Source: Xenococcus sp. PCC 7305
GTDB taxonomy: Bacteria; Cyanobacteriota; Cyanobacteriia; Cyanobacteriales; Xenococcaceae
Direction of reading: 5' to 3'
DNA length: 64,000 bases
Assembly: GCF_000332055.1 (NCBI RefSeq)
Contig: NZ_ALVZ01000222.1
Coordinates: 1-64,000 of the forward strand
The stretch's first letter is position 1; every line of letters starts with the position of its first letter. Shown here one piece after another: positions 1 through 64,000 of this stretch. Position numbers and translations under genes: made by a program. The notes under the pieces were generated by a model that was not told where the DNA came from, searched no databases, and saw nothing but the letters and a program-made list of their open reading frames with translations.

Positions 1-149
1 TTCTCGTTTAAAGATTGACTTTAAAAACCTAACGATTTGGGATTTGGGGTTTTAGGGGTTTGGGGAATAATAATAGCTAGATTTCCCTAATTCCCTACAC
101 CCCTATTTCCCTAAGCGAGAAGTATTGACCCATTACCCATTAACCTTAT
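1..149. other. Intergenic, repeat-rich, no gene seen
   Basis: This short stretch downstream of gap1 holds runs of gatttggggttttagggg and ccctaattccctac type low-complexity repeats like those between genes elsewhere in the window. No open frame or clear terminator is visible. Confidence 0.5.
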
Positions 150-1187
150 TTAAACCCCAACAGTCATTTCGGCTTCTTTCTGGGCCATGGATAAAATTAA
201 ATCGATCGCGCGATTGGAATAACCCCATTCATTGTCGTACCAAGCGACAACTTTAAAGAAGTTACCATTCAATTCCATGCCTGCCTCGGCATCGAAAATA
301 CTAGAATGGGCATCGCTAGTGAAGTCGGTCGAAACCACGGGATCATCTGTATAGCCAAGAACACCTCTCATTTCGCCTTCTGCGGCCCGTTTCATTGCTG
401 CACAGATTTCTTGATAGCTGGTAGCCTTTTCGGTACGGAACGTCAGATCAACGACAGACACATCAGGGGTCGGAACTCGCATTGCCATGCCTGTGAGTCG
501 GCCTTTTAATTCTGGTAACACTAGGGCCACAGCCTTAGCCGCACCGGTCGAAGCAGGAATAATATTTTGGGTGGCACTACGGCCTGCTCTCAACGCTTTT
601 TTGCTGGGGCCATCTACTGTAGGTTGGGTTGCTGTCATCGCATGGATCGTGGTCATCAGACCTTCGCTCAAACCAAAGTTGTCATTAATTACCTTGGCGA
701 TCGGCGCCAAGCAGTTTGTTGTGCAACTGGCATTCGAGACGATCTCATCTTTACGGGGATCGTAGCTATGATGGTTTACTCCCACTAAAAGAGTTTTTAC
801 TTTCTCGGGATCTTTGGTGGGTGCGGAGATGACAACTCTTTTCGCTCCTGCGGTGAGATGTTTGGCGGCACCTTCGTAGTTCGTAAATAGTCCTGTTGCT
901 TCGACCACAAAGTCCACATCATATTGTTTCCAAGGTAACTCTTCAGGGTTTTTGATGGAGACACAAGGAATAGTCTTGCCGTTGACGATAATTGCTTCTT
1001 CTGTCGCCTCGATAATGCCAGGAAAACGACCATGAGTCGAATCGTATTTGAGCAAATACGCGATCGCTTTCGCTGCGACGAGATCGTTAATACAAACGAA
1101 TTCTAGATTGGGATTATTAATTCCCGCGCGAAATACCAATCTACCAATGCGACCGAAACCATTAATTGCTACTTTAATTGGCGGCAT
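150..1187 (-). CDS. gap1: Glyceraldehyde-3-phosphate dehydrogenase, glycolytic Gap1 type
   Basis: This enzyme oxidises glyceraldehyde-3-phosphate to 1,3-bisphosphoglycerate in cytosolic glycolysis. The 345-residue product has the Rossmann motif GFGRIGR (residues 10-16), Asp35 in CIND where NAD-type enzymes bind the adenosine ribose, the active-site motif SNASCTTNC with Cys155, and His182 in TTIHAMT. The stretch [11 protein letters not shown] is the form seen in NAD-dependent enzymes rather than the chloroplast-like NADP form (Gap2), so the catabolic isoform is the better call. The ATG at 1187 is preceded by a GGGAG ribosome-binding site. The gene stands alone, with a 286-bp leader region upstream. 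Confidence 0.93.
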
Positions 1188-1473
1188 AGTTATTACTCCC
1201 TATTTATAATGTTTGCAAATACTCTTATGGAAACTGTTATATTTTTACTTCCTTATTTTTCTGTAGAGGGGGCCTCCCTATTATTAAAATGCATGTTCTA
1301 TTTTTTTGACGGGAGGAAACCTTAAAAAATAATTACTAAATTGAAGATCTTGAGAAGAAATACTACGCATGTCAGGGAACCTAGATAAATTACACGACTT
1401 AAAACTTTCTGCTCCAATCATGACTGGCGTTGGTTTTTAGGTGGTAGTTTTTAGGTTAGAGTAGGCAAATCAA
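1188..1473. other. Intergenic region between gap1 and the cupin gene
   Basis: AT-rich, 286 bp. It should contain the gap1 promoter on the minus strand. No RNA gene, open frame or repeat is recognisable. Confidence 0.4.
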
Positions 1474-1797
1474 CTATTTTGCCAGATTGGCATGTATCGC
1501 TAACCAGATACAGGGAGGTTCCGAACTGGTATAGACAACGCGATGCTTTTGATGGGCCGGGATCAACAAATAATCCCCTGCTTTTAATCGAATTTGAGAA
1601 CCGTCAACATAAGCCAAAATGGCCTTTCCCTGCAACAACATGACCCATTCATCTCTATCCTGGTCATACCATTGCCTAGATGGTGTCGTTTGTCCGGTGG
1701 AGATAATCCGTTCAACTAAAATATTATCGGTAGAGGCTAAAGTCTCAAATAATTCTTTATTAGGCAAAGATGGGGGGAAATCAAAAATATTTGGCAT
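1474..1797 (-). CDS. Small single-domain cupin protein
   Basis: The 107-residue product is about one cupin barrel in length. The two conserved cupin blocks are visible: a first block around DEWVMLLQGKAIL (residues 49-61) and a second around GDYLLIPAHQKHRV (about 74-87). The usual His-x-His pair of block 1 is replaced (RQWYDQDRDEW), so metal binding may differ from classical cupins; the His of block 2 is kept. Family members include isomerases, dioxygenases and storage or regulatory proteins, and nothing here selects among them. It lies 37 bp downstream of rbgA on the same strand and may be co-transcribed with it. Confidence 0.75.
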   Translation of the reverse strand: MPNIFDFPPSLPNKELFETLASTDNILVERIISTGQTTPSRQWYDQDRDEWVMLLQGKAILAYVDGSQIRLKAGDYLLIPAHQKHRVVYTSSEPPCIWLAIHANLAK

Positions 1798-1834
1798 TTT
1801 CAGACAATTATTCGGTATTAAGTCAGCCCAAATC

Positions 1835-2677
1835 TCATAAACTAGGTAATTCTAGAGGAATTGAACCAATAGCACCTGTCCGAAAATCCTGTAGAAATTG
1901 ACGCGCTACTCGTTCTTTATCGCCTTGATAGCGCTTTTGGGCCACGGTATGCAAATAAGACTCTCCAGTGAGAGCTTCTGGCTCTACACCATAACGGGAT
2001 TGTAGAATCTTGCCAAAATCTAATTTCATGATCAAATCAACCATTGCCGCAGCAACTAATTGATTATCATAGGAAGCCTGGCCAATATCTTCGCAAATCG
2101 CCAATTTGACGGCATTTTCCTGATTATATAATTTCCAGGGGATCACTCCAGGCGCGTCTAAAAGTTCAATTTCTTGGGACATTCGCACCCATCGCAACTG
2201 GCGAGTGACCCCTGCTCTGCGTTCACTAACTACAGCTTTTTTTCCTACCAAACGATTGATTAACGCTGATTTCCCTACATTGGGAAACCCAATAACTACC
2301 GCTCGCACAGGACGAGGACGCATTCCGCGATCGCGCCGCCGCTGATTCATGGCTACCCCGGCAGCTTGAGCAGCAGTTTTGACCGCCTTAATACCTTTAC
2401 CTTTTTTGGCATTAGTAAAATAAGTTTTGGTTTCTTGAGCTTTAAACCATTCCAACCATTGTTTCTGAACCGACTCGGGGATCATATCCATGCGGTTGAG
2501 AATAGAAACCTTGGGTTTCTCCCCAATCCAATCGGCCACTTGCGGATGATGGGATGCTAAAGGAATCCGCGCATCTCTCACCTCCAAGACCACATCCACC
2601 CTTTTTAATTGCTCTTTCAGTTGCCTTTCTGCCTTGGCAATATGACCTGGATACCATTGGATAGTAGGAGAAAACAT
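1835..2677 (-). CDS. rbgA: Ribosome biogenesis GTPase RbgA (YlqF)
   Basis: This is a circularly permuted GTPase that helps late assembly of the 50S ribosomal subunit. The 280-residue protein has the G motifs in permuted order: G4 NRMD (61-64), G5-like TNAKKGKG (88-95), G1 P-loop GFPNVGKS (130-137), a G2 Thr near 158 and G3 DAPG (174-177). The N-terminal IQWYPGHIAKAERQL is the family signature. Length fits the family. The gene starts 24 bp after the stop of the small HLIP gene on the same strand. Confidence 0.93.
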   Translation of the reverse strand: MFSPTIQWYPGHIAKAERQLKEQLKRVDVVLEVRDARIPLASHHPQVADWIGEKPKVSILNRMDMIPESVQKQWLEWFKAQETKTYFTNAKKGKGIKAVKTAAQAAGVAMNQRRRDRGMRPRPVRAVVIGFPNVGKSALINRLVGKKAVVSERRAGVTRQLRWVRMSQEIELLDAPGVIPWKLYNQENAVKLAICEDIGQASYDNQLVAAAMVDLIMKLDFGKILQSRYGVEPEALTGESYLHTVAQKRYQGDKERVARQFLQDFRTGAIGSIPLELPSL

Positions 2678-2701
2678 GGTTTGTAATGATTTAAATGTTA
2701 T

Positions 2702-2872
2702 TTATTGAAGGCCGAGCCAAGCAAGTAAGCCTTTCCCTGTAAGATACTCGATTACGATGGCTAAAGTAAAACCAATCATCGCTGCTCTACCATTAAGACG
2801 TTCGGCATATTTGTTAAAACCAAATTTAGGATCTTCCAATTTTGGAGTAACTGTTGGTTGAATTTGAGTCAT
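2702..2872 (-). CDS. High-light-inducible protein (HLIP, one-helix chlorophyll a/b-binding-like)
   Basis: The 56-residue product is a one-helix CAB-like protein. It has the family core FGFNKYAERLNGRAAMIGF (residues 17-35), where the Glu and the Asn-Gly-Arg belong to the chlorophyll-binding ExxNxR motif, followed by one membrane helix (about 31-49). Such proteins protect photosystem II assembly intermediates and the chlorophyll synthase complex in the thylakoid, and are usually induced by high light. The ATG at 2872 follows an AT-rich leader. rbgA begins 24 bp downstream, so transcription could continue into it. Length and motif make the family call firm; the paralogue cannot be named. Confidence 0.9.
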   Translation of the reverse strand: MTQIQPTVTPKLEDPKFGFNKYAERLNGRAAMIGFTLAIVIEYLTGKGLLAWLGLQ

Positions 2873-3189
2873 TGGTCTATAAATTGAATTAATTAAATTA
2901 TTTTTACAAAACTTTACTTGTTAACTTATATTAATCAATTTCCTCTAACTTAAGCAAACTAAAAATTATTGGGCTTCGCCCTTGACGGTAGATGGTAGAG
3001 GTCAGAGGGCAGAAGTTTTAAATTAGTTAACATTTGCAGTACATGTTGTGTTATCTCTCAGCCAGATCGGGATAATATTTAGGAAATTAGGAGTTATGAA
3101 GTCAGCAAAAGTATCTTGTTGCCTCCTCATCCCTCATCCCTCATCCCTCATTCCTCATCCCTCATCCCTCATCCCTCATCCCTAAAAAA
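2873..3189. other. Intergenic region, 317 bp, with heptamer array
   Basis: It holds the likely hli promoter on the minus strand, a small GGGCTTCGCCC hairpin (about 2971-2981), a copy of the gguagaggucagagggcag-type repeat (about 2986-3015), and the CCCTCAT heptamer array listed separately. No gene is seen. Confidence 0.5.
3124..3183 (+). repeat. CCCTCAT heptamer array (STRR)
   Basis: About eight near-perfect head-to-tail units of CCCTCAT, one with a T-for-C change. The array ends 6 nt before the ATG of the following gene, where a ribosome-binding site would normally lie. Tandem heptamers of this kind (STRRs) are known between genes of many cyanobacteria. Confidence 0.9.
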
Positions 3190-4587
3190 ATGTCTGGTAT
3201 TTATAAAAGCCGATTGTTTAATTTTCTCAATCGCCAAAAGATTCGTTTTAGCAATCAATTTGGTATCGCATTACGGAACTTTCAATTGGCTGCGGAAACG
3301 GGAGTAAACATATTACTGTATCCTGTTTATTTAATTACTAGGACTGGGATGTCTAAGCGACAGCAACTTGAGTCGGATTCTAGACCGTCAAAAACTCAAG
3401 TCAAACGTAACTCAGGAATTCCCATGTTAGGGGATGATCTTTGGGCGGACAATGAAGAGGATAATCTAGTAAGCAAGACAGATCGAGCCAATGCTGTTCT
3501 GGCCTCCACGAAAGCAGATCGAATGAGTTCTCGATTATCTCAACAAGGACAAGATGATTCGAGGAATTCCCCGGCAACTGCCCCCATCAGATTTTTCCGC
3601 AAAATGTGGAATTGGGCAAAAACTACTCCTGTTGCAACTAAGCTTAACCTTTTCGGTAGGGCGAATATTGTTGCCGCGAACCCTACTATTTCATCGCCAA
3701 CTAGCACTTCTGACAATTCCTTGAGCCTACTACTATCTTCTTCTCTCTCGTCGGAAAAAGAATCTTCTGCCATTCAAGAGTTAATTCATAGGGCGATCGC
3801 GTACTTCTTTGGCAACAAACGAAAATCAATATCTGGCGAAACGAAAGAAGCTTTACCCAGTTCTCAATCTCCAGAAACAGCAATAATTCAATCAAGGCCA
3901 GTCAACCTTTCTGTTATTGCTTCTCCTGAGACGACAGAATCTAAACTGACTTTTTTCTCCAAAGTCAATATTTGGCTTGAAAAAATAAAATCAACTCTGA
4001 ATGATTCTTCTCGTTCCGATATTGAATCATCAGAACCAGACTCTTTTGCTGTGCAAGTGTTAATTCGTCGTGCGATCGCACATTTCTTTGGTAATAAGCA
4101 AAAATCAATATCTGGCAAAACTCAAGGAGTTATATCTAGCTCTCCTGGCTTGAAGCGCAATTATTCGGTGGCCTTACCTTTTTCAACTTTTAGTCTAGCG
4201 TCAGAATCGAATACTCTATCTGTTAGTTTACCTTTTACGTCATGGAACTTAAGATTACCTAGTTCTCTCCAAAAGAATTTACTTTTGTCTGATGATTCGG
4301 TGAATAATTTACCCATAATTGATCGTAAATTGATGGGAGCCGCAACAGTTTCTCTTAATATCTGCTCAGAAAGTACCTTATCTATCAATCAAACACCCCA
4401 AGAAAATTTGGCCAATATTCCCTTAGAATTTTCCTCAGATTTCTGGGAAGCTGAAGTGATTAGCGTTGGCTATGCTAAAAGCATTCTGGAAAAAATCTTA
4501 GAATTTCTCGATAAAATAACCTGGTGGCTCGAAAAACAATTTGTCAAACTCTGGCAATTTGTCAAGAAAATCTTAAGTAACAACTGA
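3190..4587 (+). CDS. Unknown Ser-rich protein with an internal duplication
   Basis: I do not recognise this 465-residue protein. An internal duplication is clear: residues about 195-219 (IQELIHRAIAYFFGNKRKS) and 288-312 (VQVLIRRAIAHFFGNKQKS) align almost fully, and both end SISGxTx. In both, RAIA is encoded across a GCGATCGC (HIP1) octamer. The N-terminus has a possible hydrophobic patch (NILLYPVYLI) and the C-terminus is Trp- and Lys-rich and amphipathic (KITWWLEKQFVKLWQFVKK). Much of the rest is Ser-rich and probably disordered. The start is uncertain because a heptamer array occupies the expected ribosome-binding site. Its last 15 nt overlap the end of rnc on the other strand. Confidence 0.65.
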   Translation: MSGIYKSRLFNFLNRQKIRFSNQFGIALRNFQLAAETGVNILLYPVYLITRTGMSKRQQLESDSRPSKTQVKRNSGIPMLGDDLWADNEEDNLVSKTDRANAVLASTKADRMSSRLSQQGQDDSRNSPATAPIRFFRKMWNWAKTTPVATKLNLFGRANIVAANPTISSPTSTSDNSLSLLLSSSLSSEKESSAIQELIHRAIAYFFGNKRKSISGETKEALPSSQSPETAIIQSRPVNLSVIASPETTESKLTFFSKVNIWLEKIKSTLNDSSRSDIESSEPDSFAVQVLIRRAIAHFFGNKQKSISGKTQGVISSSPGLKRNYSVALPFSTFSLASESNTLSVSLPFTSWNLRLPSSLQKNLLLSDDSVNNLPIIDRKLMGAATVSLNICSESTLSINQTPQENLANIPLEFSSDFWEAEVISVGYAKSILEKILEFLDKITWWLEKQFVKLWQFVKKILSNN

Positions 4588-5295
4588 ATAGAAGGCTGCT
4601 TTGGCTGCTGCTTGCTCTGCTGATTTTTTGGAGCGCCCGACACCCTTTCCTAGAAGACTGGCTTCCTGTGCCCCAACTTTAGGCAACCATACTTCTGCAA
4701 CAAAACGCTTGTCTCTGGTCGCGGATTTTGTATTTTCTGAGACCTTATATTTCGGTAGGATTTTATATTTTCCCTGAGTCCATTCTTGGAGTGCATCTTT
4801 ATAATTTCCCCTTGCTGGATCGCTTCTCACCTTGGCCGATTGTTTTTGCAAAGCTTCATCCAACCAAGGTCGAATCAAATCCATATTATGAGTACTCAAG
4901 TATAGAGCGCCCAGGATGGCCTCAAAAGCATCTGCCAACCAAGACTGCCTACCCGTGCTGTTCCCTTTGGCATTAGGGCCAATAATTAAGTAAGGTTCAA
5001 TTCCATAATATATTGCTAACTCTGCTAAAACGCGATCGCTGACCACGATGGAACGAACAGCCGCAAATTCTCCTACAGTCTCTTCGGGATAGGTTTCCAA
5101 CAAAATCTCAGCAGAAATCAATCTGACTACGGCATCGCCCACAAACTCTAACTGTTCATAATTTCTCTGCTCAGAAGCACTAGGATGAATAAGAGCTAAA
5201 TCTAGCAAAGACCAATCAACAGGAGCATTGGCAGGTAACCCTAACTTCTGAGTAAGTTGTTGTAATTGTCTTTGGCGTCGAGGATCTTCAAACAT
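4573..5295 (-). CDS. rnc: Ribonuclease III
   Basis: RNase III cleaves double-stranded RNA in rRNA and mRNA processing. The 240-residue protein has the endonuclease domain (about 1-155) with signature YEQLEFVGDAV (46-56; Glu50 and Asp54) and the second acidic site LADAFEAILGA (Asp122, Glu125). A C-terminal dsRNA-binding domain follows (about 162-238, ending GVGRSKKSAEQAAAKAAF). The common NERLEFLGD is here NYEQLEFVGD. The ATG lies about 20 nt after the 3' end of rnpB on the same strand, so two RNA-processing genes are adjacent. Confidence 0.94.
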   Translation of the reverse strand: MFEDPRRQRQLQQLTQKLGLPANAPVDWSLLDLALIHPSASEQRNYEQLEFVGDAVVRLISAEILLETYPEETVGEFAAVRSIVVSDRVLAELAIYYGIEPYLIIGPNAKGNSTGRQSWLADAFEAILGALYLSTHNMDLIRPWLDEALQKQSAKVRSDPARGNYKDALQEWTQGKYKILPKYKVSENTKSATRDKRFVAEVWLPKVGAQEASLLGKGVGRSKKSAEQAAAKAAFYSVVT

Positions 5296-5561
5296 TAAAA
5301 TTTTCTAAAAAAAATAGAGAGAGTCGGCACATAAGCCGGATTCTGTTCTTAGATGAGGATGTATAAGTGTACTACACATTCTTCTAAGGGCGGTTATCTA
5401 TCTGGGATGGCTGTTACCAACCACCTCTTGCGGCTCACCTTTAGCGGGATTGGAAAAAGACCAACCCTAATCCCTTCGGCCTTGCTCCCAACCGGGGTTT
5501 ACCTAGCCAGCACCTCTCGATACTGCTGGTGCGCTCTTACCGCACCTTTGCACCCTTACCT

Positions 5562-5620
5562 CAATCAATTATCAGTCATCAGTTATCAGTTTTCATTTAC
5601 TGTTCACTGTTAACTGTTAA
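5562..5620 (-). repeat. Short tandem repeats inside rnpB P12
   Basis: On the minus strand this is a run of degenerate 7-nt units such as TTAACAG, TGAACAG, TGATAAC and TGATGAC. Expansion of the P12 region by such repeats has been described for RNase P RNAs of some cyanobacteria; this copy fits that pattern. Confidence 0.75.
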
Positions 5621-5628
5621 CCCTTCGG

Positions 5629-5675
5629 GAAGTGCGCGTTCCTTAGCTGATGAGACATCAGCAGGGTCGCACTTC
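5629..5675 (-). repeat. Structured palindromic element within rnpB
   Basis: Outer arms GAAGTGCG and CGCACTTC and inner arms GCTGATG and CATCAGC pair perfectly. The unpaired segments, read on the minus strand, are ACCCT on one side and TAAGGAACG on the other. The same architecture with other stem sequences but nearly the same unpaired segments occurs at 58552-58594. In rnpB it forms or extends the P12 hairpin. Confidence 0.8.
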
Positions 5676-5908
5676 TGTTCACTGAAAAAGGCGGTATTTT
5701 TCTGTGGCACTATCCTCACAGTCGCCTGCACTGGGAGTTACCCAGCAAGTTTGGTCTTTCGGGAGTCCGGACTTTCCTCACTCATTGACAATTTTTGTGA
5801 CAAAAAGTGCAACCACCTCACCTACTCTCTCTATCTCTAGTTTATTTTAATATGGAGTAATCATATCCAACCGGAACATTAGGGGTTTCCCCCACGACAA
5901 AATTATTC

Positions 5909-6493
5909 ATGAACAAAGATTCTGAAATTACTTCCTTTTCCCCAAGCTCTCCTGCAGTCAAAAAAGTTGCCTCAACTTTAATCTTGTTGGGAAACCTCGG
6001 ATTTTGGTTGCAGTTGCTGTTAGGGATTGTCTCTTTGATGTTGCTCTTATTTTCTACCCCTCTATTGGGTAGTAATAGCAAAACCAGTGGCAACGAAAAT
6101 CTGGCTCTTTTTTGTGCCACGATCGGTGTTTTAACTCTAGCTCTAAGTATATTTTTCTTTTTCCGCCGTTATATTTCTATTGGCAAATCTTTGAAGAATG
6201 CCCGTTCTAGTAGCGATCGCCCAAACAAGAAATTTACTATTAGATTAATTAGATTGGGACTAACCTCTAATCTCGCGGGAATGTTCATTGCAATTATTGG
6301 AGCAGAAGCTTTTGCTGGTTTGCTATATCAGAAAGCTTCTTTAATCCCCACTGGTTCAACTACTATTTTTCAACCTAGTCAATTAATTAATTCCGTGGAG
6401 ATTATGGCTCTACTTGCCAATATTCATACTATATTCTCCCATTTCGCCGGGATAACTCTTGGATTAATCCTACTCGAACGCATCAATAAATAG
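5909..6493 (+). CDS. DUF3611 (Tic21/PIC1-like) membrane protein
   Basis: The 194-residue protein has about four hydrophobic helices (near residues 22-48, 66-88, 112-134 and 162-188) joined by short loops. The pattern and the motif LGLTSNLAGMFIAIIGAEA match DUF3611, the family of chloroplast Tic21/PIC1. Plant members have been linked to protein import at the inner envelope or to iron uptake, and the role in cyanobacteria is debated; both are family knowledge, not visible here. It is divergent from rnpB and may head an operon with the ycf20-like gene and glycerate kinase. Confidence 0.82.
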   Translation: MNKDSEITSFSPSSPAVKKVASTLILLGNLGFWLQLLLGIVSLMLLLFSTPLLGSNSKTSGNENLALFCATIGVLTLALSIFFFFRRYISIGKSLKNARSSSDRPNKKFTIRLIRLGLTSNLAGMFIAIIGAEAFAGLLYQKASLIPTGSTTIFQPSQLINSVEIMALLANIHTIFSHFAGITLGLILLERINK

Positions 6494-6535
6494 AATAAAA
6501 AGCCTCATAATTTTTTCAATTTTCAATTGACTAAG

Positions 6536-6880
6536 ATGCAACAAACTCGTTTAAATGAATTAGTCGATACCGCAGCTGGTCAAATAGAACTGCTGTTCAA
6601 TAATCCTTGGCGCAGAATTTCTCTGAATATCATTGCTCTATTGATGGGCTTTTTTATGGGATCGGCGATCGTATCTAGTGCAGGTCAGGATGCCGTCTGG
6701 GATATTACCGGCGCAGCTGTCCTCTTAATTTTCGCAGAATTGTCAAGTAGGTGGATTTATGGGCAAAATAAAAAATCCTCTGCTATCATCAGGCAATCTC
6801 TTTTCCTGGATATTTTAAATAAATTTAAGATCGGCATTACTTATAGCCTATTCTTAGAGGCATTCAAACTAAACTCGTAG
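6536..6880 (+). CDS. Ycf20-like (DUF565) protein
   Basis: The 114-residue product has the Ycf20/DUF565 signature NNPWRRISLNIIALLMGFF followed by two membrane helices. Family members are encoded in plastids and cyanobacteria, and a plant member affects non-photochemical quenching. I take the ATG at 6536 (MQQTRLNELV) instead of the in-frame TTG at 6527 because homologues begin at this point. The stop is 1 nt before the glycerate kinase ATG, so the two are translationally close and almost certainly share a transcript. Confidence 0.83.
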   Translation: MQQTRLNELVDTAAGQIELLFNNPWRRISLNIIALLMGFFMGSAIVSSAGQDAVWDITGAAVLLIFAELSSRWIYGQNKKSSAIIRQSLFLDILNKFKIGITYSLFLEAFKLNS

Positions 6881-6881
6881 T

Positions 6882-7970
6882 ATGATGCAAAAACTTGATT
6901 TGACCACTACCAGTATCTTGCTGAATTGGGCTCATGGAAAACAGCCTAACGCAATTGAGCTAGAAGAACTCATCAAAAAAGAATTAGCAAATACAGAGAA
7001 AGCCCAAGCATTTGGAGTCAATCAAGATAATGCTCAACAGTTGATTGAAGCTAGGGCACAGCTTTTCTGTTCGGCTCATTCTAATGTCATAGAATGGTGT
7101 CATCTTCATGGCATAAAAGATACGGGTAATAAGATTCTCAATTTGATGTGGAATCTTTGGCTGCCTTTGGCGGTCAATTTAGCAGAGCTGCGTCAAAAAT
7201 TAGGTCGTACTCCTATTCAAGGCATCTTAGGTGGTCAGGGAACAGGAAAAAGTTTTTTGACGTCGATTTTACGTCTGCTCCTGAATCACCTTGGTTACAC
7301 AACTGTCAATCTGTCTCTTGACGATCTTTATAAAACCCATACAGAACGCTTTCGTTTACAAAAAACAGATCCTCGGCTAATTTGGCGAGGTCCTCCAGGT
7401 ACTCACGATATTTATTTAGGCCTAAAGACTCTGGAAAATTGTCTACAAGAAGACTATGGGGAACCAATTGAGATTCCTCGGTTTGATAAATCTGCCCACA
7501 ATGGAGAAGGAGATAGGGGAAAACCAGAAACTGTTGCCCAAGTAGATATTGTTTTGTTTGAAGGTTGGTTTGTGGGGCTTAGGCCGATAAACGAGAGTAT
7601 TTTCGACAATCTGGCTGAGCATCCTTTGCCGCCTATTATCAGTCAGAAAGATGTTCGATTTGCCAAGGATAATAATGAAAGACTCAAAACCTACGCCATT
7701 TTATGGGAAAAATTGGACAGTCTTTTTGTGCTTTACCCTGAAGACTATCGTTATAGCAAACAATGGCGCAAAGAAGCGGAACATCAAATGATTGCTGAAG
7801 GAAAAACTGGCATGAGCGATCAAGAAATTGAGAATTTCGTTGATTATTTTTGGCGATCCTTGCACCCGGAACTATTTATTAAAATTTTGATTCGACAACC
7901 TGATGTCGTCGACTTAGTGATCAAAATTGATAAAAATCATAACTACAGCAAAATATATAAACCTAACTGA
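6882..7970 (+). CDS. glyK: D-glycerate 3-kinase (plant/cyanobacterial GLYK type)
   Basis: This enzyme makes 3-phosphoglycerate from glycerate, the last step of photorespiratory 2-phosphoglycolate salvage. The 362-residue protein has a P-loop GGQGTGKS (117-124), then NLSLDDLYKTH and PPGTHDIYLG motifs and a Walker-B-like DIVLFEGWFVGL stretch, all typical of the phosphoribulokinase/uridine-kinase-like GLYK family. Length is normal. Two ATGs stand together at the start (6882 and 6885). It directly follows the ycf20-like gene. Confidence 0.9.
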   Translation: MMQKLDLTTTSILLNWAHGKQPNAIELEELIKKELANTEKAQAFGVNQDNAQQLIEARAQLFCSAHSNVIEWCHLHGIKDTGNKILNLMWNLWLPLAVNLAELRQKLGRTPIQGILGGQGTGKSFLTSILRLLLNHLGYTTVNLSLDDLYKTHTERFRLQKTDPRLIWRGPPGTHDIYLGLKTLENCLQEDYGEPIEIPRFDKSAHNGEGDRGKPETVAQVDIVLFEGWFVGLRPINESIFDNLAEHPLPPIISQKDVRFAKDNNERLKTYAILWEKLDSLFVLYPEDYRYSKQWRKEAEHQMIAEGKTGMSDQEIENFVDYFWRSLHPELFIKILIRQPDVVDLVIKIDKNHNYSKIYKPN

Positions 7971-8070
7971 TTAGATTTTTTGTCATATCTTCCATCTAAA
8001 CGCGATCGCAAGAGCTCTGACCCCGAGCGATCGCATTTGAAGAACAGGAATCTGAACTGGAGCTTTTGTT

Positions 8071-8430
8071 TTATTCCACAATAACCTCTCCGAGCATGCC
8101 GGCTCCACGATGAGGTTGACAGTAATAAGGATAGATCCCAGGACTCGTAAAGGTTGTTTCATAGGTATTTCCTGGCGAAAATACCATTTGTTTATGGGAT
8201 TCGATATCGCTATCAGAAAAAACCACGTTGTGAGGGTACATTTTGTTGTTGACCCATTCCACAGTATCCCCCACGTTGATGGTTATCGAGTTGGGGTCAA
8301 ATTGTAACAAGCCATTATCTGTTCCCATCTTAACTTTGTAAGTAGCGGCTAAGACCGGATTGATATTTATCAAGAAACTAGTAAGCACTAGCAATGCAGT
8401 AGAGAGGAGTAAAGTTAGTTTTTTTATCAT
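8071..8430 (-). CDS. petE: Plastocyanin precursor
   Basis: Plastocyanin is the copper carrier that moves electrons from cytochrome b6f to photosystem I in the thylakoid lumen. The 119-residue precursor has a signal peptide (about 1-28, cleavage after VLA) and all four copper ligands: His67 in YPHNVVF, then Cys104, His107 and Met112 in YYCQPHRGAGM. Length fits the family. It is divergent from petJ across 242 bp. In other cyanobacteria the two are oppositely regulated by copper; the shared region here would suit joint control. Confidence 0.96.
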   Translation of the reverse strand: MIKKLTLLLSTALLVLTSFLININPVLAATYKVKMGTDNGLLQFDPNSITINVGDTVEWVNNKMYPHNVVFSDSDIESHKQMVFSPGNTYETTFTSPGIYPYYCQPHRGAGMLGEVIVE

Positions 8431-8475
8431 CGGTTATAGAATTGCCAAACGCGCATTATTTGTTATGCGGTTAAT

Positions 8476-8488
8476 CTTTGTTACAAAG
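8476..8488. promoter_or_regulatory. Candidate operator in the petE-petJ region
   Basis: A perfect inverted repeat CTTTGT-T-ACAAAG lies 46 bp upstream of the petE ATG. Its position suits a regulator of petE, for example a BlaI-type copper regulator of the kind known to control these genes, but the binding protein is not shown by the sequence. Confidence 0.35.
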
Positions 8489-8530
8489 GATCTTACTACA
8501 AGAGTTTTACGGTTCGTCTTTCGGGATTTC

Positions 8531-8561
8531 CCTAACACCTAACACCCAACACCTAAAACCT
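8531..8561 (+). repeat. CCTAACA/CCTAAAA heptamer-like repeat
   Basis: Several head-to-tail units of CCTAACA/CCCAACA/CCTAAAA lie between petE and petJ. The same family occurs at about 9838-9883 and 36925-36958. Confidence 0.75.
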
Positions 8562-8672
8562 TTTGCTCGCAATTAACTTAATTTTGCCAAGTCGGGTCTT
8601 GACTTGTCTTGGAAAACTAATGCAGGATAAGATAGCGATTGGGTTTATTCAACAAATTGAGAAGGAGAATCA

Positions 8673-8996
8673 ATGTTTAAGAAATTATTGGCAATGGCTT
8701 TTGCTATCATCACTGTGGCCACTCTTGGTTTCGCTAATCCTGCTTTAGCTGATGGTGCAGCAACTTTCAGTGCTAATTGTGCTGCTTGTCATTCTGGTGG
8801 GGGTAATGTTATCAACCCTACAGCGACTCTTAGCTTAGCTGATTTGCAGAAGAATGGAAAAGACTCCCTTGAGGCCATTGTCACTCAAGTGACCTATGGT
8901 AAAGCACCGATGCCTGCCTTTGGCGGCAGATTGACTGATGCGCAAATTGAAGAGGTCGCAGCATATGTTCTATCCCAAGCAGAAGCTGGTTGGTAG
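8673..8996 (+). CDS. petJ: Cytochrome c6 precursor
   Basis: Cytochrome c6 is the haem carrier that can replace plastocyanin between cytochrome b6f and photosystem I. The 107-residue precursor has a signal peptide (cleavage after PALA, about residue 26), the haem motif CAACH (36-40) and the axial Met80 in APMPAFGG. The ATG at 8673 follows a strong GAAGGAG ribosome-binding site. A terminator hairpin follows at 9041. Confidence 0.96.
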   Translation: MFKKLLAMAFAIITVATLGFANPALADGAATFSANCAACHSGGGNVINPTATLSLADLQKNGKDSLEAIVTQVTYGKAPMPAFGGRLTDAQIEEVAAYVLSQAEAGW

Positions 8997-9040
8997 ATTG
9001 TAGTTTTTACCACAATTAAATTTACTCTTTAATATCTTAA

Positions 9041-9077
9041 AATCCCCGATCGCATTATTCTGAGATTGGGGTTTTTT
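9041..9077 (+). terminator. Rho-independent terminator after petJ
   Basis: AATCCCCGATC pairs with GATTGGGGTT (one G-T pair) around a 12-nt loop and is followed by six T residues. It lies 45 bp past the petJ stop. Confidence 0.88.
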
Positions 9078-9124
9078 GTTGCATAATATGAAGAGAATAT
9101 TACAAAAGATTAAGGGTTAACAAT

Positions 9125-9280
9125 ATGGACCGAGGCAAAATTGTGGCAATTATTACTGGAGCAATCTCAATTGCGATCGCGATCGCCTATCTGATTTTGG
9201 TGCAAATATTGGATTCAAGAGGTGCCATGATTCCAGCCCCCATCAATGTTATAGATGTTATCCATCCTTGGTTGTTTTAG
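9125..9280 (+). CDS. Small conserved single-span membrane protein
   Basis: The 51-residue product begins MDRGKIVAIITGAIS, has one membrane helix (about residues 6-27) and a short C-terminal tail (RGAMIPAPINVIDVIHP). It resembles a small conserved cyanobacterial membrane protein of unknown function. It has its own ATG and sits after the petJ terminator, convergent with the DUF4112 gene 11 bp beyond its stop. Confidence 0.65.
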   Translation: MDRGKIVAIITGAISIAIAIAYLILVQILDSRGAMIPAPINVIDVIHPWLF

Positions 9281-9291
9281 ACTTACGGGCT

Positions 9292-9768
9292 CTAATTAAA
9301 CAGGCTCCAAACCCAGCGAAATATAAAAAATGTCAGGGTGGCAAATCCGACAACCATCAGCAATAGTAGAATTGTTAGACCAATTAAAAATAACAGACTG
9401 TTCTGGCGATTCGACTCATCTTGGGGCACTGACACCTGACTTTCTAAAAGATCCATATTCCTGACATTGGCTTTCCAAGCAACATCGAATACATCCCCGA
9501 CAACAGGAACAGTCCCCGCAACAGAATCAAACAAGAGATTGGCCACCATTTGCCAGAGGATTTCACGGGAAATGCCCATTCTCGCCGCTTCGATGATAAT
9601 GTAAGCACCTAGCGCCCCCGCGATCGTATCTCCACCCCCAGGAATTAATCCTAAAATAGGATCTAAACCTAGACGATATTTAGTTCCAGGAATTGCGATC
9701 GCATTGTCGAGAATCTGAGAAAGACGACGCAGACTATTAATCTTTTTAGGATCAAGTGATTGTTTCAT
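9292..9768 (-). CDS. DUF4112 family membrane protein
   Basis: The 158-residue protein has the DUF4112 core: LDNAIAIPGTKYRLGLDPI, then the Gly/Pro-rich LIPGGGDTIAGALGAY and PVVGDVFDVAWKANVRNM. One strong membrane helix is near the C-terminus (about 127-155). The function of the family is not known. Repeats separate it from folD upstream. Confidence 0.82.
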   Translation of the reverse strand: MKQSLDPKKINSLRRLSQILDNAIAIPGTKYRLGLDPILGLIPGGGDTIAGALGAYIIIEAARMGISREILWQMVANLLFDSVAGTVPVVGDVFDVAWKANVRNMDLLESQVSVPQDESNRQNSLLFLIGLTILLLLMVVGFATLTFFIFRWVWSLFN

Positions 9769-9773
9769 AATTT

Positions 9774-9883
9774 CGAAGGCAGAGGGCGAAATGAAGGCAG
9801 AGGGCAGATGGCAGAGGGCAGATGGTAGTTTTGTCTTTAACCTAAAACCTAAAACCTAACACCTAACACCTAACATCTAAAAC
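9774..9883. repeat. Two intergenic repeat families (GGCAGAG and CCTAAAA units)
   Basis: The first half consists of GGCAGAG/GGCAGAT units (about 9777-9826); the second of CCTAAAA/CCTAACA units (about 9838-9883) running into the 3' end of folD. The first family recurs near 12281, 49255 and 58540. Confidence 0.8.
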
Positions 9884-10744
9884 CTAACTATAGCTTAAAA
9901 CAGTATTATGTAATAACATGGCCACTGTCATGGGGCCAATGCCTCCGGGAACGGGGGTGATATAGCTGGCAACCTGGGAGACAGACTCAAAATCAACATC
10001 TCCCACCAGACGAGATTTGCCTTCGGCTTCGATGCGGTTGATGCCTACATCAATAACTACAGCATTGGGTTTCACCATCTCCGCGGTTATAAACTCTGGT
10101 TTCCCAACTGCTGCAACCAAAATATCGGCTTCTCGACAAACTGCGCCTAGGTCTTGAGTCCGAGAATGGGCAATGGTTACCGTGGCATTTTGTTCTAATA
10201 ACATGAGCGCTAAGGGCTTGCCAACTAAAATGCTTCTGCCTACTACCACTGCTTTCTTTCCTGCGATCGCGATATTATATTCTTCCAAAAGTCTCATGAC
10301 GCCTGCGGGGGTACAACTTCGCAATCCTGTTTCCGATCGCACTAGTCTACCTAAATTAGTCGGGTGCAAGCCATCAGCATCTTTATCTGGGTCTATTTTC
10401 AGCAACAAACCTACTGAATCAAGGTGTTTTGGCAAGGGTAACTGTACGAGAATGCCATCTACGCGATCGTCCTGATTTAATTTGAGGATTTCCTGTTCTA
10501 AAATTTCTTGAGTTGTATTTTCAGGAAAATGTCGACCAAAGGAAGCAATTCCTACTCTGGCACAGGATTTTTCTTTGTTCCGAACATAAACAGCACTAGC
10601 TGGATTATCTCCCACCATGAGCACTGCCAACCCTGGAGGACGACCAATTTTTGGCTCCAAGACGGCAATTTGCTCTTTCAGCCGGGCTTGAATTTTTTTC
10701 GCTAAAGTTTTTCCATCAAGTATTTTAGATTCAGTGTTAGTCAT
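9884..10744 (-). CDS. folD: Bifunctional methylenetetrahydrofolate dehydrogenase/cyclohydrolase
   Basis: FolD interconverts 5,10-methylene-, 5,10-methenyl- and 10-formyl-THF for one-carbon supply. The catalytic region is [17 protein letters not shown], with Tyr53 and Lys57 counted from the ATG chosen here. QLPLPKHL, the NADP-binding [16 protein letters not shown] and the terminal [16 protein letters not shown] are all present. I use the ATG at 10744 (MTNTESKI); an in-frame TTG at 10756 would add four residues. The product is 286 residues, normal for the family. Confidence 0.94.
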
Positions 10745-10826
10745 AAAATCGCTCAAGTTTTGCTCAACTATCCTAATTTTATTGCCCTAAACCCCATACT
10801 TTTTGCATAAAAGCTAAAACTTTTTT

Positions 10827-12185
10827 CTACTGTTTAAAATAATCTCTTGTTCCCTTGGCATCTAGGGCTTCTCCCAGACGGTTCAAACCATGAATATAAG
10901 CAGCTGTACGCATATCTACTTCCAGCTTTTGGGCGATCGCCCAGGTCTTCTCAACTTCTGTTTCCATTTTAGTTTTCAGGCGTTGATTTATTTCTTCGAG
11001 CTCCCAATACCAGCCATTACGATTTTGTACCCATTCAAAATAACTAACGGTTACTCCTCCTGCATTAACCAAAATATCAGGAAAGATCTTGATGCCCTTG
11101 GCTAACAATATTTCATCCGCCGCTGAATCAATCGGGCCATTGGCAACTTCAAAGATAAATTTTGCTTTAATGTCTGAAGCATTAGCCGCGGTAATCTGAT
11201 TTTCCAAAGCCGCGGGAACGAGAATGTCAACATCTAACGCCAGTAATTCTGCGTTGCTAATGTTTTGATGTTCCACAATGCTGCAAACACTGTCATCGCA
11301 GTAAACAGCTTTGATGCGACGACTTTGGGCTTTATGATGTCGAATACTGGGGATATCTAGACCTTGAGGTGCATAGATCCCCCCTTGAGAATCACTAACC
11401 GCTACTACTTTATAACCAGCCTTAAATAATAGTTCGGCAATAATTGCTCCTGCATTTCCAAAACCTTGAACTGCTACGGTGGTCTGTTCTGGCTTGATGT
11501 CGAATTTGGGTAAAATAGCTTCGATTACGTAAAAAGCTCCTGTGGCAGTAGCTTCATTTCTTCCCTGGCTTCCGCCTAAAGTTAGGGGTTTTCCTGTGAC
11601 AACACCTCTAACGAGTTGCCGATTAATGATACTATATTGATCCATCATCCAACCCATAATGGTGGAGTTGGTATAAACATCGGGAGCCAGAATATCAATA
11701 TTGGGGCCAATGAAACCTGCGATCGCATCTACATAACCGCGACTCAATCTTTCCAATTCTGATTTGGATAATTCCTTGGGATTAACCGTAATGCCACCTT
11801 TCGCCCCACCAAAGGGCAAATCTAATAAAGCACATTTAAAAGTCATCCAAAATGCCAAGGATTGGACTTCATCGAGGTTAACTCCAGGATGATAGCGAAC
11901 TCCGCCTTTGCCAGGCCCTCTTGTATCGTCGTAGCGGACTCGGTAACCAGCGAATACTTTTAAGGAGCCATCATCCATTCTCACGGGAATATGAACCGAA
12001 AGAGTTGCCTTGGGATAGCGTAATCGCGCGATCGCATCTTCCGAGATATCGATATGTTTTAAGGCTTTTTCTAATCTTTTCCCGGCATCAGATAGTAGAG
12101 AGGCGTTCTTGCTAGCTAATGGTGGGGATTGGGTATCATCAACCGCAGAATTATTAAGATCATTTTCTTGAATTAGTTTAGCCAT
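10827..12185 (-). CDS. gdhA: Glutamate dehydrogenase (Glu/Leu/Phe/Val dehydrogenase family)
   Basis: This enzyme interconverts 2-oxoglutarate plus ammonium and glutamate. The 452-residue protein (ATG 12185; an adjacent GTG would add one residue) has GPGKGGVRYHP (Lys93), MTFKCALLDLPFGGAKGG (Lys117 and catalytic Lys129), DILAPDVYT with the active-site Asp, and a Rossmann motif VQGFGNAG. It resembles the NADP-type enzymes of cyanobacteria, which are auxiliary to GS-GOGAT. An N-terminal extension of about 25 Ser/Asp-rich residues precedes the family core. Confidence 0.9.
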   Translation of the reverse strand: MAKLIQENDLNNSAVDDTQSPPLASKNASLLSDAGKRLEKALKHIDISEDAIARLRYPKATLSVHIPVRMDDGSLKVFAGYRVRYDDTRGPGKGGVRYHPGVNLDEVQSLAFWMTFKCALLDLPFGGAKGGITVNPKELSKSELERLSRGYVDAIAGFIGPNIDILAPDVYTNSTIMGWMMDQYSIINRQLVRGVVTGKPLTLGGSQGRNEATATGAFYVIEAILPKFDIKPEQTTVAVQGFGNAGAIIAELLFKAGYKVVAVSDSQGGIYAPQGLDIPSIRHHKAQSRRIKAVYCDDSVCSIVEHQNISNAELLALDVDILVPAALENQITAANASDIKAKFIFEVANGPIDSAADEILLAKGIKIFPDILVNAGGVTVSYFEWVQNRNGWYWELEEINQRLKTKMETEVEKTWAIAQKLEVDMRTAAYIHGLNRLGEALDAKGTRDYFKQ

Positions 12186-12280
12186 CACGACAGCTCCCGA
12201 TGCGAATGAGACTCATATCTCCATTAAAGATCAAGAAAATGTATAATTTGTTACTTTTTTACTTTTGTTTACATTACACC

Positions 12281-12312
12281 GAAGGCAGAAGGCAGAGGGC
12301 AGAGGGCAGAAG
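12281..12312 (+). repeat. GGCAGAG heptamer repeat
   Basis: Four to five head-to-tail units of GGCAGAA/GGCAGAG between gdhA and the BI-1 gene. It belongs to the same family as the repeats near 9777 and 58540. Confidence 0.8.
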
Positions 12313-12422
12313 TTAGAAGTAAAGCTAAACCTTATGCAATTATGCGAAGCGACATTAAGAGTATTACCTAATTTAGCTAAAACTTGGCTAAGCTGGGGGC
12401 GAAATCTATCGGAGTATTATCT

Positions 12423-13115
12423 ATGGTTAGTGTTGCCTATGCCAGTGTTGATGAGCGCGCTAAATTTATCCAGCAGACCTATACTCACTTAGCTGGTGCG
12501 ATCATTGCTTTTATTATTGTTGAGTTTATTTTTTTTCAGATTGGATTAGCCAGAGCTATTGCCGATTTTATTTTTTCCACCAGAATGGCTTGGTTTGCAA
12601 TTTTGGGTGGCATGTCCTTGCTCGGGTGGTTTGCTCGGGAGTTGCTTTCGCAGAATGATGATCGGGAAACTCAATACAAAGCCTTTGGAATATATATCAT
12701 CGGTAAGGCGATTATTTTTGCTCCCATACTCTATATTGCGGCCAACTATACCGGAGACTCCAATTTGATTCCCACCGCAACTATTCTCACCTTATTTTTG
12801 TTTGCTGGTTTGACAACCATTGCTTTTACTTCTCGCCAAGATTTTTCTTTTTTAAATAGTATTTTAAAAGTTGGTGGTTTTGTCGCTTTAGGTTTGATTA
12901 TTTGTAGTTTACTCTTTGGCTTTAGTTTGGGAATTTGGTTCTCTGCGAGCATGATTATTTTTGCTTCTGCTGCTATTTTGCGGGACACTTCTAAGGTGAT
13001 TCACAGATATCAAACCCATCAATATGTTGCAGCGGCTTTTTCCCTATTTTCTTCTGTGATGTTGCTTTTTTATTATGTTGTTCGTATTTTAATCAGAACT
13101 CAGTCCCGCCGTTAG
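12423..13115 (+). CDS. Bax inhibitor-1 (BI-1/TMBIM) family membrane protein
   Basis: The 230-residue product has about seven hydrophobic helices and the family features DERAKFIQQTYTHLAGAI near the N-terminus and SASMIIFASAAILRDTSKVIHRYQ in the last third. Bacterial BI-1 proteins form pH-sensitive calcium leaks; in bacteria the physiological role is unclear. I take the ATG at 12423 because the in-frame TTG at 12384 would add residues that do not look like family sequence. Confidence 0.85.
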   Translation: MVSVAYASVDERAKFIQQTYTHLAGAIIAFIIVEFIFFQIGLARAIADFIFSTRMAWFAILGGMSLLGWFARELLSQNDDRETQYKAFGIYIIGKAIIFAPILYIAANYTGDSNLIPTATILTLFLFAGLTTIAFTSRQDFSFLNSILKVGGFVALGLIICSLLFGFSLGIWFSASMIIFASAAILRDTSKVIHRYQTHQYVAAAFSLFSSVMLLFYYVVRILIRTQSRR

Positions 13116-13222
13116 GCATTGTTTGTGCGATTAGTTACACAACTTGGTAGCTTATGTTCTAGTCAAAAATGGTGTTAGGTTTTAGATGTTAGGTTAAAAA
13201 TAAAGGCATTAATCCTTTGCAA

Positions 13223-13597
13223 CTACTTAAAGATTCCCAATTCAAATATTTTCGCCAATCCTCCCAGCATAACTAAAATCAGACCTACTAAAACACCACG
13301 ATTAATAAATTCTTGATTAGCTATTCTTTTATCGAGCTGTTCTACTTTGGTATCCAATGATTTAATGTCACCTCTAACTTCGGCCAATTCTACTTTTACA
13401 TCAGAGATTTCTTTTAATATTGCTTTTTGATCAGAGTCAACTTCTTTTTTAAAATCAGAGATTTCTTTTAATATTGCTTTTTGATCAGAGTCAACTTCTC
13501 TTTTAAAATTAGAAATTTCTTTTAAGATTTCTCTTTGATCCGACTTTATTTCTCTGAGTATGTCGGCTAAGTCAGTCTCAATTGTGGGATTGGTCAT
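13223..13597 (-). CDS. Coiled-coil protein with 18-residue repeats and a C-terminal membrane anchor
   Basis: The 124-residue protein contains three tandem 18-residue repeats (about residues 19-72) of the type SDQKAILKEISDFKKEVD, encoded by 54-nt repeats at about 13385-13545 that are nearly identical in DNA. A further coiled coil (VRGDIKSLDTKVEQLDKRI) and one membrane helix (about 98-118) follow. It looks like a tail-anchored coiled-coil scaffold. The near-identity of the repeats suggests recent expansion and possible length variation. No specific function is recognised. Confidence 0.75.
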   Translation of the reverse strand: MTNPTIETDLADILREIKSDQREILKEISNFKREVDSDQKAILKEISDFKKEVDSDQKAILKEISDVKVELAEVRGDIKSLDTKVEQLDKRIANQEFINRGVLVGLILVMLGGLAKIFELGIFK

Positions 13598-13770
13598 GTT
13601 TTGCTTTTCTTTTTCCTATATTCTTATATTCCTATATTACATATTACTGTTAATATTATTTTTGATTCACTGGGGTTCGATCATAATTTGTAGCGTTTCT
13701 CGGAATCATAACTTATATTTTCTTGTTCACTGTCCTTGTTTCCCTATAGGCTGTCCCCTGAGATAAACAA

Positions 13771-14628
13771 TCAATTATTTAAACTTGTATCAACAGTTAT
13801 AAAATCATAATTACCAAAGATATTTAAAACTTCTGTATATCCTTGTAATTCTTGTAATGCTGATTCAACTTTAGGATCTCCCACGTTTCCTTCCAAATCC
13901 ATATAAAAAAGATATTCCCCCAAAGACCTTTTTGTCGGTCGAGATTCAATTTTACTCAGATTAATATTCCTTTCGGCGAAAATTTGTAATGGCTTTACTA
14001 GAGCACCAGGAACATTTTGCGGCAAACTAAAAGCTAGAGAAAGACAATTACCTTGATTAATATTTTCCACCCCAACAACCAAAAAACGCGTGCAATTATC
14101 AGGGCGATCGTTAATCTGGGATTTCACAATAGGGACTTGATATAGCTGGGCTGCTCTAGCAGATGCGATCGCGGCAACCTGTGAATCCTGTTGGGGAAAT
14201 TTTAAAGCTTCTGCCGTTGAATTAGTCGGCATTAATTTGACCTGAGGTACATTGGTTTCTAACCATTTTTGACATTGACCCAAGGCTTGAGGATGGGAAT
14301 AAACTGTGGTGAGCTCTTCGAGGGAATTATTGCGAGACAACAACATATGACAAATGGGAATGGTAAAACCCCGTAAAATCTTGAGATTTGTCCTTTGCCA
14401 CAAACTGTCTAATGTCATGGTTACACTGCCCTCAACAGAATTTTCTATGGGCACCACCGCACAATCACATTCTTGATTGGCCACGGCTTTTAGGGCAACA
14501 GCAATACTAGGGTGAAGCTTAAAGCTAACTTCCTGGCCTTGATTATCTCGTAACCATTTTGCATAGGCTAAAGCTGCGGTTTCCGAATAAGTTCCAGTAG
14601 GGCCAAGATGGGCAATAGAAATTGTCAT
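13771..14628 (-). CDS. pheA: Prephenate dehydratase
   Basis: PheA converts prephenate to phenylpyruvate in phenylalanine synthesis. The 285-residue monofunctional enzyme has the catalytic domain (about 1-182) with GPTGTYSETAA, VPIENSVEGSV and the catalytic TRF (180-182), and a C-terminal ACT domain with the phenylalanine-binding ESRPTKR motif, so feedback inhibition is expected. No chorismate mutase domain is present. The gene is divergent from the DUF1997 gene. Confidence 0.94.
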   Translation of the reverse strand: MTISIAHLGPTGTYSETAALAYAKWLRDNQGQEVSFKLHPSIAVALKAVANQECDCAVVPIENSVEGSVTMTLDSLWQRTNLKILRGFTIPICHMLLSRNNSLEELTTVYSHPQALGQCQKWLETNVPQVKLMPTNSTAEALKFPQQDSQVAAIASARAAQLYQVPIVKSQINDRPDNCTRFLVVGVENINQGNCLSLAFSLPQNVPGALVKPLQIFAERNINLSKIESRPTKRSLGEYLFYMDLEGNVGDPKVESALQELQGYTEVLNIFGNYDFITVDTSLNN

Positions 14629-14744
14629 AGAAAAAAAATCTTTACTTTAAAGATACAAACTATAAAGTTCTGTGTACATAATCGTTTTTGAAGAAATGTA
14701 ACCTAAAATTGATAAAGATCTCCAAATTTTAAGTAATCTCACTT

Positions 14745-15329
14745 ATGTACGCTCGTTTTAAGGCCACAGAATTAGTAAAGATACTAGCACCAGAAGCTCA
14801 AATTCCGATCCAACATTATCTGCGCCAGCCCCATCGCTTGGTCACTGCCATCACAAACCCCCAGCTCATGACCAAAGAAGCTGAGAATTTATACAACCTT
14901 AAAATGCGTCCCATTAACTTTATGGAGATTTATCATTTTCAACCAACAGTCAAACTGAAAGTCAAATCCGACGCCAAAGGCACAGTGTTCTTGAGTTCCC
15001 AAGAATGTCATATTGAAGGTATAGATTATATTAATCGTCGTTTTTCCCTCAAGCTCAAAGGGATTCTCTATCCGAAAACTATAGAAAACAAAACCATGCT
15101 ACATGGTCAAGCAGATCTCGAAGTAGGAGTAGATGTTCCTGCTGCTTTGGTATTTACCCCCAAGGCTCTAGTTGAAATGACTGGGAATGGTCTGCTCAAG
15201 AGCATTTTGGGGAGAATCAAGCAAAGACTTGTAACTCAATTGCTGCAAGACTATCAGGAATGGGCAGCAACCGAAATCAATATTCAAGAGCCTTCTAAAT
15301 CTCAGTTATCCGCAGATTATGGGTTTTAA
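14745..15329 (+). CDS. DUF1997 family protein
   Basis: The 194-residue soluble protein begins with a short lead and has the family pattern HYLRQPHRLVTAI, then LKMRPINFMEIYHFQPTV, and a long helix near the C-terminus (LLKSILGRIKQRLVTQLLQDYQ). DUF1997 proteins occur in cyanobacteria and plants; their function is not established. It stands alone between pheA and the LptA-like gene. Confidence 0.8.
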   Translation: MYARFKATELVKILAPEAQIPIQHYLRQPHRLVTAITNPQLMTKEAENLYNLKMRPINFMEIYHFQPTVKLKVKSDAKGTVFLSSQECHIEGIDYINRRFSLKLKGILYPKTIENKTMLHGQADLEVGVDVPAALVFTPKALVEMTGNGLLKSILGRIKQRLVTQLLQDYQEWAATEINIQEPSKSQLSADYGF

Positions 15330-15632
15330 AATTCCCCTAACAACCTATTTTAAATTATTATAGCCTCGTCACCTCTAGTTTTTCTCCCCGTTCCCCGTTC
15401 CCCGTTCCCCATTCCCGAAAGCTCTGATTTATCCGACTTTACGAGTCAGTAACGGATTTAACGATGGTTAAAAATAGTTACAAGTATAATATAATTTTAT
15501 TTTGAAACTTGTTTCGATAAGTGTCGTCTAACATTATGAGGATATTTCCCAACTTCTGACTTTCAGATAATGTGGATATACTGAAAAACCTAACTCCTAA
15601 AACCCATTTGACCTCGCACAAGTATTTTAATT
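15330..15632. other. Intergenic region, 303 bp
   Basis: It contains a TTCCCCG repeat (15383-15416) and otherwise AT-rich DNA. The second half should hold the promoter of the LptA-like gene. No RNA or open frame is recognised. Confidence 0.5.
15383..15416 (+). repeat. TTCCCCG heptamer repeat
   Basis: Four to five tandem units of TTCCCCG/TTCCCCA. The same family occurs at 30199-30241 and 37469-37528. Confidence 0.8.
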
Positions 15633-16076
15633 ATGCCTCATATTTTTTCTGCGTTTGATTCGGTTTTACGCCTAAAATTTATTCCTATTTTTTCTGCCAC
15701 TTTGATCAGCGCGCTCTCTATTCTGGCAAGTCCTCAAAACCTAACCGCACAAAATCTTTCGGATAATGGTTCAATTACGATCCGTTCTGATTCCCAAGAG
15801 GCTAATTCTGAAACAGGGGTGATTACGGCGCAAGGAAATGTCCAGATAAATTATCCTAGTAGACAAATCCAAGCGACCTCAGCTCAAGCGCAATACTATA
15901 GTCGGGAACGTCGTTTGGTTCTCAATGGCAATGTGTATGTGATCCAGCAAGGAAATAGTATGCGAGCAGAAAGTATGACTTATTTAATTGATGAAGGTCG
16001 CTTTATTGCCACTCCTCGATCAGATCGTCAGGTAGAATCAAATTACATTGTCACAGAACCAATCTCTGAACAGTGA
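15633..16076 (+). CDS. LptA/OstA-like periplasmic protein
   Basis: The 147-residue protein has an N-terminal signal (hydrophobic residues about 14-34) and an OstA-like beta-jellyroll region (about 46-135) with the repeated pattern SETGVITAQGNVQINYPSRQ and RLVLNGNVYVIQQ. LptA-type proteins carry lipopolysaccharide across the periplasm. The lptB gene follows 163 bp downstream, which supports the role. It is shorter than typical LptA (about 180 residues), as often in cyanobacteria. Confidence 0.82.
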   Translation: MPHIFSAFDSVLRLKFIPIFSATLISALSILASPQNLTAQNLSDNGSITIRSDSQEANSETGVITAQGNVQINYPSRQIQATSAQAQYYSRERRLVLNGNVYVIQQGNSMRAESMTYLIDEGRFIATPRSDRQVESNYIVTEPISEQ

Positions 16077-16239
16077 TTTTTAAAGGATAAAGGATGAGGG
16101 ATAAAAGATGAGGAATTATAAATTGTGATGCCATAGTGAAGAAAAGAGATCATAATCTTAAAAGTAAAGTGAGAAATTGTTATCCTCATGATTTATCCTT
16201 AGCTTGTCCTCGAATGGGGATAATTCATCGTTTAAGTGT

Positions 16240-16968
16240 ATGAGTTTAATTTTAGACAATATTCATAAATCCTACGGCAAAAAAAATATTGTTAGTAGAG
16301 TTAATATCAGAGTATTGCCAGGAGAAATTGTTGGTTTACTGGGGCCTAATGGTGCGGGCAAGACGACTACTTTCTATATCGCTACTGGTTTAGTTAAGCC
16401 CAACCAGGGTCAAGTTTTGTTTAATGGTAAAGATATTACTTCTGTTCCGCTTCATGAAAGAGCCCGAATGGGAGTTGGTTATCTCACGCAACAGGCAAGT
16501 ATCTTTCGCAATCTTACCGTTCGGGAGAATATTCAATTAGTATTAGAGCAAACCAAAATACCTCGTCCCGTAAGACCAATTCGCCTCAATCAACTTTTGC
16601 AGGAATTTCGTCTAGAAAAAGCAGCGAATACTTTGGGCTATCAAGTTTCTGGTGGGGAACGACGACGTACCGAATTAGCTAGAGCTTTGGCTGTCGGGAT
16701 GGATGGTCCTAAGTTTTTACTGTTAGATGAGCCTTTTGCGGGGGTTGATCCGATCGCAGTGGCGGAAATCCAAGAAATGATTGCTCGTTTACGCGATCGC
16801 CAAATTGGTATTTTAATTACTGATCACAATGTTCGAGAGACCCTAGCAATTACTAATCGTTCCTACATTATGCGAGATGGTCAGATTTTAGCTTCAGGAA
16901 CTTCTGAAGAACTTTATGATAATTCTTTGGTTAGACAATATTACCTGGGCGATCGCTTCCGTATTTGA
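16240..16968 (+). CDS. lptB: LPS export ABC transporter ATPase LptB
   Basis: LptB powers extraction of lipopolysaccharide from the inner membrane with LptFG. The 242-residue protein has Walker A GPNGAGKT (35-42), Q-loop Gln84, signature VSGGE (136-140), Walker B LLLDEP (160-165) and the switch His in LITDHNVRET. The motifs GVGYLTQQASIFRNLTV and EPFAGVDPIAV are typical of LptB. I use the ATG at 16240; an in-frame TTG at 16204 would add 12 residues unlike the family. LptFG are not in this window. Confidence 0.93.
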   Translation: MSLILDNIHKSYGKKNIVSRVNIRVLPGEIVGLLGPNGAGKTTTFYIATGLVKPNQGQVLFNGKDITSVPLHERARMGVGYLTQQASIFRNLTVRENIQLVLEQTKIPRPVRPIRLNQLLQEFRLEKAANTLGYQVSGGERRRTELARALAVGMDGPKFLLLDEPFAGVDPIAVAEIQEMIARLRDRQIGILITDHNVRETLAITNRSYIMRDGQILASGTSEELYDNSLVRQYYLGDRFRI

Positions 16969-17173
16969 TCCTGAATATTATCGTGAATAATTGCGGGATG
17001 AAAAAACTGCATTTATTTAATGTAAAAATAATGCTCCAACTTTAGCAACAGTATTTATAGTCACATTTTTTCCCAAGGTAAATTTATAAATTGATAATTC
17101 AGAAGCCTTATTCATCCTCAAGACATATTTTTTGAGAACTAGAAAAGAAGTAATGTTTTGGGTGTCAAGCTTT

Positions 17174-17215
17174 GTCAGGGAGACCCTGCCGTAAAACGAC
17201 GAGGCTTCCTCTGAC
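17174..17215 (+). repeat. Palindromic GC-rich element upstream of the ClC gene
   Basis: Arms GTCAG and CTGAC flank an inner imperfect stem (GCCGT with ACGAGGC). The motif ACCCT after the left arm recalls the elements at 5629 and 58552, but the right single-stranded segment differs, so membership of that family is unsure. Confidence 0.45.
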
Positions 17216-17246
17216 TTCGTGAATCAATTTACCTCTATGAGATTTA

Positions 17247-18629
17247 ATGACAACTATCAATCAGAAAGACGGATTGGCCTCACCTCCTATCTCCGATAAA
17301 AAGTCAGATTTAACTTACTTTCAAACGATCCTATATGGAATTCTAATTGGGACGATTGGCGGTTTAGTGGCGACTATCTATTACTTTGTCTTAGAAAATC
17401 TCTTAGATATTGTTTGGGAAGAAGGCAAAGAATTTTGGTTACCCTTATTTCCCACTTGGCTGCCAGCTTGGAACTATACCTGGATTATTGCAACTATCGG
17501 CGGTCTATTGGTAGGTTTATGCCTATACTTTCTGGGTTTACCTGGAGAAATGGCGATGGTAATTGATAAAGTTCATGATCCTGGTCGTCTGGAACCTCGT
17601 CAAACCCCTGGGATGATTATCACCTCTTTGGTTTCCATTACCGCAGGGGGCAGCTTGGGCCCAGAAGCACCGTTAGTACAGGTTAATGGTAGCTTGGGAA
17701 GTTGGTTGGGCGATCGCTTGAATCTTTCCATGAAGTCAATTCGTATCCTGACCTTTTGTGGGATGAGTGCGGCTTTGGGTGCATTTTTTGGTGCTCCTAT
17801 CGGAGGGGCTTTATTTGCCTTAGAAATTCCCCATCGTCGTAGTCTTGAATATTATGAGGCGATTGTTCCTGCGGTTATTGCTTCTATCTTTAGCTTTGCT
17901 ATGTTCCGTTTTGGTACTGGCTTAGAAGTGGGAGGTATCTACCGTTTCGAGTTGTTTGATACTCTGCCACCTTTAACCTATATCAATATGTTGCAGGGTT
18001 TAGCTTTAGGTGCTATTGGGGCTGCTGCGGGGGTTCTATTTGTGGGGATTTTTCGCTGCATGGGCTGGTTAATTGCCAAGCTGGAAGATAACCATATTCT
18101 GCTGGCAGTGTTAGGCGGTTTAGGTATTGGTTGGATAGCTGTATTGTTTCCCCAAACTCTCTTCTTTAGTGAACAACAAATCCAAACAGAGGTAATTGAG
18201 GCTGGAGCTGCCTTGGGTGTTGTTACCTTACTTTGTATTACCTTAGCGAAGATGTTCGCTATTAGTTTTACGATTCATGGTGGATTTCGCGGCGGTTTCA
18301 TTTTTCCCCTCTTTTTCACAGGGGCTAATTTGGGGTTGGCGATTTCTTTAGCGCGCCCTGATATTCACCCCACAATTGCAATGTTATGTTGTATGGCGGC
18401 GATTAATGTGGCAATCACCAAGACTCCCATTAGTACTTCAATTATTCTTGGGGTACTGACCGATACGTCGATTTTACCGATAGTTGCGATCGCGAGTTTT
18501 ACTAGTCTCTTGTTAACAAACAATGTTTCTTTGCTAAAAACCCAACGTTCTCGCACCGTTGCAACAGAAACTGTGGTGGTTTCAGACAAGCTAGTTCCAG
18601 AACTGGAACTCTCTCCAGTTCTTAATTAA
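17247..18629 (+). CDS. ClC family chloride channel/transporter
   Basis: The 460-residue membrane protein has the ClC topology of about 10-12 helices. The gating-glutamate motif is GGSLGPEAPLVQ (Glu140), and GGFRGGFIFPLFFTGANLG matches the later GGxFxP region. The serine of the canonical GSGIP filter is not evident: the matching region reads LGLPGEMAMVIDKVHDPG, so anion selectivity may be unusual. There are no CBS domains. It ends 4 bp inside the convergent gene that follows. Confidence 0.87.
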   Translation: MTTINQKDGLASPPISDKKSDLTYFQTILYGILIGTIGGLVATIYYFVLENLLDIVWEEGKEFWLPLFPTWLPAWNYTWIIATIGGLLVGLCLYFLGLPGEMAMVIDKVHDPGRLEPRQTPGMIITSLVSITAGGSLGPEAPLVQVNGSLGSWLGDRLNLSMKSIRILTFCGMSAALGAFFGAPIGGALFALEIPHRRSLEYYEAIVPAVIASIFSFAMFRFGTGLEVGGIYRFELFDTLPPLTYINMLQGLALGAIGAAAGVLFVGIFRCMGWLIAKLEDNHILLAVLGGLGIGWIAVLFPQTLFFSEQQIQTEVIEAGAALGVVTLLCITLAKMFAISFTIHGGFRGGFIFPLFFTGANLGLAISLARPDIHPTIAMLCCMAAINVAITKTPISTSIILGVLTDTSILPIVAIASFTSLLLTNNVSLLKTQRSRTVATETVVVSDKLVPELELSPVLN

Positions 18630-18973
18630 AGAGATCGTGCTAGCTCAGCTTCAACTTGATATTTGCGACTAACCTGGATATTGGCATCAAACCAATTGGA
18701 AACAGCTAACTTACTTTCTGCGAGGAGTAGTTTCGCCACCGCCAATTCTTGATGCTGTTCCAGGGGAAAAATATTAGCTGTCGGGCATTCCAGCCACTCA
18801 ACAGCTTCTGTTAGGGCAGATTCAAAAGAACTAAAATTCAGAAATTGACCAGAGACTTCTCTATTATTGTCGATGACACGAAACTGCCATTTTTCTGTCA
18901 AATCGTAGAAAACAACCAAGATTTGTTTGCCAATTTTTTTGAGATAAGTAATGGTTAATGGCATTGGTTTCAT
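18626..18973 (-). CDS. Unknown 115-residue protein
   Basis: I do not recognise this protein. It is soluble, with a beta-rich N-terminal half (ITYLKKIGKQILVVFYDLTEKWQFRVID) and a helical C-terminal half. Its end overlaps the ClC stop by 4 bp. Starts at 18973 or 18964 are both possible. It lies on the same strand as, and downstream of, the toxin-immunity-like genes, but no link is shown. Confidence 0.6.
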   Translation of the reverse strand: MKPMPLTITYLKKIGKQILVVFYDLTEKWQFRVIDNNREVSGQFLNFSSFESALTEAVEWLECPTANIFPLEQHQELAVAKLLLAESKLAVSNWFDANIQVSRKYQVEAELARSL

Positions 18974-19087
18974 AATCTTTAAATTCAGTTAATTTACGAA
19001 GATTCTGTATCATCATATCCGTGATCTTTTTCAACTAGATGAAATTTTGATAAAGAAACTTCATATATTTGCCAAAAAAGTATGAAG

Positions 19088-19300
19088 TTATGCCAAAAAA
19101 TTCTGCTTCAATAAAATTCTGCGTTGTTGAATAAGTGGTTTGGGGTTTTGAGGTAGAGGTGTTTTAGATATGAGACGACAACCTTCTTTCTCCAACACAA
19201 GAGTCAAAGCCTGCTCAATCACATCAAGGTTATCTGTTCGAATACAGGCTGTACTATTATTATAACTCGGTTTTTCAAACCGATAATCTAAGTTAGCCAT
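19088..19300 (-). pseudogene. Truncated relative of the downstream immunity-like gene family
   Basis: The 70-residue frame reads RFEKPSYNNSTACIRTDNL and EQALTLVLEKEGCRL, then runs out after a few dozen residues. The segment TACIRTDNLDVIEQALTLVLEKEG aligns with the N-terminus of the 264-residue protein encoded just upstream of it (YCINSSDTIAIANAISKLL). Full-length members of that family continue into a GW-IIK region, which is missing here. I read it as an N-terminal fragment left by duplication and deletion; a functional short protein is possible. Confidence 0.55.
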
Positions 19301-19370
19301 AATAAACTTTCTAAATTTGTTTTACATTAGTTTATTACCAGATTTAGTAATTAGATATTTACATTAGGTC

Positions 19371-20165
19371 TTAAAAACTTTCATTATCAAAATATTCTTG
19401 TCGGTTTTTGATGAATAAACGAATATACTCAGAATAATTATCAGGAAGCTGAAAGTATAGAAGCTTAATATCCATGCTATTTAACAAATCAAAGTCAATA
19501 TATACTCGACTAAAAAAATCGCAACATCCCCAAAAATATTGTGAGGGATCAATTAATTTACCCAAAGCTCTATTGCTTCTTTCAGCATCACCTTCTCTTT
19601 CTTCAATCACTATTTTTGTTAAGACGGAAAAATACTCTTCCCCGTCTTTTTCTTGCTGATCAAGATCTTTATATAATTCACTGATTCGTCTAGCGAATTC
19701 TGGATTAACTTTTATCGCTCGTCGAAAGGATTCAGGGACTTTGATTAGAGAAAACTTTGGTTCAGAATAAAAGTTGTAATGGATTCTTCCTCGAGAAATT
19801 TCTAGAAGAAAGCCATCGATATCATCAATGACACGATAGAAAAAAGCATCAGATTTTAATTCTGTAGCCAGGTTCCATAACCTCAGACGATTGTTATTTA
19901 ACGCTCGAAGAATTAGCCATTCGTTAGGATAAGACTTTATTATTGACCAACCGTTATTTCCTGAACCAATCCCCACAATCGCTAATGGCGGTCGTTCCCA
20001 AAACCTAATCTGTCTTAATTCTTGGAAGTTAAAGATTAAATAAGGAAGTTGAGGTATTTGAGTAATACCCTGCTCTTGCCTTAATAATTTGGATATTGCA
20101 TTGGCAATAGCGATTGTATCGCTAGAATTTATACAGTAAGCAAAATTACAATAGTAACCATCCAC
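19371..20165 (-). CDS. Putative immunity protein for the upstream nuclease toxin
   Basis: The 264-residue soluble protein starts at a GTG (20165) behind an AAGGAG-type site. No known domain can be named with certainty. The middle has GSGNNGWSIIKSYPNEWL and SDAFFYRVIDDIDGFLLEIS, which resembles a cyanobacterial family often present in several copies, and the C-terminus is rich in acidic residues. It begins 46 bp after the stop of the giant toxin-like gene on the same strand, the usual place for a cognate immunity gene. The immunity role is inferred from position, size and solubility only. Confidence 0.55.
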   Translation of the reverse strand: MDGYYCNFAYCINSSDTIAIANAISKLLRQEQGITQIPQLPYLIFNFQELRQIRFWERPPLAIVGIGSGNNGWSIIKSYPNEWLILRALNNNRLRLWNLATELKSDAFFYRVIDDIDGFLLEISRGRIHYNFYSEPKFSLIKVPESFRRAIKVNPEFARRISELYKDLDQQEKDGEEYFSVLTKIVIEEREGDAERSNRALGKLIDPSQYFWGCCDFFSRVYIDFDLLNSMDIKLLYFQLPDNYSEYIRLFIKNRQEYFDNESF

Positions 20166-20211
20166 TTCTTATTTACTCTCCTTAATCTTGAACAAAAATT
20201 TTGATTGAGCT

Positions 20212-23200
20212 CTAAGAAACTTTGATCGGAATTGTGTATATATTTATATTGTACTTATCGCCATAAAGCTCAATAGCAGCCAGCCCAGCATCAATATTAC
20301 TAAAAGACATAAAATAATCTAAATTACAAATTGTAGCCACATCGTATTCTCTTTTAAGCTGATTCTCAAATCTTTTAAGATTTCGTTGATCTTCAAGAGT
20401 TATTTTCCAGCCTAAATAAGATGGATGATCGGGATTTAGTGCTTTTCTCAGAAAATATTGCTTTCCAGTTTTTACTTCTGCAACCGAACCAGCTACTTCC
20501 AAATTTTCTATAACAATCCGTCCAGATTCGTTAACTAATCCATCAAATAAAGCAGCCAGTCCTTCTGAAGGAGTCACAACAAAATAATCTCCAAGTGCAC
20601 CAGTTATTTGTGTAGCATACACGCTATGAGTTATGTCTACTTCTCCAATACTTTGGTCATAGCGATCACCGTAATGAAGACCTAGCTCTGCTGTAAAGCA
20701 ACCATCATCATCAATCTTTCCATTGTCAAAAACCTCATTTTCCTCCAGTAATACCTTTCGCTCTGCATTAACAATCCAATCTCTGATTTTTCTTCTTTGA
20801 GGATTTGTCATTTGCTCTACTAATTCACGATCTTGAGGATTGCGGTAAGGATTTCCTGTAACTGGATTAATATCATCAGCGTGAGGTGGTTCAATTTCAG
20901 GTGGGCCTTGTAGAGACTCAATAAGACCTCTTATAAACTCTATAATCGGGAATAATGGGATTGGCGATTTAGGTTTGTCACCGTCTAAGAAAGCATATTC
21001 GCCATAGATTTCTGCTTTAGTCCCACTTTTTGTAAGGTCACCTATAACAAACTCATTTTTCTTAGCTTCACTCTTATTGAGTTCATAACCAATATTCACC
21101 CAATCTGTTTCATTTACCCCTGTATAGATACTGTAGTCATTCCCATCAATATTTACCGAACCAGCAACCTTAATTTTTTTAGCTGCTTGTAGATAAACTT
21201 TACCGCCACTATTTCCTTGATCGGTGCGAATATATCCTGTTCTTACTAATCCTTGTTCACTCGTAACGTAAACATCCCCGCCTTTAGAAATAATCTTTTT
21301 GGTTTTAGCTTTGCTTAAAGCAGAGATGTAAATATCTCCGCCATCACTTCTAACTTTACCGCCTACAGTAGCAGTGCCCTGTTCAGCATCGATAAGGATA
21401 GCGCCTCCGTGAGTACGGATTTTCTTTGTGGCAACATTCTGTTTGGCGGCAATAACCGCCTCTATCCCACTATCAATAGCTGCGGAAGTACTCACTGAGC
21501 CTTCAGTACTGACCAAAGCCACTGAGCCTAATTTAGCAGTGATTTCTTGATTGACTATCAGGCTTAATGCTGAAGCCAGAGTAACATCCTCCATGCTAGA
21601 AATTGCCCCACCAAGATTAACTATCCCAGTAGCACTGATTAAAGCAACACCACTATCATTAGAAGTAACAGCCCCTACTGATACATTGTTGACCCCAGCT
21701 AAAGAAATATCATCATCAGCAATAACTGAACCATTAACAGTTACTACACCACCAGACTTGAGAATGACAGCACCTTGACTAGACTGAATCTCATTGGTAA
21801 TGATATCAAGTTGAGCTAAAGCGACCAATCCTTTGTCTCCTTGAATTGAGTTGTTGACAGCAATTTCTCCAGTCCCGCTAATTAGAGTAATTTCTCCATT
21901 TACGGCTGTTAATTTATCAAGAGTAAGATTGTTAAGGGAAATAATTTCAATGTCACCATCTGTAGTTGTAATTTCTGTGGCTAAGAAATTCCCATTGTTT
22001 GATACATCTAATCCTTGAGTAGTTATATTTCCTGTGATGACATTCCCTGTAGAATCGTAAATTTGCTCGCCAACTTTGCCAAGGTTAATAGTTGTTAGAC
22101 CATCAGCAGTGATGTTCGCTGTGGCAATATCGTCGATGACTTCTAGATCTAGGTTGCCATTTATAGTGATATCTTCACTAGCTTTAACAGTATTAGCGCC
22201 TTCAACTTTGAGATCCAGAAAAGGATTTTCGCCACCAACTGCTTGCTCAAATAATAGATTCCCTTTCCCCGCCCTTATTGCGATACTTTGACTACCAGCA
22301 TCAACACCATCAAGAGTCTCAGAAAAAGTAATATCTCCGCCAACAGTTTCATCATCAATCACAGAAGTATCAATAGTGAGATTACTATTGACTTTCGCTG
22401 CACCATCAATCTTTATCTCACCACCAGTCGTAGTCATGGCACTTCCAGCCAAGGTTATTTCATTACCTTGTAAGAGAACAGTATCACCAAATGTGGAGAT
22501 GTTGCCGATACTTATGTAATCATCTAGTTCGGGTTCGGCAAATTGAGGATTGAGGAGAAAAGCATGGTTAGTACGCTCAGTATCTTCTGTAAAATAACCA
22601 GTAGCTGCTATTTGTCCTTTGTCATTAATTCCTCGTGCTGAACTTAGCAAAATAGCTTCCTCAGAATCAATGTTGCTATCAATATTGAGATTTATAATTG
22701 TATTATTTTCAATGTCGTATAATGTAGCTGTCCCACCATATGCACTTGATGAACCTACAGTAATACCGTTGTTATTAAGATCGAATACAGAACCACTCAC
22801 GGTATTTATTTCGCCATTGTTGTAGGCAAACGTACTTCCTCCGCTTGTAATAATTATCTGACCTTCATTATTAATATGACGAGCAATACTACTATTTACC
22901 TTATATTCTGATGAACTATGTAATAGAGCATGTAAATTTATATTTTGACCACCATCATAAACAAATGCTTTATTAAAACCATCAAAAATTGAACCTACTA
23001 CCTGTCCTAAATCGTTGATTCCATATGCACGACTGTCAGTAGCCCAGTAGGCATCAGGGTTTTCAGCAAAGTCCCATTCATAGCCAAACAAACTATTCAA
23101 ATCATTATGAAATTCGGTCATTGAACCTCCGTCTGAAATAAATGCGCGCCAACGGAATTGATCGTACCCACGGGAATATTTGGAGCTAGATAGACCGACT

Positions 23201-24270
23201 ATTTGCCCATTGTTATTAATTGCATAACCAAGGCTACGAGCATGATCGTATGGTACTTCCACCAAATCACCAGAATCATCACGAGTTATGTATGTTTCAG
23301 CTTCTGGTAAAACTCCCAAATCGCTAATCGCCCCCCCACTGGAAACAAAAGCGTGCTGATTATTATCAGAATTAACAAAATATCCTACTACTTGCCCTGA
23401 ATCATTAATGTCATTAGGAGTAATGCTATTATCAGAACCTAAATAATTTATTTCTCCATCACTATATATATATGAAAGAGATGCACCATCTCCGTCAACT
23501 ACTACTTCACCTTTATTATTAATTCCTTTTGCTACACCTTCCCCCAAATGTATTGCATCATAACCAAGAACTTCTAAGGTTTCATCTTCTCCTTGAATAC
23601 CTGATTTAAGAACCAATCCAGTTTCATCGGGATTGCTAAGAGTTACACTTCCTGCATCAATACTTCCTGTAGTTTCTATTTTTAATGAGTCACCAATATA
23701 GCTACTAAATTGGATATTACTTTTAGCAAATATTTTTACAGAAGTTGTTTCATCTGTCCCAGAAAAGAAAATATAAGCTTTCCCATCCTCATCATCTCTA
23801 TATAAGCTGGCTTGTCCTTTTCCTGTTAAACAATAGGTTTCTACGACGTTTTCATCAGTGTTTTTAATTTCTAAAGTGACATCATCACCACCCTCAAAAT
23901 CACCAAACTCTCCCGCAAATTGCAATTCATCTTTAGGAGGAGCAAAAGAAGTATCATCCAGTTCTAGATTAGCTATTTCAGATTCTTTATTAGATTCACT
24001 AGCATTATCAGTATTATTTCCAGTTAGGAGATCAATTCCTGTGTCTACAGGAGAAAAATCATTATTACTACTGTTATTATTTCCTGCTTGCTCAGACTGA
24101 ACTTCTTTTTCGACAATCGATAGAAATTCTAATTCATTACCAAAGGGATCATTAAAAGTTCCATCCTTTGAGTTAATCCCAATATTTGTATCCTCTTCTC
24201 CGAGATTAGTTTCTAAAATATCCGAGCCAAAAATTGTTTCATTTCCTAAAAAATCATCGAAATTACTCAT
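20212..24270 (-). CDS. Giant HAF-repeat/beta-helix protein with C-terminal nuclease-like toxin domain
   Basis: The product is 1352 residues from the ATG at 24270 (a TTG at 24300 would add ten). The N-terminal ~100 residues are acidic and low-complexity with no clear signal peptide. Seven HAF-type repeats follow (about 245-575; GINNKGEVV, INDSGQVVGYF, INNNGQIVGLS, INDLGQVVGSI and others). A long run of haemagglutinin-like beta-helix repeats spans about 580-1090. After a Pro-rich linker (about 1095-1130) the last ~220 residues form a separate domain with FDG (Asp1243) and AEVKTGKQY (Glu1265, Lys1267), the spacing of PD-(D/E)XK nucleases and close to the Tox-REase-5 pattern YxxQITG...FDG...EvKtG. 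A putative immunity gene follows. Confidence 0.72.
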   Translation of the reverse strand: MSNFDDFLGNETIFGSDILETNLGEEDTNIGINSKDGTFNDPFGNELEFLSIVEKEVQSEQAGNNNSSNNDFSPVDTGIDLLTGNNTDNASESNKESEIANLELDDTSFAPPKDELQFAGEFGDFEGGDDVTLEIKNTDENVVETYCLTGKGQASLYRDDEDGKAYIFFSGTDETTSVKIFAKSNIQFSSYIGDSLKIETTGSIDAGSVTLSNPDETGLVLKSGIQGEDETLEVLGYDAIHLGEGVAKGINNKGEVVVDGDGASLSYIYSDGEINYLGSDNSITPNDINDSGQVVGYFVNSDNNQHAFVSSGGAISDLGVLPEAETYITRDDSGDLVEVPYDHARSLGYAINNNGQIVGLSSSKYSRGYDQFRWRAFISDGGSMTEFHNDLNSLFGYEWDFAENPDAYWATDSRAYGINDLGQVVGSIFDGFNKAFVYDGGQNINLHALLHSSSEYKVNSSIARHINNEGQIIITSGGSTFAYNNGEINTVSGSVFDLNNNGITVGSSSAYGGTATLYDIENNTIINLNIDSNIDSEEAILLSSARGINDKGQIAATGYFTEDTERTNHAFLLNPQFAEPELDDYISIGNISTFGDTVLLQGNEITLAGSAMTTTGGEIKIDGAAKVNSNLTIDTSVIDDETVGGDITFSETLDGVDAGSQSIAIRAGKGNLLFEQAVGGENPFLDLKVEGANTVKASEDITINGNLDLEVIDDIATANITADGLTTINLGKVGEQIYDSTGNVITGNITTQGLDVSNNGNFLATEITTTDGDIEIISLNNLTLDKLTAVNGEITLISGTGEIAVNNSIQGDKGLVALAQLDIITNEIQSSQGAVILKSGGVVTVNGSVIADDDISLAGVNNVSVGAVTSNDSGVALISATGIVNLGGAISSMEDVTLASALSLIVNQEITAKLGSVALVSTEGSVSTSAAIDSGIEAVIAAKQNVATKKIRTHGGAILIDAEQGTATVGGKVRSDGGDIYISALSKAKTKKIISKGGDVYVTSEQGLVRTGYIRTDQGNSGGKVYLQAAKKIKVAGSVNIDGNDYSIYTGVNETDWVNIGYELNKSEAKKNEFVIGDLTKSGTKAEIYGEYAFLDGDKPKSPIPLFPIIEFIRGLIESLQGPPEIEPPHADDINPVTGNPYRNPQDRELVEQMTNPQRRKIRDWIVNAERKVLLEENEVFDNGKIDDDGCFTAELGLHYGDRYDQSIGEVDITHSVYATQITGALGDYFVVTPSEGLAALFDGLVNESGRIVIENLEVAGSVAEVKTGKQYFLRKALNPDHPSYLGWKITLEDQRNLKRFENQLKREYDVATICNLDYFMSFSNIDAGLAAIELYGDKYNINIYTIPIKVS

Positions 24271-24549
24271 AGTATCTGACCGCTGAAAAGTATATTTCAA
24301 ATATATTTTTCCTTTATCTGAATGTCTCTTTTAAAAGAGCAAACTAGTCAAAATTTCATATACTTATGAGCTATTTAGATAATTATTTAAATCTTGGATG
24401 AAAATTGAATGATGCTAGAAAAAATACAGTTGACAAAAAACAAATAGTTTATAGCAGCTCTTAAAGTCATGAGACACATTTTCCTATTACCTAAAAGCCT
24501 GGATTTGCTGTAACTCACGAACAGAAGAATCGCTATATATCTTTCCTAG
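24271..24549. other. Intergenic region upstream of the toxin-like gene
   Basis: AT-rich, 279 bp, between two minus-strand genes. It should hold the promoter of the giant gene. No repeat array or RNA is seen. Confidence 0.4.
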
Positions 24550-26886
24550 TCAATCTGCAAGAAGTGTAAATACATTGGCTAAATTGCTAATCGCAACTTT
24601 AAATTCTCCAGGCTCAACAATGCGCTGATTGTCACGACCATGAAAAGCAAAATCATCTTGCTCAAGAGTAAACTCAATAGTTTGACTTTCCCCAGGCTCT
24701 AGAGTTACACCTCGAAATCTTCTTAACTGCCTTACTGGAGGAGACACAGAACGGTACAAATCACTGAGATATAGCTCGACAATTTCTTTGCCAGTTCTTT
24801 TGCCAGTGTTTTTTACAGTCACGTTAATATTTGTAGATTCGCCAGGACGAATTTGCTGCGGATTTACCTGCAAATTACTATATTTAAAATACGTGTAACT
24901 TAAGCCGAAACCAAAGGAAAATAGGGGATTGAGTTTATTAGGGGTGTCTGTTTCTATTGGTTTATGGTCGTAGGTAACCAAATCATTGGGACTACGAGGA
25001 TAGGTCATCGGTAGCTTTCCTGAAGGATTATAGTCGCCGAATAGCACATCTGCGATCGCATCTCCCCCAAAAGCACCTGGTAAATAGGCCATCAAAATTG
25101 CCTCAGCATCCTCGACAATAGGCGTAATCAGACGCGGTCGGCCTTCGACTAAAACCAAGACCACAGGAGTTCCCGTATTTGCGATCGCAGAAGCTAATTG
25201 TAATTGGGCAGCAGGCAATGCCAAATCGTCGATATTTCCTGGGGTCTCAGTATAGGTCTTCTCTCCCAGCACAACAACTGCCACATCAACATTGCGAGCA
25301 GCGGTCACTGCCTCGGGAATATTTACCGCTTCGTCAAATTTAGTCCCTGGGATGTAAGTTATATTGGCTGCGTCTAATTTTTCCTGTAATGCCGATAAGA
25401 TTGTGTTTTGACTTGTGGGATAAAGAGACTCTTCATTGCCTTGCCAAGTATAAGTCCAACCCCCATTGAGCACAGAACGTAAATTGGCATTGGGCCCTGT
25501 AACTAGGATTTTTTGATTTTTATTGAGGGGCAATAGATCCTGATCATTTTTCAGTAGCGTCAAAGATTCTCGGGCTGCTTGCAAACTCACTTGAGCAAAC
25601 TCAGGACTGCCCACTTGACTTGTCATTGCCAGATCGGGATAGGGATTGGCAAAAAGATTGAGCATAAATTTAACATGCAAAATTCGGCGTACCGACTCAT
25701 CAATGCGCGATTCAGCAATTCTTCCTTCTTGAACCAATTCAATTAAATAATTATAGAAACTAAAATCGTAGGGAACCATGCTCATATCGAGTCCTGCCAT
25801 CACTGCTAGATAGACAGCCTCCTTGGGGGAAGAAGCAACGCGATCGCGCTGATAGAGATTTTTCACATCTTCCCAATCACTAACCACAAAGCCTTGAAAA
25901 CCTAGTTCTCCTCGTAAAACATCTGTCAGCAAATTGCGATCGCTATGGACAGGAATGCCATTAATCTCGGAAGAATTGACCATCACAGTCGGAACTCCTG
26001 CTGCGATCGCTTCAGCAAAGGGCGGCAAAAAATAGTCCCGCAGCATTCTTTCTGGTATCCAGGCCGGGGTGCGATCCTTACCCGACAACGGAAAGCTGTA
26101 GCCCAGATAATGTTTAGCACAACCCGCAACTTTATCTGCGGCAATAATCTGTTGCTTTTCTCCCGATAGACCTTGAATATAAGCTACGCCCATATTTGAT
26201 ACTAAATAGGGATCTTCCCCATAGGTTTCATAGAGCCTGGGCCATAAAGGATGGCGTCCCACATCCAATACAGGATTAAAATTCCAAGGAATTCCCGAAG
26301 CTCGCATTTCGTAGGCAGTAATAGCCGCAGATTCCCTTGCTAGTGAGAGATTACGAGTTGCTGCGATCGCCAGATTCTGGGGAAATAAGGTTGCCTCTAG
26401 AGTATAATTCGCGCCATGAATAGCATCAATGCCGTAGAGAATCGGGATGCCAGTACGGGTTTCTTGGGTTGCGAGATTTTGGATTTGCGTAATTAACTGC
26501 TGCCATTCCCCTAGGGTTAAGGCGCTACTATGAACATTGAGAATCGAGCCAACATGATATTTGACAATTGCTTCGCGTAATTTTTTGAGATCTACTTCAT
26601 ACTTTTGGTCAAGTTTACCCTCAGTTTTAGAAACAGCTTGCAGCGTTATTTGAGTCATTTGCCCAACTTTTTCTGGCAAGGTCATTTGGGCGAGCAAGTC
26701 TTCGACTTTTTGGGCTATTTCACTAGGCTTAGTTGGCGAATCAAGTTGTGCCAGTTGAACATTAGCCCTTGGTTCTGGTCGCAAATTGGGATGGGTAAAA
26801 ACTATTGTCAGGCAAACGGCGATCGCGGTTAAGATCCAATAAAGCTGCGCCCTCTGTCTTTTGCTAATCGTCAATTTCCATTTCAT
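24550..26886 (-). CDS. Glycoside hydrolase family 3 beta-glucosidase-like protein
   Basis: The 778-residue protein has an N-terminal signal anchor (about 14-30), the GH3 N-terminal barrel with KHYLGYS and the nucleophile motif VVSDWED (Asp337), the GH3 C-terminal domain (about 445-640) and a fibronectin-like C-terminal domain (about 690-775). This is the BglX arrangement, so a beta-glucosidase or related exo-glycosidase acting in the periplasm is likely; the substrate cannot be read. The gene stands alone. Confidence 0.9.
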   Translation of the reverse strand: MKWKLTISKRQRAQLYWILTAIAVCLTIVFTHPNLRPEPRANVQLAQLDSPTKPSEIAQKVEDLLAQMTLPEKVGQMTQITLQAVSKTEGKLDQKYEVDLKKLREAIVKYHVGSILNVHSSALTLGEWQQLITQIQNLATQETRTGIPILYGIDAIHGANYTLEATLFPQNLAIAATRNLSLARESAAITAYEMRASGIPWNFNPVLDVGRHPLWPRLYETYGEDPYLVSNMGVAYIQGLSGEKQQIIAADKVAGCAKHYLGYSFPLSGKDRTPAWIPERMLRDYFLPPFAEAIAAGVPTVMVNSSEINGIPVHSDRNLLTDVLRGELGFQGFVVSDWEDVKNLYQRDRVASSPKEAVYLAVMAGLDMSMVPYDFSFYNYLIELVQEGRIAESRIDESVRRILHVKFMLNLFANPYPDLAMTSQVGSPEFAQVSLQAARESLTLLKNDQDLLPLNKNQKILVTGPNANLRSVLNGGWTYTWQGNEESLYPTSQNTILSALQEKLDAANITYIPGTKFDEAVNIPEAVTAARNVDVAVVVLGEKTYTETPGNIDDLALPAAQLQLASAIANTGTPVVLVLVEGRPRLITPIVEDAEAILMAYLPGAFGGDAIADVLFGDYNPSGKLPMTYPRSPNDLVTYDHKPIETDTPNKLNPLFSFGFGLSYTYFKYSNLQVNPQQIRPGESTNINVTVKNTGKRTGKEIVELYLSDLYRSVSPPVRQLRRFRGVTLEPGESQTIEFTLEQDDFAFHGRDNQRIVEPGEFKVAISNLANVFTLLAD

Positions 26887-27043
26887 AATTTCTTACCCCA
26901 ACTTGCGTTCTAAACTATAATTCTCAAATGAGGTAGTTGTAGATTGCGGAGTGAGAATTTTCCTAAATATCCCCAAATCCCTAAACTTCCCCATCTCCCC
27001 AATCGACTCAATTGAAAGTTACGCTATGAAGTGCAACTTAGTA

Positions 27044-28468
27044 TTACTTGCACTGGGCGTACAATGCTTTAAATTTCCGTTGTTGGATTTTATGGTCAAC
27101 AATTTGCTGAGGATAATTACAACGATATCTTTCCAGCTCGGGTATTTTACCTGTCACTAAATATTCAGTATCAATAGAACTTATTTCGGGCAACCATTGC
27201 CGAATATATTCAGCTTCTGAGTCAAATTTTTGAGCTTGGGAAGCAGGATTAAAAATCCGTAAAGGCTTGGGGTCCATGCCACTAGACGCACTCCATTGCC
27301 AACCCCCATTATTTGAGGCGAGATCTCCATCGAACAGGGTTTGCATAAAGTATTTCTCTCCCCAGCGCCAATCGATAATCAAGTCTTTAGTTAAAAAACT
27401 TGCAACGATCATCCGACAACGATTATGCATCCAGCCAGTGCTCTGCAACTGTCTCATAGCGGCATCTACGATAGGGTAGCCAGTTTTGCCTTGACACCAA
27501 GCTTGAAAATGTTCGGGGTTGTTGTCCCAAGGAAAGTTTTTAAATGCTGGGCGATAGGGCCCTTGCTCTAGTTCGGGGAAAAAGTAGAGACAATGTTGGT
27601 AAAATTCCCGCCAGGCCAGTTCTTTTTGCCAAGTAATCACATTCACTCTCGCTTCTTCACTGCGACAATTTTCCAGAGCTTCGACGGTAGTTTGCCAGAT
27701 AGCACGAAGGGAAATTACGCCAAACTTGAGAGCGGCACTAAGAAGGGATGTTCCTTGATTAAAGGGAAAGTTTCTCTGCTCATCATATTGATAAATAGCG
27801 GAGTGGGAAAATTCTTCGAGTCGTGCCTGAGCTGCGGTTTCCCCAGGAGCCAGTAATAAAGGGGTTTCCCAGCTATAGCCGAGATCCTCGGCTGTTGGCA
27901 GCTCACTTACATAAATTTGGTCTACTGTGGCGAGTTCTGTTGCTGTTAAGCCTTGTAAATTTTTTATCTGCGGAGAAATTGTAGGTTTGTCTTGCAGACT
28001 CCAGTTACGCCAAAAGGGAGTATAAACTTTGTAGGGTTGTTCCGATTGGGTTAAAACTGCTCCTGGCGGATGTAAGAGCTGATCCCAGAAATTTTGCACA
28101 GTAATGTCTTTATCCTGTAACGCGATGGTTACTTCGCGATCGCGCTTTCGAGCATAGGGTTCGACATCCAAATTCCAATACACAGCTTTAGCGCTTAATG
28201 TACTAGCAAGTTGGGGAATTACTTGAGAGGGTGTTCCTTGAGTGATTAATAATTGACTGCCAATTTGCCCATAGCTTTGGCTAAGTTCTTGCAAACAGCC
28301 CATCATATATTTTACTCTGGCAGGTGCGATGTCATCTCTAGTTAAAATGTCGCGATCAAGGCAGAATACTCCTACAACTTTAACGGTTTGTTCTTTTGCT
28401 GCGGCTAAACCCAGATTATCAGTAAGCCGAAGATCTCGTCGATGCCAGAATAAAATTAAATCGGACAT
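27044..28468 (-). CDS. phrA: Deoxyribodipyrimidine photolyase (class I CPD photolyase)
   Basis: This flavoenzyme repairs UV-induced pyrimidine dimers with blue light. The 474-residue protein has the N-terminal antenna domain ([18 protein letters not shown]) and the FAD domain with [35 protein letters not shown] and [17 protein letters not shown], the residues of the FAD and dimer sites. The form resembles cyanobacterial deazaflavin-type enzymes. Length is normal. Confidence 0.93.
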
Positions 28469-28617
28469 TATTTTTTAGTATCTTTTTACTATGTTATTTT
28501 ATAGCAATGCCTGGTTTTTAGAGCGAAGAGTTAGCAGGTTTTCCCTTTACTGCTCCCGATTTTCATAGCGCTATGACTGATTTTGACTAAGCAATTGATT
28601 TTTTACAAAAAATACTC

Positions 28618-29202
28618 ATGACTGATTCTCAAGATATTAAAACTCTAGTAAATTGGATGGCGGCCGATTTTAGCAATCAAGCTCAGGCTTACGCCAATCC
28701 CCCATTTTTCGCCAGTATCCGCGTCTGTATGCGTCCTTTGCCCGACGAACTTTTGGGGAGCCCCAGTTTATTCTTAGAACAGGCCTATGATTTTATGCTT
28801 ACTAATCCCTATCGGGTCAGGGTATTAAAGTTCAGTATCTTAGATGATCATATAGAACTAGAAAATTACAAGGTTCAAGAACAAGAACAATTCTTTGGGG
28901 CATCTCGCGATCGCGAACAGTTACAAAAATTAACTCCTGAGCTACTCGAAAAAATGCCTGGCTGCGATATGACCGTAAACTGGATGGGCAATCATTTTCA
29001 GGGCAAAATCAAACCCGGAAAAGCCTGCATTGTTGAGCGCAAAGGCAAAATCACCTATCTAGACAATAGTTTTGAAATTGATCAAGAAAAACTGATTAGC
29101 TATGATCGCGGTCGAGATCCTGAAACCGATGAATTGGTTTGGGGTTCAGTCGCCGGGCCGTTTGAATTTACCCCCGTACAAAGATTTGGCAATGAGTTGT
29201 AA
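28618..29202 (+). CDS. cpcT: Phycobiliprotein chromophore lyase CpcT
   Basis: CpcT attaches phycocyanobilin to the second beta-phycocyanin cysteine (Cys153 in characterised systems). The 194-residue protein shows the family pattern LVNWMAADFSNQAQA, SIRVCMRPLPDELL, LEQAYDFMLTNPYRVRVL and MPGCDMTVNW. Length and pattern fit CpcT rather than CpeT, though the chromophore site on the substrate cannot be read from this gene. Start is the ATG at 28618. Confidence 0.9.
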   Translation: MTDSQDIKTLVNWMAADFSNQAQAYANPPFFASIRVCMRPLPDELLGSPSLFLEQAYDFMLTNPYRVRVLKFSILDDHIELENYKVQEQEQFFGASRDREQLQKLTPELLEKMPGCDMTVNWMGNHFQGKIKPGKACIVERKGKITYLDNSFEIDQEKLISYDRGRDPETDELVWGSVAGPFEFTPVQRFGNEL

Positions 29203-29263
29203 ATAAATTTTCTGGGTTTTCTAAAATGGAAGTAGCCGTCTGCGACAGCAGTCTGCATAATTA

Positions 29264-30142
29264 ATGGGGCAAACATTTGTTAAAGGCTCGATTGCTCATC
29301 CAAAGATCATGCGCTCAAATAATCAATTTAATCAATTTAACCAATTTAACAAGCTAGGATACTACTTTATCGGAGGTCTGGTTCTGTTAATTATTTTGGC
29401 TTTCCTCAGACCATTTACGATCATAAATGCAGGGGAACGGGGTGTTGTCATGCGTTTTGGGAAAGTCCAGGACAAAGTATTCGACGAAGGCATTCATCCC
29501 ATCATGCCAATCATCACTACAGTTAAAAGAATCACAGTGCGAATTCAGAAAGATTCTATCCAAGCAGATGCTTTTTCCCGAGATTTACAAGATATTCAAA
29601 CTGATATTGCGGTCAATTGGCATATTGAACCGACTACAGTAAATAGAATTTACCAGGAAGTTGGTGATGAAGAACAAATCGTCTTTCGGATTATTTCTCC
29701 TGCGGTGTCAGAAGTAGTCAAAGCCGCAACAGCCAAGAAAACGGCTGAAGAAATCATTGCCAAACGGACTGAGCTGAAACAAGAAATTGATAATCAACTC
29801 CGAGAAAGACTTGGTAGCTATGGTGTAGTGGTTGATGATGTTTCTTTAGTTAATATCTCTTTTAGTGATGAATTTGCTAAGGCGATCGAAGCTAAACAAA
29901 TCGCAGAACAAGAAGCTAAACGAGCAAAGTTTGAAGCCCAAAGAGCCGAACAACAGGCTCAAGCGGAGATTAACCGAGCTAAGGGTTCAGCAGAAGCCCA
30001 AAGACTTCAGCGAGCAACCTTAACCCCAGAGTTACTCCAAAAACAAGCTATTGAAAAATGGGATGGGAAGTTTCCCCAAGTATTGACAGGAGAAGGGGCA
30101 TTGCCTTTTATTACTATTGATTCTCAAAATCTCAATAACTAA
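29264..30142 (+). CDS. Prohibitin/SPFH family membrane protein
   Basis: The 292-residue protein has one N-terminal membrane helix (about 33-50), an SPFH/prohibitin domain (about 50-220, INAGERGVVMRFGKVQDKV) and a charged coiled coil (IAEQEAKRAKFEAQRAEQQ). Cyanobacterial prohibitins form large ring complexes in the membrane, of uncertain role. The N-terminus carries a triple NQF repeat (NQFNQFNQFN, residues 20-29). An ATG at 29309 is an alternative start. Confidence 0.88.
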   Translation: MGQTFVKGSIAHPKIMRSNNQFNQFNQFNKLGYYFIGGLVLLIILAFLRPFTIINAGERGVVMRFGKVQDKVFDEGIHPIMPIITTVKRITVRIQKDSIQADAFSRDLQDIQTDIAVNWHIEPTTVNRIYQEVGDEEQIVFRIISPAVSEVVKAATAKKTAEEIIAKRTELKQEIDNQLRERLGSYGVVVDDVSLVNISFSDEFAKAIEAKQIAEQEAKRAKFEAQRAEQQAQAEINRAKGSAEAQRLQRATLTPELLQKQAIEKWDGKFPQVLTGEGALPFITIDSQNLNN

Positions 30143-30198
30143 ACCGCGTCCACATTCAGAACTGGAGTTTTGAAATAAAGTGACAGATATCTCAAACC

Positions 30199-30241
30199 CT
30201 ATTCCCCATTCCCTATTCCCCATTCCCTATTCCCTGTTCCC
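30199..30241 (+). repeat. TTCCCCA/TTCCCTA heptamer repeat
   Basis: Six tandem units alternating TTCCCCA, TTCCCTA and TTCCCTG between the prohibitin gene and csaB. Confidence 0.82.
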
Positions 30242-30293
30242 GAAACAATTACAAAAACTACAGGGTTCAAACTAGACGCGGTTTAAGTAGTCA

Positions 30294-31352
30294 TTAAAGG
30301 CAATTGAGAATAATATCTCGATGCATTAAGGAGCGATCTTGGAGTGATTTAATAGTGTCAGGATTCAATGCTTGACCATGATGATAGAATTGTTGCCAAG
30401 TTTCACTAATCGTCTGCGAACTTGTTGGTAGATTTTCTAATTCCCAACCAGATAAATTTAATTCTGTCATTAATTGACTAACTTTAGGATCATAACTGAG
30501 GGCAAAACAAGGACAACCTTCAGCTGCTGCCATGATCAAACTATGTAGACGCATGCCAATTGTCATTTTGATATTCCTAAATAGTCCTTTTAACTCTCTA
30601 GGATCGGACAAAGATAGGATTTGGCTTTGGTCTCCCAGCTTTTTTTGTAAGGATTCTGCGATCGCGAGATCTTGAAGCGGCTGAAACGGCACAATCACAA
30701 TATAAGAACCTGTTGCCTTTTGAAAATCTTGCAGGGCACCCGTTAAGATTTCCAGTCTTGGTTTCGTTAATAGAGTATGGGAGCGTAACACAACAGCAAC
30801 TCTTGATTCGGGTAAATCCTGGAGCGCGGCAACTTCTGTTCCCTCTAAAGACCATACTGGATCGGGGGCAATCAAAGGCGCAATCTGCCATTCCTCTAGC
30901 ATCTTCGCCGAACGATAATCCCGCACACTAATACCCTCACAACCATATAAAACTTGCTTGGTGATTTTTCGGTTCCAAGATCTTCGTAACGGACCAATCC
31001 CCTGAGCCCAGGCAATAGTTTTTAATCCTTGTTGCTGTGCCAAGGCCATCAATCCCGCATAATAGAGCGGACTCAGCATACTAGTAGCATCTTGCATCAA
31101 GCTGCCGCCACCCCAAATAAAAAGGTCAGAAGCGCGCAGTGCCTTGAGAATGGGAAAAGCTGACTTGCGATCGCAGCTAGTCACACCATATAATTTACTA
31201 GTTTGAGCGGGATTGCCGGAGAGCACTATCGGTTTGATTTGGCTTGGTAACATTTGCAGCAGAGACACCAACAACGCTTCATCTCCACCATTGCCCTTGC
31301 CATAATAACCACAGAGTATTGCCTTAATATCGCTCATATTTTCCTGAGTCAT
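30294..31352 (-). CDS. csaB: Polysaccharide pyruvyl transferase CsaB
   Basis: CsaB-type enzymes add pyruvate ketals to cell-wall or surface polysaccharide. The 352-residue protein has ILCGYYGKGNGGDEALLVSLL at the N-terminus, IWGGGSLMQDATS and the C-terminal IGMRLHSLIMAAAEGCP, all typical. The ATG at 31352 is used; a preceding TTG and a later ATG (31337, MSDIKAIL) are alternatives. It is divergent from the membrane-protein gene 48 bp away. Confidence 0.9.
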   Translation of the reverse strand: MTQENMSDIKAILCGYYGKGNGGDEALLVSLLQMLPSQIKPIVLSGNPAQTSKLYGVTSCDRKSAFPILKALRASDLFIWGGGSLMQDATSMLSPLYYAGLMALAQQQGLKTIAWAQGIGPLRRSWNRKITKQVLYGCEGISVRDYRSAKMLEEWQIAPLIAPDPVWSLEGTEVAALQDLPESRVAVVLRSHTLLTKPRLEILTGALQDFQKATGSYIVIVPFQPLQDLAIAESLQKKLGDQSQILSLSDPRELKGLFRNIKMTIGMRLHSLIMAAAEGCPCFALSYDPKVSQLMTELNLSGWELENLPTSSQTISETWQQFYHHGQALNPDTIKSLQDRSLMHRDIILNCL

Positions 31353-31400
31353 CAAACCCCTTACACTAGTAAATTATTTCTCATACTTTAACCAATAATA

Positions 31401-33152
31401 ATGCTTAGATCGCGAATCCGTTCCCTCTTAGTTAGTCCCCTACCTGAAAAATCGGATAATCGATTATGGCGTTGGTTCTATCTCAGTCTATTGTTTGCTG
31501 TCTATATGGCCTGGGCTCCTCTACAAAAAGCACTAAGCCATGAGTATCTAGTGCAAGATGATGCCCGACAGCATATATTTTGGATGCAGCGGTTTATTGA
31601 TCCGGAGCTATTTCCCCATGATTTGCTGGCAAATTACTTTCAATCAGTGGCGCCGACTGGCTATAGCTGGCTTTATCAGGGCTTTGCTGGACTGGGAGTA
31701 GACCCAATATTACTCCATAAACTGCTGCCTCTACCGCTGATGCTCCTATCTACTGCCTATGTTTTTGAGATTTGTTGGCAATTGTTGCGGGTTCCTTTTG
31801 CCGGATTTCTCGCAGCAATGCTACTGAATATTAGCCTATGGATGCGGGATGATGTGGTATCCGCAACTCCTGTGGCATTTGCCTATCCCTTGCTGCTGGC
31901 ATTCGTCTATTATTGGCTAAAGCGATCGCTAATTCCCAGTCTACTTGCGATCGCATTGTTGGGCAGTTTTTATCCTCAATCAGCACTAGTCGCTGGGGGA
32001 TTAGCTGTGGCTAGTCTGGTTGATTTATCAACAAAAAAATTGCGCAACGTTCATAATTATGCTCAAGTGGGGTCTGTGTTGGGGGTTTTAGTTCTAGTCC
32101 TTCTACCCTATCTGGGGCGCAATTCTGCTTTTGGGCCAGTGGTCACTGCTAGTGAAGCCAGAAATTTGGCAGCATTCTCCGTTCATGGCTGGTCGCATTT
32201 TTTCGACCCGAATCCCTGGTATTTTTGGTTTTGCGGCAAACGGAGTGGTATGTTACCTGGTGAATGGTGCAAAATCTTGCTTAAGCGAGACTTCTGGCTT
32301 TTTCCTCCGCAAATTTGGTTTGGCCTTTCGCTGCCGCTGTTGATGAAATTCCCCCAGCGTTTACCCTTAGTTCGTTTTGTTAACTCTAAAATCAATATTT
32401 TATGGCAATGGTTGTTGGTTTCTGTGATCTGGTTTGGCATCTCCCATGCTCTGATTTTTGCATTGCATCTGCCCAATCGTTACACTGCCAATTCCTGGCG
32501 ACTTATTGCAGCGATCGCAGGAGCGATTGCTCTAACTATTGTTCTTGATGGACTCATTCATTGTGCCAGGATTCCTCGTTTTTCCCTATTTGCCAAAGGA
32601 CTGGGAATTGTCATGCTTTTATGCCTGTTGATCTACCCGATTACTTTGCGCAATAATTTTTACTTGAAAACAGGCTATGTAATTGGGGAAGCCCCTCACA
32701 TCTATGAATTTTTACAGGAACAGCCCAAAGATATTTTGATTGCTTCTTTAAATAGGGAAGCGAATAATTTACCCACCTTCGCTCAGCGATCAATATTTGT
32801 TGGTGGGGAAGGTTATTTATTGCCCTATCATCAGGGCTATTACCAAGAACTCAAGCAACGCACCGCAGCATTAATCCATGCTCAGTACAGCACTGATTGG
32901 CGAACCGTGACTGATTTTGTAGAGGAATATGAAATTGATTTTTGGTTAATTGGTGAATCCGCTTTTACTCTAGATGAATTGGCTCAAAACAGTTGGCTGC
33001 ACAAATACCCAACCGAACTAGCGATCGCCAAAGAGACGCTCTCTAAGGGCTCAGTTCCGATTCTCTCAAATGTTTTTGACAGGTGCACTGTTGTTAAAAA
33101 TAAAACATTACGCTTACTAGACACTTCCTGTTTTAGTGAACCAATTATTTAA
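31401..33152 (+). CDS. Polytopic membrane protein, GT-C glycosyltransferase-like
   Basis: The 583-residue protein has about ten or more hydrophobic helices up to residue 430 and a soluble C-terminal part. An acidic motif in the first loop, VQDDARQHIF (Asp53, Asp54), sits where GT-C lipid-linked sugar transferases carry their catalytic Asp. I do not recognise the family more exactly, and the transferase role is an inference from topology and that motif. Its neighbour csaB also modifies surface glycans. Its end overlaps the Ctp protease gene by 8 bp. Confidence 0.6.
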   Translation: MLRSRIRSLLVSPLPEKSDNRLWRWFYLSLLFAVYMAWAPLQKALSHEYLVQDDARQHIFWMQRFIDPELFPHDLLANYFQSVAPTGYSWLYQGFAGLGVDPILLHKLLPLPLMLLSTAYVFEICWQLLRVPFAGFLAAMLLNISLWMRDDVVSATPVAFAYPLLLAFVYYWLKRSLIPSLLAIALLGSFYPQSALVAGGLAVASLVDLSTKKLRNVHNYAQVGSVLGVLVLVLLPYLGRNSAFGPVVTASEARNLAAFSVHGWSHFFDPNPWYFWFCGKRSGMLPGEWCKILLKRDFWLFPPQIWFGLSLPLLMKFPQRLPLVRFVNSKINILWQWLLVSVIWFGISHALIFALHLPNRYTANSWRLIAAIAGAIALTIVLDGLIHCARIPRFSLFAKGLGIVMLLCLLIYPITLRNNFYLKTGYVIGEAPHIYEFLQEQPKDILIASLNREANNLPTFAQRSIFVGGEGYLLPYHQGYYQELKQRTAALIHAQYSTDWRTVTDFVEEYEIDFWLIGESAFTLDELAQNSWLHKYPTELAIAKETLSKGSVPILSNVFDRCTVVKNKTLRLLDTSCFSEPII

Positions 33153-34422
33153 CCAAGCTTTTCTGGGCTCGAACTTCCTGTCCCAAAATTTCTATTGCCT
33201 TAGAAAATTGAGGATCGTCAAGAGTTCCAATCAAATCGCGATCGCTCTGCAATTTCTTTCTTTCTGTTTCCTCTAATTCCACTACGAAATCTGGAGAAAT
33301 CCCTTCTTTATTAATATCCCGACCACTGGGGGTTAAATATTTGGCGATCGTTACGGCCAAACCAGAACCATTTCCTAAACGACGTACCGACTGAACCAAA
33401 CCCTTACCAAAGGTTTGGGTGCCAATTAAAATTGCTCTGTCATTATCCTGCAAGGCTCCCGACAAAATTTCACTGGCGCTAGCTGAACCGCCATCGACCA
33501 AAATAGTCAATGGTTTGTCAGTTAAAGAACTATTGTTAGCAGATTTTCGCTCTTGTTCTCCTACCCGATCAACAGTAGAGACAATTGTCCCCTCTTCTAG
33601 CCACATACGCGCAATATCAATACTTGAATAGAGCAATCCTCCGGGATTAGAACGCAAATCCAGCACATAGCCGGTTATATCCTCTTTTTCGAGATCTTTA
33701 ATCGCATCTCGCATTTCCTTGGAAGCCTGGGCACTAAATTGAGTTAGCCTAATATAACCTACATCTCCAATGGGAGTGCTAGAAACTCGCGCACGGACAG
33801 GATGAATTTGTATTCTGGCCCTCACGATCTCGTAATCTTTAGCTGTACCCTGTCTATCGATGGTTAAGATTACACTACTACCCGGCTTGCCTCTTATCAA
33901 CTTAACGGCTTCATTAACGTCCATGCCTTTGGTGTCAGTACCGTCAATTTCCTGGATAATATCTTGAGCTAGAATACCCGCAGCAAAGGCAGGGGTATCT
34001 TCGATAGGCGAAACCACAATCAAGCGATCGCTCTCTTCATCTTTGGCAATTTGAATACCAACGCCAGTTAATTCGCCAGAAGTATCAATTTGCATATTTT
34101 GAAATTCTTCGGGGTCCATAAATCTGGTGTAGGGATCGCCTAGCTGCTCCAACATTTCCCTAACGGCATCGTATACCTGCTCCTGGTCAGTATAAGAGCG
34201 CTCCAAATATTCTTGGCGAACTTCTTGCCAGTTGAGATTGTTAAAATTAGTATCCACATATTGATGATTAATAATTTGCCAAACCTCATCAACCAATTCT
34301 TTGGGACTATTCTGGATATGGGCTTGACTTCGGGAAAAATGAATTCCGGCTGCGGTAACTGCCACTGTAGATAAGGCCAACGCAGTTGCTCCAAGGAAAA
34401 TTCTGCTTTTTGTAATTACCAT
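33145..34422 (-). CDS. ctpB: Carboxyl-terminal processing protease (S41 family)
   Basis: The 425-residue protein starts at ATG 34422 with a signal anchor (about 6-26). A PDZ domain follows (about 105-185, ELTGVGIQIAKDE), then the S41 domain with DLRSNPGGLLYSS, GGSASASEILSG (catalytic Ser) and TFGKGLVQSV (catalytic Lys). CtpA matures the D1 protein; this copy looks closer to the CtpB/CtpC type whose substrates are less clear, so the symbol is tentative. An upstream in-frame TTG at 34458 gives a poorer start. Confidence 0.9.
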   Translation of the reverse strand: MVITKSRIFLGATALALSTVAVTAAGIHFSRSQAHIQNSPKELVDEVWQIINHQYVDTNFNNLNWQEVRQEYLERSYTDQEQVYDAVREMLEQLGDPYTRFMDPEEFQNMQIDTSGELTGVGIQIAKDEESDRLIVVSPIEDTPAFAAGILAQDIIQEIDGTDTKGMDVNEAVKLIRGKPGSSVILTIDRQGTAKDYEIVRARIQIHPVRARVSSTPIGDVGYIRLTQFSAQASKEMRDAIKDLEKEDITGYVLDLRSNPGGLLYSSIDIARMWLEEGTIVSTVDRVGEQERKSANNSSLTDKPLTILVDGGSASASEILSGALQDNDRAILIGTQTFGKGLVQSVRRLGNGSGLAVTIAKYLTPSGRDINKEGISPDFVVELEETERKKLQSDRDLIGTLDDPQFSKAIEILGQEVRAQKSLVK

Positions 34423-34581
34423 AATTGCGAATAATGTGAATATATAGTGCCGATTCAAGAATATTTGCTTATTCTATTGTAATGATAGAGCCTACTCTAG
34501 CATATGTGTTTTCTCTAGTAATTAATAAGATTTAAGAATTACCACAAAGGTAACACACAAAATTAAGGTGAAGTAATATTT

Positions 34582-35382
34582 ATGTCTGCATTTTACGACC
34601 CAAAACTGCAACAAAGAATAATCTTATTACAACGACAAAACCGCAAACGAGTGCAAATTGCCATCTGGCGCTGTTTGTTGGTTAGTAGCTTAATTGCAAC
34701 TGCTATAGCCATGATACTTTCACCCTACTGGCAGATCAAAAACTCTGCTCAGATTAGCCTTGAAGAAGAAATCATGGTCACGAAGTCTACGATATATTCA
34801 TTGTTGAAGCTGAATTACCCTCAATCGCTCTGGACAATTTCCGGTCATCAATTAAGTAACAAGCTCAAATCAATTTCCCCTATTGTCGATGCTGTCGTCA
34901 CAAAACAACTCTTCCCCCCCCAAGTGAAGGTGAGGTTGCAAGAAAGAGTTCCTGTTGCCACGGTTTCAACTCAAGGAAAAATTGGATTTTTGGATGCTGA
35001 TGGTGTTTGGTTAGACCCTATTTACTATAGCCATAGTGAAGAAAATAGCGAAGAGAACTCGAACTTTTCGCTTCCTCAAATCAAGGTCATTAATTTTCAA
35101 CCTAAATATAGTGAGACCTGGGCAGAAATTTATCGTTTATCGGCTATGTATCCAGGCATTAAACTTTTAGAATTGCGCTGGAATGAAATTGACCAGTTGT
35201 ACCTCAAAACCAATATTGGGCGGGTTTATCTAGGTTCGGATCGCTCTATTCTGACTGAACAATTTCAAGCTTTGGCTCGTTTCCCTAAATTATCAACACA
35301 GGACAATTTAACAGATATCGATTATCTTGATTTAAGTAATCCCAAAATTCCGTTTATTCAACAAGATACTCGGGTGAAATGA
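34582..35382 (+). CDS. ftsQ: Cell division protein FtsQ
   Basis: FtsQ is a bitopic divisome protein. The 266-residue product has a short cytoplasmic tail, one membrane helix (about 28-48), a POTRA domain (about 62-135, with LSNKLKSISPIVDAVVTKQLFPPQVKVRLQERVP spread over 89-122) and an FtsQ/DivIB beta domain. Gene order ftsQ-ftsZ is the usual cyanobacterial one, and ftsZ follows 154 bp later. Confidence 0.9.
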   Translation: MSAFYDPKLQQRIILLQRQNRKRVQIAIWRCLLVSSLIATAIAMILSPYWQIKNSAQISLEEEIMVTKSTIYSLLKLNYPQSLWTISGHQLSNKLKSISPIVDAVVTKQLFPPQVKVRLQERVPVATVSTQGKIGFLDADGVWLDPIYYSHSEENSEENSNFSLPQIKVINFQPKYSETWAEIYRLSAMYPGIKLLELRWNEIDQLYLKTNIGRVYLGSDRSILTEQFQALARFPKLSTQDNLTDIDYLDLSNPKIPFIQQDTRVK

Positions 35383-35536
35383 TTCCTTGTAAGACCATAC
35401 ACCAAACTTATGTGTCCAATAGTTACAAAACTTTAAAGGTTTCTGGGGGTTTTTGAAAGTATCGACCATAATTGGGTGTGATTTCTTATAGTAGAAACCT
35501 TATAAACATCATAAACATCTAAAAATATTTATTCCC

Positions 35537-36847
35537 ATGACTTCTAGGCATAATTTTGAATACCCCCCAAAGTCAGAAAGCGATCGCCAAACGACAGAAT
35601 CATCTTTAAAACCTGTTAATAGTTCCTATGGTAAAGTCAGTTCTCCAGCTCCTTTTCCAGTTCAAAATAATAAATTTTCCGCCAAAGAGGAAGTAAGGAG
35701 GAATAAAATTGTGCCTAGTAATGTTGCCAATATCAAAGTAATGGGAGTAGGCGGTGGCGGCTGTAACGCTGTTAATCGCATGATTGAGAGCCAAATTTCA
35801 GGCATTGAGTTTTGGGCGATTAACACTGATGCCCAGGCCCTAGAAAAGTCTGATGCTGAGCAGAAATTGCAAATTGGACATAAAATCACCAGGGGATTGG
35901 GTGCGGGGGGAAATCCCGCAATTGGGCAAAAAGCAGCCGAGGAGTCACGGGATGAGATTGCCCATGCTTTAGAAAATACAGATTTGGTCTTTATCACCGC
36001 AGGAATGGGCGGAGGAACTGGAACCGGAGCCGCTCCCATTGCCGCAGAAGTTGCCAAAGAAATGGGTTGTTTGACTGTGGGAGTGGTAACTCGTCCTTTT
36101 TCCTTTGAAGGCCGAAGACGAACCAATCAGGCAGAAGAGGGAATTAATGCTCTGCGGAGTCGAGTTGACACGATGATTGTAATTCCCAACAATCAATTGT
36201 TAACAGTGATTTCTCCAGAGACACCAGTTCAGCAGGCTTTCCAGGTGGCTGATGATGTTTTAAGACAGGGCGTCCAGGGGATTTCCGATATTATTACAAT
36301 TCCTGGCTTAATTAATGTTGATTTTGCTGATGTGAGAGCTATTATGGCTGATGCCGGTTCAGCTCTGATGGGAATTGGGGTAGCATCGGGTAAATCTCGC
36401 GCTCGCGAAGCTGCGATCGCAGCAGTTTCTTCTCCTTTATTAGAATCTTCGATTTATGGGGCTAGAGGAGTTGTCTTAAATATTACTGGTGGTTATGATT
36501 TGACTCTCCATGAGGTTAATGCCGCAGCAGATAGTGTTTATGAGGTAGTTGATCAAGATGCCAATATTATCTTCGGTGCAGTGATCGATGACAGTATGGA
36601 CGGTGAAATACGAATTACTGTGATTGCGACTGGATTTACGGGAGATTCAGAAGAAGAGGAGATTCCTGGTCTGGAGGATGGACCCCAAGTATTTGCCGAG
36701 TCAGCCAAGCGGAATCAAGTCAAGCGCAATTCTGGGGTTAGGATTACAGAACGTCGTGAGGAGAGCAAAAAACCTGAACCGCGGCGGGATAATAATCGCA
36801 TTGAAATTCCTGACTTTTTGCAAAAAAGACGTTTTCCCAAAAACTAG
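35537..36847 (+). CDS. ftsZ: Cell division GTPase FtsZ
   Basis: FtsZ polymerises into the Z-ring. The 436-residue protein has an N-terminal extension of about 60 residues, usual in cyanobacteria, then [15 protein letters not shown], the tubulin signature GGGTGTG (about 157-163), and the C-terminal anchor peptide [10 protein letters not shown] that binds ZipN/SepF-type partners. Length and order are normal. Confidence 0.96.
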
Positions 36848-36855
36848 TGCCGCTG

Positions 36856-36958
36856 TAATGAGTAATAAGTAATGAGTAATAAGTAATTAGTATTTAGGCG
36901 TTGGGGACTAGGAACATCCAAATTTAACCTAAAACCTAACACCTAAAACCTAAAACCT
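36856..36958 (+). repeat. TAATGAG/TAATAAG and CCTAAAA repeats
   Basis: Two repeat families abut here: TAATGAG/TAATAAG units (about 36858-36890) related to the array at 53881, and CCTAAAA/CCTAACA units (about 36925-36958). Confidence 0.8.
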
Positions 36959-36966
36959 TTTTTTCC

Positions 36967-37443
36967 ATGAAACTAGCAACGAAAATCGAGGCAATTCTCT
37001 ATATCAAAGGACAACCTCTATCTTTAGATGAGCTTGCTGCTTGTTTAGAATGTGAACGGGCAGAAGTTGAAGATGGTCTGATTGATTTAATGAATGACTA
37101 TGCCCATCGAGATACGGCGCTAGAAATCTTGGAAACTAACCTAGGCTATAGCTTGCAGCTAAAATCGAGCTATAGTACTTTGCTTCAGGCATTAATCCCC
37201 ACAGAATTGGGAAAAGGTGCCTTACGAACTTTAGCCGCGATCGCATTAAAAAATCCTATTCTGCAAAATGAATTAATCGAATTAAGAGGTAGTAGTGCTT
37301 ACCAACAAGTAGCAGAATTAGTGGAACAAGACTTTATCAGTAAAAAACCCCAGGCCGATGGCCGGTCATATTGGCTGGAAGTTACCGATAAATTCCACCA
37401 ATATTTTGAGATTGACCAATTGCAATTGATCGATCAAGTATAA
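36967..37443 (+). CDS. scpB: Segregation and condensation protein B
   Basis: ScpB joins ScpA and SMC in the condensin complex. The 158-residue protein has two winged-helix regions with KLATKIEAILYIKGQPLSLDE and the central GKGALRTLAAIALKNPI, followed by IELRGSSAYQQVAELVEQDF, all typical. It lacks the long C-terminal tail of many ScpBs, as is common in cyanobacteria. Confidence 0.9.
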   Translation: MKLATKIEAILYIKGQPLSLDELAACLECERAEVEDGLIDLMNDYAHRDTALEILETNLGYSLQLKSSYSTLLQALIPTELGKGALRTLAAIALKNPILQNELIELRGSSAYQQVAELVEQDFISKKPQADGRSYWLEVTDKFHQYFEIDQLQLIDQV

Positions 37444-37468
37444 AGTTCTTAAGGGTTATGATGACTTT

Positions 37469-37528
37469 ACTGTCCCCTGTTCCCCGTTCCCTATTCCCTG
37501 TTCCCCGTTCCCCGTTCCCTAGTTCCCA
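37469..37528 (+). repeat. TTCCCCG/TTCCCTA heptamer array
   Basis: Seven or eight tandem units of TTCCCCG, TTCCCTG and TTCCCTA between scpB and the CyRepA1-like gene. Confidence 0.82.
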
Positions 37529-37620
37529 AAATCCATAAATAGTGTTTTTTGTTTAAATTTACGTTACATTACGCTATATCTAGTGTTATCATACAGACCC
37601 GAAGATGAAATGGTGTAAGT

Positions 37621-40600
37621 ATGAATTGTCTGGAAGAATGGTCGGCTAGTGGAGTAGATGAAGGGTTGACCCGTTTAAATGTAGTTCCTCTAGAAGGGAG
37701 CGCTGCCTCAGAATACCTGCTATATTCCGACGCCATTCCCAGACGTAATGACGGGAGAATTAGTGAAGGGTTTCTACAACTTTATTCCCACACAGGACAG
37801 GGTGGTTGGTGGTGCTCAGGGATTGATCTGCTTACGGGAGCAGAAGATATTTGGGGTTGTTTTAAACCCAACCATCCCCGTCAGAGCAAAGATCGACCAA
37901 AACCAATTAAATACGAACATCCACCGAAAACAAACACAGGGGTATTTGCCCTTAAGGTAACAACTAGTATTTGGGCTAAAATTGCTAGTCGTTATGGAAT
38001 AGGTTTTTCAGAAACAGATCCAGACCATAGTCTACCAGATTTGGGTTTTTGGCGATGGGTGTTGAATCATTCAGAAATCCCCTTATGCTTGACAGAAGGG
38101 GCAAAAAAAGCAGGAGCTTTATTGTCTGCTGGCTACGCTGCGATCGCACTTCCAGGAATTAATAATGGTTATCGGACGCCAAAAGACGAAACAGGAAAAA
38201 GAATTGGCAAGTCTTGCTTGATTCCTCAATTAGAGATTTTCACGGCAAGCTCAGGTGGTAGAGAGATCGGGGAGACTAAAAGAGAAATCTATATTGTTTT
38301 TGATTGCGATACGAAACCCCATAGCATCAAAGCTGTGAATGCTGCGACCAAGAAAATTGGATATCTATTTCAGCAACGGGAATGCGAAGTTAAAGTTGTC
38401 ACTTGGGATAGTCAATTAGGTAAAGGCGTTGATGATCTAATTATCCATCAGGGACAAGAAGGTTTTGCCCAAGCATACAAAAATGCCCTTTCCTTAGAAA
38501 TTTGGCAAGCCAAAGCCTGGACTCAATTAACCTACGCTCCTAATGTGAGAGTCAATTCTCCCTACCTATTAAATATTGATGTTGAATCAGAACATAAATT
38601 AATCGGGATCAAATCACCTAAAGGAACAGGTAAAACTAAGCTTCTAGAGAATTTTGTCAGTAAAGCTTTAGAAAAGTCACAGAAAATCCTAGTTATTGGT
38701 CATCGAGTTCAGTTAGTAAAAGCTTTGTGCCACCGTTTTGGGTTGCCCTATGTGACGCAGGTGCGAGATAATCCAGAACTTGGTCATCTCGGATATGGTT
38801 TATGTATTGATTCACTCCATGGTAATTCCCAAGCAGAATTTAATCCTGATGACTGGTCCGATAGTATTGTCATTATCGATGAAGTCGAGCAAGTATTATG
38901 GCATGGTTTGAATTCGGCAACTTGTAAAGATCAAAGAGTCGCAATTTTGAAATCACTAAAAGCCTTGATGCAAAATGTCATCTTAGGCTCGGGACAGGTA
39001 TATGTTGCCGATGCTGATTTAAGTAATATTGCGATCGATTATTTAATTGCTTTAACGGGTATTGAGGTTCAACCTTTCATTATTGAAAATAAATGGAAGC
39101 CCGATCACGAATCATCTTGGCCGGTATATAACTACGATGGTAAAAGTCCTAAGAAATTAGTTAATAATTTAGAAACCCATATTCAACAAGGGGGGAAGCC
39201 TTTAGTTTGTCTTTCCGCGCAAAAGCTTACTAGCAAATGGGGCACACAAACTTTAGAATCCTATCTATGTCAGAAATTTCCTGATAAAAGGATTCTCCGT
39301 ATTGATTCTGAATCCTTAGTTGATCCTGCCCACCCCGCCTACGATTGCATGAGCAATCTCGATCGCATTTTAGTTAATTTCGATATTGTCCTAGCGAGTC
39401 CTTCGATTGAAACGGGAATTTCCATTGAACTCGAAAATCATTTTACCTCTGTCTGGGCGATCGCCCAGGGAATTCAAGGGGAAAATACAGTCAGGCAAAC
39501 CCTAGCCCGTTTACGGACCAATGTGCCTCGTCATCTTTGGTGTGCTAGTTATAGTTTTCTCAAAATTGGCAATGGGTCCACTTCTATTCCCAATTTAATT
39601 ACCTCGGGACATCGTTTAACTCAATTAAATATTCGTCTTCTGCAACAGTCTGACCTAGAAACCCTAGACGATATCGATACTGGTTTCCAGGCAGAATCGC
39701 TTTTATGTTGGGCAAAAATGGCTGTTCGCTACAATGCTAGTACTATTAAATATCGTGAATCCATTTTAGCGGCCCTCAAAGAAGAAGGGCATGAAATACT
39801 TGATGCCAATACTATTAATTTTCAGCTTGATCAGCCAAAAAGCAGTCAGCAGGAAAAAGCAGAAAACCATTGTCTATTAGAAGCTATCACTGAAATTCGA
39901 CAGCAAAATTATCACTCAGAATGTGATGCGATCGCAAATGCGACCTTATTAACTAAAGATAAATATCAAAAACTCAAAAAACGTCTGGTAAAAAATATTG
40001 CCCAAAGACGTAGTATTCGAAAATACGAACTGCGGCAACGCTACCATCTGCCAGTTACGCCTCAACTGGTGACCCTCGATGATGATGGTTGGTATGAAAA
40101 AATCCAACTACATTATTTCTTGACAATCGGTCGTTCTTTTCTTGCTGATCGAGATACCCAAGTTGCCCAAAAACTCATTCAAAATGGCAATGGGAGTCTC
40201 TTTATTCCAGACTTTAATATTTCTCAATTAGGTGCAGTTGTCGGCACCATGGAGATCCTGGGAATTACGACTCTACTGGAAGATCAGACGCGGGAATTAC
40301 GTAATACGGATCTCGATCTTCAGGAAATGGCCGCGATCGCGATCGCGAATAGAAAAGAAATCAAAACTGTGATGGATATTGGATTGGCCAAAAATTCCAG
40401 TCCGATTCTAATTTTGCGGCGCTTCTTAGAAAAAATTAATTATGGACTTAAATATCTGCGTTGTGAAAGTCAAGATAAAGGCAGAAAGAGAATTCGTATC
40501 TATCAAATAATGTCGCCAGAAGATGCCCGGCAACAAGTTTTTGCTCATTGGATTAAAAGAGATCAAGCCGTTCCTGGTAGTTCCTTATTTTGGGAACAAG

Positions 40601-40674
40601 ACAAATTTAAAGCTAAAAGAAATTCAGCTCCAGAAATTGATAATAACTTTTTACAGTTGAGCTTAGATGTTTAG
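37621..40674 (+). CDS. CyRepA1-like replication protein (DUF3854 primase-helicase)
   Basis: The 1017-residue protein matches the plasmid replication protein family CyRepA1. A DUF3854/TOPRIM-like region comes first (CLTEGAKKAGALLSAGY near 156, IYIVFDCDTK near 224). A helicase region follows with Walker A SPKGTGKTK (about 332-340), Walker B IVIIDEVEQV (about 416-425) and a later motif FDIVLASPSIETGIS. The C-terminal ~300 residues are helical and charged and may bind DNA. The family replicates small cyanobacterial plasmids; here it lies among chromosomal genes (ftsZ, scpB, hisZ), without a partner Rep, ParA or mobilisation gene. No iterons were seen around it. Confidence 0.78.
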   Translation: MNCLEEWSASGVDEGLTRLNVVPLEGSAASEYLLYSDAIPRRNDGRISEGFLQLYSHTGQGGWWCSGIDLLTGAEDIWGCFKPNHPRQSKDRPKPIKYEHPPKTNTGVFALKVTTSIWAKIASRYGIGFSETDPDHSLPDLGFWRWVLNHSEIPLCLTEGAKKAGALLSAGYAAIALPGINNGYRTPKDETGKRIGKSCLIPQLEIFTASSGGREIGETKREIYIVFDCDTKPHSIKAVNAATKKIGYLFQQRECEVKVVTWDSQLGKGVDDLIIHQGQEGFAQAYKNALSLEIWQAKAWTQLTYAPNVRVNSPYLLNIDVESEHKLIGIKSPKGTGKTKLLENFVSKALEKSQKILVIGHRVQLVKALCHRFGLPYVTQVRDNPELGHLGYGLCIDSLHGNSQAEFNPDDWSDSIVIIDEVEQVLWHGLNSATCKDQRVAILKSLKALMQNVILGSGQVYVADADLSNIAIDYLIALTGIEVQPFIIENKWKPDHESSWPVYNYDGKSPKKLVNNLETHIQQGGKPLVCLSAQKLTSKWGTQTLESYLCQKFPDKRILRIDSESLVDPAHPAYDCMSNLDRILVNFDIVLASPSIETGISIELENHFTSVWAIAQGIQGENTVRQTLARLRTNVPRHLWCASYSFLKIGNGSTSIPNLITSGHRLTQLNIRLLQQSDLETLDDIDTGFQAESLLCWAKMAVRYNASTIKYRESILAALKEEGHEILDANTINFQLDQPKSSQQEKAENHCLLEAITEIRQQNYHSECDAIANATLLTKDKYQKLKKRLVKNIAQRRSIRKYELRQRYHLPVTPQLVTLDDDGWYEKIQLHYFLTIGRSFLADRDTQVAQKLIQNGNGSLFIPDFNISQLGAVVGTMEILGITTLLEDQTRELRNTDLDLQEMAAIAIANRKEIKTVMDIGLAKNSSPILILRRFLEKINYGLKYLRCESQDKGRKRIRIYQIMSPEDARQQVFAHWIKRDQAVPGSSLFWEQDKFKAKRNSAPEIDNNFLQLSLDV

Positions 40675-40704
40675 CTTGCAGGGGCATAATACCTTCTGCC
40701 TTCA

Positions 40705-41613
40705 TTAAAGAGAATCCATCAGATTTTTGACATTTTCTTGCCAAAGTTTAGGATCTACTTTGACCAATAACTGATGTCCTGCATCGGGAAAAAACACTAA
40801 TTTTTTCTGAACATTTAAGTTATTGTGCATTTGCTTAACATCAGATACCTCAACCAAAGGATCGCGATCTCCAGCAAAGATTAAAGTCGGACAATTTACG
40901 GCTTTTACGTATTCAATCGGATTATGAGTAAAACCATTAAAACCATGTTGAATGCCACCCCACAAAACTATCAATTCCCCCAAAATAAAAGAAGGTAGAT
41001 TCAGAGTCCCCAGTCTGTTTCTGACTGCATCTAAAAGGCGAGCAAAGGGGAGTTCCAAAATAATACCATTTGGCTTGACTTGTCTATCTGCGATCGCTTG
41101 TAAAATGGAGGCACTTCCCATGGAAATTCCATAGAGAATTATGGGCTGATTAATATTTAATTCCTTAATATATTTGAAAGCTACGGCAACATCTTCTCCC
41201 TCTTGAAATCCCACCGTACTAGTGTTTCCACTAGAATTCCCCGCACCGCGAAAATCTACCAAGAGAGCATTATAATTGAGATCGTTAAATATTTTGGCTG
41301 GGGCAAGCAAGCTGCTTTTACTACTTTCTTTCCCATGAAATAAGATAACTGTTCCTTGCGGATTGTCAGCCTTAATCAGCCAAGTTGATAACCATTCATT
41401 GTTATTAATTGCAATCTTTTGCTTGGTATATTTTAAGCCCACTTCTGTTGGAACACTGTAAATCTGAGATCGTGGAAGCCCAATCCCAAATTCATCAGGA
41501 TTGAGATTATGAGTTAAAAAATAAGCTCCTGAATAGCCCAGGGCATTGAGGATTAAACTTGTCACTATAGTAGTTTTTAAAAGCAATTTCTTTCTTGATT
41601 TTGGTGGCTTCAT
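40705..41613 (-). CDS. Alpha/beta hydrolase with N-terminal membrane anchor
   Basis: The protein (302 residues from ATG 41613) has a membrane helix (about 9-32), then an alpha/beta hydrolase fold with oxyanion motif FHGKESSKSS, nucleophile GISMGS, acid Asp in AGDRDPLV and a C-terminal GHQLL His. It resembles the ABHD13/Bem46 group of serine hydrolases. Its substrate is unknown. Alternative starts are ATG 41631 and GTG 41652. Confidence 0.82.
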   Translation of the reverse strand: MKPPKSRKKLLLKTTIVTSLILNALGYSGAYFLTHNLNPDEFGIGLPRSQIYSVPTEVGLKYTKQKIAINNNEWLSTWLIKADNPQGTVILFHGKESSKSSLLAPAKIFNDLNYNALLVDFRGAGNSSGNTSTVGFQEGEDVAVAFKYIKELNINQPIILYGISMGSASILQAIADRQVKPNGIILELPFARLLDAVRNRLGTLNLPSFILGELIVLWGGIQHGFNGFTHNPIEYVKAVNCPTLIFAGDRDPLVEVSDVKQMHNNLNVQKKLVFFPDAGHQLLVKVDPKLWQENVKNLMDSL

Positions 41614-41864
41614 TAGGCAATAATTAATCATTCCTGATGCAATCGACGGCACTTGATATCTAAACCTTGCTTAACTTAACGATTACAATACAAACAGTGA
41701 ATTTCCTTAGTTATACTAGCAAAATAATCTCATTAAAGTTACTGATTACGATCATAACCGTCGAGGACTATAATGAGTTTGTGGTTTTAACGGCTAAATA
41801 TTGTTAGCAGAATAAACAAGAATTTAGGGAATATAATTTAGGGAATATACAGGAGAATCGAACC

Positions 41865-43961
41865 TTGGTGAATGCTAGTAATGGGAAACACATATTTTTA
41901 AAACTTAGCATATTACCTAGTTTTAAACCCGAAAAATATTTACTTTCTCTTCTGTCCTGTCTGGGTTTCATGATCCTTGTTGTTAATCCAGCTAATGCAA
42001 CCAAAGAAATGGAGGAAGCTGCGATCAATCGAGATAATATCAAAACCTGGATTGCTGATCGGAACAACCTCCAGGAAAATTTAGCTCCGATAGACAATTC
42101 CCAACCCTTACTACCTCTTTGGCGATTTGAGCGTCAAGAATCTCCTCTAGAGCAAAGAAATAGAATCTTTGAACCGATATTAACCACTGAAGATATTCAG
42201 GATATGACTCGGGAATTTCAGGGTCTTATTAGCCGTTTCGAAAGTACCTTACTCACTGCAGATGCTCAAGAAAGCAACATAGAGCTTTCGACCAGTCAGG
42301 TTATTGAGCAATCAATCTCTCAAAGAGCACAAGGTAATAAAAAATCTCCTCAAAAGTTAAGCAAATTAATCAACCATAATTCCCATCAAGTATTACAAAA
42401 GGCTAAAACTGAATTAGTTAGTTTTTTAGGATTAGTCAAACAAGGTCGTTACACTCAAGCACAAACCAAATGGCTAGAAACCAAGCGTAGCCTTTGGGAT
42501 AGCTACCCAATAGACCGTCCCGTTGCATCCTCAGAAGTACGAGCCATCTGGTTTGATCGCGGAACAATTGTGAAAGCTCGCTCAGAAGCTGATTTAATCC
42601 CAACCTTTGATCGAATGGCCAAAGCTGGAATTAATACGGTATTTTTTGAAACTATTAATTCAGGATATCCTATCTATCCTAGTCGAGTTGCCCCCCAACA
42701 AAACCCCTTGGCTAGGGGCTGGGACCCCCTCAAAGCAGCAGTCAAATTGGCGAAAGAGCGGGATATGGAGTTACATGCTTGGGTGTGGACTTTTGCCGTG
42801 GTAAATCAACGGCACAATGAAATCCTCAATCTTCCTAAGGAATATCCTGGCCCCGTTTTGTCTCGCTATCCTGATTGGGGAACTACCGACCAAGAAGGCA
42901 ATTCTTTCCACCACAGTTCAGGAAAAGCTTTCCTCGATCCGGCAAATCCAGGGGTACGACGCTATTTATCTTTACTACTAGAAGAAATTGCGACCAACTA
43001 TGACGTAGATGGCATTCATCTCGACTATATTCGTTATCCTTTCCAAAACTCCACAGGAGAATATAACTACGGTTATGGGAAGTCGTCTCGATATAAATTT
43101 AAGCAAATGACGGGAATAGATCCTATAGAGCTTCATGTAGGAGGAGAACTATGGTCACAATGGACGGGATTTCGTCTGACACAAATAGATGATTTTGTGG
43201 CTGCTGTTTCCCAAAGATTGAAGGCAAAACATCCAGATCTAATTTTATCTACGGCGGTATTTCCGATGCCCCGCCAGGAAAGACTTAACACAATACAACA
43301 GCATTGGGAAAAATGGGTTCGTGAAGGCTCAATCGATTTATTGGTGCCGATGACCTATGCTGAGGATACTGAAGGATTGTATCAATTAACTCGTCCTTTA
43401 TTCGATAGTTTTATTGAAGAAAAAGCCTTGCTTTTGCCTGGCATTCGTCTTTTGAATATTCCTGATATTGTTGCGGTGGATCAAATGCAACTCTTGCGAG
43501 GAATGTCGACAGAAGGTTTCGCTTTATTCGCCGCGGAAAACTTAAATCTCAATTTAGAAAAGATTTTGAGTCGTACTCATAATAGTTTGGCTCCAACCAC
43601 AAAACCCTTACCTTATCGCCAACCCTTTCTGGCAACGGCATCTCGCTACCAGAGTTTACAAAAAGAATGGAATTTTTTCATTACAAGTAATCAAGGGGAA
43701 ATAAATGATGATGACCTCAAAGAATGGGGAAAGAGGGCTGATGAGTTGGCTCGTAATTTAGAAAAACTTGCCCAAAAGCCATCACAAAAAAATTTATCGT
43801 TGGCTCAAATGAGTTTAAGCTCTTTTCGCCGTGGATTCCCCCGTTGGATAGATGATAATCAGGCAGTTAGTGACTATCAAATAGACGTATGGAATAATCG
43901 GTTAAAGACTTTGGAGCGTTTATTGAATTATGGGGAGAAAAGACAGTTCTCGCAACTCTAA
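41865..43961 (+). CDS. Family 10-like glycosyl hydrolase (GHL10)
   Basis: The 698-residue protein has a signal region (about 20-45), an unstructured segment, then a GHL10 barrel from about residue 222: EVRAIWFDRGTIV, MAKAGINTVFFETINSGYPIYPS, ELHAWVWTFAV and VDGIHLDYIRYPF. Family members are predicted carbohydrate-active enzymes of the envelope. The start is TTG at 41865 or the adjacent GTG at 41868, both behind AGGAG (41851-41855); no ATG is near. Confidence 0.85.
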   Translation: MVNASNGKHIFLKLSILPSFKPEKYLLSLLSCLGFMILVVNPANATKEMEEAAINRDNIKTWIADRNNLQENLAPIDNSQPLLPLWRFERQESPLEQRNRIFEPILTTEDIQDMTREFQGLISRFESTLLTADAQESNIELSTSQVIEQSISQRAQGNKKSPQKLSKLINHNSHQVLQKAKTELVSFLGLVKQGRYTQAQTKWLETKRSLWDSYPIDRPVASSEVRAIWFDRGTIVKARSEADLIPTFDRMAKAGINTVFFETINSGYPIYPSRVAPQQNPLARGWDPLKAAVKLAKERDMELHAWVWTFAVVNQRHNEILNLPKEYPGPVLSRYPDWGTTDQEGNSFHHSSGKAFLDPANPGVRRYLSLLLEEIATNYDVDGIHLDYIRYPFQNSTGEYNYGYGKSSRYKFKQMTGIDPIELHVGGELWSQWTGFRLTQIDDFVAAVSQRLKAKHPDLILSTAVFPMPRQERLNTIQQHWEKWVREGSIDLLVPMTYAEDTEGLYQLTRPLFDSFIEEKALLLPGIRLLNIPDIVAVDQMQLLRGMSTEGFALFAAENLNLNLEKILSRTHNSLAPTTKPLPYRQPFLATASRYQSLQKEWNFFITSNQGEINDDDLKEWGKRADELARNLEKLAQKPSQKNLSLAQMSLSSFRRGFPRWIDDNQAVSDYQIDVWNNRLKTLERLLNYGEKRQFSQL

Positions 43962-44012
43962 GATGAGGATTTAGCTTTGGGTTCTGGACTTTTGCTGCGC
44001 TTTTCACGATCG

Positions 44013-44786
44013 CTAACTGGAGATAATTTTGATAATTCTTTCTACATCTGTCAATTCGCCGACTATTCTTTTAACAGGCTTGGGCCAAGTTCTGATTAAC
44101 GTAGGAGTTGCCGAGACTTGATTCATCTCTGCTTGCTCAGGATTTTTAGTAATATCAATGATTTTGAGGGTATAGGAAGTGGATAAACCCTTTTCAAGAA
44201 TATAGTGAATATGATCTAAGGTTTGATTGGTATTTATATTATTGCTCGCGATAAACAAACGTAAGACATAACCACGATCATTCTGATTTGATCCGCGTGC
44301 TCTCTTTGGAGAAGGTAAGGGCACTAAATCTGGGGCAAAATTCCTGACATCACGATAGGGATTATCAGAATCTAAGCGAATAATTAAATCTCTTTCTTCC
44401 CATAATTGAGGAAATTCTTGACGGTAAGTTTCTAATATGGCCGGATTACAATATTCTTCTCTCCAAGGCACAACTTGCCAAGAAACTTCGGTGTCAAATA
44501 AAACTTGCAACAAAGGTAAATAACGGGTGACTGCGGGATAAACTTCCGCACAGACCTCGATCTCACCTGTTTGTTGGTTTTGCCAACGATCAATAGTAGC
44601 GGTATGTCCTGGCAATAAAAAATAGGGAGGTTCTAAGAGTCCAAAAGCTTCTTGTAAGGCGAGACAAAGATGCAAATGCCAGCGGGCTTTTTTGTCGGCA
44701 TCTATTCCGTAGACAAGATCGCCTCCTGGAGTAAATAAGACAATGCCTTTGAAAAATTGCGGGAGAGAAGAGTTACTGTAAGTCAA
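44013..44786 (-). CDS. KaiB-domain protein with an unknown N-terminal domain
   Basis: The 257-residue protein ends in a KaiB-like thioredoxin-fold domain (about 171-257): YVLRLFIASNNINTNQTLDH, YTLKIIDITKNPEQAE, SATPTLIRTWPKPVKRIVG. The first ~165 residues form a domain I cannot name, with TPGGDLVYGIDADKKARWHL and PPYFLLPGHTATIDRWQ. Free KaiB is about 100 residues and binds KaiC in the circadian clock; whether this fusion touches the clock is unknown. The start codon is TTG and no better start is seen. Confidence 0.8.
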   Translation of the reverse strand: MTYSNSSLPQFFKGIVLFTPGGDLVYGIDADKKARWHLHLCLALQEAFGLLEPPYFLLPGHTATIDRWQNQQTGEIEVCAEVYPAVTRYLPLLQVLFDTEVSWQVVPWREEYCNPAILETYRQEFPQLWEERDLIIRLDSDNPYRDVRNFAPDLVPLPSPKRARGSNQNDRGYVLRLFIASNNINTNQTLDHIHYILEKGLSTSYTLKIIDITKNPEQAEMNQVSATPTLIRTWPKPVKRIVGELTDVERIIKIISS

Positions 44787-44849
44787 CTTTAACTATTAAT
44801 TCAAGTTCAATAATTATACCTTTATTTCAGTTATCAGTTATTCAGTTAA

Positions 44850-45065
44850 AATAAACAGGTTGCCAATGTTGGTTGGTTTTATCATAATTCCACTCCTGAT
44901 TTTGCTCCAATTAAAAATTATGTTGCTTTTGATGCAAGTCCCATGGATGCTTGTTATGTTGATGGAGAAAAAGTAACACCCCAACCAGGTAACTTTTATG
45001 GTGGTTGGATTACTAAAGATATTACTGGGCCATTTAAGGGCGCACCAGGAACTTGGGGATGGTAA
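44850..45065 (+). pseudogene. C-terminal remnant of a DUF427 protein
   Basis: In frame from 44850 to TAA 45065 the reading is NKQVANVGWFYHNSTP, DFAPIKNYVAF and MDACYVDGEKVTPQPG, ending PFKGAPGTWGW. This is the C-terminal third of cyanobacterial DUF427 proteins. No start codon suits it, a stop (44847-44849) and a cagttatcagttattcagtt repeat lie directly upstream, and the N-terminal two thirds are absent. It is a broken gene. Confidence 0.75.
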
Positions 45066-45090
45066 TTAATTAAAAATTGAAAATTAGATT

Positions 45091-45360
45091 ATGAAGTCTT
45101 GGTTGATTATTGTTGGGATTTTGTTTGTCATTGCAGAAGCTGTTTTATGGATAAAAAACTTCATTTTACCTTTACCTGTTTATATTTTGGGTGGGGCTTT
45201 TCTCGCGATCGCATCGAACTATGAGAAGGGCATTATGGCATTTATAAAACCCTATCTCAAGATGGATCAAGATGTTATTTCCCAAACAGCCTCTTTGATC
45301 GAAGATCCCAATATCCTCCAAGAAGCAACCCCAGCAACAAAGGTTGTTGAATCAGATTGA
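45091..45360 (+). CDS. Small membrane protein of unknown function
   Basis: The 89-residue product has two hydrophobic helices (about 3-22 and 26-45), the first ending EAVLWIKNFILPLPVY, and a polar tail (residues 58-89). I do not recognise a named family; it looks like a conserved cyanobacterial membrane protein. It starts 26 bp after the DUF427 remnant and converges with hisZ. Confidence 0.65.
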   Translation: MKSWLIIVGILFVIAEAVLWIKNFILPLPVYILGGAFLAIASNYEKGIMAFIKPYLKMDQDVISQTASLIEDPNILQEATPATKVVESD

Positions 45361-45372
45361 AGTTTTTAGGTT

Positions 45373-46590
45373 TTAGGTTTTTTGCTCTTTGACCACAGTC
45401 CCATCAGGTTTTACCCAGACTAGGTTCTCAATCCGACAGGTTTTGGCATAATTACGGATTTCTTCGGGGCTGCGATCGCCTAACTCGGTCTCGACTCGAA
45501 TTCCCGGTTGAGAATTGCGTAACTTATCTGCATAATCAAAGGCCGCTATTGCCGCAGCAGCAGTTTCGGGAATTACTAGCCAATCACTAGCCTTCACTTG
45601 TTGGGGTAATTTATTAGTGGAGGCCAAAGAAGCATGAATATCTTCAATATTAAGGGAGAACCCAATGCCAGGGGCAGTTTCATTTTGGGGACTATACAAT
45701 CCCAATAATTGATCATAGCGTCCACCTTGTCCTAACAGATAAGATTGATTCTGCTCAAAACTCACAGCCTCAAAAACCATCCCTGTATAATAGTCAAAAG
45801 TTTGTAACAAGCTAAGATCAAGAGTTAGGGGAATCGGATGAGTCGAACTGCGTTTAATCAAATCGACTAAAGATTTAAGATTATTGACAGTATTCATCGT
45901 CGCTACATCTAAATCAAGAGTTGCAACTTTAGTGAGGACTGTTTCCGGCTGGCCGCGAAGATCGAAGAGAAAGAATGCTCTTTGTTGTAATTGTGGCTCT
46001 AGAGCCAAGCTTTCTAAAGTAATGCGATCTAAATTGGCAATACAATGATGTATCTGGGGTAGAATTTCTTGGGGGAATATAGCCAAAAGAGAGCGTGTTA
46101 ATTCAGCTTGACCCATCAAAATTTGCCAATTGGGCACACCCAACTCTTGTAAGCAATCGGCCAAGAGGAGAATCATTTCCGCATCAGCTAAAACTCCTCC
46201 GGCAAATAGGAGCTCAACACCTGCTTGATAATATTCCATTTGCCCACCATGATGGGCTTGGGTGAGATTGCGGAATATATTAGCTCGATAGCAAAGTCTT
46301 TGCGGATAAGTATTTCCTGCCATCCGAGTGACTGCTGCACGGGCAATGGAGGCAGTCACTTCCGGTCTTAAGCCTAAAGTTCCCTGAGAATTATCTCTTA
46401 ACTGAATGACATTGGCAGGATCAATTGCACCACCAGCAGTCAAAGTGTCAAGCAATTCTAGAGTAGAAGTAACTATTCTTTGATAGCCCCATTTTTGAAA
46501 CACCTGCTGTATATGATCATTGATCCAAGCCTTTTGGGCTACCTCTAAAGGAAGTAAATCCCTTGCTCCTGCTGGGGGTTGGTAAATCAT
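45373..46590 (-). CDS. hisZ: ATP phosphoribosyltransferase regulatory subunit HisZ
   Basis: HisZ is a histidyl-tRNA synthetase-like protein that activates short-form HisG in the first step of histidine synthesis. The 405-residue protein has GARDLLPLEVAQK, LRPEVTASIARA, QRLCYRANIFR and GGRYDQLLGLY, the class II synthetase-like core, and lacks the full anticodon-binding domain and the histidine-A motifs of true HisRS. hisG is not in the window. Confidence 0.88.
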   Translation of the reverse strand: MIYQPPAGARDLLPLEVAQKAWINDHIQQVFQKWGYQRIVTSTLELLDTLTAGGAIDPANVIQLRDNSQGTLGLRPEVTASIARAAVTRMAGNTYPQRLCYRANIFRNLTQAHHGGQMEYYQAGVELLFAGGVLADAEMILLLADCLQELGVPNWQILMGQAELTRSLLAIFPQEILPQIHHCIANLDRITLESLALEPQLQQRAFFLFDLRGQPETVLTKVATLDLDVATMNTVNNLKSLVDLIKRSSTHPIPLTLDLSLLQTFDYYTGMVFEAVSFEQNQSYLLGQGGRYDQLLGLYSPQNETAPGIGFSLNIEDIHASLASTNKLPQQVKASDWLVIPETAAAAIAAFDYADKLRNSQPGIRVETELGDRSPEEIRNYAKTCRIENLVWVKPDGTVVKEQKT

Positions 46591-46875
46591 TTAACTATAA
46601 AAATTATGTTACTTTTTTCTATACAAACCGTAGTCAATTATATATATATCTGACCCGATAACTAATTTAGATTTGAATTGGAAAAAAAATGGCAAGTTGC
46701 TTTGCCCGAACAGCAGAAGCAGATCTCGCGGAAGCTGCATAATTTAAAATCCTAGTTATACTATTGTCATCCAATCAATTGTGAATAATTTGCTCACAGA
46801 ATTATGTCACAATAATATAAGTATATTTGAAGTTGAATTCCCAACTTAGAGGAGTCATTTTTTATAGGAGAACCC

Positions 46876-47166
46876 ATGCTGCATCGCAAGATTTATCAAC
46901 TTTATCAAGATGGTCGTGAGGTTTGTCTTTTTTTGCGGGATCAACAAAGATGGATTGAAAACGGCACAATTGTTGATTTCGAGGGCGATCTTGTTACCAT
47001 CCGCTATGAAATCGATGATGATGATGAAGTTAGTTCCTGGGAAGAAATGGTAAGACTGGATAGTATTGGTGCTGTCACCCGAAAACTAGCTTCTGTCCCC
47101 AAAGATGGCACGGAAATTACGGTGTCTGAAGATTGCCCTGAAGCCGAACAGATTAACGATCAATAG
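46876..47166 (+). CDS. DUF6679 family small acidic protein
   Basis: The 96-residue protein begins MLHRKIYQLYQDGREVCLFL and has a beta-rich core with IVDFEGDLVTIRYEIDDDDE; it is strongly acidic at the C-terminus. The pattern is that of a conserved cyanobacterial family (DUF6679) of unknown function. The ATG follows a good AGGAGA site. Confidence 0.78.
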   Translation: MLHRKIYQLYQDGREVCLFLRDQQRWIENGTIVDFEGDLVTIRYEIDDDDEVSSWEEMVRLDSIGAVTRKLASVPKDGTEITVSEDCPEAEQINDQ

Positions 47167-47195
47167 CGACCGGTTTGTTGTTGTGCCAATTCAGT

Positions 47196-48485
47196 TTATT
47201 CTGAGAGAATACTGAGAGAAACTGTTTCTCCATCGGTCAGAGTTTCGCCTGCACGAAGAACGAATTTTTCCTGGGATTTGATTCCTGTTTTAATCGCAAC
47301 TTTTCCCTTCGAGCGATCGCGAATACGAATTTCTCTTTTACTGACAACTCCTTGATTAACGGCAAGCTCTTCTTGGCTCACAACAAAAATATAGTTTTTT
47401 TCCGCTTCTTCGACAATGGCGAACTCAGGGATAATAACGTCAGTAGCAATATTGGCAACTAGAGTGACTCTAGCAAGAAGCCCCCCTTTTATTTGGCTTT
47501 GGGGATTAGAAACTATTACTTCTATAGGGATTTTGCGAGTACTAGAATCAGCAGCAGGCGCTATCCGACTAATTCTGCCAGTGAATTTGCGATCGCCAAA
47601 AGCATCAAAGGTGACAGTAACAGATTTTCCTAACCTAATTTGTCCCAAATCCAATTCAGAGAGTGGAACAACTACTTTAATCTGGCTAAAGTCGCCAATC
47701 TCAATAATTTCTTCCCCTTGTCTGATTAAATTACCTGGTTCATTGATTTTTGTGATCACAATTCCCGTTGCGGGGGCAATTAATTGGCTATAGGACTGAC
47801 GTTGAGTAGCCTCGGCGATCGCCTCCATTTGGGAAGCTACTTGCCCCATACTGGTTGTGACTGCTTGCTGGGCAATTTTAATTGACTCGGTGGCAACTAA
47901 AACCGTTTTCTGAGCAAGTTCGGCGGTGGTTTGAAAAGATTCGGCTTCCTGGGATGAGATGAGTCCTTGACTTGCCAAGTTACTATATCGCTGAGCATCG
48001 TTTTTTGCCTGTTCTAATCTCAGCAAAGATTCTTCTAAGGCGATTTCTGAGTTTTTCACTCTAATTTTGGCACTGGCTAATTCCGATTCTAGACTGGCAA
48101 GCTCTGCTTTTTCTCGATTGACCGCCGCAGTCAATAAACTACTATCTAGTCTGCCGATTACTTGGCCTTTGGTAACTCTCTGTCCTACTTCTACGGTTAA
48201 ATCTAATAACTTCCCCTCAACTTGCGATCGCAATAAAGTTTCTCTGATCGCTTCGCTGGTGCCAATATACTCTCTAGCATCACGAAGAGTCCCTAACTTC
48301 GCGATCACCACATCTACCTTAGTAAGTTGTGATTGAGCAAATTGCGATTTCTCTGTCGAGGAAACAGTTTGATTATCAGAAGAAGCAGAACTAGAGCTCA
48401 GAGAATTAAGACTACAGCCTCCTACTGCACAGAGAGCAATCAACAGTAAACCATTGAGATATCTTGATTTTGCCCTATTTTTCAT
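47196..48485 (-). CDS. RND efflux periplasmic adaptor (HlyD/AcrA type), lipoprotein
   Basis: The 429-residue protein has a lipobox AVGGCS (Cys24), so it should be anchored by lipid. Paired lipoyl half-motifs (LLDLTVEVGQRVTKGQVIGRL and PATGIVITKINEPGNLIRQGE) flank a long coiled-coil hairpin, then a beta-barrel domain. It would link an inner-membrane pump to an outer-membrane channel; no pump gene lies beside it. Its start overlaps the end of the next upstream gene by 11 bp, so the two are probably co-expressed. Confidence 0.87.
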   Translation of the reverse strand: MKNRAKSRYLNGLLLIALCAVGGCSLNSLSSSSASSDNQTVSSTEKSQFAQSQLTKVDVVIAKLGTLRDAREYIGTSEAIRETLLRSQVEGKLLDLTVEVGQRVTKGQVIGRLDSSLLTAAVNREKAELASLESELASAKIRVKNSEIALEESLLRLEQAKNDAQRYSNLASQGLISSQEAESFQTTAELAQKTVLVATESIKIAQQAVTTSMGQVASQMEAIAEATQRQSYSQLIAPATGIVITKINEPGNLIRQGEEIIEIGDFSQIKVVVPLSELDLGQIRLGKSVTVTFDAFGDRKFTGRISRIAPAADSSTRKIPIEVIVSNPQSQIKGGLLARVTLVANIATDVIIPEFAIVEEAEKNYIFVVSQEELAVNQGVVSKREIRIRDRSKGKVAIKTGIKSQEKFVLRAGETLTDGETVSLSILSE

Positions 48486-49137
48486 TATCTTCTGGGGAAA
48501 TTCCAGCCAATGCTAAAGATTTTAGTTTGTCAAAGAAAGCAGAGTCATCAAAAATAGGATTAAAGTTCGTAATTGTTGCGGATTGATTGGAAGATTGATG
48601 ATTGTCCCCAAATTTGGTCTTTGGTTGCTGCTCCTTTTCAGAGAGACTTAACGAAGAATATTGAGAATGTATGGATGAAGATTCTGTATTGAAATATGTT
48701 TCGGAAGAAGAATAACTAGTCTGGGAAGACGGCAAATAATTAGAACCCGAATTGACCTTAACCTCTGTCCTATCTGGGAAAAGAGAATTTTCTGTTTCAA
48801 GCCAAAAAGGATTCGGTATGAGATATTTGGGCAATTTACGACAGATTAATCTTTCAAACTCCCCTTTGAAATGAATGTTTGGAGTGCCAATACGCAACCA
48901 GACTGCCATAATTTGCTCAATCGAGACAGACTTATACCTTCCCAAATATAAAGCTTCTATCGCAGCCAAACGAACCCAATTTCCCTGATAATCGTGAAGC
49001 CATTTTTGAACCAAATTTTCCACAGAATTGCCATTGGTCTCAAAGCTATAACTTTTAATCAACGCGATCGCCTGAGCAACCGCTAAGTCACCGTTTAACT
49101 CTGTCATGGAAGTCTTGGGCAGATCAGCTTGATTCAT
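48475..49137 (-). CDS. Unknown 220-residue protein
   Basis: No known domain. The N-terminal ~110 residues are helical with a conserved-looking segment NWVRLAAIEALYLGRYKSVS, EQIMAVWLRIG and FERLICRKLP, a pattern seen in uncharacterised cyanobacterial proteins. The C-terminal half is Ser-rich and probably disordered. ATG 49137 is used (an adjoining TTG would add one). It overlaps the HlyD-type adaptor gene by 11 bp and belongs to the same minus-strand cluster. Confidence 0.65.
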   Translation of the reverse strand: MNQADLPKTSMTELNGDLAVAQAIALIKSYSFETNGNSVENLVQKWLHDYQGNWVRLAAIEALYLGRYKSVSIEQIMAVWLRIGTPNIHFKGEFERLICRKLPKYLIPNPFWLETENSLFPDRTEVKVNSGSNYLPSSQTSYSSSETYFNTESSSIHSQYSSLSLSEKEQQPKTKFGDNHQSSNQSATITNFNPIFDDSAFFDKLKSLALAGISPEDNEK

Positions 49138-49263
49138 CAAATTCAGTCAACAGTAAACAAATGAGCAGTAACAAATCTTTATTAATCCTAAAGCGATCTT
49201 ACAAAAATGGCTAATATTTCGCTCAATAGCTTCAACAAAGACCGATCTTTCTGCCCTCTGCCT

Positions 49264-50121
49264 TCAAAATACAAACACGGCGAGTTTCTCGACGAAAAAG
49301 CTCATAGCCAGGAAAATTAGACAATAACGCAAAATCGTAACTTGTTTCTCCAAACTACTAACTGTTTTTTTTGTTCCTGTCAGCATATTATTGATTTGTT
49401 GCTGTCTTTCAAAATCCCAAGCTTGGATCTTTTCCTCTAAATTATTGGTATCAACAGTTTTATGGTTGATGCGATCGCTTAAAGACTCCAGTCCCTGTCT
49501 CATTTGATTGGTTACTTGGTACTGAAAAGTCCCTAACCCCTGACGGAATTCATTTTTGAGATGTTTAATTTGTTTATTCAACTCCAGAAACATTTCATTG
49601 CGGGTTTGTTCATTTTTGGATTTAATTTCTTGCTCTAAACGAGCAAAGTTATCTTGAGCTTTATTTTCTAACTGAAATAAATTTTTTGTGGTGTCACTAT
49701 TGTCTTGAATAAAACCCGATAATAGTTTTTCAAACAATCCTGGTCCCAGCTGAAAATATCCTCGTTGAACATAGCGAATTGTATCAGTCAATTCCGAACC
49801 AGAAGTACTTTTGAGGAGATAACCTTTAGCTCCAGCTTTCACCGCGGCATTAATGCTGTCATGATCTTCACAGGAACTGAGAATCACCACTTTGGTCTGA
49901 GAAAATTGTTGATTAATCTTTTGAGTCAGGACAAATCCATTCATTTCAGGCATCTCTAGATCTATGACTGCCACATCAGGACGCATTTCGTCAATTTTGG
50001 CCAAAGCTTTGACCCCATTTTCAGCTTGACCAATAATCTCAAAATCTGATTCTTGTTCCAAGATAGATTTGACAGCTTCTCTAGTAAAATTTTGGTCGTC
50101 GACTATTAATATGCGAATCAT
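49264..50121 (-). CDS. Receiver-domain protein with coiled coil and C-terminal membrane anchor
   Basis: The 285-residue protein (ATG 50121) has an intact receiver domain (1-120): acid pair Asp8-Asp9, phospho-acceptor Asp54 in VIDLEMPEMNG, and Lys104. No DNA-binding domain follows. Instead there is a long coiled-coil region (about 145-255) and a membrane helix at the very C-terminus (about 263-285). The receiver resembles that of the next upstream protein closely, so the two are tandem duplicates. A membrane-tethered receiver output is unusual. Confidence 0.82.
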   Translation of the reverse strand: MIRILIVDDQNFTREAVKSILEQESDFEIIGQAENGVKALAKIDEMRPDVAVIDLEMPEMNGFVLTQKINQQFSQTKVVILSSCEDHDSINAAVKAGAKGYLLKSTSGSELTDTIRYVQRGYFQLGPGLFEKLLSGFIQDNSDTTKNLFQLENKAQDNFARLEQEIKSKNEQTRNEMFLELNKQIKHLKNEFRQGLGTFQYQVTNQMRQGLESLSDRINHKTVDTNNLEEKIQAWDFERQQQINNMLTGTKKTVSSLEKQVTILRYCLIFLAMSFFVEKLAVFVF

Positions 50122-50252
50122 TTTTATCAAATATTATTATTTTATAATTTATATAGCACTTATCAAATTAGTGAGATATACAAGGCTCTGCTTTAGGGAA
50201 TCGGGAATCGGGAACTGTATCTTGTTAATCTGAGAAATGCTATAACCTATAT

Positions 50253-51893
50253 TCAATTATTAATTGATATTTGGGCAGTCAATCCGACATGACACAAATC
50301 CTGTAGCACCAGTTCTGAAGTCGCAAAATCTACATTAATAATCAGCCGATAGGAATTTTCTTTAATCTGATTGGCAACAGAAGCATTGGTAGTCCAAGTA
50401 ACGGACGGGGGATTCGTTGTTGTTTGGGGGCTATCTTGACTTAAGGCAGAAATACGACTAACCTGGCCGACGATCAAAGATTCTCGGTTTTCCAATTGAA
50501 CAGAAACATCATTTTGCAAATTAATTTTTGCCGCAGTTTTTTCATCAACGATCGCCTCAACCCAAAGCTGCTGACAATCAAGAACAGTTGCAATCTCTTG
50601 TCCTGCAGAGACTAACTCTCCTTCTTGATGGTTAATACGATAAATTGCTCCTGATATTGGAGCTTTTAGGGAAATTATTTGATTGTCAACCAAGTTTGCT
50701 TGTGTTTCCTTTAAGCTATCTTGCAAATTGGCTAATTCTTTACCCAAAAAATCAATAGTAGATCTTTGATTGAATATTTGCTGTTCCACATTAGCAATTT
50801 CGCGAGAATTATCGATGGAGATTGTAGTATTTTCAGAAATCTGGGGAATATCAAGGGCAATTATACTTTTCTGCGGTAGAACTTCCAATTGCTTTTCTAG
50901 AAAAGAGGAGAACTTTTGGGCATTATCAATTTGCTCTTGTTTAAGAATAATATCCTTTTCTAACTGGGAAATTTTCTCAGATACCTTGCTATCTTCTAAG
51001 GACTTAATAGAAGCAAAAGGTTGCTCAGCTGCCAGATTCATGCCCTCAAGATAAGCTATTTCTTGCAATGTTCCTGCTACAGGACTCTCAATGGCAACCA
51101 TTTTTCCGTTGACAACCGCGTCTTTAATGACAATAGCAGTTCCCTGTCGATAGGATATCAGGCCGGCTGCGATCACAGCCATACCTAATCCAATTAGAGT
51201 TATCTTAGAAACAGTTTGTTGCCACCAATTTTTTTGAGGAGAGGTTTCCGAGCTAGAAACCGATAAGGAATCTGCTGTGGAGATATTATCTGGTAAAGGC
51301 AAATAAGGTGGAGCAATTTTATTTTCAGTAAAAAAAGTTGGGGTCGCGTCTAAAGAAGAATTTGATAGCAGAAAATTATCACTAAAAATAATCTCTGAGT
51401 TTTGATTTTTCAGAGAATCTTGAAATTCAGCATCCGCGATCGCTAAAGTGGAAATCGCATCAGATAAATGAGGTAATACTATTTTAAAAATATTATCTTC
51501 TATATGTGTATAACCTTTGTCAATATAGCGGACTATTTCCCTAATTTTTTTGGCCGAAACATTCTTGAGAAGACAACCTTTTACTCCCAACTCCAAATAT
51601 TGAACAAAATCTGCTGCGTCAATATCGTTACAAAAAACTATTATTTTTATGTGATCTAGTTTTTTTTGTATCTGCTTAATTAAATCAAACCCATTAACTT
51701 CAGACAATGCGGTGCTGATTAGTACGATATTTGGCTTAAGCTCCTGAATATTCGCAATGGCATTACGACCTTCACTAAAACTACCAACTATTTTAATATC
51801 CGAGTTGGATTCAAGTAAGATTTTCAACCCTTCTCGAATCACCTTCTGCTCTTCTATTAAAACTACACGAATTACTGGTGCGCTAGGAATCAT
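50253..51893 (-). CDS. Receiver-like domain fused to a membrane HlyD-type adaptor
   Basis: The 546-residue protein has an N-terminal receiver-like domain (about 7-130), a Ser-rich linker, one membrane helix (about 231-248) and a periplasmic HlyD-type part: half-lipoyl motif MVAIESPVAGTLQEI (265-279), coiled coil (about 300-400), second half SLKAPISGAIYRINHQEGEL, then a barrel. In the receiver the phospho-acceptor Asp is replaced by Ser60 (VLISTALSEVNG) while the acid pair (Glu14-Glu15) and Lys110 remain, so it is a pseudo-receiver. It may sense by binding rather than by phosphorylation. RBS AGGAAG precedes the ATG. Confidence 0.8.
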   Translation of the reverse strand: MIPSAPVIRVVLIEEQKVIREGLKILLESNSDIKIVGSFSEGRNAIANIQELKPNIVLISTALSEVNGFDLIKQIQKKLDHIKIIVFCNDIDAADFVQYLELGVKGCLLKNVSAKKIREIVRYIDKGYTHIEDNIFKIVLPHLSDAISTLAIADAEFQDSLKNQNSEIIFSDNFLLSNSSLDATPTFFTENKIAPPYLPLPDNISTADSLSVSSSETSPQKNWWQQTVSKITLIGLGMAVIAAGLISYRQGTAIVIKDAVVNGKMVAIESPVAGTLQEIAYLEGMNLAAEQPFASIKSLEDSKVSEKISQLEKDIILKQEQIDNAQKFSSFLEKQLEVLPQKSIIALDIPQISENTTISIDNSREIANVEQQIFNQRSTIDFLGKELANLQDSLKETQANLVDNQIISLKAPISGAIYRINHQEGELVSAGQEIATVLDCQQLWVEAIVDEKTAAKINLQNDVSVQLENRESLIVGQVSRISALSQDSPQTTTNPPSVTWTTNASVANQIKENSYRLIINVDFATSELVLQDLCHVGLTAQISINN

Positions 51894-52382
51894 ACTTCTT
51901 CCTCTTTTTGCTATTTGCTAATCAAATTCAGATCCAGGCTTGATAAGGATTGGCTTCAGTGGACTCCAAGATTCGTAAACTTCCGATTAGATGGTAATTA
52001 AAAATTTTATTTGAACCTTATATCCCCAAAATTAACCAGGCTTAAATAATCACTCTTCCCTCGGATTCTCAATTCTTTTTTCTATGTAAAAATACTAACT
52101 TCTAGATATTCAAAAATCGCTTAATAAAAAATAAACACTAAAACAACCGATTAATAAAAAATAAACATTAAAACATTAAGTACATATACTACAATGCTTC
52201 AGCTCTCTACCATGTTTATTGCCGCAAAAAAACAGCATTATTACCGAATCTTAACAAATATGTTTAGTTCCATAAACTAGGTTCATATTCAACACTAGAA
52301 TTTTGAAATAAAAAAGTATGCCAATGTATTTTCTAATTTTGTAAAGTAATAATAGTGGCTGAACAAATACCGACAGGCTTCC
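51894..52382. other. Intergenic region, 489 bp
   Basis: A divergent promoter region between the receiver-HlyD gene and the DUF1800 gene. It contains the 24-bp direct repeat listed separately and is AT-rich. No RNA gene is recognised. Confidence 0.5.
52121..52174 (+). repeat. 24-bp direct repeat
   Basis: Two copies (52121-52144 and 52151-52174) of an AT-rich 24-mer starting TTAATAAAAAATAAACA and ending TAAAAC, with one mismatch, spaced 30 bp start to start. They lie in the divergent promoter region and could bind a regulator or just be slipped repeats. Confidence 0.75.
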
Positions 52383-53879
52383 ATGAAGAAAAAACTTCTA
52401 AATTGGTCTTTAATCTTGACTTGTGTTGTAATGTTCTGGTTTGGTTTGTTGAACCATCAGCAAACAACTGGGAGTACAGAGAATACTCGACTCATTCATG
52501 GAGTAGAACGTCTGAGTTTTGGGCTAGCACCAGGAGATATCACAAAGGTTAAGCAGATGGGTTTTGAAAATTATCTGCAATCGCAACTTCATCCTAAAAA
52601 AGGCCAAAAAAATCCTGCGATACAAAGTTATTGGGCAAAATTAGATACCGTCAAGAGAAGTCCGATGAGTTTATTAAAGGAATCTCAACAATACAATGCT
52701 AATTTTCTGAGGCGAAACGGTGTCAACCCTACCACAGAGGAGCAGAAAAAATTACAAAAAAAACTAGGTTCCTTCAAAAGAAAAACCATGCACCAGGCGC
52801 AAGATGCTCATTTAATAAAAGGAATATTTTCTCCTAATCAATTGCAAGAAGTGATGGTGGATTTTTGGTTCAATCACTTTAACGTTTATGGGCAAAAAAA
52901 AATAATTTATATTTGGCTAGCAGATTACGAACAGGAGATTCGAGAACATGCTTTGGGAAATTTCCGTGATTTATTAGACGTTACGGCTCATCATCCAGCA
53001 ATGTTATTGTATCTAGATAATGATTTGAATATAAACCCCAATAGTCCTGCCGCTCAGAAAAAGAACAAAGGGCTCAATGAGAATTATGCTCGTGAGCTGA
53101 TGGAGCTACATACGTTGGGAGTTAATGGCGGTTATACCCAAGAAGATGTAATTACTTTAGCCAGAATTTTTACCGGTTGGTCTGTGGATTACTCTGGCAA
53201 GAACGCTGATGAAAATGGCTTCCGATTTTTCAAAGTATGGCATGATAATCAGGACAAGACCTTTTTAGGAAATGCGATCCAAGGCAGTGGTCTTGAAGAG
53301 GGAGAACAAGCTCTAGATATCTTAGCGAATCATCCAGCAACTGCTAGATTTATCAGCTACAAATTGGCACAATATTTTGTCGCAGATCAACCACCAGAAA
53401 CCCTAGTAAAAAAGTTACAGAACAAGTTCCTAGAAAGTCAGGGTAATATTACAGCGGTACTTAATGTTTTGTTTCATTCTGAAGAATTTAACAATCCCCA
53501 ATATTATGAGCAGAAATTTAAAACCCCTTATCAGTATCTAGTCTCTTTGGTCAGAGCAGGCGATATTACTCCTGATATCAGACGAATGAAAGGGATGCTT
53601 CATCAATTATCAATGCCAATTTATAGATGTGAGACTCCCGATGGTTATAAAAATACTAAACAGGCTTGGCTAAATCCCGAAGCGATGTTAAGACGGGTTA
53701 GTATTGCGACATCAATTTCTAATGGAATATTAAATAAAAAACAACCGGTCAAATTTCCCCGACTCAAAGTTACTTTGGGTAACAATTTCTCTCAACATAC
53801 GAAAAATGCGATCGCGAAAAGTCCACCTCATTTACGTTCAGCATTGGCTTTAGGTAGTCCAGAAATGATGAACAAATAG
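52383..53879 (+). CDS. DUF1800 family exported protein
   Basis: The 498-residue protein has an N-terminal signal (about 7-24) and the DUF1800 pattern: LIHGVERLSFGLAPGDI, MVDFWFNHFNV, NENYARELMELHTLGVNGGY and TLARIFTGWSVD. DUF1800 genes almost always sit with DUF1501 genes, as here. The two are thought to act together outside the cytoplasm; the role is unknown. Confidence 0.88.
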   Translation: MKKKLLNWSLILTCVVMFWFGLLNHQQTTGSTENTRLIHGVERLSFGLAPGDITKVKQMGFENYLQSQLHPKKGQKNPAIQSYWAKLDTVKRSPMSLLKESQQYNANFLRRNGVNPTTEEQKKLQKKLGSFKRKTMHQAQDAHLIKGIFSPNQLQEVMVDFWFNHFNVYGQKKIIYIWLADYEQEIREHALGNFRDLLDVTAHHPAMLLYLDNDLNINPNSPAAQKKNKGLNENYARELMELHTLGVNGGYTQEDVITLARIFTGWSVDYSGKNADENGFRFFKVWHDNQDKTFLGNAIQGSGLEEGEQALDILANHPATARFISYKLAQYFVADQPPETLVKKLQNKFLESQGNITAVLNVLFHSEEFNNPQYYEQKFKTPYQYLVSLVRAGDITPDIRRMKGMLHQLSMPIYRCETPDGYKNTKQAWLNPEAMLRRVSIATSISNGILNKKQPVKFPRLKVTLGNNFSQHTKNAIAKSPPHLRSALALGSPEMMNK

Positions 53880-53880
53880 G

Positions 53881-53958
53881 GTAATGAGTAATAAGTAATG
53901 GGTAATAGGTAATAGGTAATAGGTAATAGGTAATAGGTAATAGGTAATAAGTAATAGG
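53881..53958 (+). repeat. TAATAGG heptamer array between DUF1800 and DUF1501 genes
   Basis: About eleven tandem units, mostly GTAATAG. The last unit is followed by AGGAAG, which forms part of the ribosome-binding site of the DUF1501 gene. A change in unit number would change the intercistronic distance within this likely operon. Confidence 0.88.
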
Positions 53959-53966
53959 AAGTCAAA

Positions 53967-55187
53967 ATGCAGAGAAGAAAGTTTTTAGCTCAGATGGCTT
54001 TGGCAACAGGGGGAATGTTGATTCCTGTGGGTCGTCAAAGCTGGATTGCCAGAGGTGCGGCTCAAGCCACTAATCCTCAACGCTTGGTTGTGATTTTTCT
54101 GCGAGGGGGGCTCGATGGCTTAAATGTGGTTGTTCCTCACCAAGACCCAGATTATTACAGAGTCAGACCCTCGATTGCTATTTCCTATCCTGGAGAGCAA
54201 GAAGGAGTAATTGATCTTGATGGTTTTTTTGGCCTACATCCGGCATTGTCAGATCTTATGCCTTTTTGGCAACGGAAAAACCTAGCATTTATCTATAACT
54301 GTGGTTCGCCAAATGATACCCGTTCTCATTTTGATGCTCAAGATTATATGGAAAGTGGCACACCAGGAGTTAAGTCCACTCAAGATGGTTGGATGAATCG
54401 TTTATTATCGGGATTGCCAGCGGATAGACTTACCCAAGCCCTCAATGTAGGAATAACAACTCCGAGAATATTACAGGGTAAAATGGCGATCGCCAGTATC
54501 CGCCCAGGAAAAAATTCAGTCAATAGGTTGCCCATAGATAACCCCCCCATCACTAGAGCTTTTAATAAGCTATACAATAATAATAGTGAGCTTGCTCAAG
54601 CTTATAGAAAGGGGGTGGAAGCGAGAAAGATCATTATGAAGGAGCTGGAACAAGAGATGCTCTCAGCCTCAGGCAATGCTGCTCCAGTTAATGGTTTTGT
54701 TGATGATGCCAAAGAGGTTGGCAAACTGATGCGCGGCGACGCCAGAACACAACTAGCCTTTATGAATATTGGAGGTTGGGACACTCATATTAGGGAAAAA
54801 ACTCTCTTGAACCGTTCTTTACCCCATTTAGGGAAAGGTCTAGCCACTTTAGTTCAAGAACTAGGTGCTGTTTATAATAATACTGCGATCGCTGTGATTT
54901 CGGAGTTTGGTCGCACAGTCAAAGAGAATGGGAGCCAGGGCACTGACCATGGACATGGCAATGTTCTCTGGTTATTGGGAGGAGCCATTCGCGGGGGACA
55001 GATCTATGGAAAATGGGAAGGTTTGGGAGACTCTATTTTGTATGAGGGACGAGATCTACCTGTTACCACAGATTTTAGGGAAGCCATAGCCTCAATTCTC
55101 GTAAATCATCTGGCAATTTCTTCTGGAGAACTCACAAATGTTTTCCCTGGATATAAATTCCAGAACAGTCTCAATTTAATTAAATAA
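53967..55187 (+). CDS. DUF1501 family protein, Tat-exported
   Basis: The 406-residue protein opens with QRRKFLAQMALATGG, a twin-arginine signal, cleaved near residue 34. The body has LVVIFLRGGLDGLNVVVPHQD and AVISEFGRTVKENGSQGTDHGHG, typical DUF1501 (sulfatase/alkaline phosphatase-like fold) motifs with metal-binding His and Asp residues. It is the usual partner of the preceding DUF1800 gene. Confidence 0.88.
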   Translation: MQRRKFLAQMALATGGMLIPVGRQSWIARGAAQATNPQRLVVIFLRGGLDGLNVVVPHQDPDYYRVRPSIAISYPGEQEGVIDLDGFFGLHPALSDLMPFWQRKNLAFIYNCGSPNDTRSHFDAQDYMESGTPGVKSTQDGWMNRLLSGLPADRLTQALNVGITTPRILQGKMAIASIRPGKNSVNRLPIDNPPITRAFNKLYNNNSELAQAYRKGVEARKIIMKELEQEMLSASGNAAPVNGFVDDAKEVGKLMRGDARTQLAFMNIGGWDTHIREKTLLNRSLPHLGKGLATLVQELGAVYNNTAIAVISEFGRTVKENGSQGTDHGHGNVLWLLGGAIRGGQIYGKWEGLGDSILYEGRDLPVTTDFREAIASILVNHLAISSGELTNVFPGYKFQNSLNLIK

Positions 55188-55456
55188 AGCGCTACGCGCT
55201 GGGCAGAGTGAGTTCGATGAGTACAAAATTTACTAGTTCTGAATAAGAATTTGGGGGTTTGGGGATTTGGGGATTTAGGGAAAAGCCGATTACTTCGTTG
55301 TTCAACTTGGTAAATTTAATCAAAAAAAAATTCGTCGAACTAACGTTGGGCAATAGGGAACGGAGAACAGGAAACGACAAAATACGTCGGATAAATCCGA
55401 GAAACGGGGTATAAAAAGTTAATCATAACTAAACAACTGATCGCTTGACCCCTCAA

Positions 55457-56089
55457 CTACAAACCACTTGTCCACATGCTCTTATCTTCATCCTGATAAA
55501 ATCTGTACAGTAATACTTCATCTTTAAAAAAATGTTCATCCAAAACATGATGAATAATTTTCTTGGTCACGAGATTCTGACCAATTGTTACTGCTTTCTG
55601 TCGAGTTATATTAAAGTGGGCAACTAGCCAATCTACTGCTTCATTCCCTAAAAAACAATGGGGATGTAATTTTAATTTGTGACGACGAGTTTTGATTTTT
55701 AAGCCATCTTCTCCTCGCATTTTAGAAACAATATAATTGAGGTCTAAATGTCTAGATTTATTTTCTTTTGTGTTACTTGAAGTAGCAGTGACTGAAGATT
55801 CTTCTACTTTTTCTTGGGACTTCGTTGATTGTTGGTAACGATCATCATGCATCCAAATACCAACGGCTTTCTGTTCTTTGACCATCAAGGTGGCGGATTG
55901 AACCTCTTCATTATCCAAAAAATCTTCTCTATATTCTTTGATCGCAGCTTCTAGTTCTTCTAGGGCGTATTTCTGTACCAGGGTGAATAGGCTGTTATTG
56001 TAAATAATTCCAGGCTTGTTTTTTACTTGACCTTGGATATTAGCTGTTGCTTGACAATATTTAACATCTTGACTAGTTAGTAACATCAT
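55457..56089 (-). CDS. DEP-domain protein
   Basis: The 210-residue protein has an N-terminal region I do not recognise (about 1-85), a Ser/Thr-rich linker and a C-terminal DEP domain (about 118-202; FLGNEAVDWLVAHFNITRQKAV and HHVLDEHFFKDEVLLYRF). DEP domains bind membranes or partner proteins in eukaryotic signalling; bacterial ones are found in cyanobacteria and have no settled role. RBS AAGGAG is upstream. Confidence 0.8.
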   Translation of the reverse strand: MMLLTSQDVKYCQATANIQGQVKNKPGIIYNNSLFTLVQKYALEELEAAIKEYREDFLDNEEVQSATLMVKEQKAVGIWMHDDRYQQSTKSQEKVEESSVTATSSNTKENKSRHLDLNYIVSKMRGEDGLKIKTRRHKLKLHPHCFLGNEAVDWLVAHFNITRQKAVTIGQNLVTKKIIHHVLDEHFFKDEVLLYRFYQDEDKSMWTSGL

Positions 56090-56525
56090 GAATTAGGATT
56101 CTCCTTATATCAAGGTTTTGCTTTACTTTAGTTATATAAATGAACAAGTTCTCTCTCGGTTTCTATCAAAAAATCATTTATGTGAATTCTTAATCCAAAT
56201 TAAAAAATAAATATCATTTATTTTTTGGTTAATGAAAGTAACACAATAGTTAAAGAAGGGAGCAATGCCTGTTGGAGGAGACCACAATATGGCTTGACTC
56301 CATCTAATCTTACCCAATCTTTTCGCAAATTGGGATTATGAGAGTTATAGACTAACACATAATTTTTTCCTGTGAAGTCTTTAATTTAGGCTATCGTGAA
56401 ATATCTAATTTGAGCTCAATATTTCGGGGATAATATTCCGGAGCAATGGCTATACGCAACATAAGCCGGATTAGGAAGAGATTAAAGCTTATCTATTGCC
56501 TATATTCCTAATTTTTTGGTTATTA
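56090..56525. other. Intergenic region, 436 bp
   Basis: AT-rich DNA between two minus-strand genes. No tRNA, open frame over 40 codons with family resemblance, or repeat array is seen. Confidence 0.4.
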
Positions 56526-56897
56526 TCAATTTTTCTGGTATAAAATCAGTCGATTTCCCGACGGGTCGCAAGCATAAATTTCTTGGCCATGAGAAGCAGT
56601 AATAATATGACAGGATGTCGGATAGCCAATCTCTGCTAAAAAGGCGATCGCATTTTCTAGATCAATCACTTCTAGGCAAAGGCTCATACTACTACCTTGG
56701 GGACGGTTGAACTCGTCAATATTATCGCCTTTGGGTTGAAAAATAGCTAATCGTAATTGAGAGAACTCGAACTCCGCATAAGTATTAGGAATATATTTGG
56801 TTGGGTTTAATTGCAATAACTTAGTATAAAAATCGATGGTTTTGGTTATATCTAGAGCCGCGATCGCAATATAGGCACGAGTATAAGTTAAGGTCAT
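56526..56897 (-). CDS. VOC (glyoxalase/dioxygenase-fold) protein
   Basis: The 123-residue protein has the paired beta-alpha-beta-beta-beta layout of one VOC unit (YIAIAALDITKTIDFYTKLL; CDPSGNRLILYQ). The usual metal ligands are not clear: the first-strand His and the last-strand Glu are absent, so it may bind small molecules without catalysis. It starts 4 bp after the VanZ gene stop and is probably co-transcribed. Confidence 0.78.
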   Translation of the reverse strand: MTLTYTRAYIAIAALDITKTIDFYTKLLQLNPTKYIPNTYAEFEFSQLRLAIFQPKGDNIDEFNRPQGSSMSLCLEVIDLENAIAFLAEIGYPTSCHIITASHGQEIYACDPSGNRLILYQKN

Positions 56898-56901
56898 AAT
56901 T

Positions 56902-58488
56902 TTACAGCTTAAATCTAGGAGAAATGTTTTTTTTGAATTTTAATGTCATAAGAGCTCTAAAAATTAGGCTTGTAATAGCAATTGTTGGAATATCCAATAA
57001 TTTATAAGACAAATTTCCTGTTGCATTATCAGTAAGCAATAAGATTGTCTCAATAATTAAACTAGGCAGTATTGTACCCAAAAGGAATATAAGGAGAAAA
57101 CTCATTTTTTTCTTGGGCGACATAATCAGTATTAAAGCGAGTAAAAAGCCAAACGGCATAAACAGCAAGTTATGATAAAGAAAATTGTAGAACTTACTCT
57201 TGTCCATATAGATCGGAGTTTTACTTCCCATAAAATAGAGAATTGACCAAAAAAAAGCTGCTTCTGAATTTAGCTTTAAAGTATAAATATTTTCGACGCT
57301 ATCTAGATAAATTTTTAATTGTTGAGCGTTATAGGCGATCGCGATTTGATGAAATGCTAGATCATCAAAAAAATTTCTTAAAATTAGTTCAGGATTTCTG
57401 CCATTATTTCCTGTCAAGGTAGTACGCAAACGCAACTTCAAATCTGATCCTAATTGCTCCAAACTAAGATTACGCTGATAAATATTTTCTGAAAGAGAAA
57501 AAATTCTGGCAGCTCCTTGTTGTTTTTTATCATTACTTTTAATTTTGGTAACAATGGTAAATTGAGAATTATTTTGGACTTTCTTGGTCAATTGCTTGGG
57601 GGGAATTTCAGTTTGCAACCAATTATTTTCATCTAAAACAATGCTTGAACTTGCTGATTTAGTTATCTTTTTGATATTTTTTTCTTGCCATATTAAACTT
57701 GGTAAATTACCTAATTGATCAAAATATTGTAATTTTGGTTCCTCAAAGCTATAGTATCCTAGCAAATAATCTTGAAGTAGTTGAGGTTGGTTGTCAGCTG
57801 TTAAAAATTTTTCGATAATTGACTGAGGCAAGAAGCGATCGCTAAGATAGAAATATGACATTTCACCTTTCCAGGGTCGATTACCGGTCTGTTCGTTACC
57901 AATCATCAAGGGAAACTGAGGCTCCCAATTGCTAAGTTTTGTGGCATCTTTCAAGGATATTAAGGCCCAACCTATGCTTATTAAATAAATTAGCCAGACA
58001 ATCAGAAATATTTTCAAAAAAAGCTTTTTAGAGAAAGAGAAATAACATCCTTTTAATCTATTGCGAACTAATAAAAAAAATACCCCCCCTAAAACTCCAC
58101 TCAGACTATTGTTAACAACATCTGTCGGGGTTGTTCTCCGCAAAAGTAAAAATATTTGTAAAATTTCGATTGTTGTCGAAAAACTAAAACTAACAATTAG
58201 GGTCAGTAAGATAGTCTTTGTAAGATTAAACCTTTTTGTCGAAAATAAGGTAGCTAAACCCCAGCCGAAAGGCATAAATAAAACCAAGTTAACCGCAATG
58301 TCTCCAGGAGGAGAAACTGTTGTCGCAATGGTTTTAAGATCATTCCAAGAAAAACTATCAGGATAACTAAAATCAAAGGGTAATAGAGTAACAAACAAAA
58401 TAATGAAACTACTCAAGACAATAATTGTTTGAGATTTTATCTCAATAAATTGCAATAAATTTTGCTTTGTATCATGATGTTGAGCCAT
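56902..58488 (-). CDS. VanZ-like membrane protein with internal LamG-like domain
   Basis: The 528-residue protein has an N-terminal VanZ-type helical region (about 15-175, with LPFDFSYPDSFSWNDLKTI and VNLVLFMPFGWGL), a soluble concanavalin/LamG-like segment (about 185-420, YYSFEEPKLQYF and AIAYNAQQLKIYLDS) and a C-terminal second set of helices (NLLFMPFGFLLALILIMS). This VanZ-LamG-VanZ arrangement occurs in cyanobacteria. Role unknown; a glycan-binding envelope protein is a guess. Confidence 0.78.
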   Translation of the reverse strand: MAQHHDTKQNLLQFIEIKSQTIIVLSSFIILFVTLLPFDFSYPDSFSWNDLKTIATTVSPPGDIAVNLVLFMPFGWGLATLFSTKRFNLTKTILLTLIVSFSFSTTIEILQIFLLLRRTTPTDVVNNSLSGVLGGVFFLLVRNRLKGCYFSFSKKLFLKIFLIVWLIYLISIGWALISLKDATKLSNWEPQFPLMIGNEQTGNRPWKGEMSYFYLSDRFLPQSIIEKFLTADNQPQLLQDYLLGYYSFEEPKLQYFDQLGNLPSLIWQEKNIKKITKSASSSIVLDENNWLQTEIPPKQLTKKVQNNSQFTIVTKIKSNDKKQQGAARIFSLSENIYQRNLSLEQLGSDLKLRLRTTLTGNNGRNPELILRNFFDDLAFHQIAIAYNAQQLKIYLDSVENIYTLKLNSEAAFFWSILYFMGSKTPIYMDKSKFYNFLYHNLLFMPFGFLLALILIMSPKKKMSFLLIFLLGTILPSLIIETILLLTDNATGNLSYKLLDIPTIAITSLIFRALMTLKFKKNISPRFKL

Positions 58489-58551
58489 GATTGTCTTTTA
58501 ACTGATTTATGAAAAAATTTGGATAGGGCTTTGAGGAAGGCAGAGGGCAGC

Positions 58552-58594
58552 GGTGAGACCCCGCGCCGCCGTCAGGCGCAAGGGAACGCTCACC
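58552..58594 (+). repeat. Structured palindromic element upstream of ilvD
   Basis: Outer arms GGTGAG and CTCACC and inner arms GCGCC and GGCGC pair; the unpaired segments are ACCCC and AAGGGAACG. This is the same plan as the element in rnpB (5629-5675), with different stems and nearly the same unpaired segments. It interrupts a GGCAGAG repeat and is far more GC-rich than its surroundings. Confidence 0.8.
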
Positions 58595-58628
58595 AAGAGA
58601 GAGGGCAGAAGACCAGTAATTTTATTTA

Positions 58629-58654
58629 ATGATGAACACTCAATAGTTCATCAT
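58629..58654. promoter_or_regulatory. Perfect 9-bp inverted repeat upstream of ilvD
   Basis: ATGATGAAC and GTTCATCAT flank an 8-nt spacer, ending 35 bp before the ilvD start. It could be an operator or a leader hairpin. The strong RBS AGAAGGAG follows at about 58673-58680. Confidence 0.5.
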
Positions 58655-58689
58655 ATACAGAGGGTAAGAACCAGAAGGAGAAAAAATTT

Positions 58690-60372
58690 ATGTCAAACAA
58701 TCGCAGAAGCCAAGTTGTAACCCAAGGACATCAAAGATCACCTAACCGTGCCATGTTAAGGGCAACGGGTTTTGGAGATGAAGACTTTACCAAGCCCATA
58801 ATTGGTTTAGCTAATGGTTATAGTACAATTACCCCCTGTAACATGGGCATTAATGTCCTGGCAAAACGGGGAGAAACTGCCCTAACTGAAGCAGGCGCGA
58901 TGCCGCAAATGTTTGGCACGATCACCATCAGCGATGGCATCTCGATGGGCACAGAAGGCATGAAATATTCTCTAGTATCCCGCGATGTGATTGCCGACTC
59001 GATTGAAACCGCTTGTAATGGGCAAAGTATGGACGGCGTGATGGCCATTGGTGGTTGTGATAAAAATATGCCTGGGGCTATTATTGCGATCGCGAGAATG
59101 AATATTCCAGGAATTTTCGTCTATGGAGGCACGATTAAGCCTGGACATTACAATGGTCAAGATTTAACCGTAGTTAGCGCTTTTGAGGCCGTAGGCCAAT
59201 TTAGTGCCGGAAAAATTGATGAGGCAGAATTAACAGCGATCGAACGGAATGCTTGTCCGGGAGCCGGATCTTGTGGTGGGATGTTTACCGCCAATACCAT
59301 GTCATCGGCGATCGAAGCAATGGGATTGAGTTTACCTTACTCCTCAACCATGGCAGCAGAAGACGAAGAAAAAGCCGAGAGTACCGAAAAATCAGCTTTT
59401 GTGCTTGTAGAAGCGGTCAGAAAGCAAATTCTTCCCAGCCAGCTTTTAACTCGTAAAGCCTTTGAGAATGCCATCTCTGTGATTATGGCAGTTGGCGGCT
59501 CCACCAATGCCGTTTTACATTTACTCGCGATCGCAAATACCATTGGAGTCAAACTAACCATTGATGATTTTGAAACAATTCGTCAACGAGTACCGGTGCT
59601 CTGCGATCTCAAACCCTCTGGTCGCTATGTAGCCACAGATCTACATAAAGTAGGTGGTATTCCCTTAGTGATGAAAATGTTACTGCAACAAGGTTTGCTT
59701 CATGGTGATGCTCTAACTATCTCCGGTCAAACCATTGCCGAAGTTTTAGCCGAAGTGGATGATATTCCCCCAGCCAATCAAGATGTAGTACGTCCTTGGA
59801 GTAAGCCTGTATATACGGAAGGACATTTAGCTGTACTTAAGGGAAATCTGGCAGCCGAAGGTTCTGTGGCCAAAATCAGTGGCGTCAAAAATCCCCAACT
59901 TACTGGGCCCGCTAGAGTTTTTGAATCCGAGGAATCCTGTCTCGATGCCATTTTACAGGGCAAAATAAACCCAGGAGATGTTATTCTAGTTCGCTATGAA
60001 GGCCCCAAAGGGGGCCCGGGAATGCGGGAAATGTTGGCTCCCACCTCAGCTATTATCGGCGCGGGATTAGGAGATTCTGTTGGGTTAATTACCGATGGTC
60101 GGTTTTCTGGTGGGACCTATGGATTAGTTGTCGGTCATGTTGCCCCAGAAGCAGCAGTTGGTGGCACCATTGCCCTTGTGGAAGAGGGCGACAGTATTAC
60201 TATCGATGCCCATCAAAAATTATTACAACTCAATGTTTCTGAAGCAGAATTAACTGAGCGCAAGGCTAATTGGCAAGCTCCAAACCCTCGCTATACCAGA
60301 GGAGTATTAGCCAAATATGCCAAGTTAGTTTCTTCGAGTAGTTTAGGAGCCGTAACAGATCTCAATCTGTAA
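58690..60372 (+). CDS. ilvD: Dihydroxy-acid dehydratase
   Basis: IlvD makes 2-oxo acids in valine, leucine and isoleucine synthesis. The 560-residue protein has the iron-sulfur motifs GGCDKNMPG and [16 protein letters not shown], and the C-terminal [19 protein letters not shown]. All positions look intact and length is normal. The start has a strong ribosome-binding site. Confidence 0.96.
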
Positions 60373-60740
60373 ATTCATCACAAAAAGCGATCACTAAAGA
60401 GAGGAAAGCTATATTCCCCTCTTTTTTTATCTTTCATCTTAAGCAGACTTATCAGAATATTTTCTAATTCCGAATAATGATATTTTCAAAACTATTTTGG
60501 GGAACTATAGACTGAGCCCGCATATTAGAACGCAGTAAGTACTTAATACAATGCTATTTCTAAACGAAGCTATTTCTTATTTTAGAGACTGCTAAAGATC
60601 TAAACCCTGCGCTTAGAACCTTCGGCGATTTTTCTTATTGAGATTTATGGCATGCTATTTAGATTTTTATTTTTACAAGAAAATATTATTAGCAGTACGA
60701 GGTCAATCAACAAAGATAGCTAAATATTTCATGAAGAATA
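60373..60740. other. Intergenic region, 368 bp
   Basis: It holds the ilvD terminator and AT-rich DNA before the FHA gene. No other element is recognised. Confidence 0.5.
60397..60428 (+). terminator. Rho-independent terminator after ilvD
   Basis: AAGAGAGGA pairs with TCCCCTCTT (one mismatch) around a 9-nt loop and a run of T residues follows. Confidence 0.75.
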
Positions 60741-63248
60741 ATGAATGAATTAGGCATTAAGCATCATGTATTAACTATAGACAATGCAACTTTTAGTAAG
60801 GCAATTACTTTAAACGAAGCAACTTATTCTATCGGCAGACATTCTAGCAATAATATTGTTCTTAATTCTCAAAAAGTATCTCGCAATCATGCTACTTTAC
60901 TGAGAAGAACCGACGTTAAAAATAATAGTTATTCTTACTGGATTCTAGATGGAGACTTGCAAGGAAATAGAAGCCGTAATGGAATTATTATTAATGAAAA
61001 AAAATGTTTGGTTCATGAGCTAAAACATGGCGATGTTATTAAGTTTAGTGCAGATTTAAAAGCAAAATATCAAATTACTGATGATGATTCTGGTATACTT
61101 AAAAACTCTGGCAATTCTATTCTTGAATCTTCTAGAGCTACAGGATCGGAAGATTATAGCAAGCAAACTCTAATTAATAAAGAAACGCTAATAGCCTCTG
61201 AGGATGAAATTCCCAATCAGGTTGAAAAACTTGACAATGCTGAGTTGATTCGTTTGACTTCTGTTGCTGATTTAAGCCCACAATCTATTATTGAAATTGA
61301 TCTTCATGGGAATATTACTTTTCTAAATTCTCAAGCTTTAAACAGTTTCAAAAATTTGACAAGAAAACGCGAAGAACATCCTTTACTAGAAGAATTGACT
61401 TCTAAGGTGACTGCGGAGCAAGATATTTTAGTTAGAGAATTAAAAATAAATAATCAGTATTTTCGCCAAACTTCTCATTATTTGCCAGAAAACAAACTAA
61501 TCAGAAGCTATATAGAGAATATAACTGATTATAAAAGCATTGAAGGAAAATTATTCATCAAAAACTCTCTCTATAAGACTATTGCTCAAAAAAATACTGA
61601 GGGAATAATCCTCGTAGATTATGGCAGTAAAAGAATATTAGAAGTAAATGAAGCTGTCTGTGATATTTTAGACTATTCCCAAGAAGAATTAACTTCGATT
61701 TCAATTGACAATTTGATTTTTGACAAATCGGGTATTTTAAAAAATTTATCGGATATCGTTGCAAAAGAAACATTGTTTGTCGAAGAATATTGCCTGTGTA
61801 AAAAGAATAGAGATATTGTCACAGTCAGTCTATATATCCAGGCAATAGAGCATCAAGATGAACCAACAATCTTACTTCTTATTATTAATGAAAATAACAG
61901 TAATGAGCAAGATTTACAAGAAAGTAATAATGTCTTTGCTGTTGTTCCCAAGCCTATAAAATTTTTGGAGCAATTAAATGATGCAATCAAAAATGCGGCA
62001 AACCATGACAAATTACTTGCTGTAATATCAATCAAAATAAATGAGTTTCCAGTTATCAAAAATTCTCTAAATATTGAGCTGAGTAATTTATTGCTGGCAA
62101 GTTTTTCTGAGAGAATTAAGTCTGCTTTGAGTTCGGGAGATACTCTTGTTCATTGGGAAGAAGATAACTTTATTATTCTGATGCCTACGATTACTGCTAT
62201 TGAAGAAGCTGCTAAGGTTAGCATTAGAATTTTAGACTCTTTGGCACAAGACTTCAAACTGAAAGCTCATCAATTACATATTAACGTCAAAATGGGAATT
62301 TCAATTTACCCTCAGGACGGAGATAATATCGAATTATTACTCAAGAATGCGGATATTGCCTTATCTCGTATTAAAAATACTAGTGACCTTAGCTATCAAT
62401 TCTACAGTGAGAACATGAATTCGCAAGCTATGGTACAGCTAAAATTAGAGCATTTTTTACATCAGGCTTTAGAAAAAGAAGAGTTTGTACTTTATTATCA
62501 ACCTCAGGTTGATGTTAATAATGGTAATATTCAGGGAATAGAAGCTCTTTTGCGCTGGCAGCATCCCGAACTAGGACTAGTCTCCCCCAGCAGTTTTCTT
62601 ACTATTGCAGAACAAACAGGATTAATTATTTCTATTGGCGAATGGGTTATTAGAACTGCTTGCCGACAGAATAAACAATGGCATGTTGAAGGATTACCAC
62701 CGCTAAAAATATCAGTTAATCTTTCTCCTCTACAATTTAAACAACCTAATTTGCCGTTAGTAATCAAAGAAATCTTGGATGAAACTCAATTAGAACCCCA
62801 GTTACTAGAATTGGAAATATCAGCTAGTACGGTAATGCAAGATATCGAGTATTCTCGGGGTATTCTCTCTCAATTACAAGATATTGGTCTCCATATTTCT
62901 ATTGATGACTTTGCCACTGGGTTTGCCTCTCTAGAAAGATTGAGAAAAATTCCTTTTGATACTTTAAAACTTGATCGAGGTTTTATTCAAAATCTAACGA
63001 ATAATCCTCAGGATTTAGCAATTGTTTCGGCTATGGTGGTTTTAGGAAAAGGCTTTAATTTAAGAATTGTCGCTGAAGGGGTAGAAACAGAAGAACAAAT
63101 TGAAATCTTGCGAAGTCAAGAATGTATACAAATGCAAGGTTTCTGGTTCAGTCGTCCCTTAGCTGCGGAAGAAGTCACTAAACTATTGCCATTTACCAAA
63201 GGAAATACTGAACTTTTGCCATCTCATCGAGAAAACAGTGAACAATAA
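60741..63248 (+). CDS. FHA-PAS-(degenerate GGDEF)-EAL cyclic-di-GMP phosphodiesterase
   Basis: The 835-residue protein has an FHA domain (about 20-110; SIGRHSSNN with Gly32-Arg33, and SRNH at 47-50), two PAS-like regions (about 180-390), a GGDEF domain whose signature is lost (WEEDNF near 472) and an EAL domain (about 575-820). The EAL domain keeps IEALLRW, ISVNLSPLQF, IDDFATGFASL, LKLDRGF and AEGVETEEQ, so it should hydrolyse c-di-GMP. The FHA domain may bind a phospho-Thr partner. There is no membrane segment. Confidence 0.88.
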   Translation: MNELGIKHHVLTIDNATFSKAITLNEATYSIGRHSSNNIVLNSQKVSRNHATLLRRTDVKNNSYSYWILDGDLQGNRSRNGIIINEKKCLVHELKHGDVIKFSADLKAKYQITDDDSGILKNSGNSILESSRATGSEDYSKQTLINKETLIASEDEIPNQVEKLDNAELIRLTSVADLSPQSIIEIDLHGNITFLNSQALNSFKNLTRKREEHPLLEELTSKVTAEQDILVRELKINNQYFRQTSHYLPENKLIRSYIENITDYKSIEGKLFIKNSLYKTIAQKNTEGIILVDYGSKRILEVNEAVCDILDYSQEELTSISIDNLIFDKSGILKNLSDIVAKETLFVEEYCLCKKNRDIVTVSLYIQAIEHQDEPTILLLIINENNSNEQDLQESNNVFAVVPKPIKFLEQLNDAIKNAANHDKLLAVISIKINEFPVIKNSLNIELSNLLLASFSERIKSALSSGDTLVHWEEDNFIILMPTITAIEEAAKVSIRILDSLAQDFKLKAHQLHINVKMGISIYPQDGDNIELLLKNADIALSRIKNTSDLSYQFYSENMNSQAMVQLKLEHFLHQALEKEEFVLYYQPQVDVNNGNIQGIEALLRWQHPELGLVSPSSFLTIAEQTGLIISIGEWVIRTACRQNKQWHVEGLPPLKISVNLSPLQFKQPNLPLVIKEILDETQLEPQLLELEISASTVMQDIEYSRGILSQLQDIGLHISIDDFATGFASLERLRKIPFDTLKLDRGFIQNLTNNPQDLAIVSAMVVLGKGFNLRIVAEGVETEEQIEILRSQECIQMQGFWFSRPLAAEEVTKLLPFTKGNTELLPSHRENSEQ

Positions 63249-63585
63249 TTAATCATTTATTATATTTCGTAAACAATATATTATTTTTTGTTATGTTTCA
63301 TAAACAATATATTCAAAGTGAAACTCTTAGTATGTTTACAATAAAACAAATGTACTATGATGATTTTGGTATAAATTTGACGAAAATGGGAATGCTAACT
63401 CTATAAGGAAGTCGTTTAGAACAGCTGATTAGTATCTTTCCTTTTTATGGAGCAGGTATTAAAGATGATTGGTAACATCACGACTGACAATAAAAGTCGA
63501 TTAATTTGGGTCAAAGATGAATCCGTTTAAGTTAATCAATATCTTACTTTCCTTGCCTATGAATCAGGAATACTTAGCGTAGAAG
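63249..63585. other. Intergenic region, 337 bp
   Basis: AT-rich DNA with an 18-bp direct repeat (listed separately). Small open frames exist but none resembles a known protein. Confidence 0.4.
63265..63313 (+). repeat. 18-bp direct repeat
   Basis: Two copies of TTTCGTAAACAATATATT / TTTCATAAACAATATATT (63265-63282 and 63296-63313), one mismatch, 31 bp apart start to start, just after the EAL gene. Confidence 0.7.
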
Positions 63586-64000
63586 ATGCAACATTTACTA
63601 AAGTCTCATCAGATCGAAAAACAGATATTGAAAGTTATCTCGAACTCTCATGCTTCAGTAATTCTCAATGATCTAGCCGCAATAATGGCGGAGTTGTTCC
63701 AAGTAGATGCTTGTGGCATTCTTTCTGGTGATATAGATTCTGCTAAAAACCTAGAATTTGGCTTATGGCGGAACGGGTTTTTCACTGCGGCGGAAAAAGA
63801 GCATCTATCAACTGTGATATCTGAAGCTGTATGCTCAAAATCGGTATTATCTAGAACTCATTCAAAATCCCATTTTTCTTTTAGTGCGGATATATTAAAT
63901 GGGAATTGTTTTGCTAAAACCTCACTCAATATAGTGACGAGTTTTCAAGGTAAAGCTAATGGAGCGCTGATCTTACTGCAACCCCATAGCTACAAATGGA
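63586..64000 (+). CDS. GAF-like domain protein, N-terminal part (runs off the window)
   Basis: The frame opens at ATG 63586 (a TAG two codons upstream fixes the start as no earlier) and stays open to the end. The visible 138 residues (MQHLLKSHQIEKQILKVISN, NDLAAIMAELFQVDACGIL, SFQGKANGALILLQPH) fit a GAF domain at the head of a cyanobacterial sensor, most often a histidine kinase. The output domain lies outside the window. Confidence 0.6.
   Translation, partial: MQHLLKSHQIEKQILKVISNSHASVILNDLAAIMAELFQVDACGILSGDIDSAKNLEFGLWRNGFFTAAEKEHLSTVISEAVCSKSVLSRTHSKSHFSFSADILNGNCFAKTSLNIVTSFQGKANGALILLQPHSYKW

What the first reader, a model, noticed from the sequence alone, without database searches (positions are those of the whole stretch)
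50253..51893. Pseudo-receiver fused through one membrane helix to an HlyD-type adaptor
The phospho-acceptor Asp of the receiver is Ser60 while the acid pair and Lys110 remain; the domain is followed by a linker, a membrane helix and a full lipoyl-coiled-coil-lipoyl adaptor. A cytoplasmic signalling-like domain built directly into an efflux or secretion adaptor would allow control of export without transcription.
Basis: partly seen in the sequence, partly recalled or inferred. Interest (0 to 1): 0.72.

Follow-up and report, generated by a model that had tools for sequence, protein, structure and literature searches.

The report
Signal domain built into export adaptor
A cyanobacterial membrane protein really does join a disabled signalling domain inside the cell to an export-machine part outside it; it turns out to be a stripped-down descendant of the adaptors that sit beside polysaccharide synthases, and cyanobacteria have fused signalling domains to such adaptors several separate times.

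Summary
Window 50253-51893 (minus strand) is one intact 546-aa gene: receiver (Ser60 replaces the phospho-Asp), linker, one membrane helix, HlyD-type head. It is no assembly error: orthologues lie in 5 of 27 genomes of the family (window included), all with Ser at that site, and the pseudo-receiver is the best-conserved part. Two corrections. The active site is more damaged than stated (Cys88 and Cys107 replace Thr/Ser and Tyr). The adaptor is not full: in this genus the helical hairpin is about 80 residues short, and the tip that docks on TolC is gone.

A tree groups the head with adaptors that stand beside a GT2 polysaccharide synthase in 18 of 18 loci; those carry no signal domain, a degenerate EAL, or an intact receiver. 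None of the five genomes has that synthase. Instead a membrane-anchored true receiver (window 49264-50130) is adjacent in four and elsewhere in the fifth. Receivers were joined to HlyD-type adaptors on at least three lineages (synthase, Pel-like, type I secretion).

Best reading: a retired REC-regulated copolymerase adaptor, now a transmembrane docking subunit read by the neighbouring receiver. Architecture and ancestry are well supported; the mechanism is inference. Closest functional parallel: Alg44. New variant of a known kind.

The parts
50253..51893 (-). pseudo-receiver - linker - one membrane helix - HlyD-type adaptor head, 546 aa
   Evidence: RBS
51513..51872 (-). pseudo-receiver (residues 8-127): E14 E15 / S60 / C88 / C107 / K110; most conserved part of the protein
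51144..51236 (-). membrane helix region (residues 220-250; hydrophobic core about 228-246)
   Evidence: hydropathy; helix 220-249 (low-confidence model)
50424..51131 (-). HlyD-type head (residues 255-490): lipoyl half, shortened hairpin without TolC-docking tip, lipoyl half, barrel
49264..50130 (-). REC-coiled coil-TM protein (RCT), intact receiver (acid pair, phospho-Asp, Ser, Tyr, Lys all kept), C-terminal membrane anchor; gene adjacent to the pseudo-receiver gene in 4 of 5 genomes and unlinked in the fifth
48475..49140 (-). 221-aa protein without Pfam match, same strand; homologue follows RCT in G001 (L091)
47196..48485 (-). RND-type adaptor lipoprotein with intact TolC-docking motif (RYSNLASQGLIS), overlapping the previous gene by 11 bases; linkage not seen at the other class I loci

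Best explanation
The protein descends from REC-TM-HlyD copolymerase adaptors that worked with a GT2 polysaccharide synthase. In this lineage (class I, five genomes of one family) the phospho-acceptor and the synthase are gone, and in this genus also the TolC-docking tip. What is kept, and kept best, is the cytoplasmic pseudo-receiver, together with a membrane-crossing periplasmic head. Most likely mechanism: the pseudo-receiver is a docking surface, not a phosphate acceptor. The neighbouring membrane-anchored true receiver RCT is phosphorylated by a kinase, binds or releases the pseudo-receiver at the inner face of the membrane, and the change passes through the single helix to the lipoyl/hairpin head, which sets the state of an envelope assembly partner encoded elsewhere. 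Shown: architecture, orthology, conserved Ser, ancestry of the head, absence of the synthase, linkage with RCT. Inferred: RCT-pseudo-receiver binding, transmission through the helix, the periplasmic partner.
For: Head groups with GT2-linked adaptors (100/99 support), apart from all other adaptors in the tree. 18 of 18 such relatives have the GT2 close by, 0 of 5 class I loci, and the GT2 is absent from all five class I genomes. The receiver also groups with that of the GT2-linked REC adaptor of G014 (95/93 for a set that also holds one REC-BON protein); class I plus G014 as one clade of heads is not rejected (p-AU 0.18). Ser in 5 of 5. The pseudo-receiver is 68-70% identical in two sister pairs against 44-52% for the head parts. 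RCT present in 5 of 5 class I genomes, adjacent in 4. Pseudo-receivers acting through a partner receiver are discussed in PMC12632262 and shown for WhiI-BldM (PMC4125116) and within PleD (as cited in PMC12632262).
Against: RCT also occurs in 15 genomes of the family without class I, often next to groEL, so it has a role without this partner, and linkage may be shared ancestry. No partner in the periplasm has been identified. No binding or phenotype data. The structure model was too poor to use (mean pLDDT 44). The G001 RCT gene is unlinked.
Confidence: 0.4

Rival explanations
1. Still an export adaptor: it serves an unlinked inner-membrane pump or synthase, and the pseudo-receiver gates it. 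The tip-bearing RND-type adaptor encoded downstream could supply the TolC contact.
For: Relatives with intact receivers sit in export operons. Downstream adaptor 47196-48485 keeps the tip motif and lies on the same strand. The genome has many GT2 domains and other pumps.
Against: No pump gene beside it. Tip lost, synthase of its relatives absent. None of eight GT2 loci examined in four class I genomes, including two in the own genome, has a neighbour that matches these adaptors. The downstream adaptor is not linked to class I in the other genomes.
Confidence: 0.25
2. Relic: a once REC-controlled synthase adaptor that lost its synthase, its phosphorylation site and its tip, and is drifting without function.
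For: Three losses in one lineage; patchy presence, 5 of 27 genomes.
Against: Intact frames in five genomes, a clear ribosome-binding site in the window; the pseudo-receiver is the most conserved large region in both sister pairs, the opposite of drift; the same Ser in all five.
Confidence: 0.2
3. Decoy: the pseudo-receiver binds a histidine kinase or phosphorelay protein without accepting phosphate, and ties it to the membrane, so the head is only an anchor or an envelope sensor.
For: Receiver fold, acid pair and Lys kept; pseudo-receivers as binding competitors are mentioned in PMC12632262.
Against: The head is still recognisable as a lipoyl-hairpin-barrel adaptor, more than an anchor needs; no kinase gene is seen among the neighbours listed.
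Confidence: 0.12
4. Assembly or frameshift artefact joining two genes.
For: None found.
Against: Single open frame; orthologues with the same order of domains in four other genomes.
Confidence: 0.01

Closest known systems
Alg44 (alginate copolymerase of Pseudomonas: PilZ - one TM helix - membrane fusion domain)
   Same: Cytoplasmic regulatory domain, single TM, periplasmic adaptor domain in the same order (described in PMC8461298). The closest adaptor relatives of the window protein stand beside a GT2 synthase, as Alg44 works with Alg8.
   Different: REC or EAL instead of PilZ; no GT2 synthase of this type in the class I genomes; the GT2 of the relatives had no PDB match by sequence and no Alg8-named model match.
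XcsB / cyanobacterial HlyD-like partner of cellulose synthase XcsA
   Same: HlyD-like adaptor paired with a GT2 synthase in cyanobacteria (PMC12430437).
   Different: XcsA carries PilZ itself; the two GT2s scanned here have no PilZ match, and XcsB is not described there with a signal domain.
PelD in the Pel system
   Same: Membrane-bound regulatory input of a polysaccharide machine; in cyanobacterial Pel-like operons a REC-HlyD gene stands beside PelF.
   Different: PelD uses GAF-GGDEF and c-di-GMP and is no HlyD adaptor; the pel REC-HlyD is a separate lineage in the tree.
HlyD / RND adaptors of tripartite pumps
   Same: Lipoyl-hairpin-lipoyl-barrel head with an N-terminal membrane helix.
   Different: Cytoplasmic pseudo-receiver; no TolC-docking tip in this genus.
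Aspartate-less pseudo-receivers that pair with another receiver (WhiI-BldM, PleD)
   Same: Receiver fold without a working phosphorylation site, with another receiver as known or likely partner.
   Different: Those end in DNA-binding or cyclase outputs in the cytoplasm; here the output lies in the periplasm.

Membership tests
Receiver domain (PF00072) | match to the profile over the curated cut-off | tested here: met
   66.5 bits against 30.2
Receiver domain (PF00072), phosphorylatable | phospho-acceptor Asp, Thr/Ser, Lys and acid pair | tested here: not met
   S60, C88, K110, E14 E15
Pseudo-receiver (aspartate-less) | detected as receiver but lacks the catalytic Asp | tested here: met
   Ser in all five orthologues; definition in PMC12632262
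HlyD/MFP periplasmic adaptor | HlyD family profiles, lipoyl halves around a hairpin, N-terminal membrane helix | tested here: met
HlyD/MFP periplasmic adaptor of a TolC-type pump | hairpin tip with TolC-binding RxxxLxxxxxxS motif | tested here: not met
   tip region absent in window and G001
Alg44 | PilZ domain at the N-terminus | tested here: not met
   only Response_reg found there
Alg44 | single TM then adaptor domain | tested here: met
Alg44 | encoded with an Alg8-type GT2 synthase | tested here: not met
   none adjacent, and no relative of the L079 GT2 in the five class I genomes; GT2 linkage is met only by the sister adaptors
Type I secretion HlyD | ABC exporter encoded beside it | tested here: not met
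   none in the window neighbourhood; the class with ABC exporters is a different lineage
Alg44-like control | ligand or phospho-state change activates the partner enzyme | not testable with these tools
   needs biochemistry

The most novel reading that the evidence does not exclude
A two-protein membrane switch: phosphorylation of a tail-anchored true receiver (RCT) is read by a pseudo-receiver built into a periplasmic adaptor, so that a two-component signal crosses the inner membrane outwards without any gene being transcribed.
Probability: 0.3. Interest if true: 0.78.

Novelty: new variant of a known kind. Interest (0 to 1): 0.57.

Why it matters
Post-translational control of export through an adaptor is known mainly from the c-di-GMP receptor Alg44. 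Surveys reported that cyanobacteria have Alg8/BcsA-type synthases but no PilZ-HlyD Alg44 (PMC4594306; PMC4971617). The loci found here offer an answer: the same place in the protein is taken by a receiver or by a degenerate EAL domain. Receivers were joined to HlyD-type adaptors on at least three lineages, for three kinds of machine. If right, two-component signals act directly on polysaccharide synthesis and secretion in cyanobacteria, which can be tested gene by gene. The window protein adds a case where the receiver is disabled yet strongly conserved beside a true receiver, a test bed for how bacterial pseudo-receivers work, which PMC12632262 calls a mystery.

Tried and rejected
Assembly error or frameshift: rejected by orthologues. 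Type I secretion adaptor: rejected by tree and neighbourhood. All REC-HlyD proteins as one family from one fusion: rejected, p-AU 1e-47. Alg44 proper: PilZ and synthase missing. RCT as obligate partner found only with class I: rejected, RCT is in 20 of 27 family genomes. L092 as an RCT: dropped, it looks like a REC-TM-BON protein. Led nowhere: a scan of genome contigs gave only one unrelated receiver, viral contigs gave none, promoter and terminator scans were uninformative, papers on REC-HlyD fusions were not found in the held library, and GT2 loci in class I genomes had no matching adaptor beside them.

Full report
WHAT IS THERE. The finding's coordinates hold one gene on the minus strand, 50253-51893, 546 aa, starting with ATG behind a good ribosome-binding site. 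The plus strand is closed by many stops. Pfam finds a receiver at residues 10-121 and HlyD-type domains, the main hits over their cut-offs. One hydrophobic helix lies at about 228-246. A structure prediction from window sequences alone was poor (mean pLDDT 44), but its secondary structure runs alternating strand and helix, then a long helix 220-249, two long helices, then strands, as expected. I draw no fold conclusion from it.

ACTIVE SITE. Aligned with CheY and the other receivers collected here, the window protein has E14-E15 at the acid pair, S60 at the phospho-Asp, C88 at the Thr/Ser, C107 at the switch aromatic and K110. The four orthologues have Ser at the same place: G001, G007, G012 and G025. 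All other cyanobacterial receivers compared keep the Asp, except a REC-BON-like protein with Asn.

NOT AN ARTEFACT. Orthologues (called class I, window included) were found in 5 of the 27 genomes held for the family; those in G001, G007 and G012 are 50, 34 and 30% identical to the window protein. The order as sampled, 391 genomes, gave no class I member outside the family (there only the top candidates per genome were scored in full). In the two sister pairs the pseudo-receiver is the most conserved large region: 68% (window/G001) and 70% (G007/G012), against 44-52% for lipoyl, hairpin and barrel parts and 20-36% for the linker. A dead domain would not be expected to be conserved more than the rest.

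THE HEAD IS SHORTENED. Between the lipoyl halves the window protein and G001 have 107 residues, the other relatives 186-195. The TolC-binding motif RxxxLxxxxxxS at the hairpin tip (PMC3391258) is found in many adaptors of the set, including class I member G025 and the neighbouring adaptor of the window (RYSNLASQGLIS), but not in the window protein or G001. A strict pattern also misses G007, G012 and others, so the argument rests on the missing tip region more than on the motif. 'Full adaptor' is therefore wrong for this genus.

ANCESTRY OF THE HEAD. A maximum-likelihood tree of 45 adaptor heads puts class I (one clade, 96/94) with a group of adaptors next to GT2 synthases (joint clade 100/99), apart from all other adaptors sampled. 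I fetched 18 such relatives from several families and orders: all 18 have the GT2 gene close by, often with a nucleotide-sugar dehydrogenase. These were found by similarity to the adaptor, not by the GT2. Their cytoplasmic part varies: ten have none, seven an EAL domain, one (L079, G014) an intact receiver. None of the five class I loci has the GT2, and a search with the L079 GT2 finds no relative in any of the five genomes, including the 99.9% complete own genome, which holds other GT2 domains. The receiver tree also places class I near the G014 receiver, and class I plus G014 as one clade of heads is not rejected (p-AU 0.18). The simplest history is one REC fusion to a GT2-linked adaptor, followed by loss of the Asp and of the synthase.

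REC FUSIONS AROSE MORE THAN ONCE. REC-HlyD proteins with intact receivers occur in three settings: GT2 operon (L079), Pel-like operon with PelF (NCBIfam PelF 137 bits, cut-off 100) and a Spherulin4 protein (L047, L050, L053), and beside a C39-peptidase ABC exporter with a cyclic-nucleotide domain (L049, and by length and position L087, L088). The own genome has three REC-HlyD genes: the window one, one in the ABC exporter setting (C81) and one standing alone (C154). Holding all REC-bearing heads together is rejected (p-AU 1e-47), and parsimony needs five changes of the label, so at least three lineages with fusions is a cautious reading. In other families the same type I head occurs in frames too short to hold REC, which fits later addition.

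NEIGHBOURS. Downstream on the same strand lie RCT (49264-50130, intact receiver, coiled coil, C-terminal membrane helix), a 221-aa protein and an RND-type adaptor lipoprotein. The gaps are about 120 bases each, then an overlap of 11, so one transcript is possible but not shown. RCT is adjacent in G007, G012, G025 and the window, unlinked in G001 where the 221-aa homologue follows it. RCT-type genes are in 20 of 27 family genomes and were not found at the threshold in the rest of the order sample; many stand upstream of groEL. RCT is therefore likely older than the pairing.

MECHANISM. Pseudo-receivers can act through another receiver: WhiI with BldM (PMC4125116), and the receiver-pseudo-receiver pair inside PleD (cited in PMC12632262). 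Alg44 shows that a cytoplasmic domain joined by one helix to an adaptor head can control a synthase (PMC8461298). Put together, I favour a docking switch: phospho-RCT is read by the pseudo-receiver, and the head passes this to a periplasmic partner. Binding, transmission and partner are inferred. Rivals are a still-working export adaptor, a relic, and a kinase decoy.

NOVELTY. No paper found in the held library describes REC-HlyD fusions, and surveys of cyanobacteria noted the absence of PilZ-HlyD Alg44. The library is incomplete, so this is not proof. I rate it a new variant of a known kind: a signal domain on a copolymerase-type adaptor, with a receiver (here disabled) in place of PilZ.

HOW SURE (judgement). 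Architecture, orthology and ancestry: about 0.85. Class I is functional rather than a relic: about 0.75. Specific switch with RCT: about 0.3-0.4.

Noticed in passing
L080:8067-10256, L081:7794-9920, L083:119-2239, L085:7780-9900, L086:3086-5224, L150:7230-9503, L151:6641-8662: EAL-TM-HlyD adaptors beside a GT2 synthase. By eye the EAL is degenerate (DDFG is DDFA, DNFA, DDFT or DDFV; the Glu of the AEGVE motif is gone), which suggests a c-di-GMP receptor rather than an enzyme.
   Followed up: partly
L047:8231-10054, L050:8158-10014, L053:8411-10522: REC-HlyD genes with intact receivers at the head of Pel-like operons (PelF, a multi-pass protein without Pfam match, Spherulin4); relatives in 14 of 293 genomes of the order.
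   Followed up: partly
L049:2516-7527, L087:2401-7655, L088:6146-11399: REC-HlyD beside a cNMP-C39-ABC exporter; L049 also has a PPIase gene.
   Followed up: partly
L125, L129, L130, L134, L136, L137: A membrane-anchored receiver gene (RCT) stands directly upstream of a groEL gene in many genomes of this family.
   Followed up: partly
47196-48485: RND-type adaptor lipoprotein with intact TolC-docking motif and no RND pump gene next to it.
   Followed up: no
L092:9328-10338; L157:7551-8561: REC followed by TM and a BON-like part in G005, with Asn at the phospho-Asp position; a REC gene of the same length in L157.
   Followed up: no
L059:10202-11065: 287-aa receiver protein with Asn-Asn at the acid pair and a membrane helix, beside a REC-HlyD gene in G001.
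   Followed up: no
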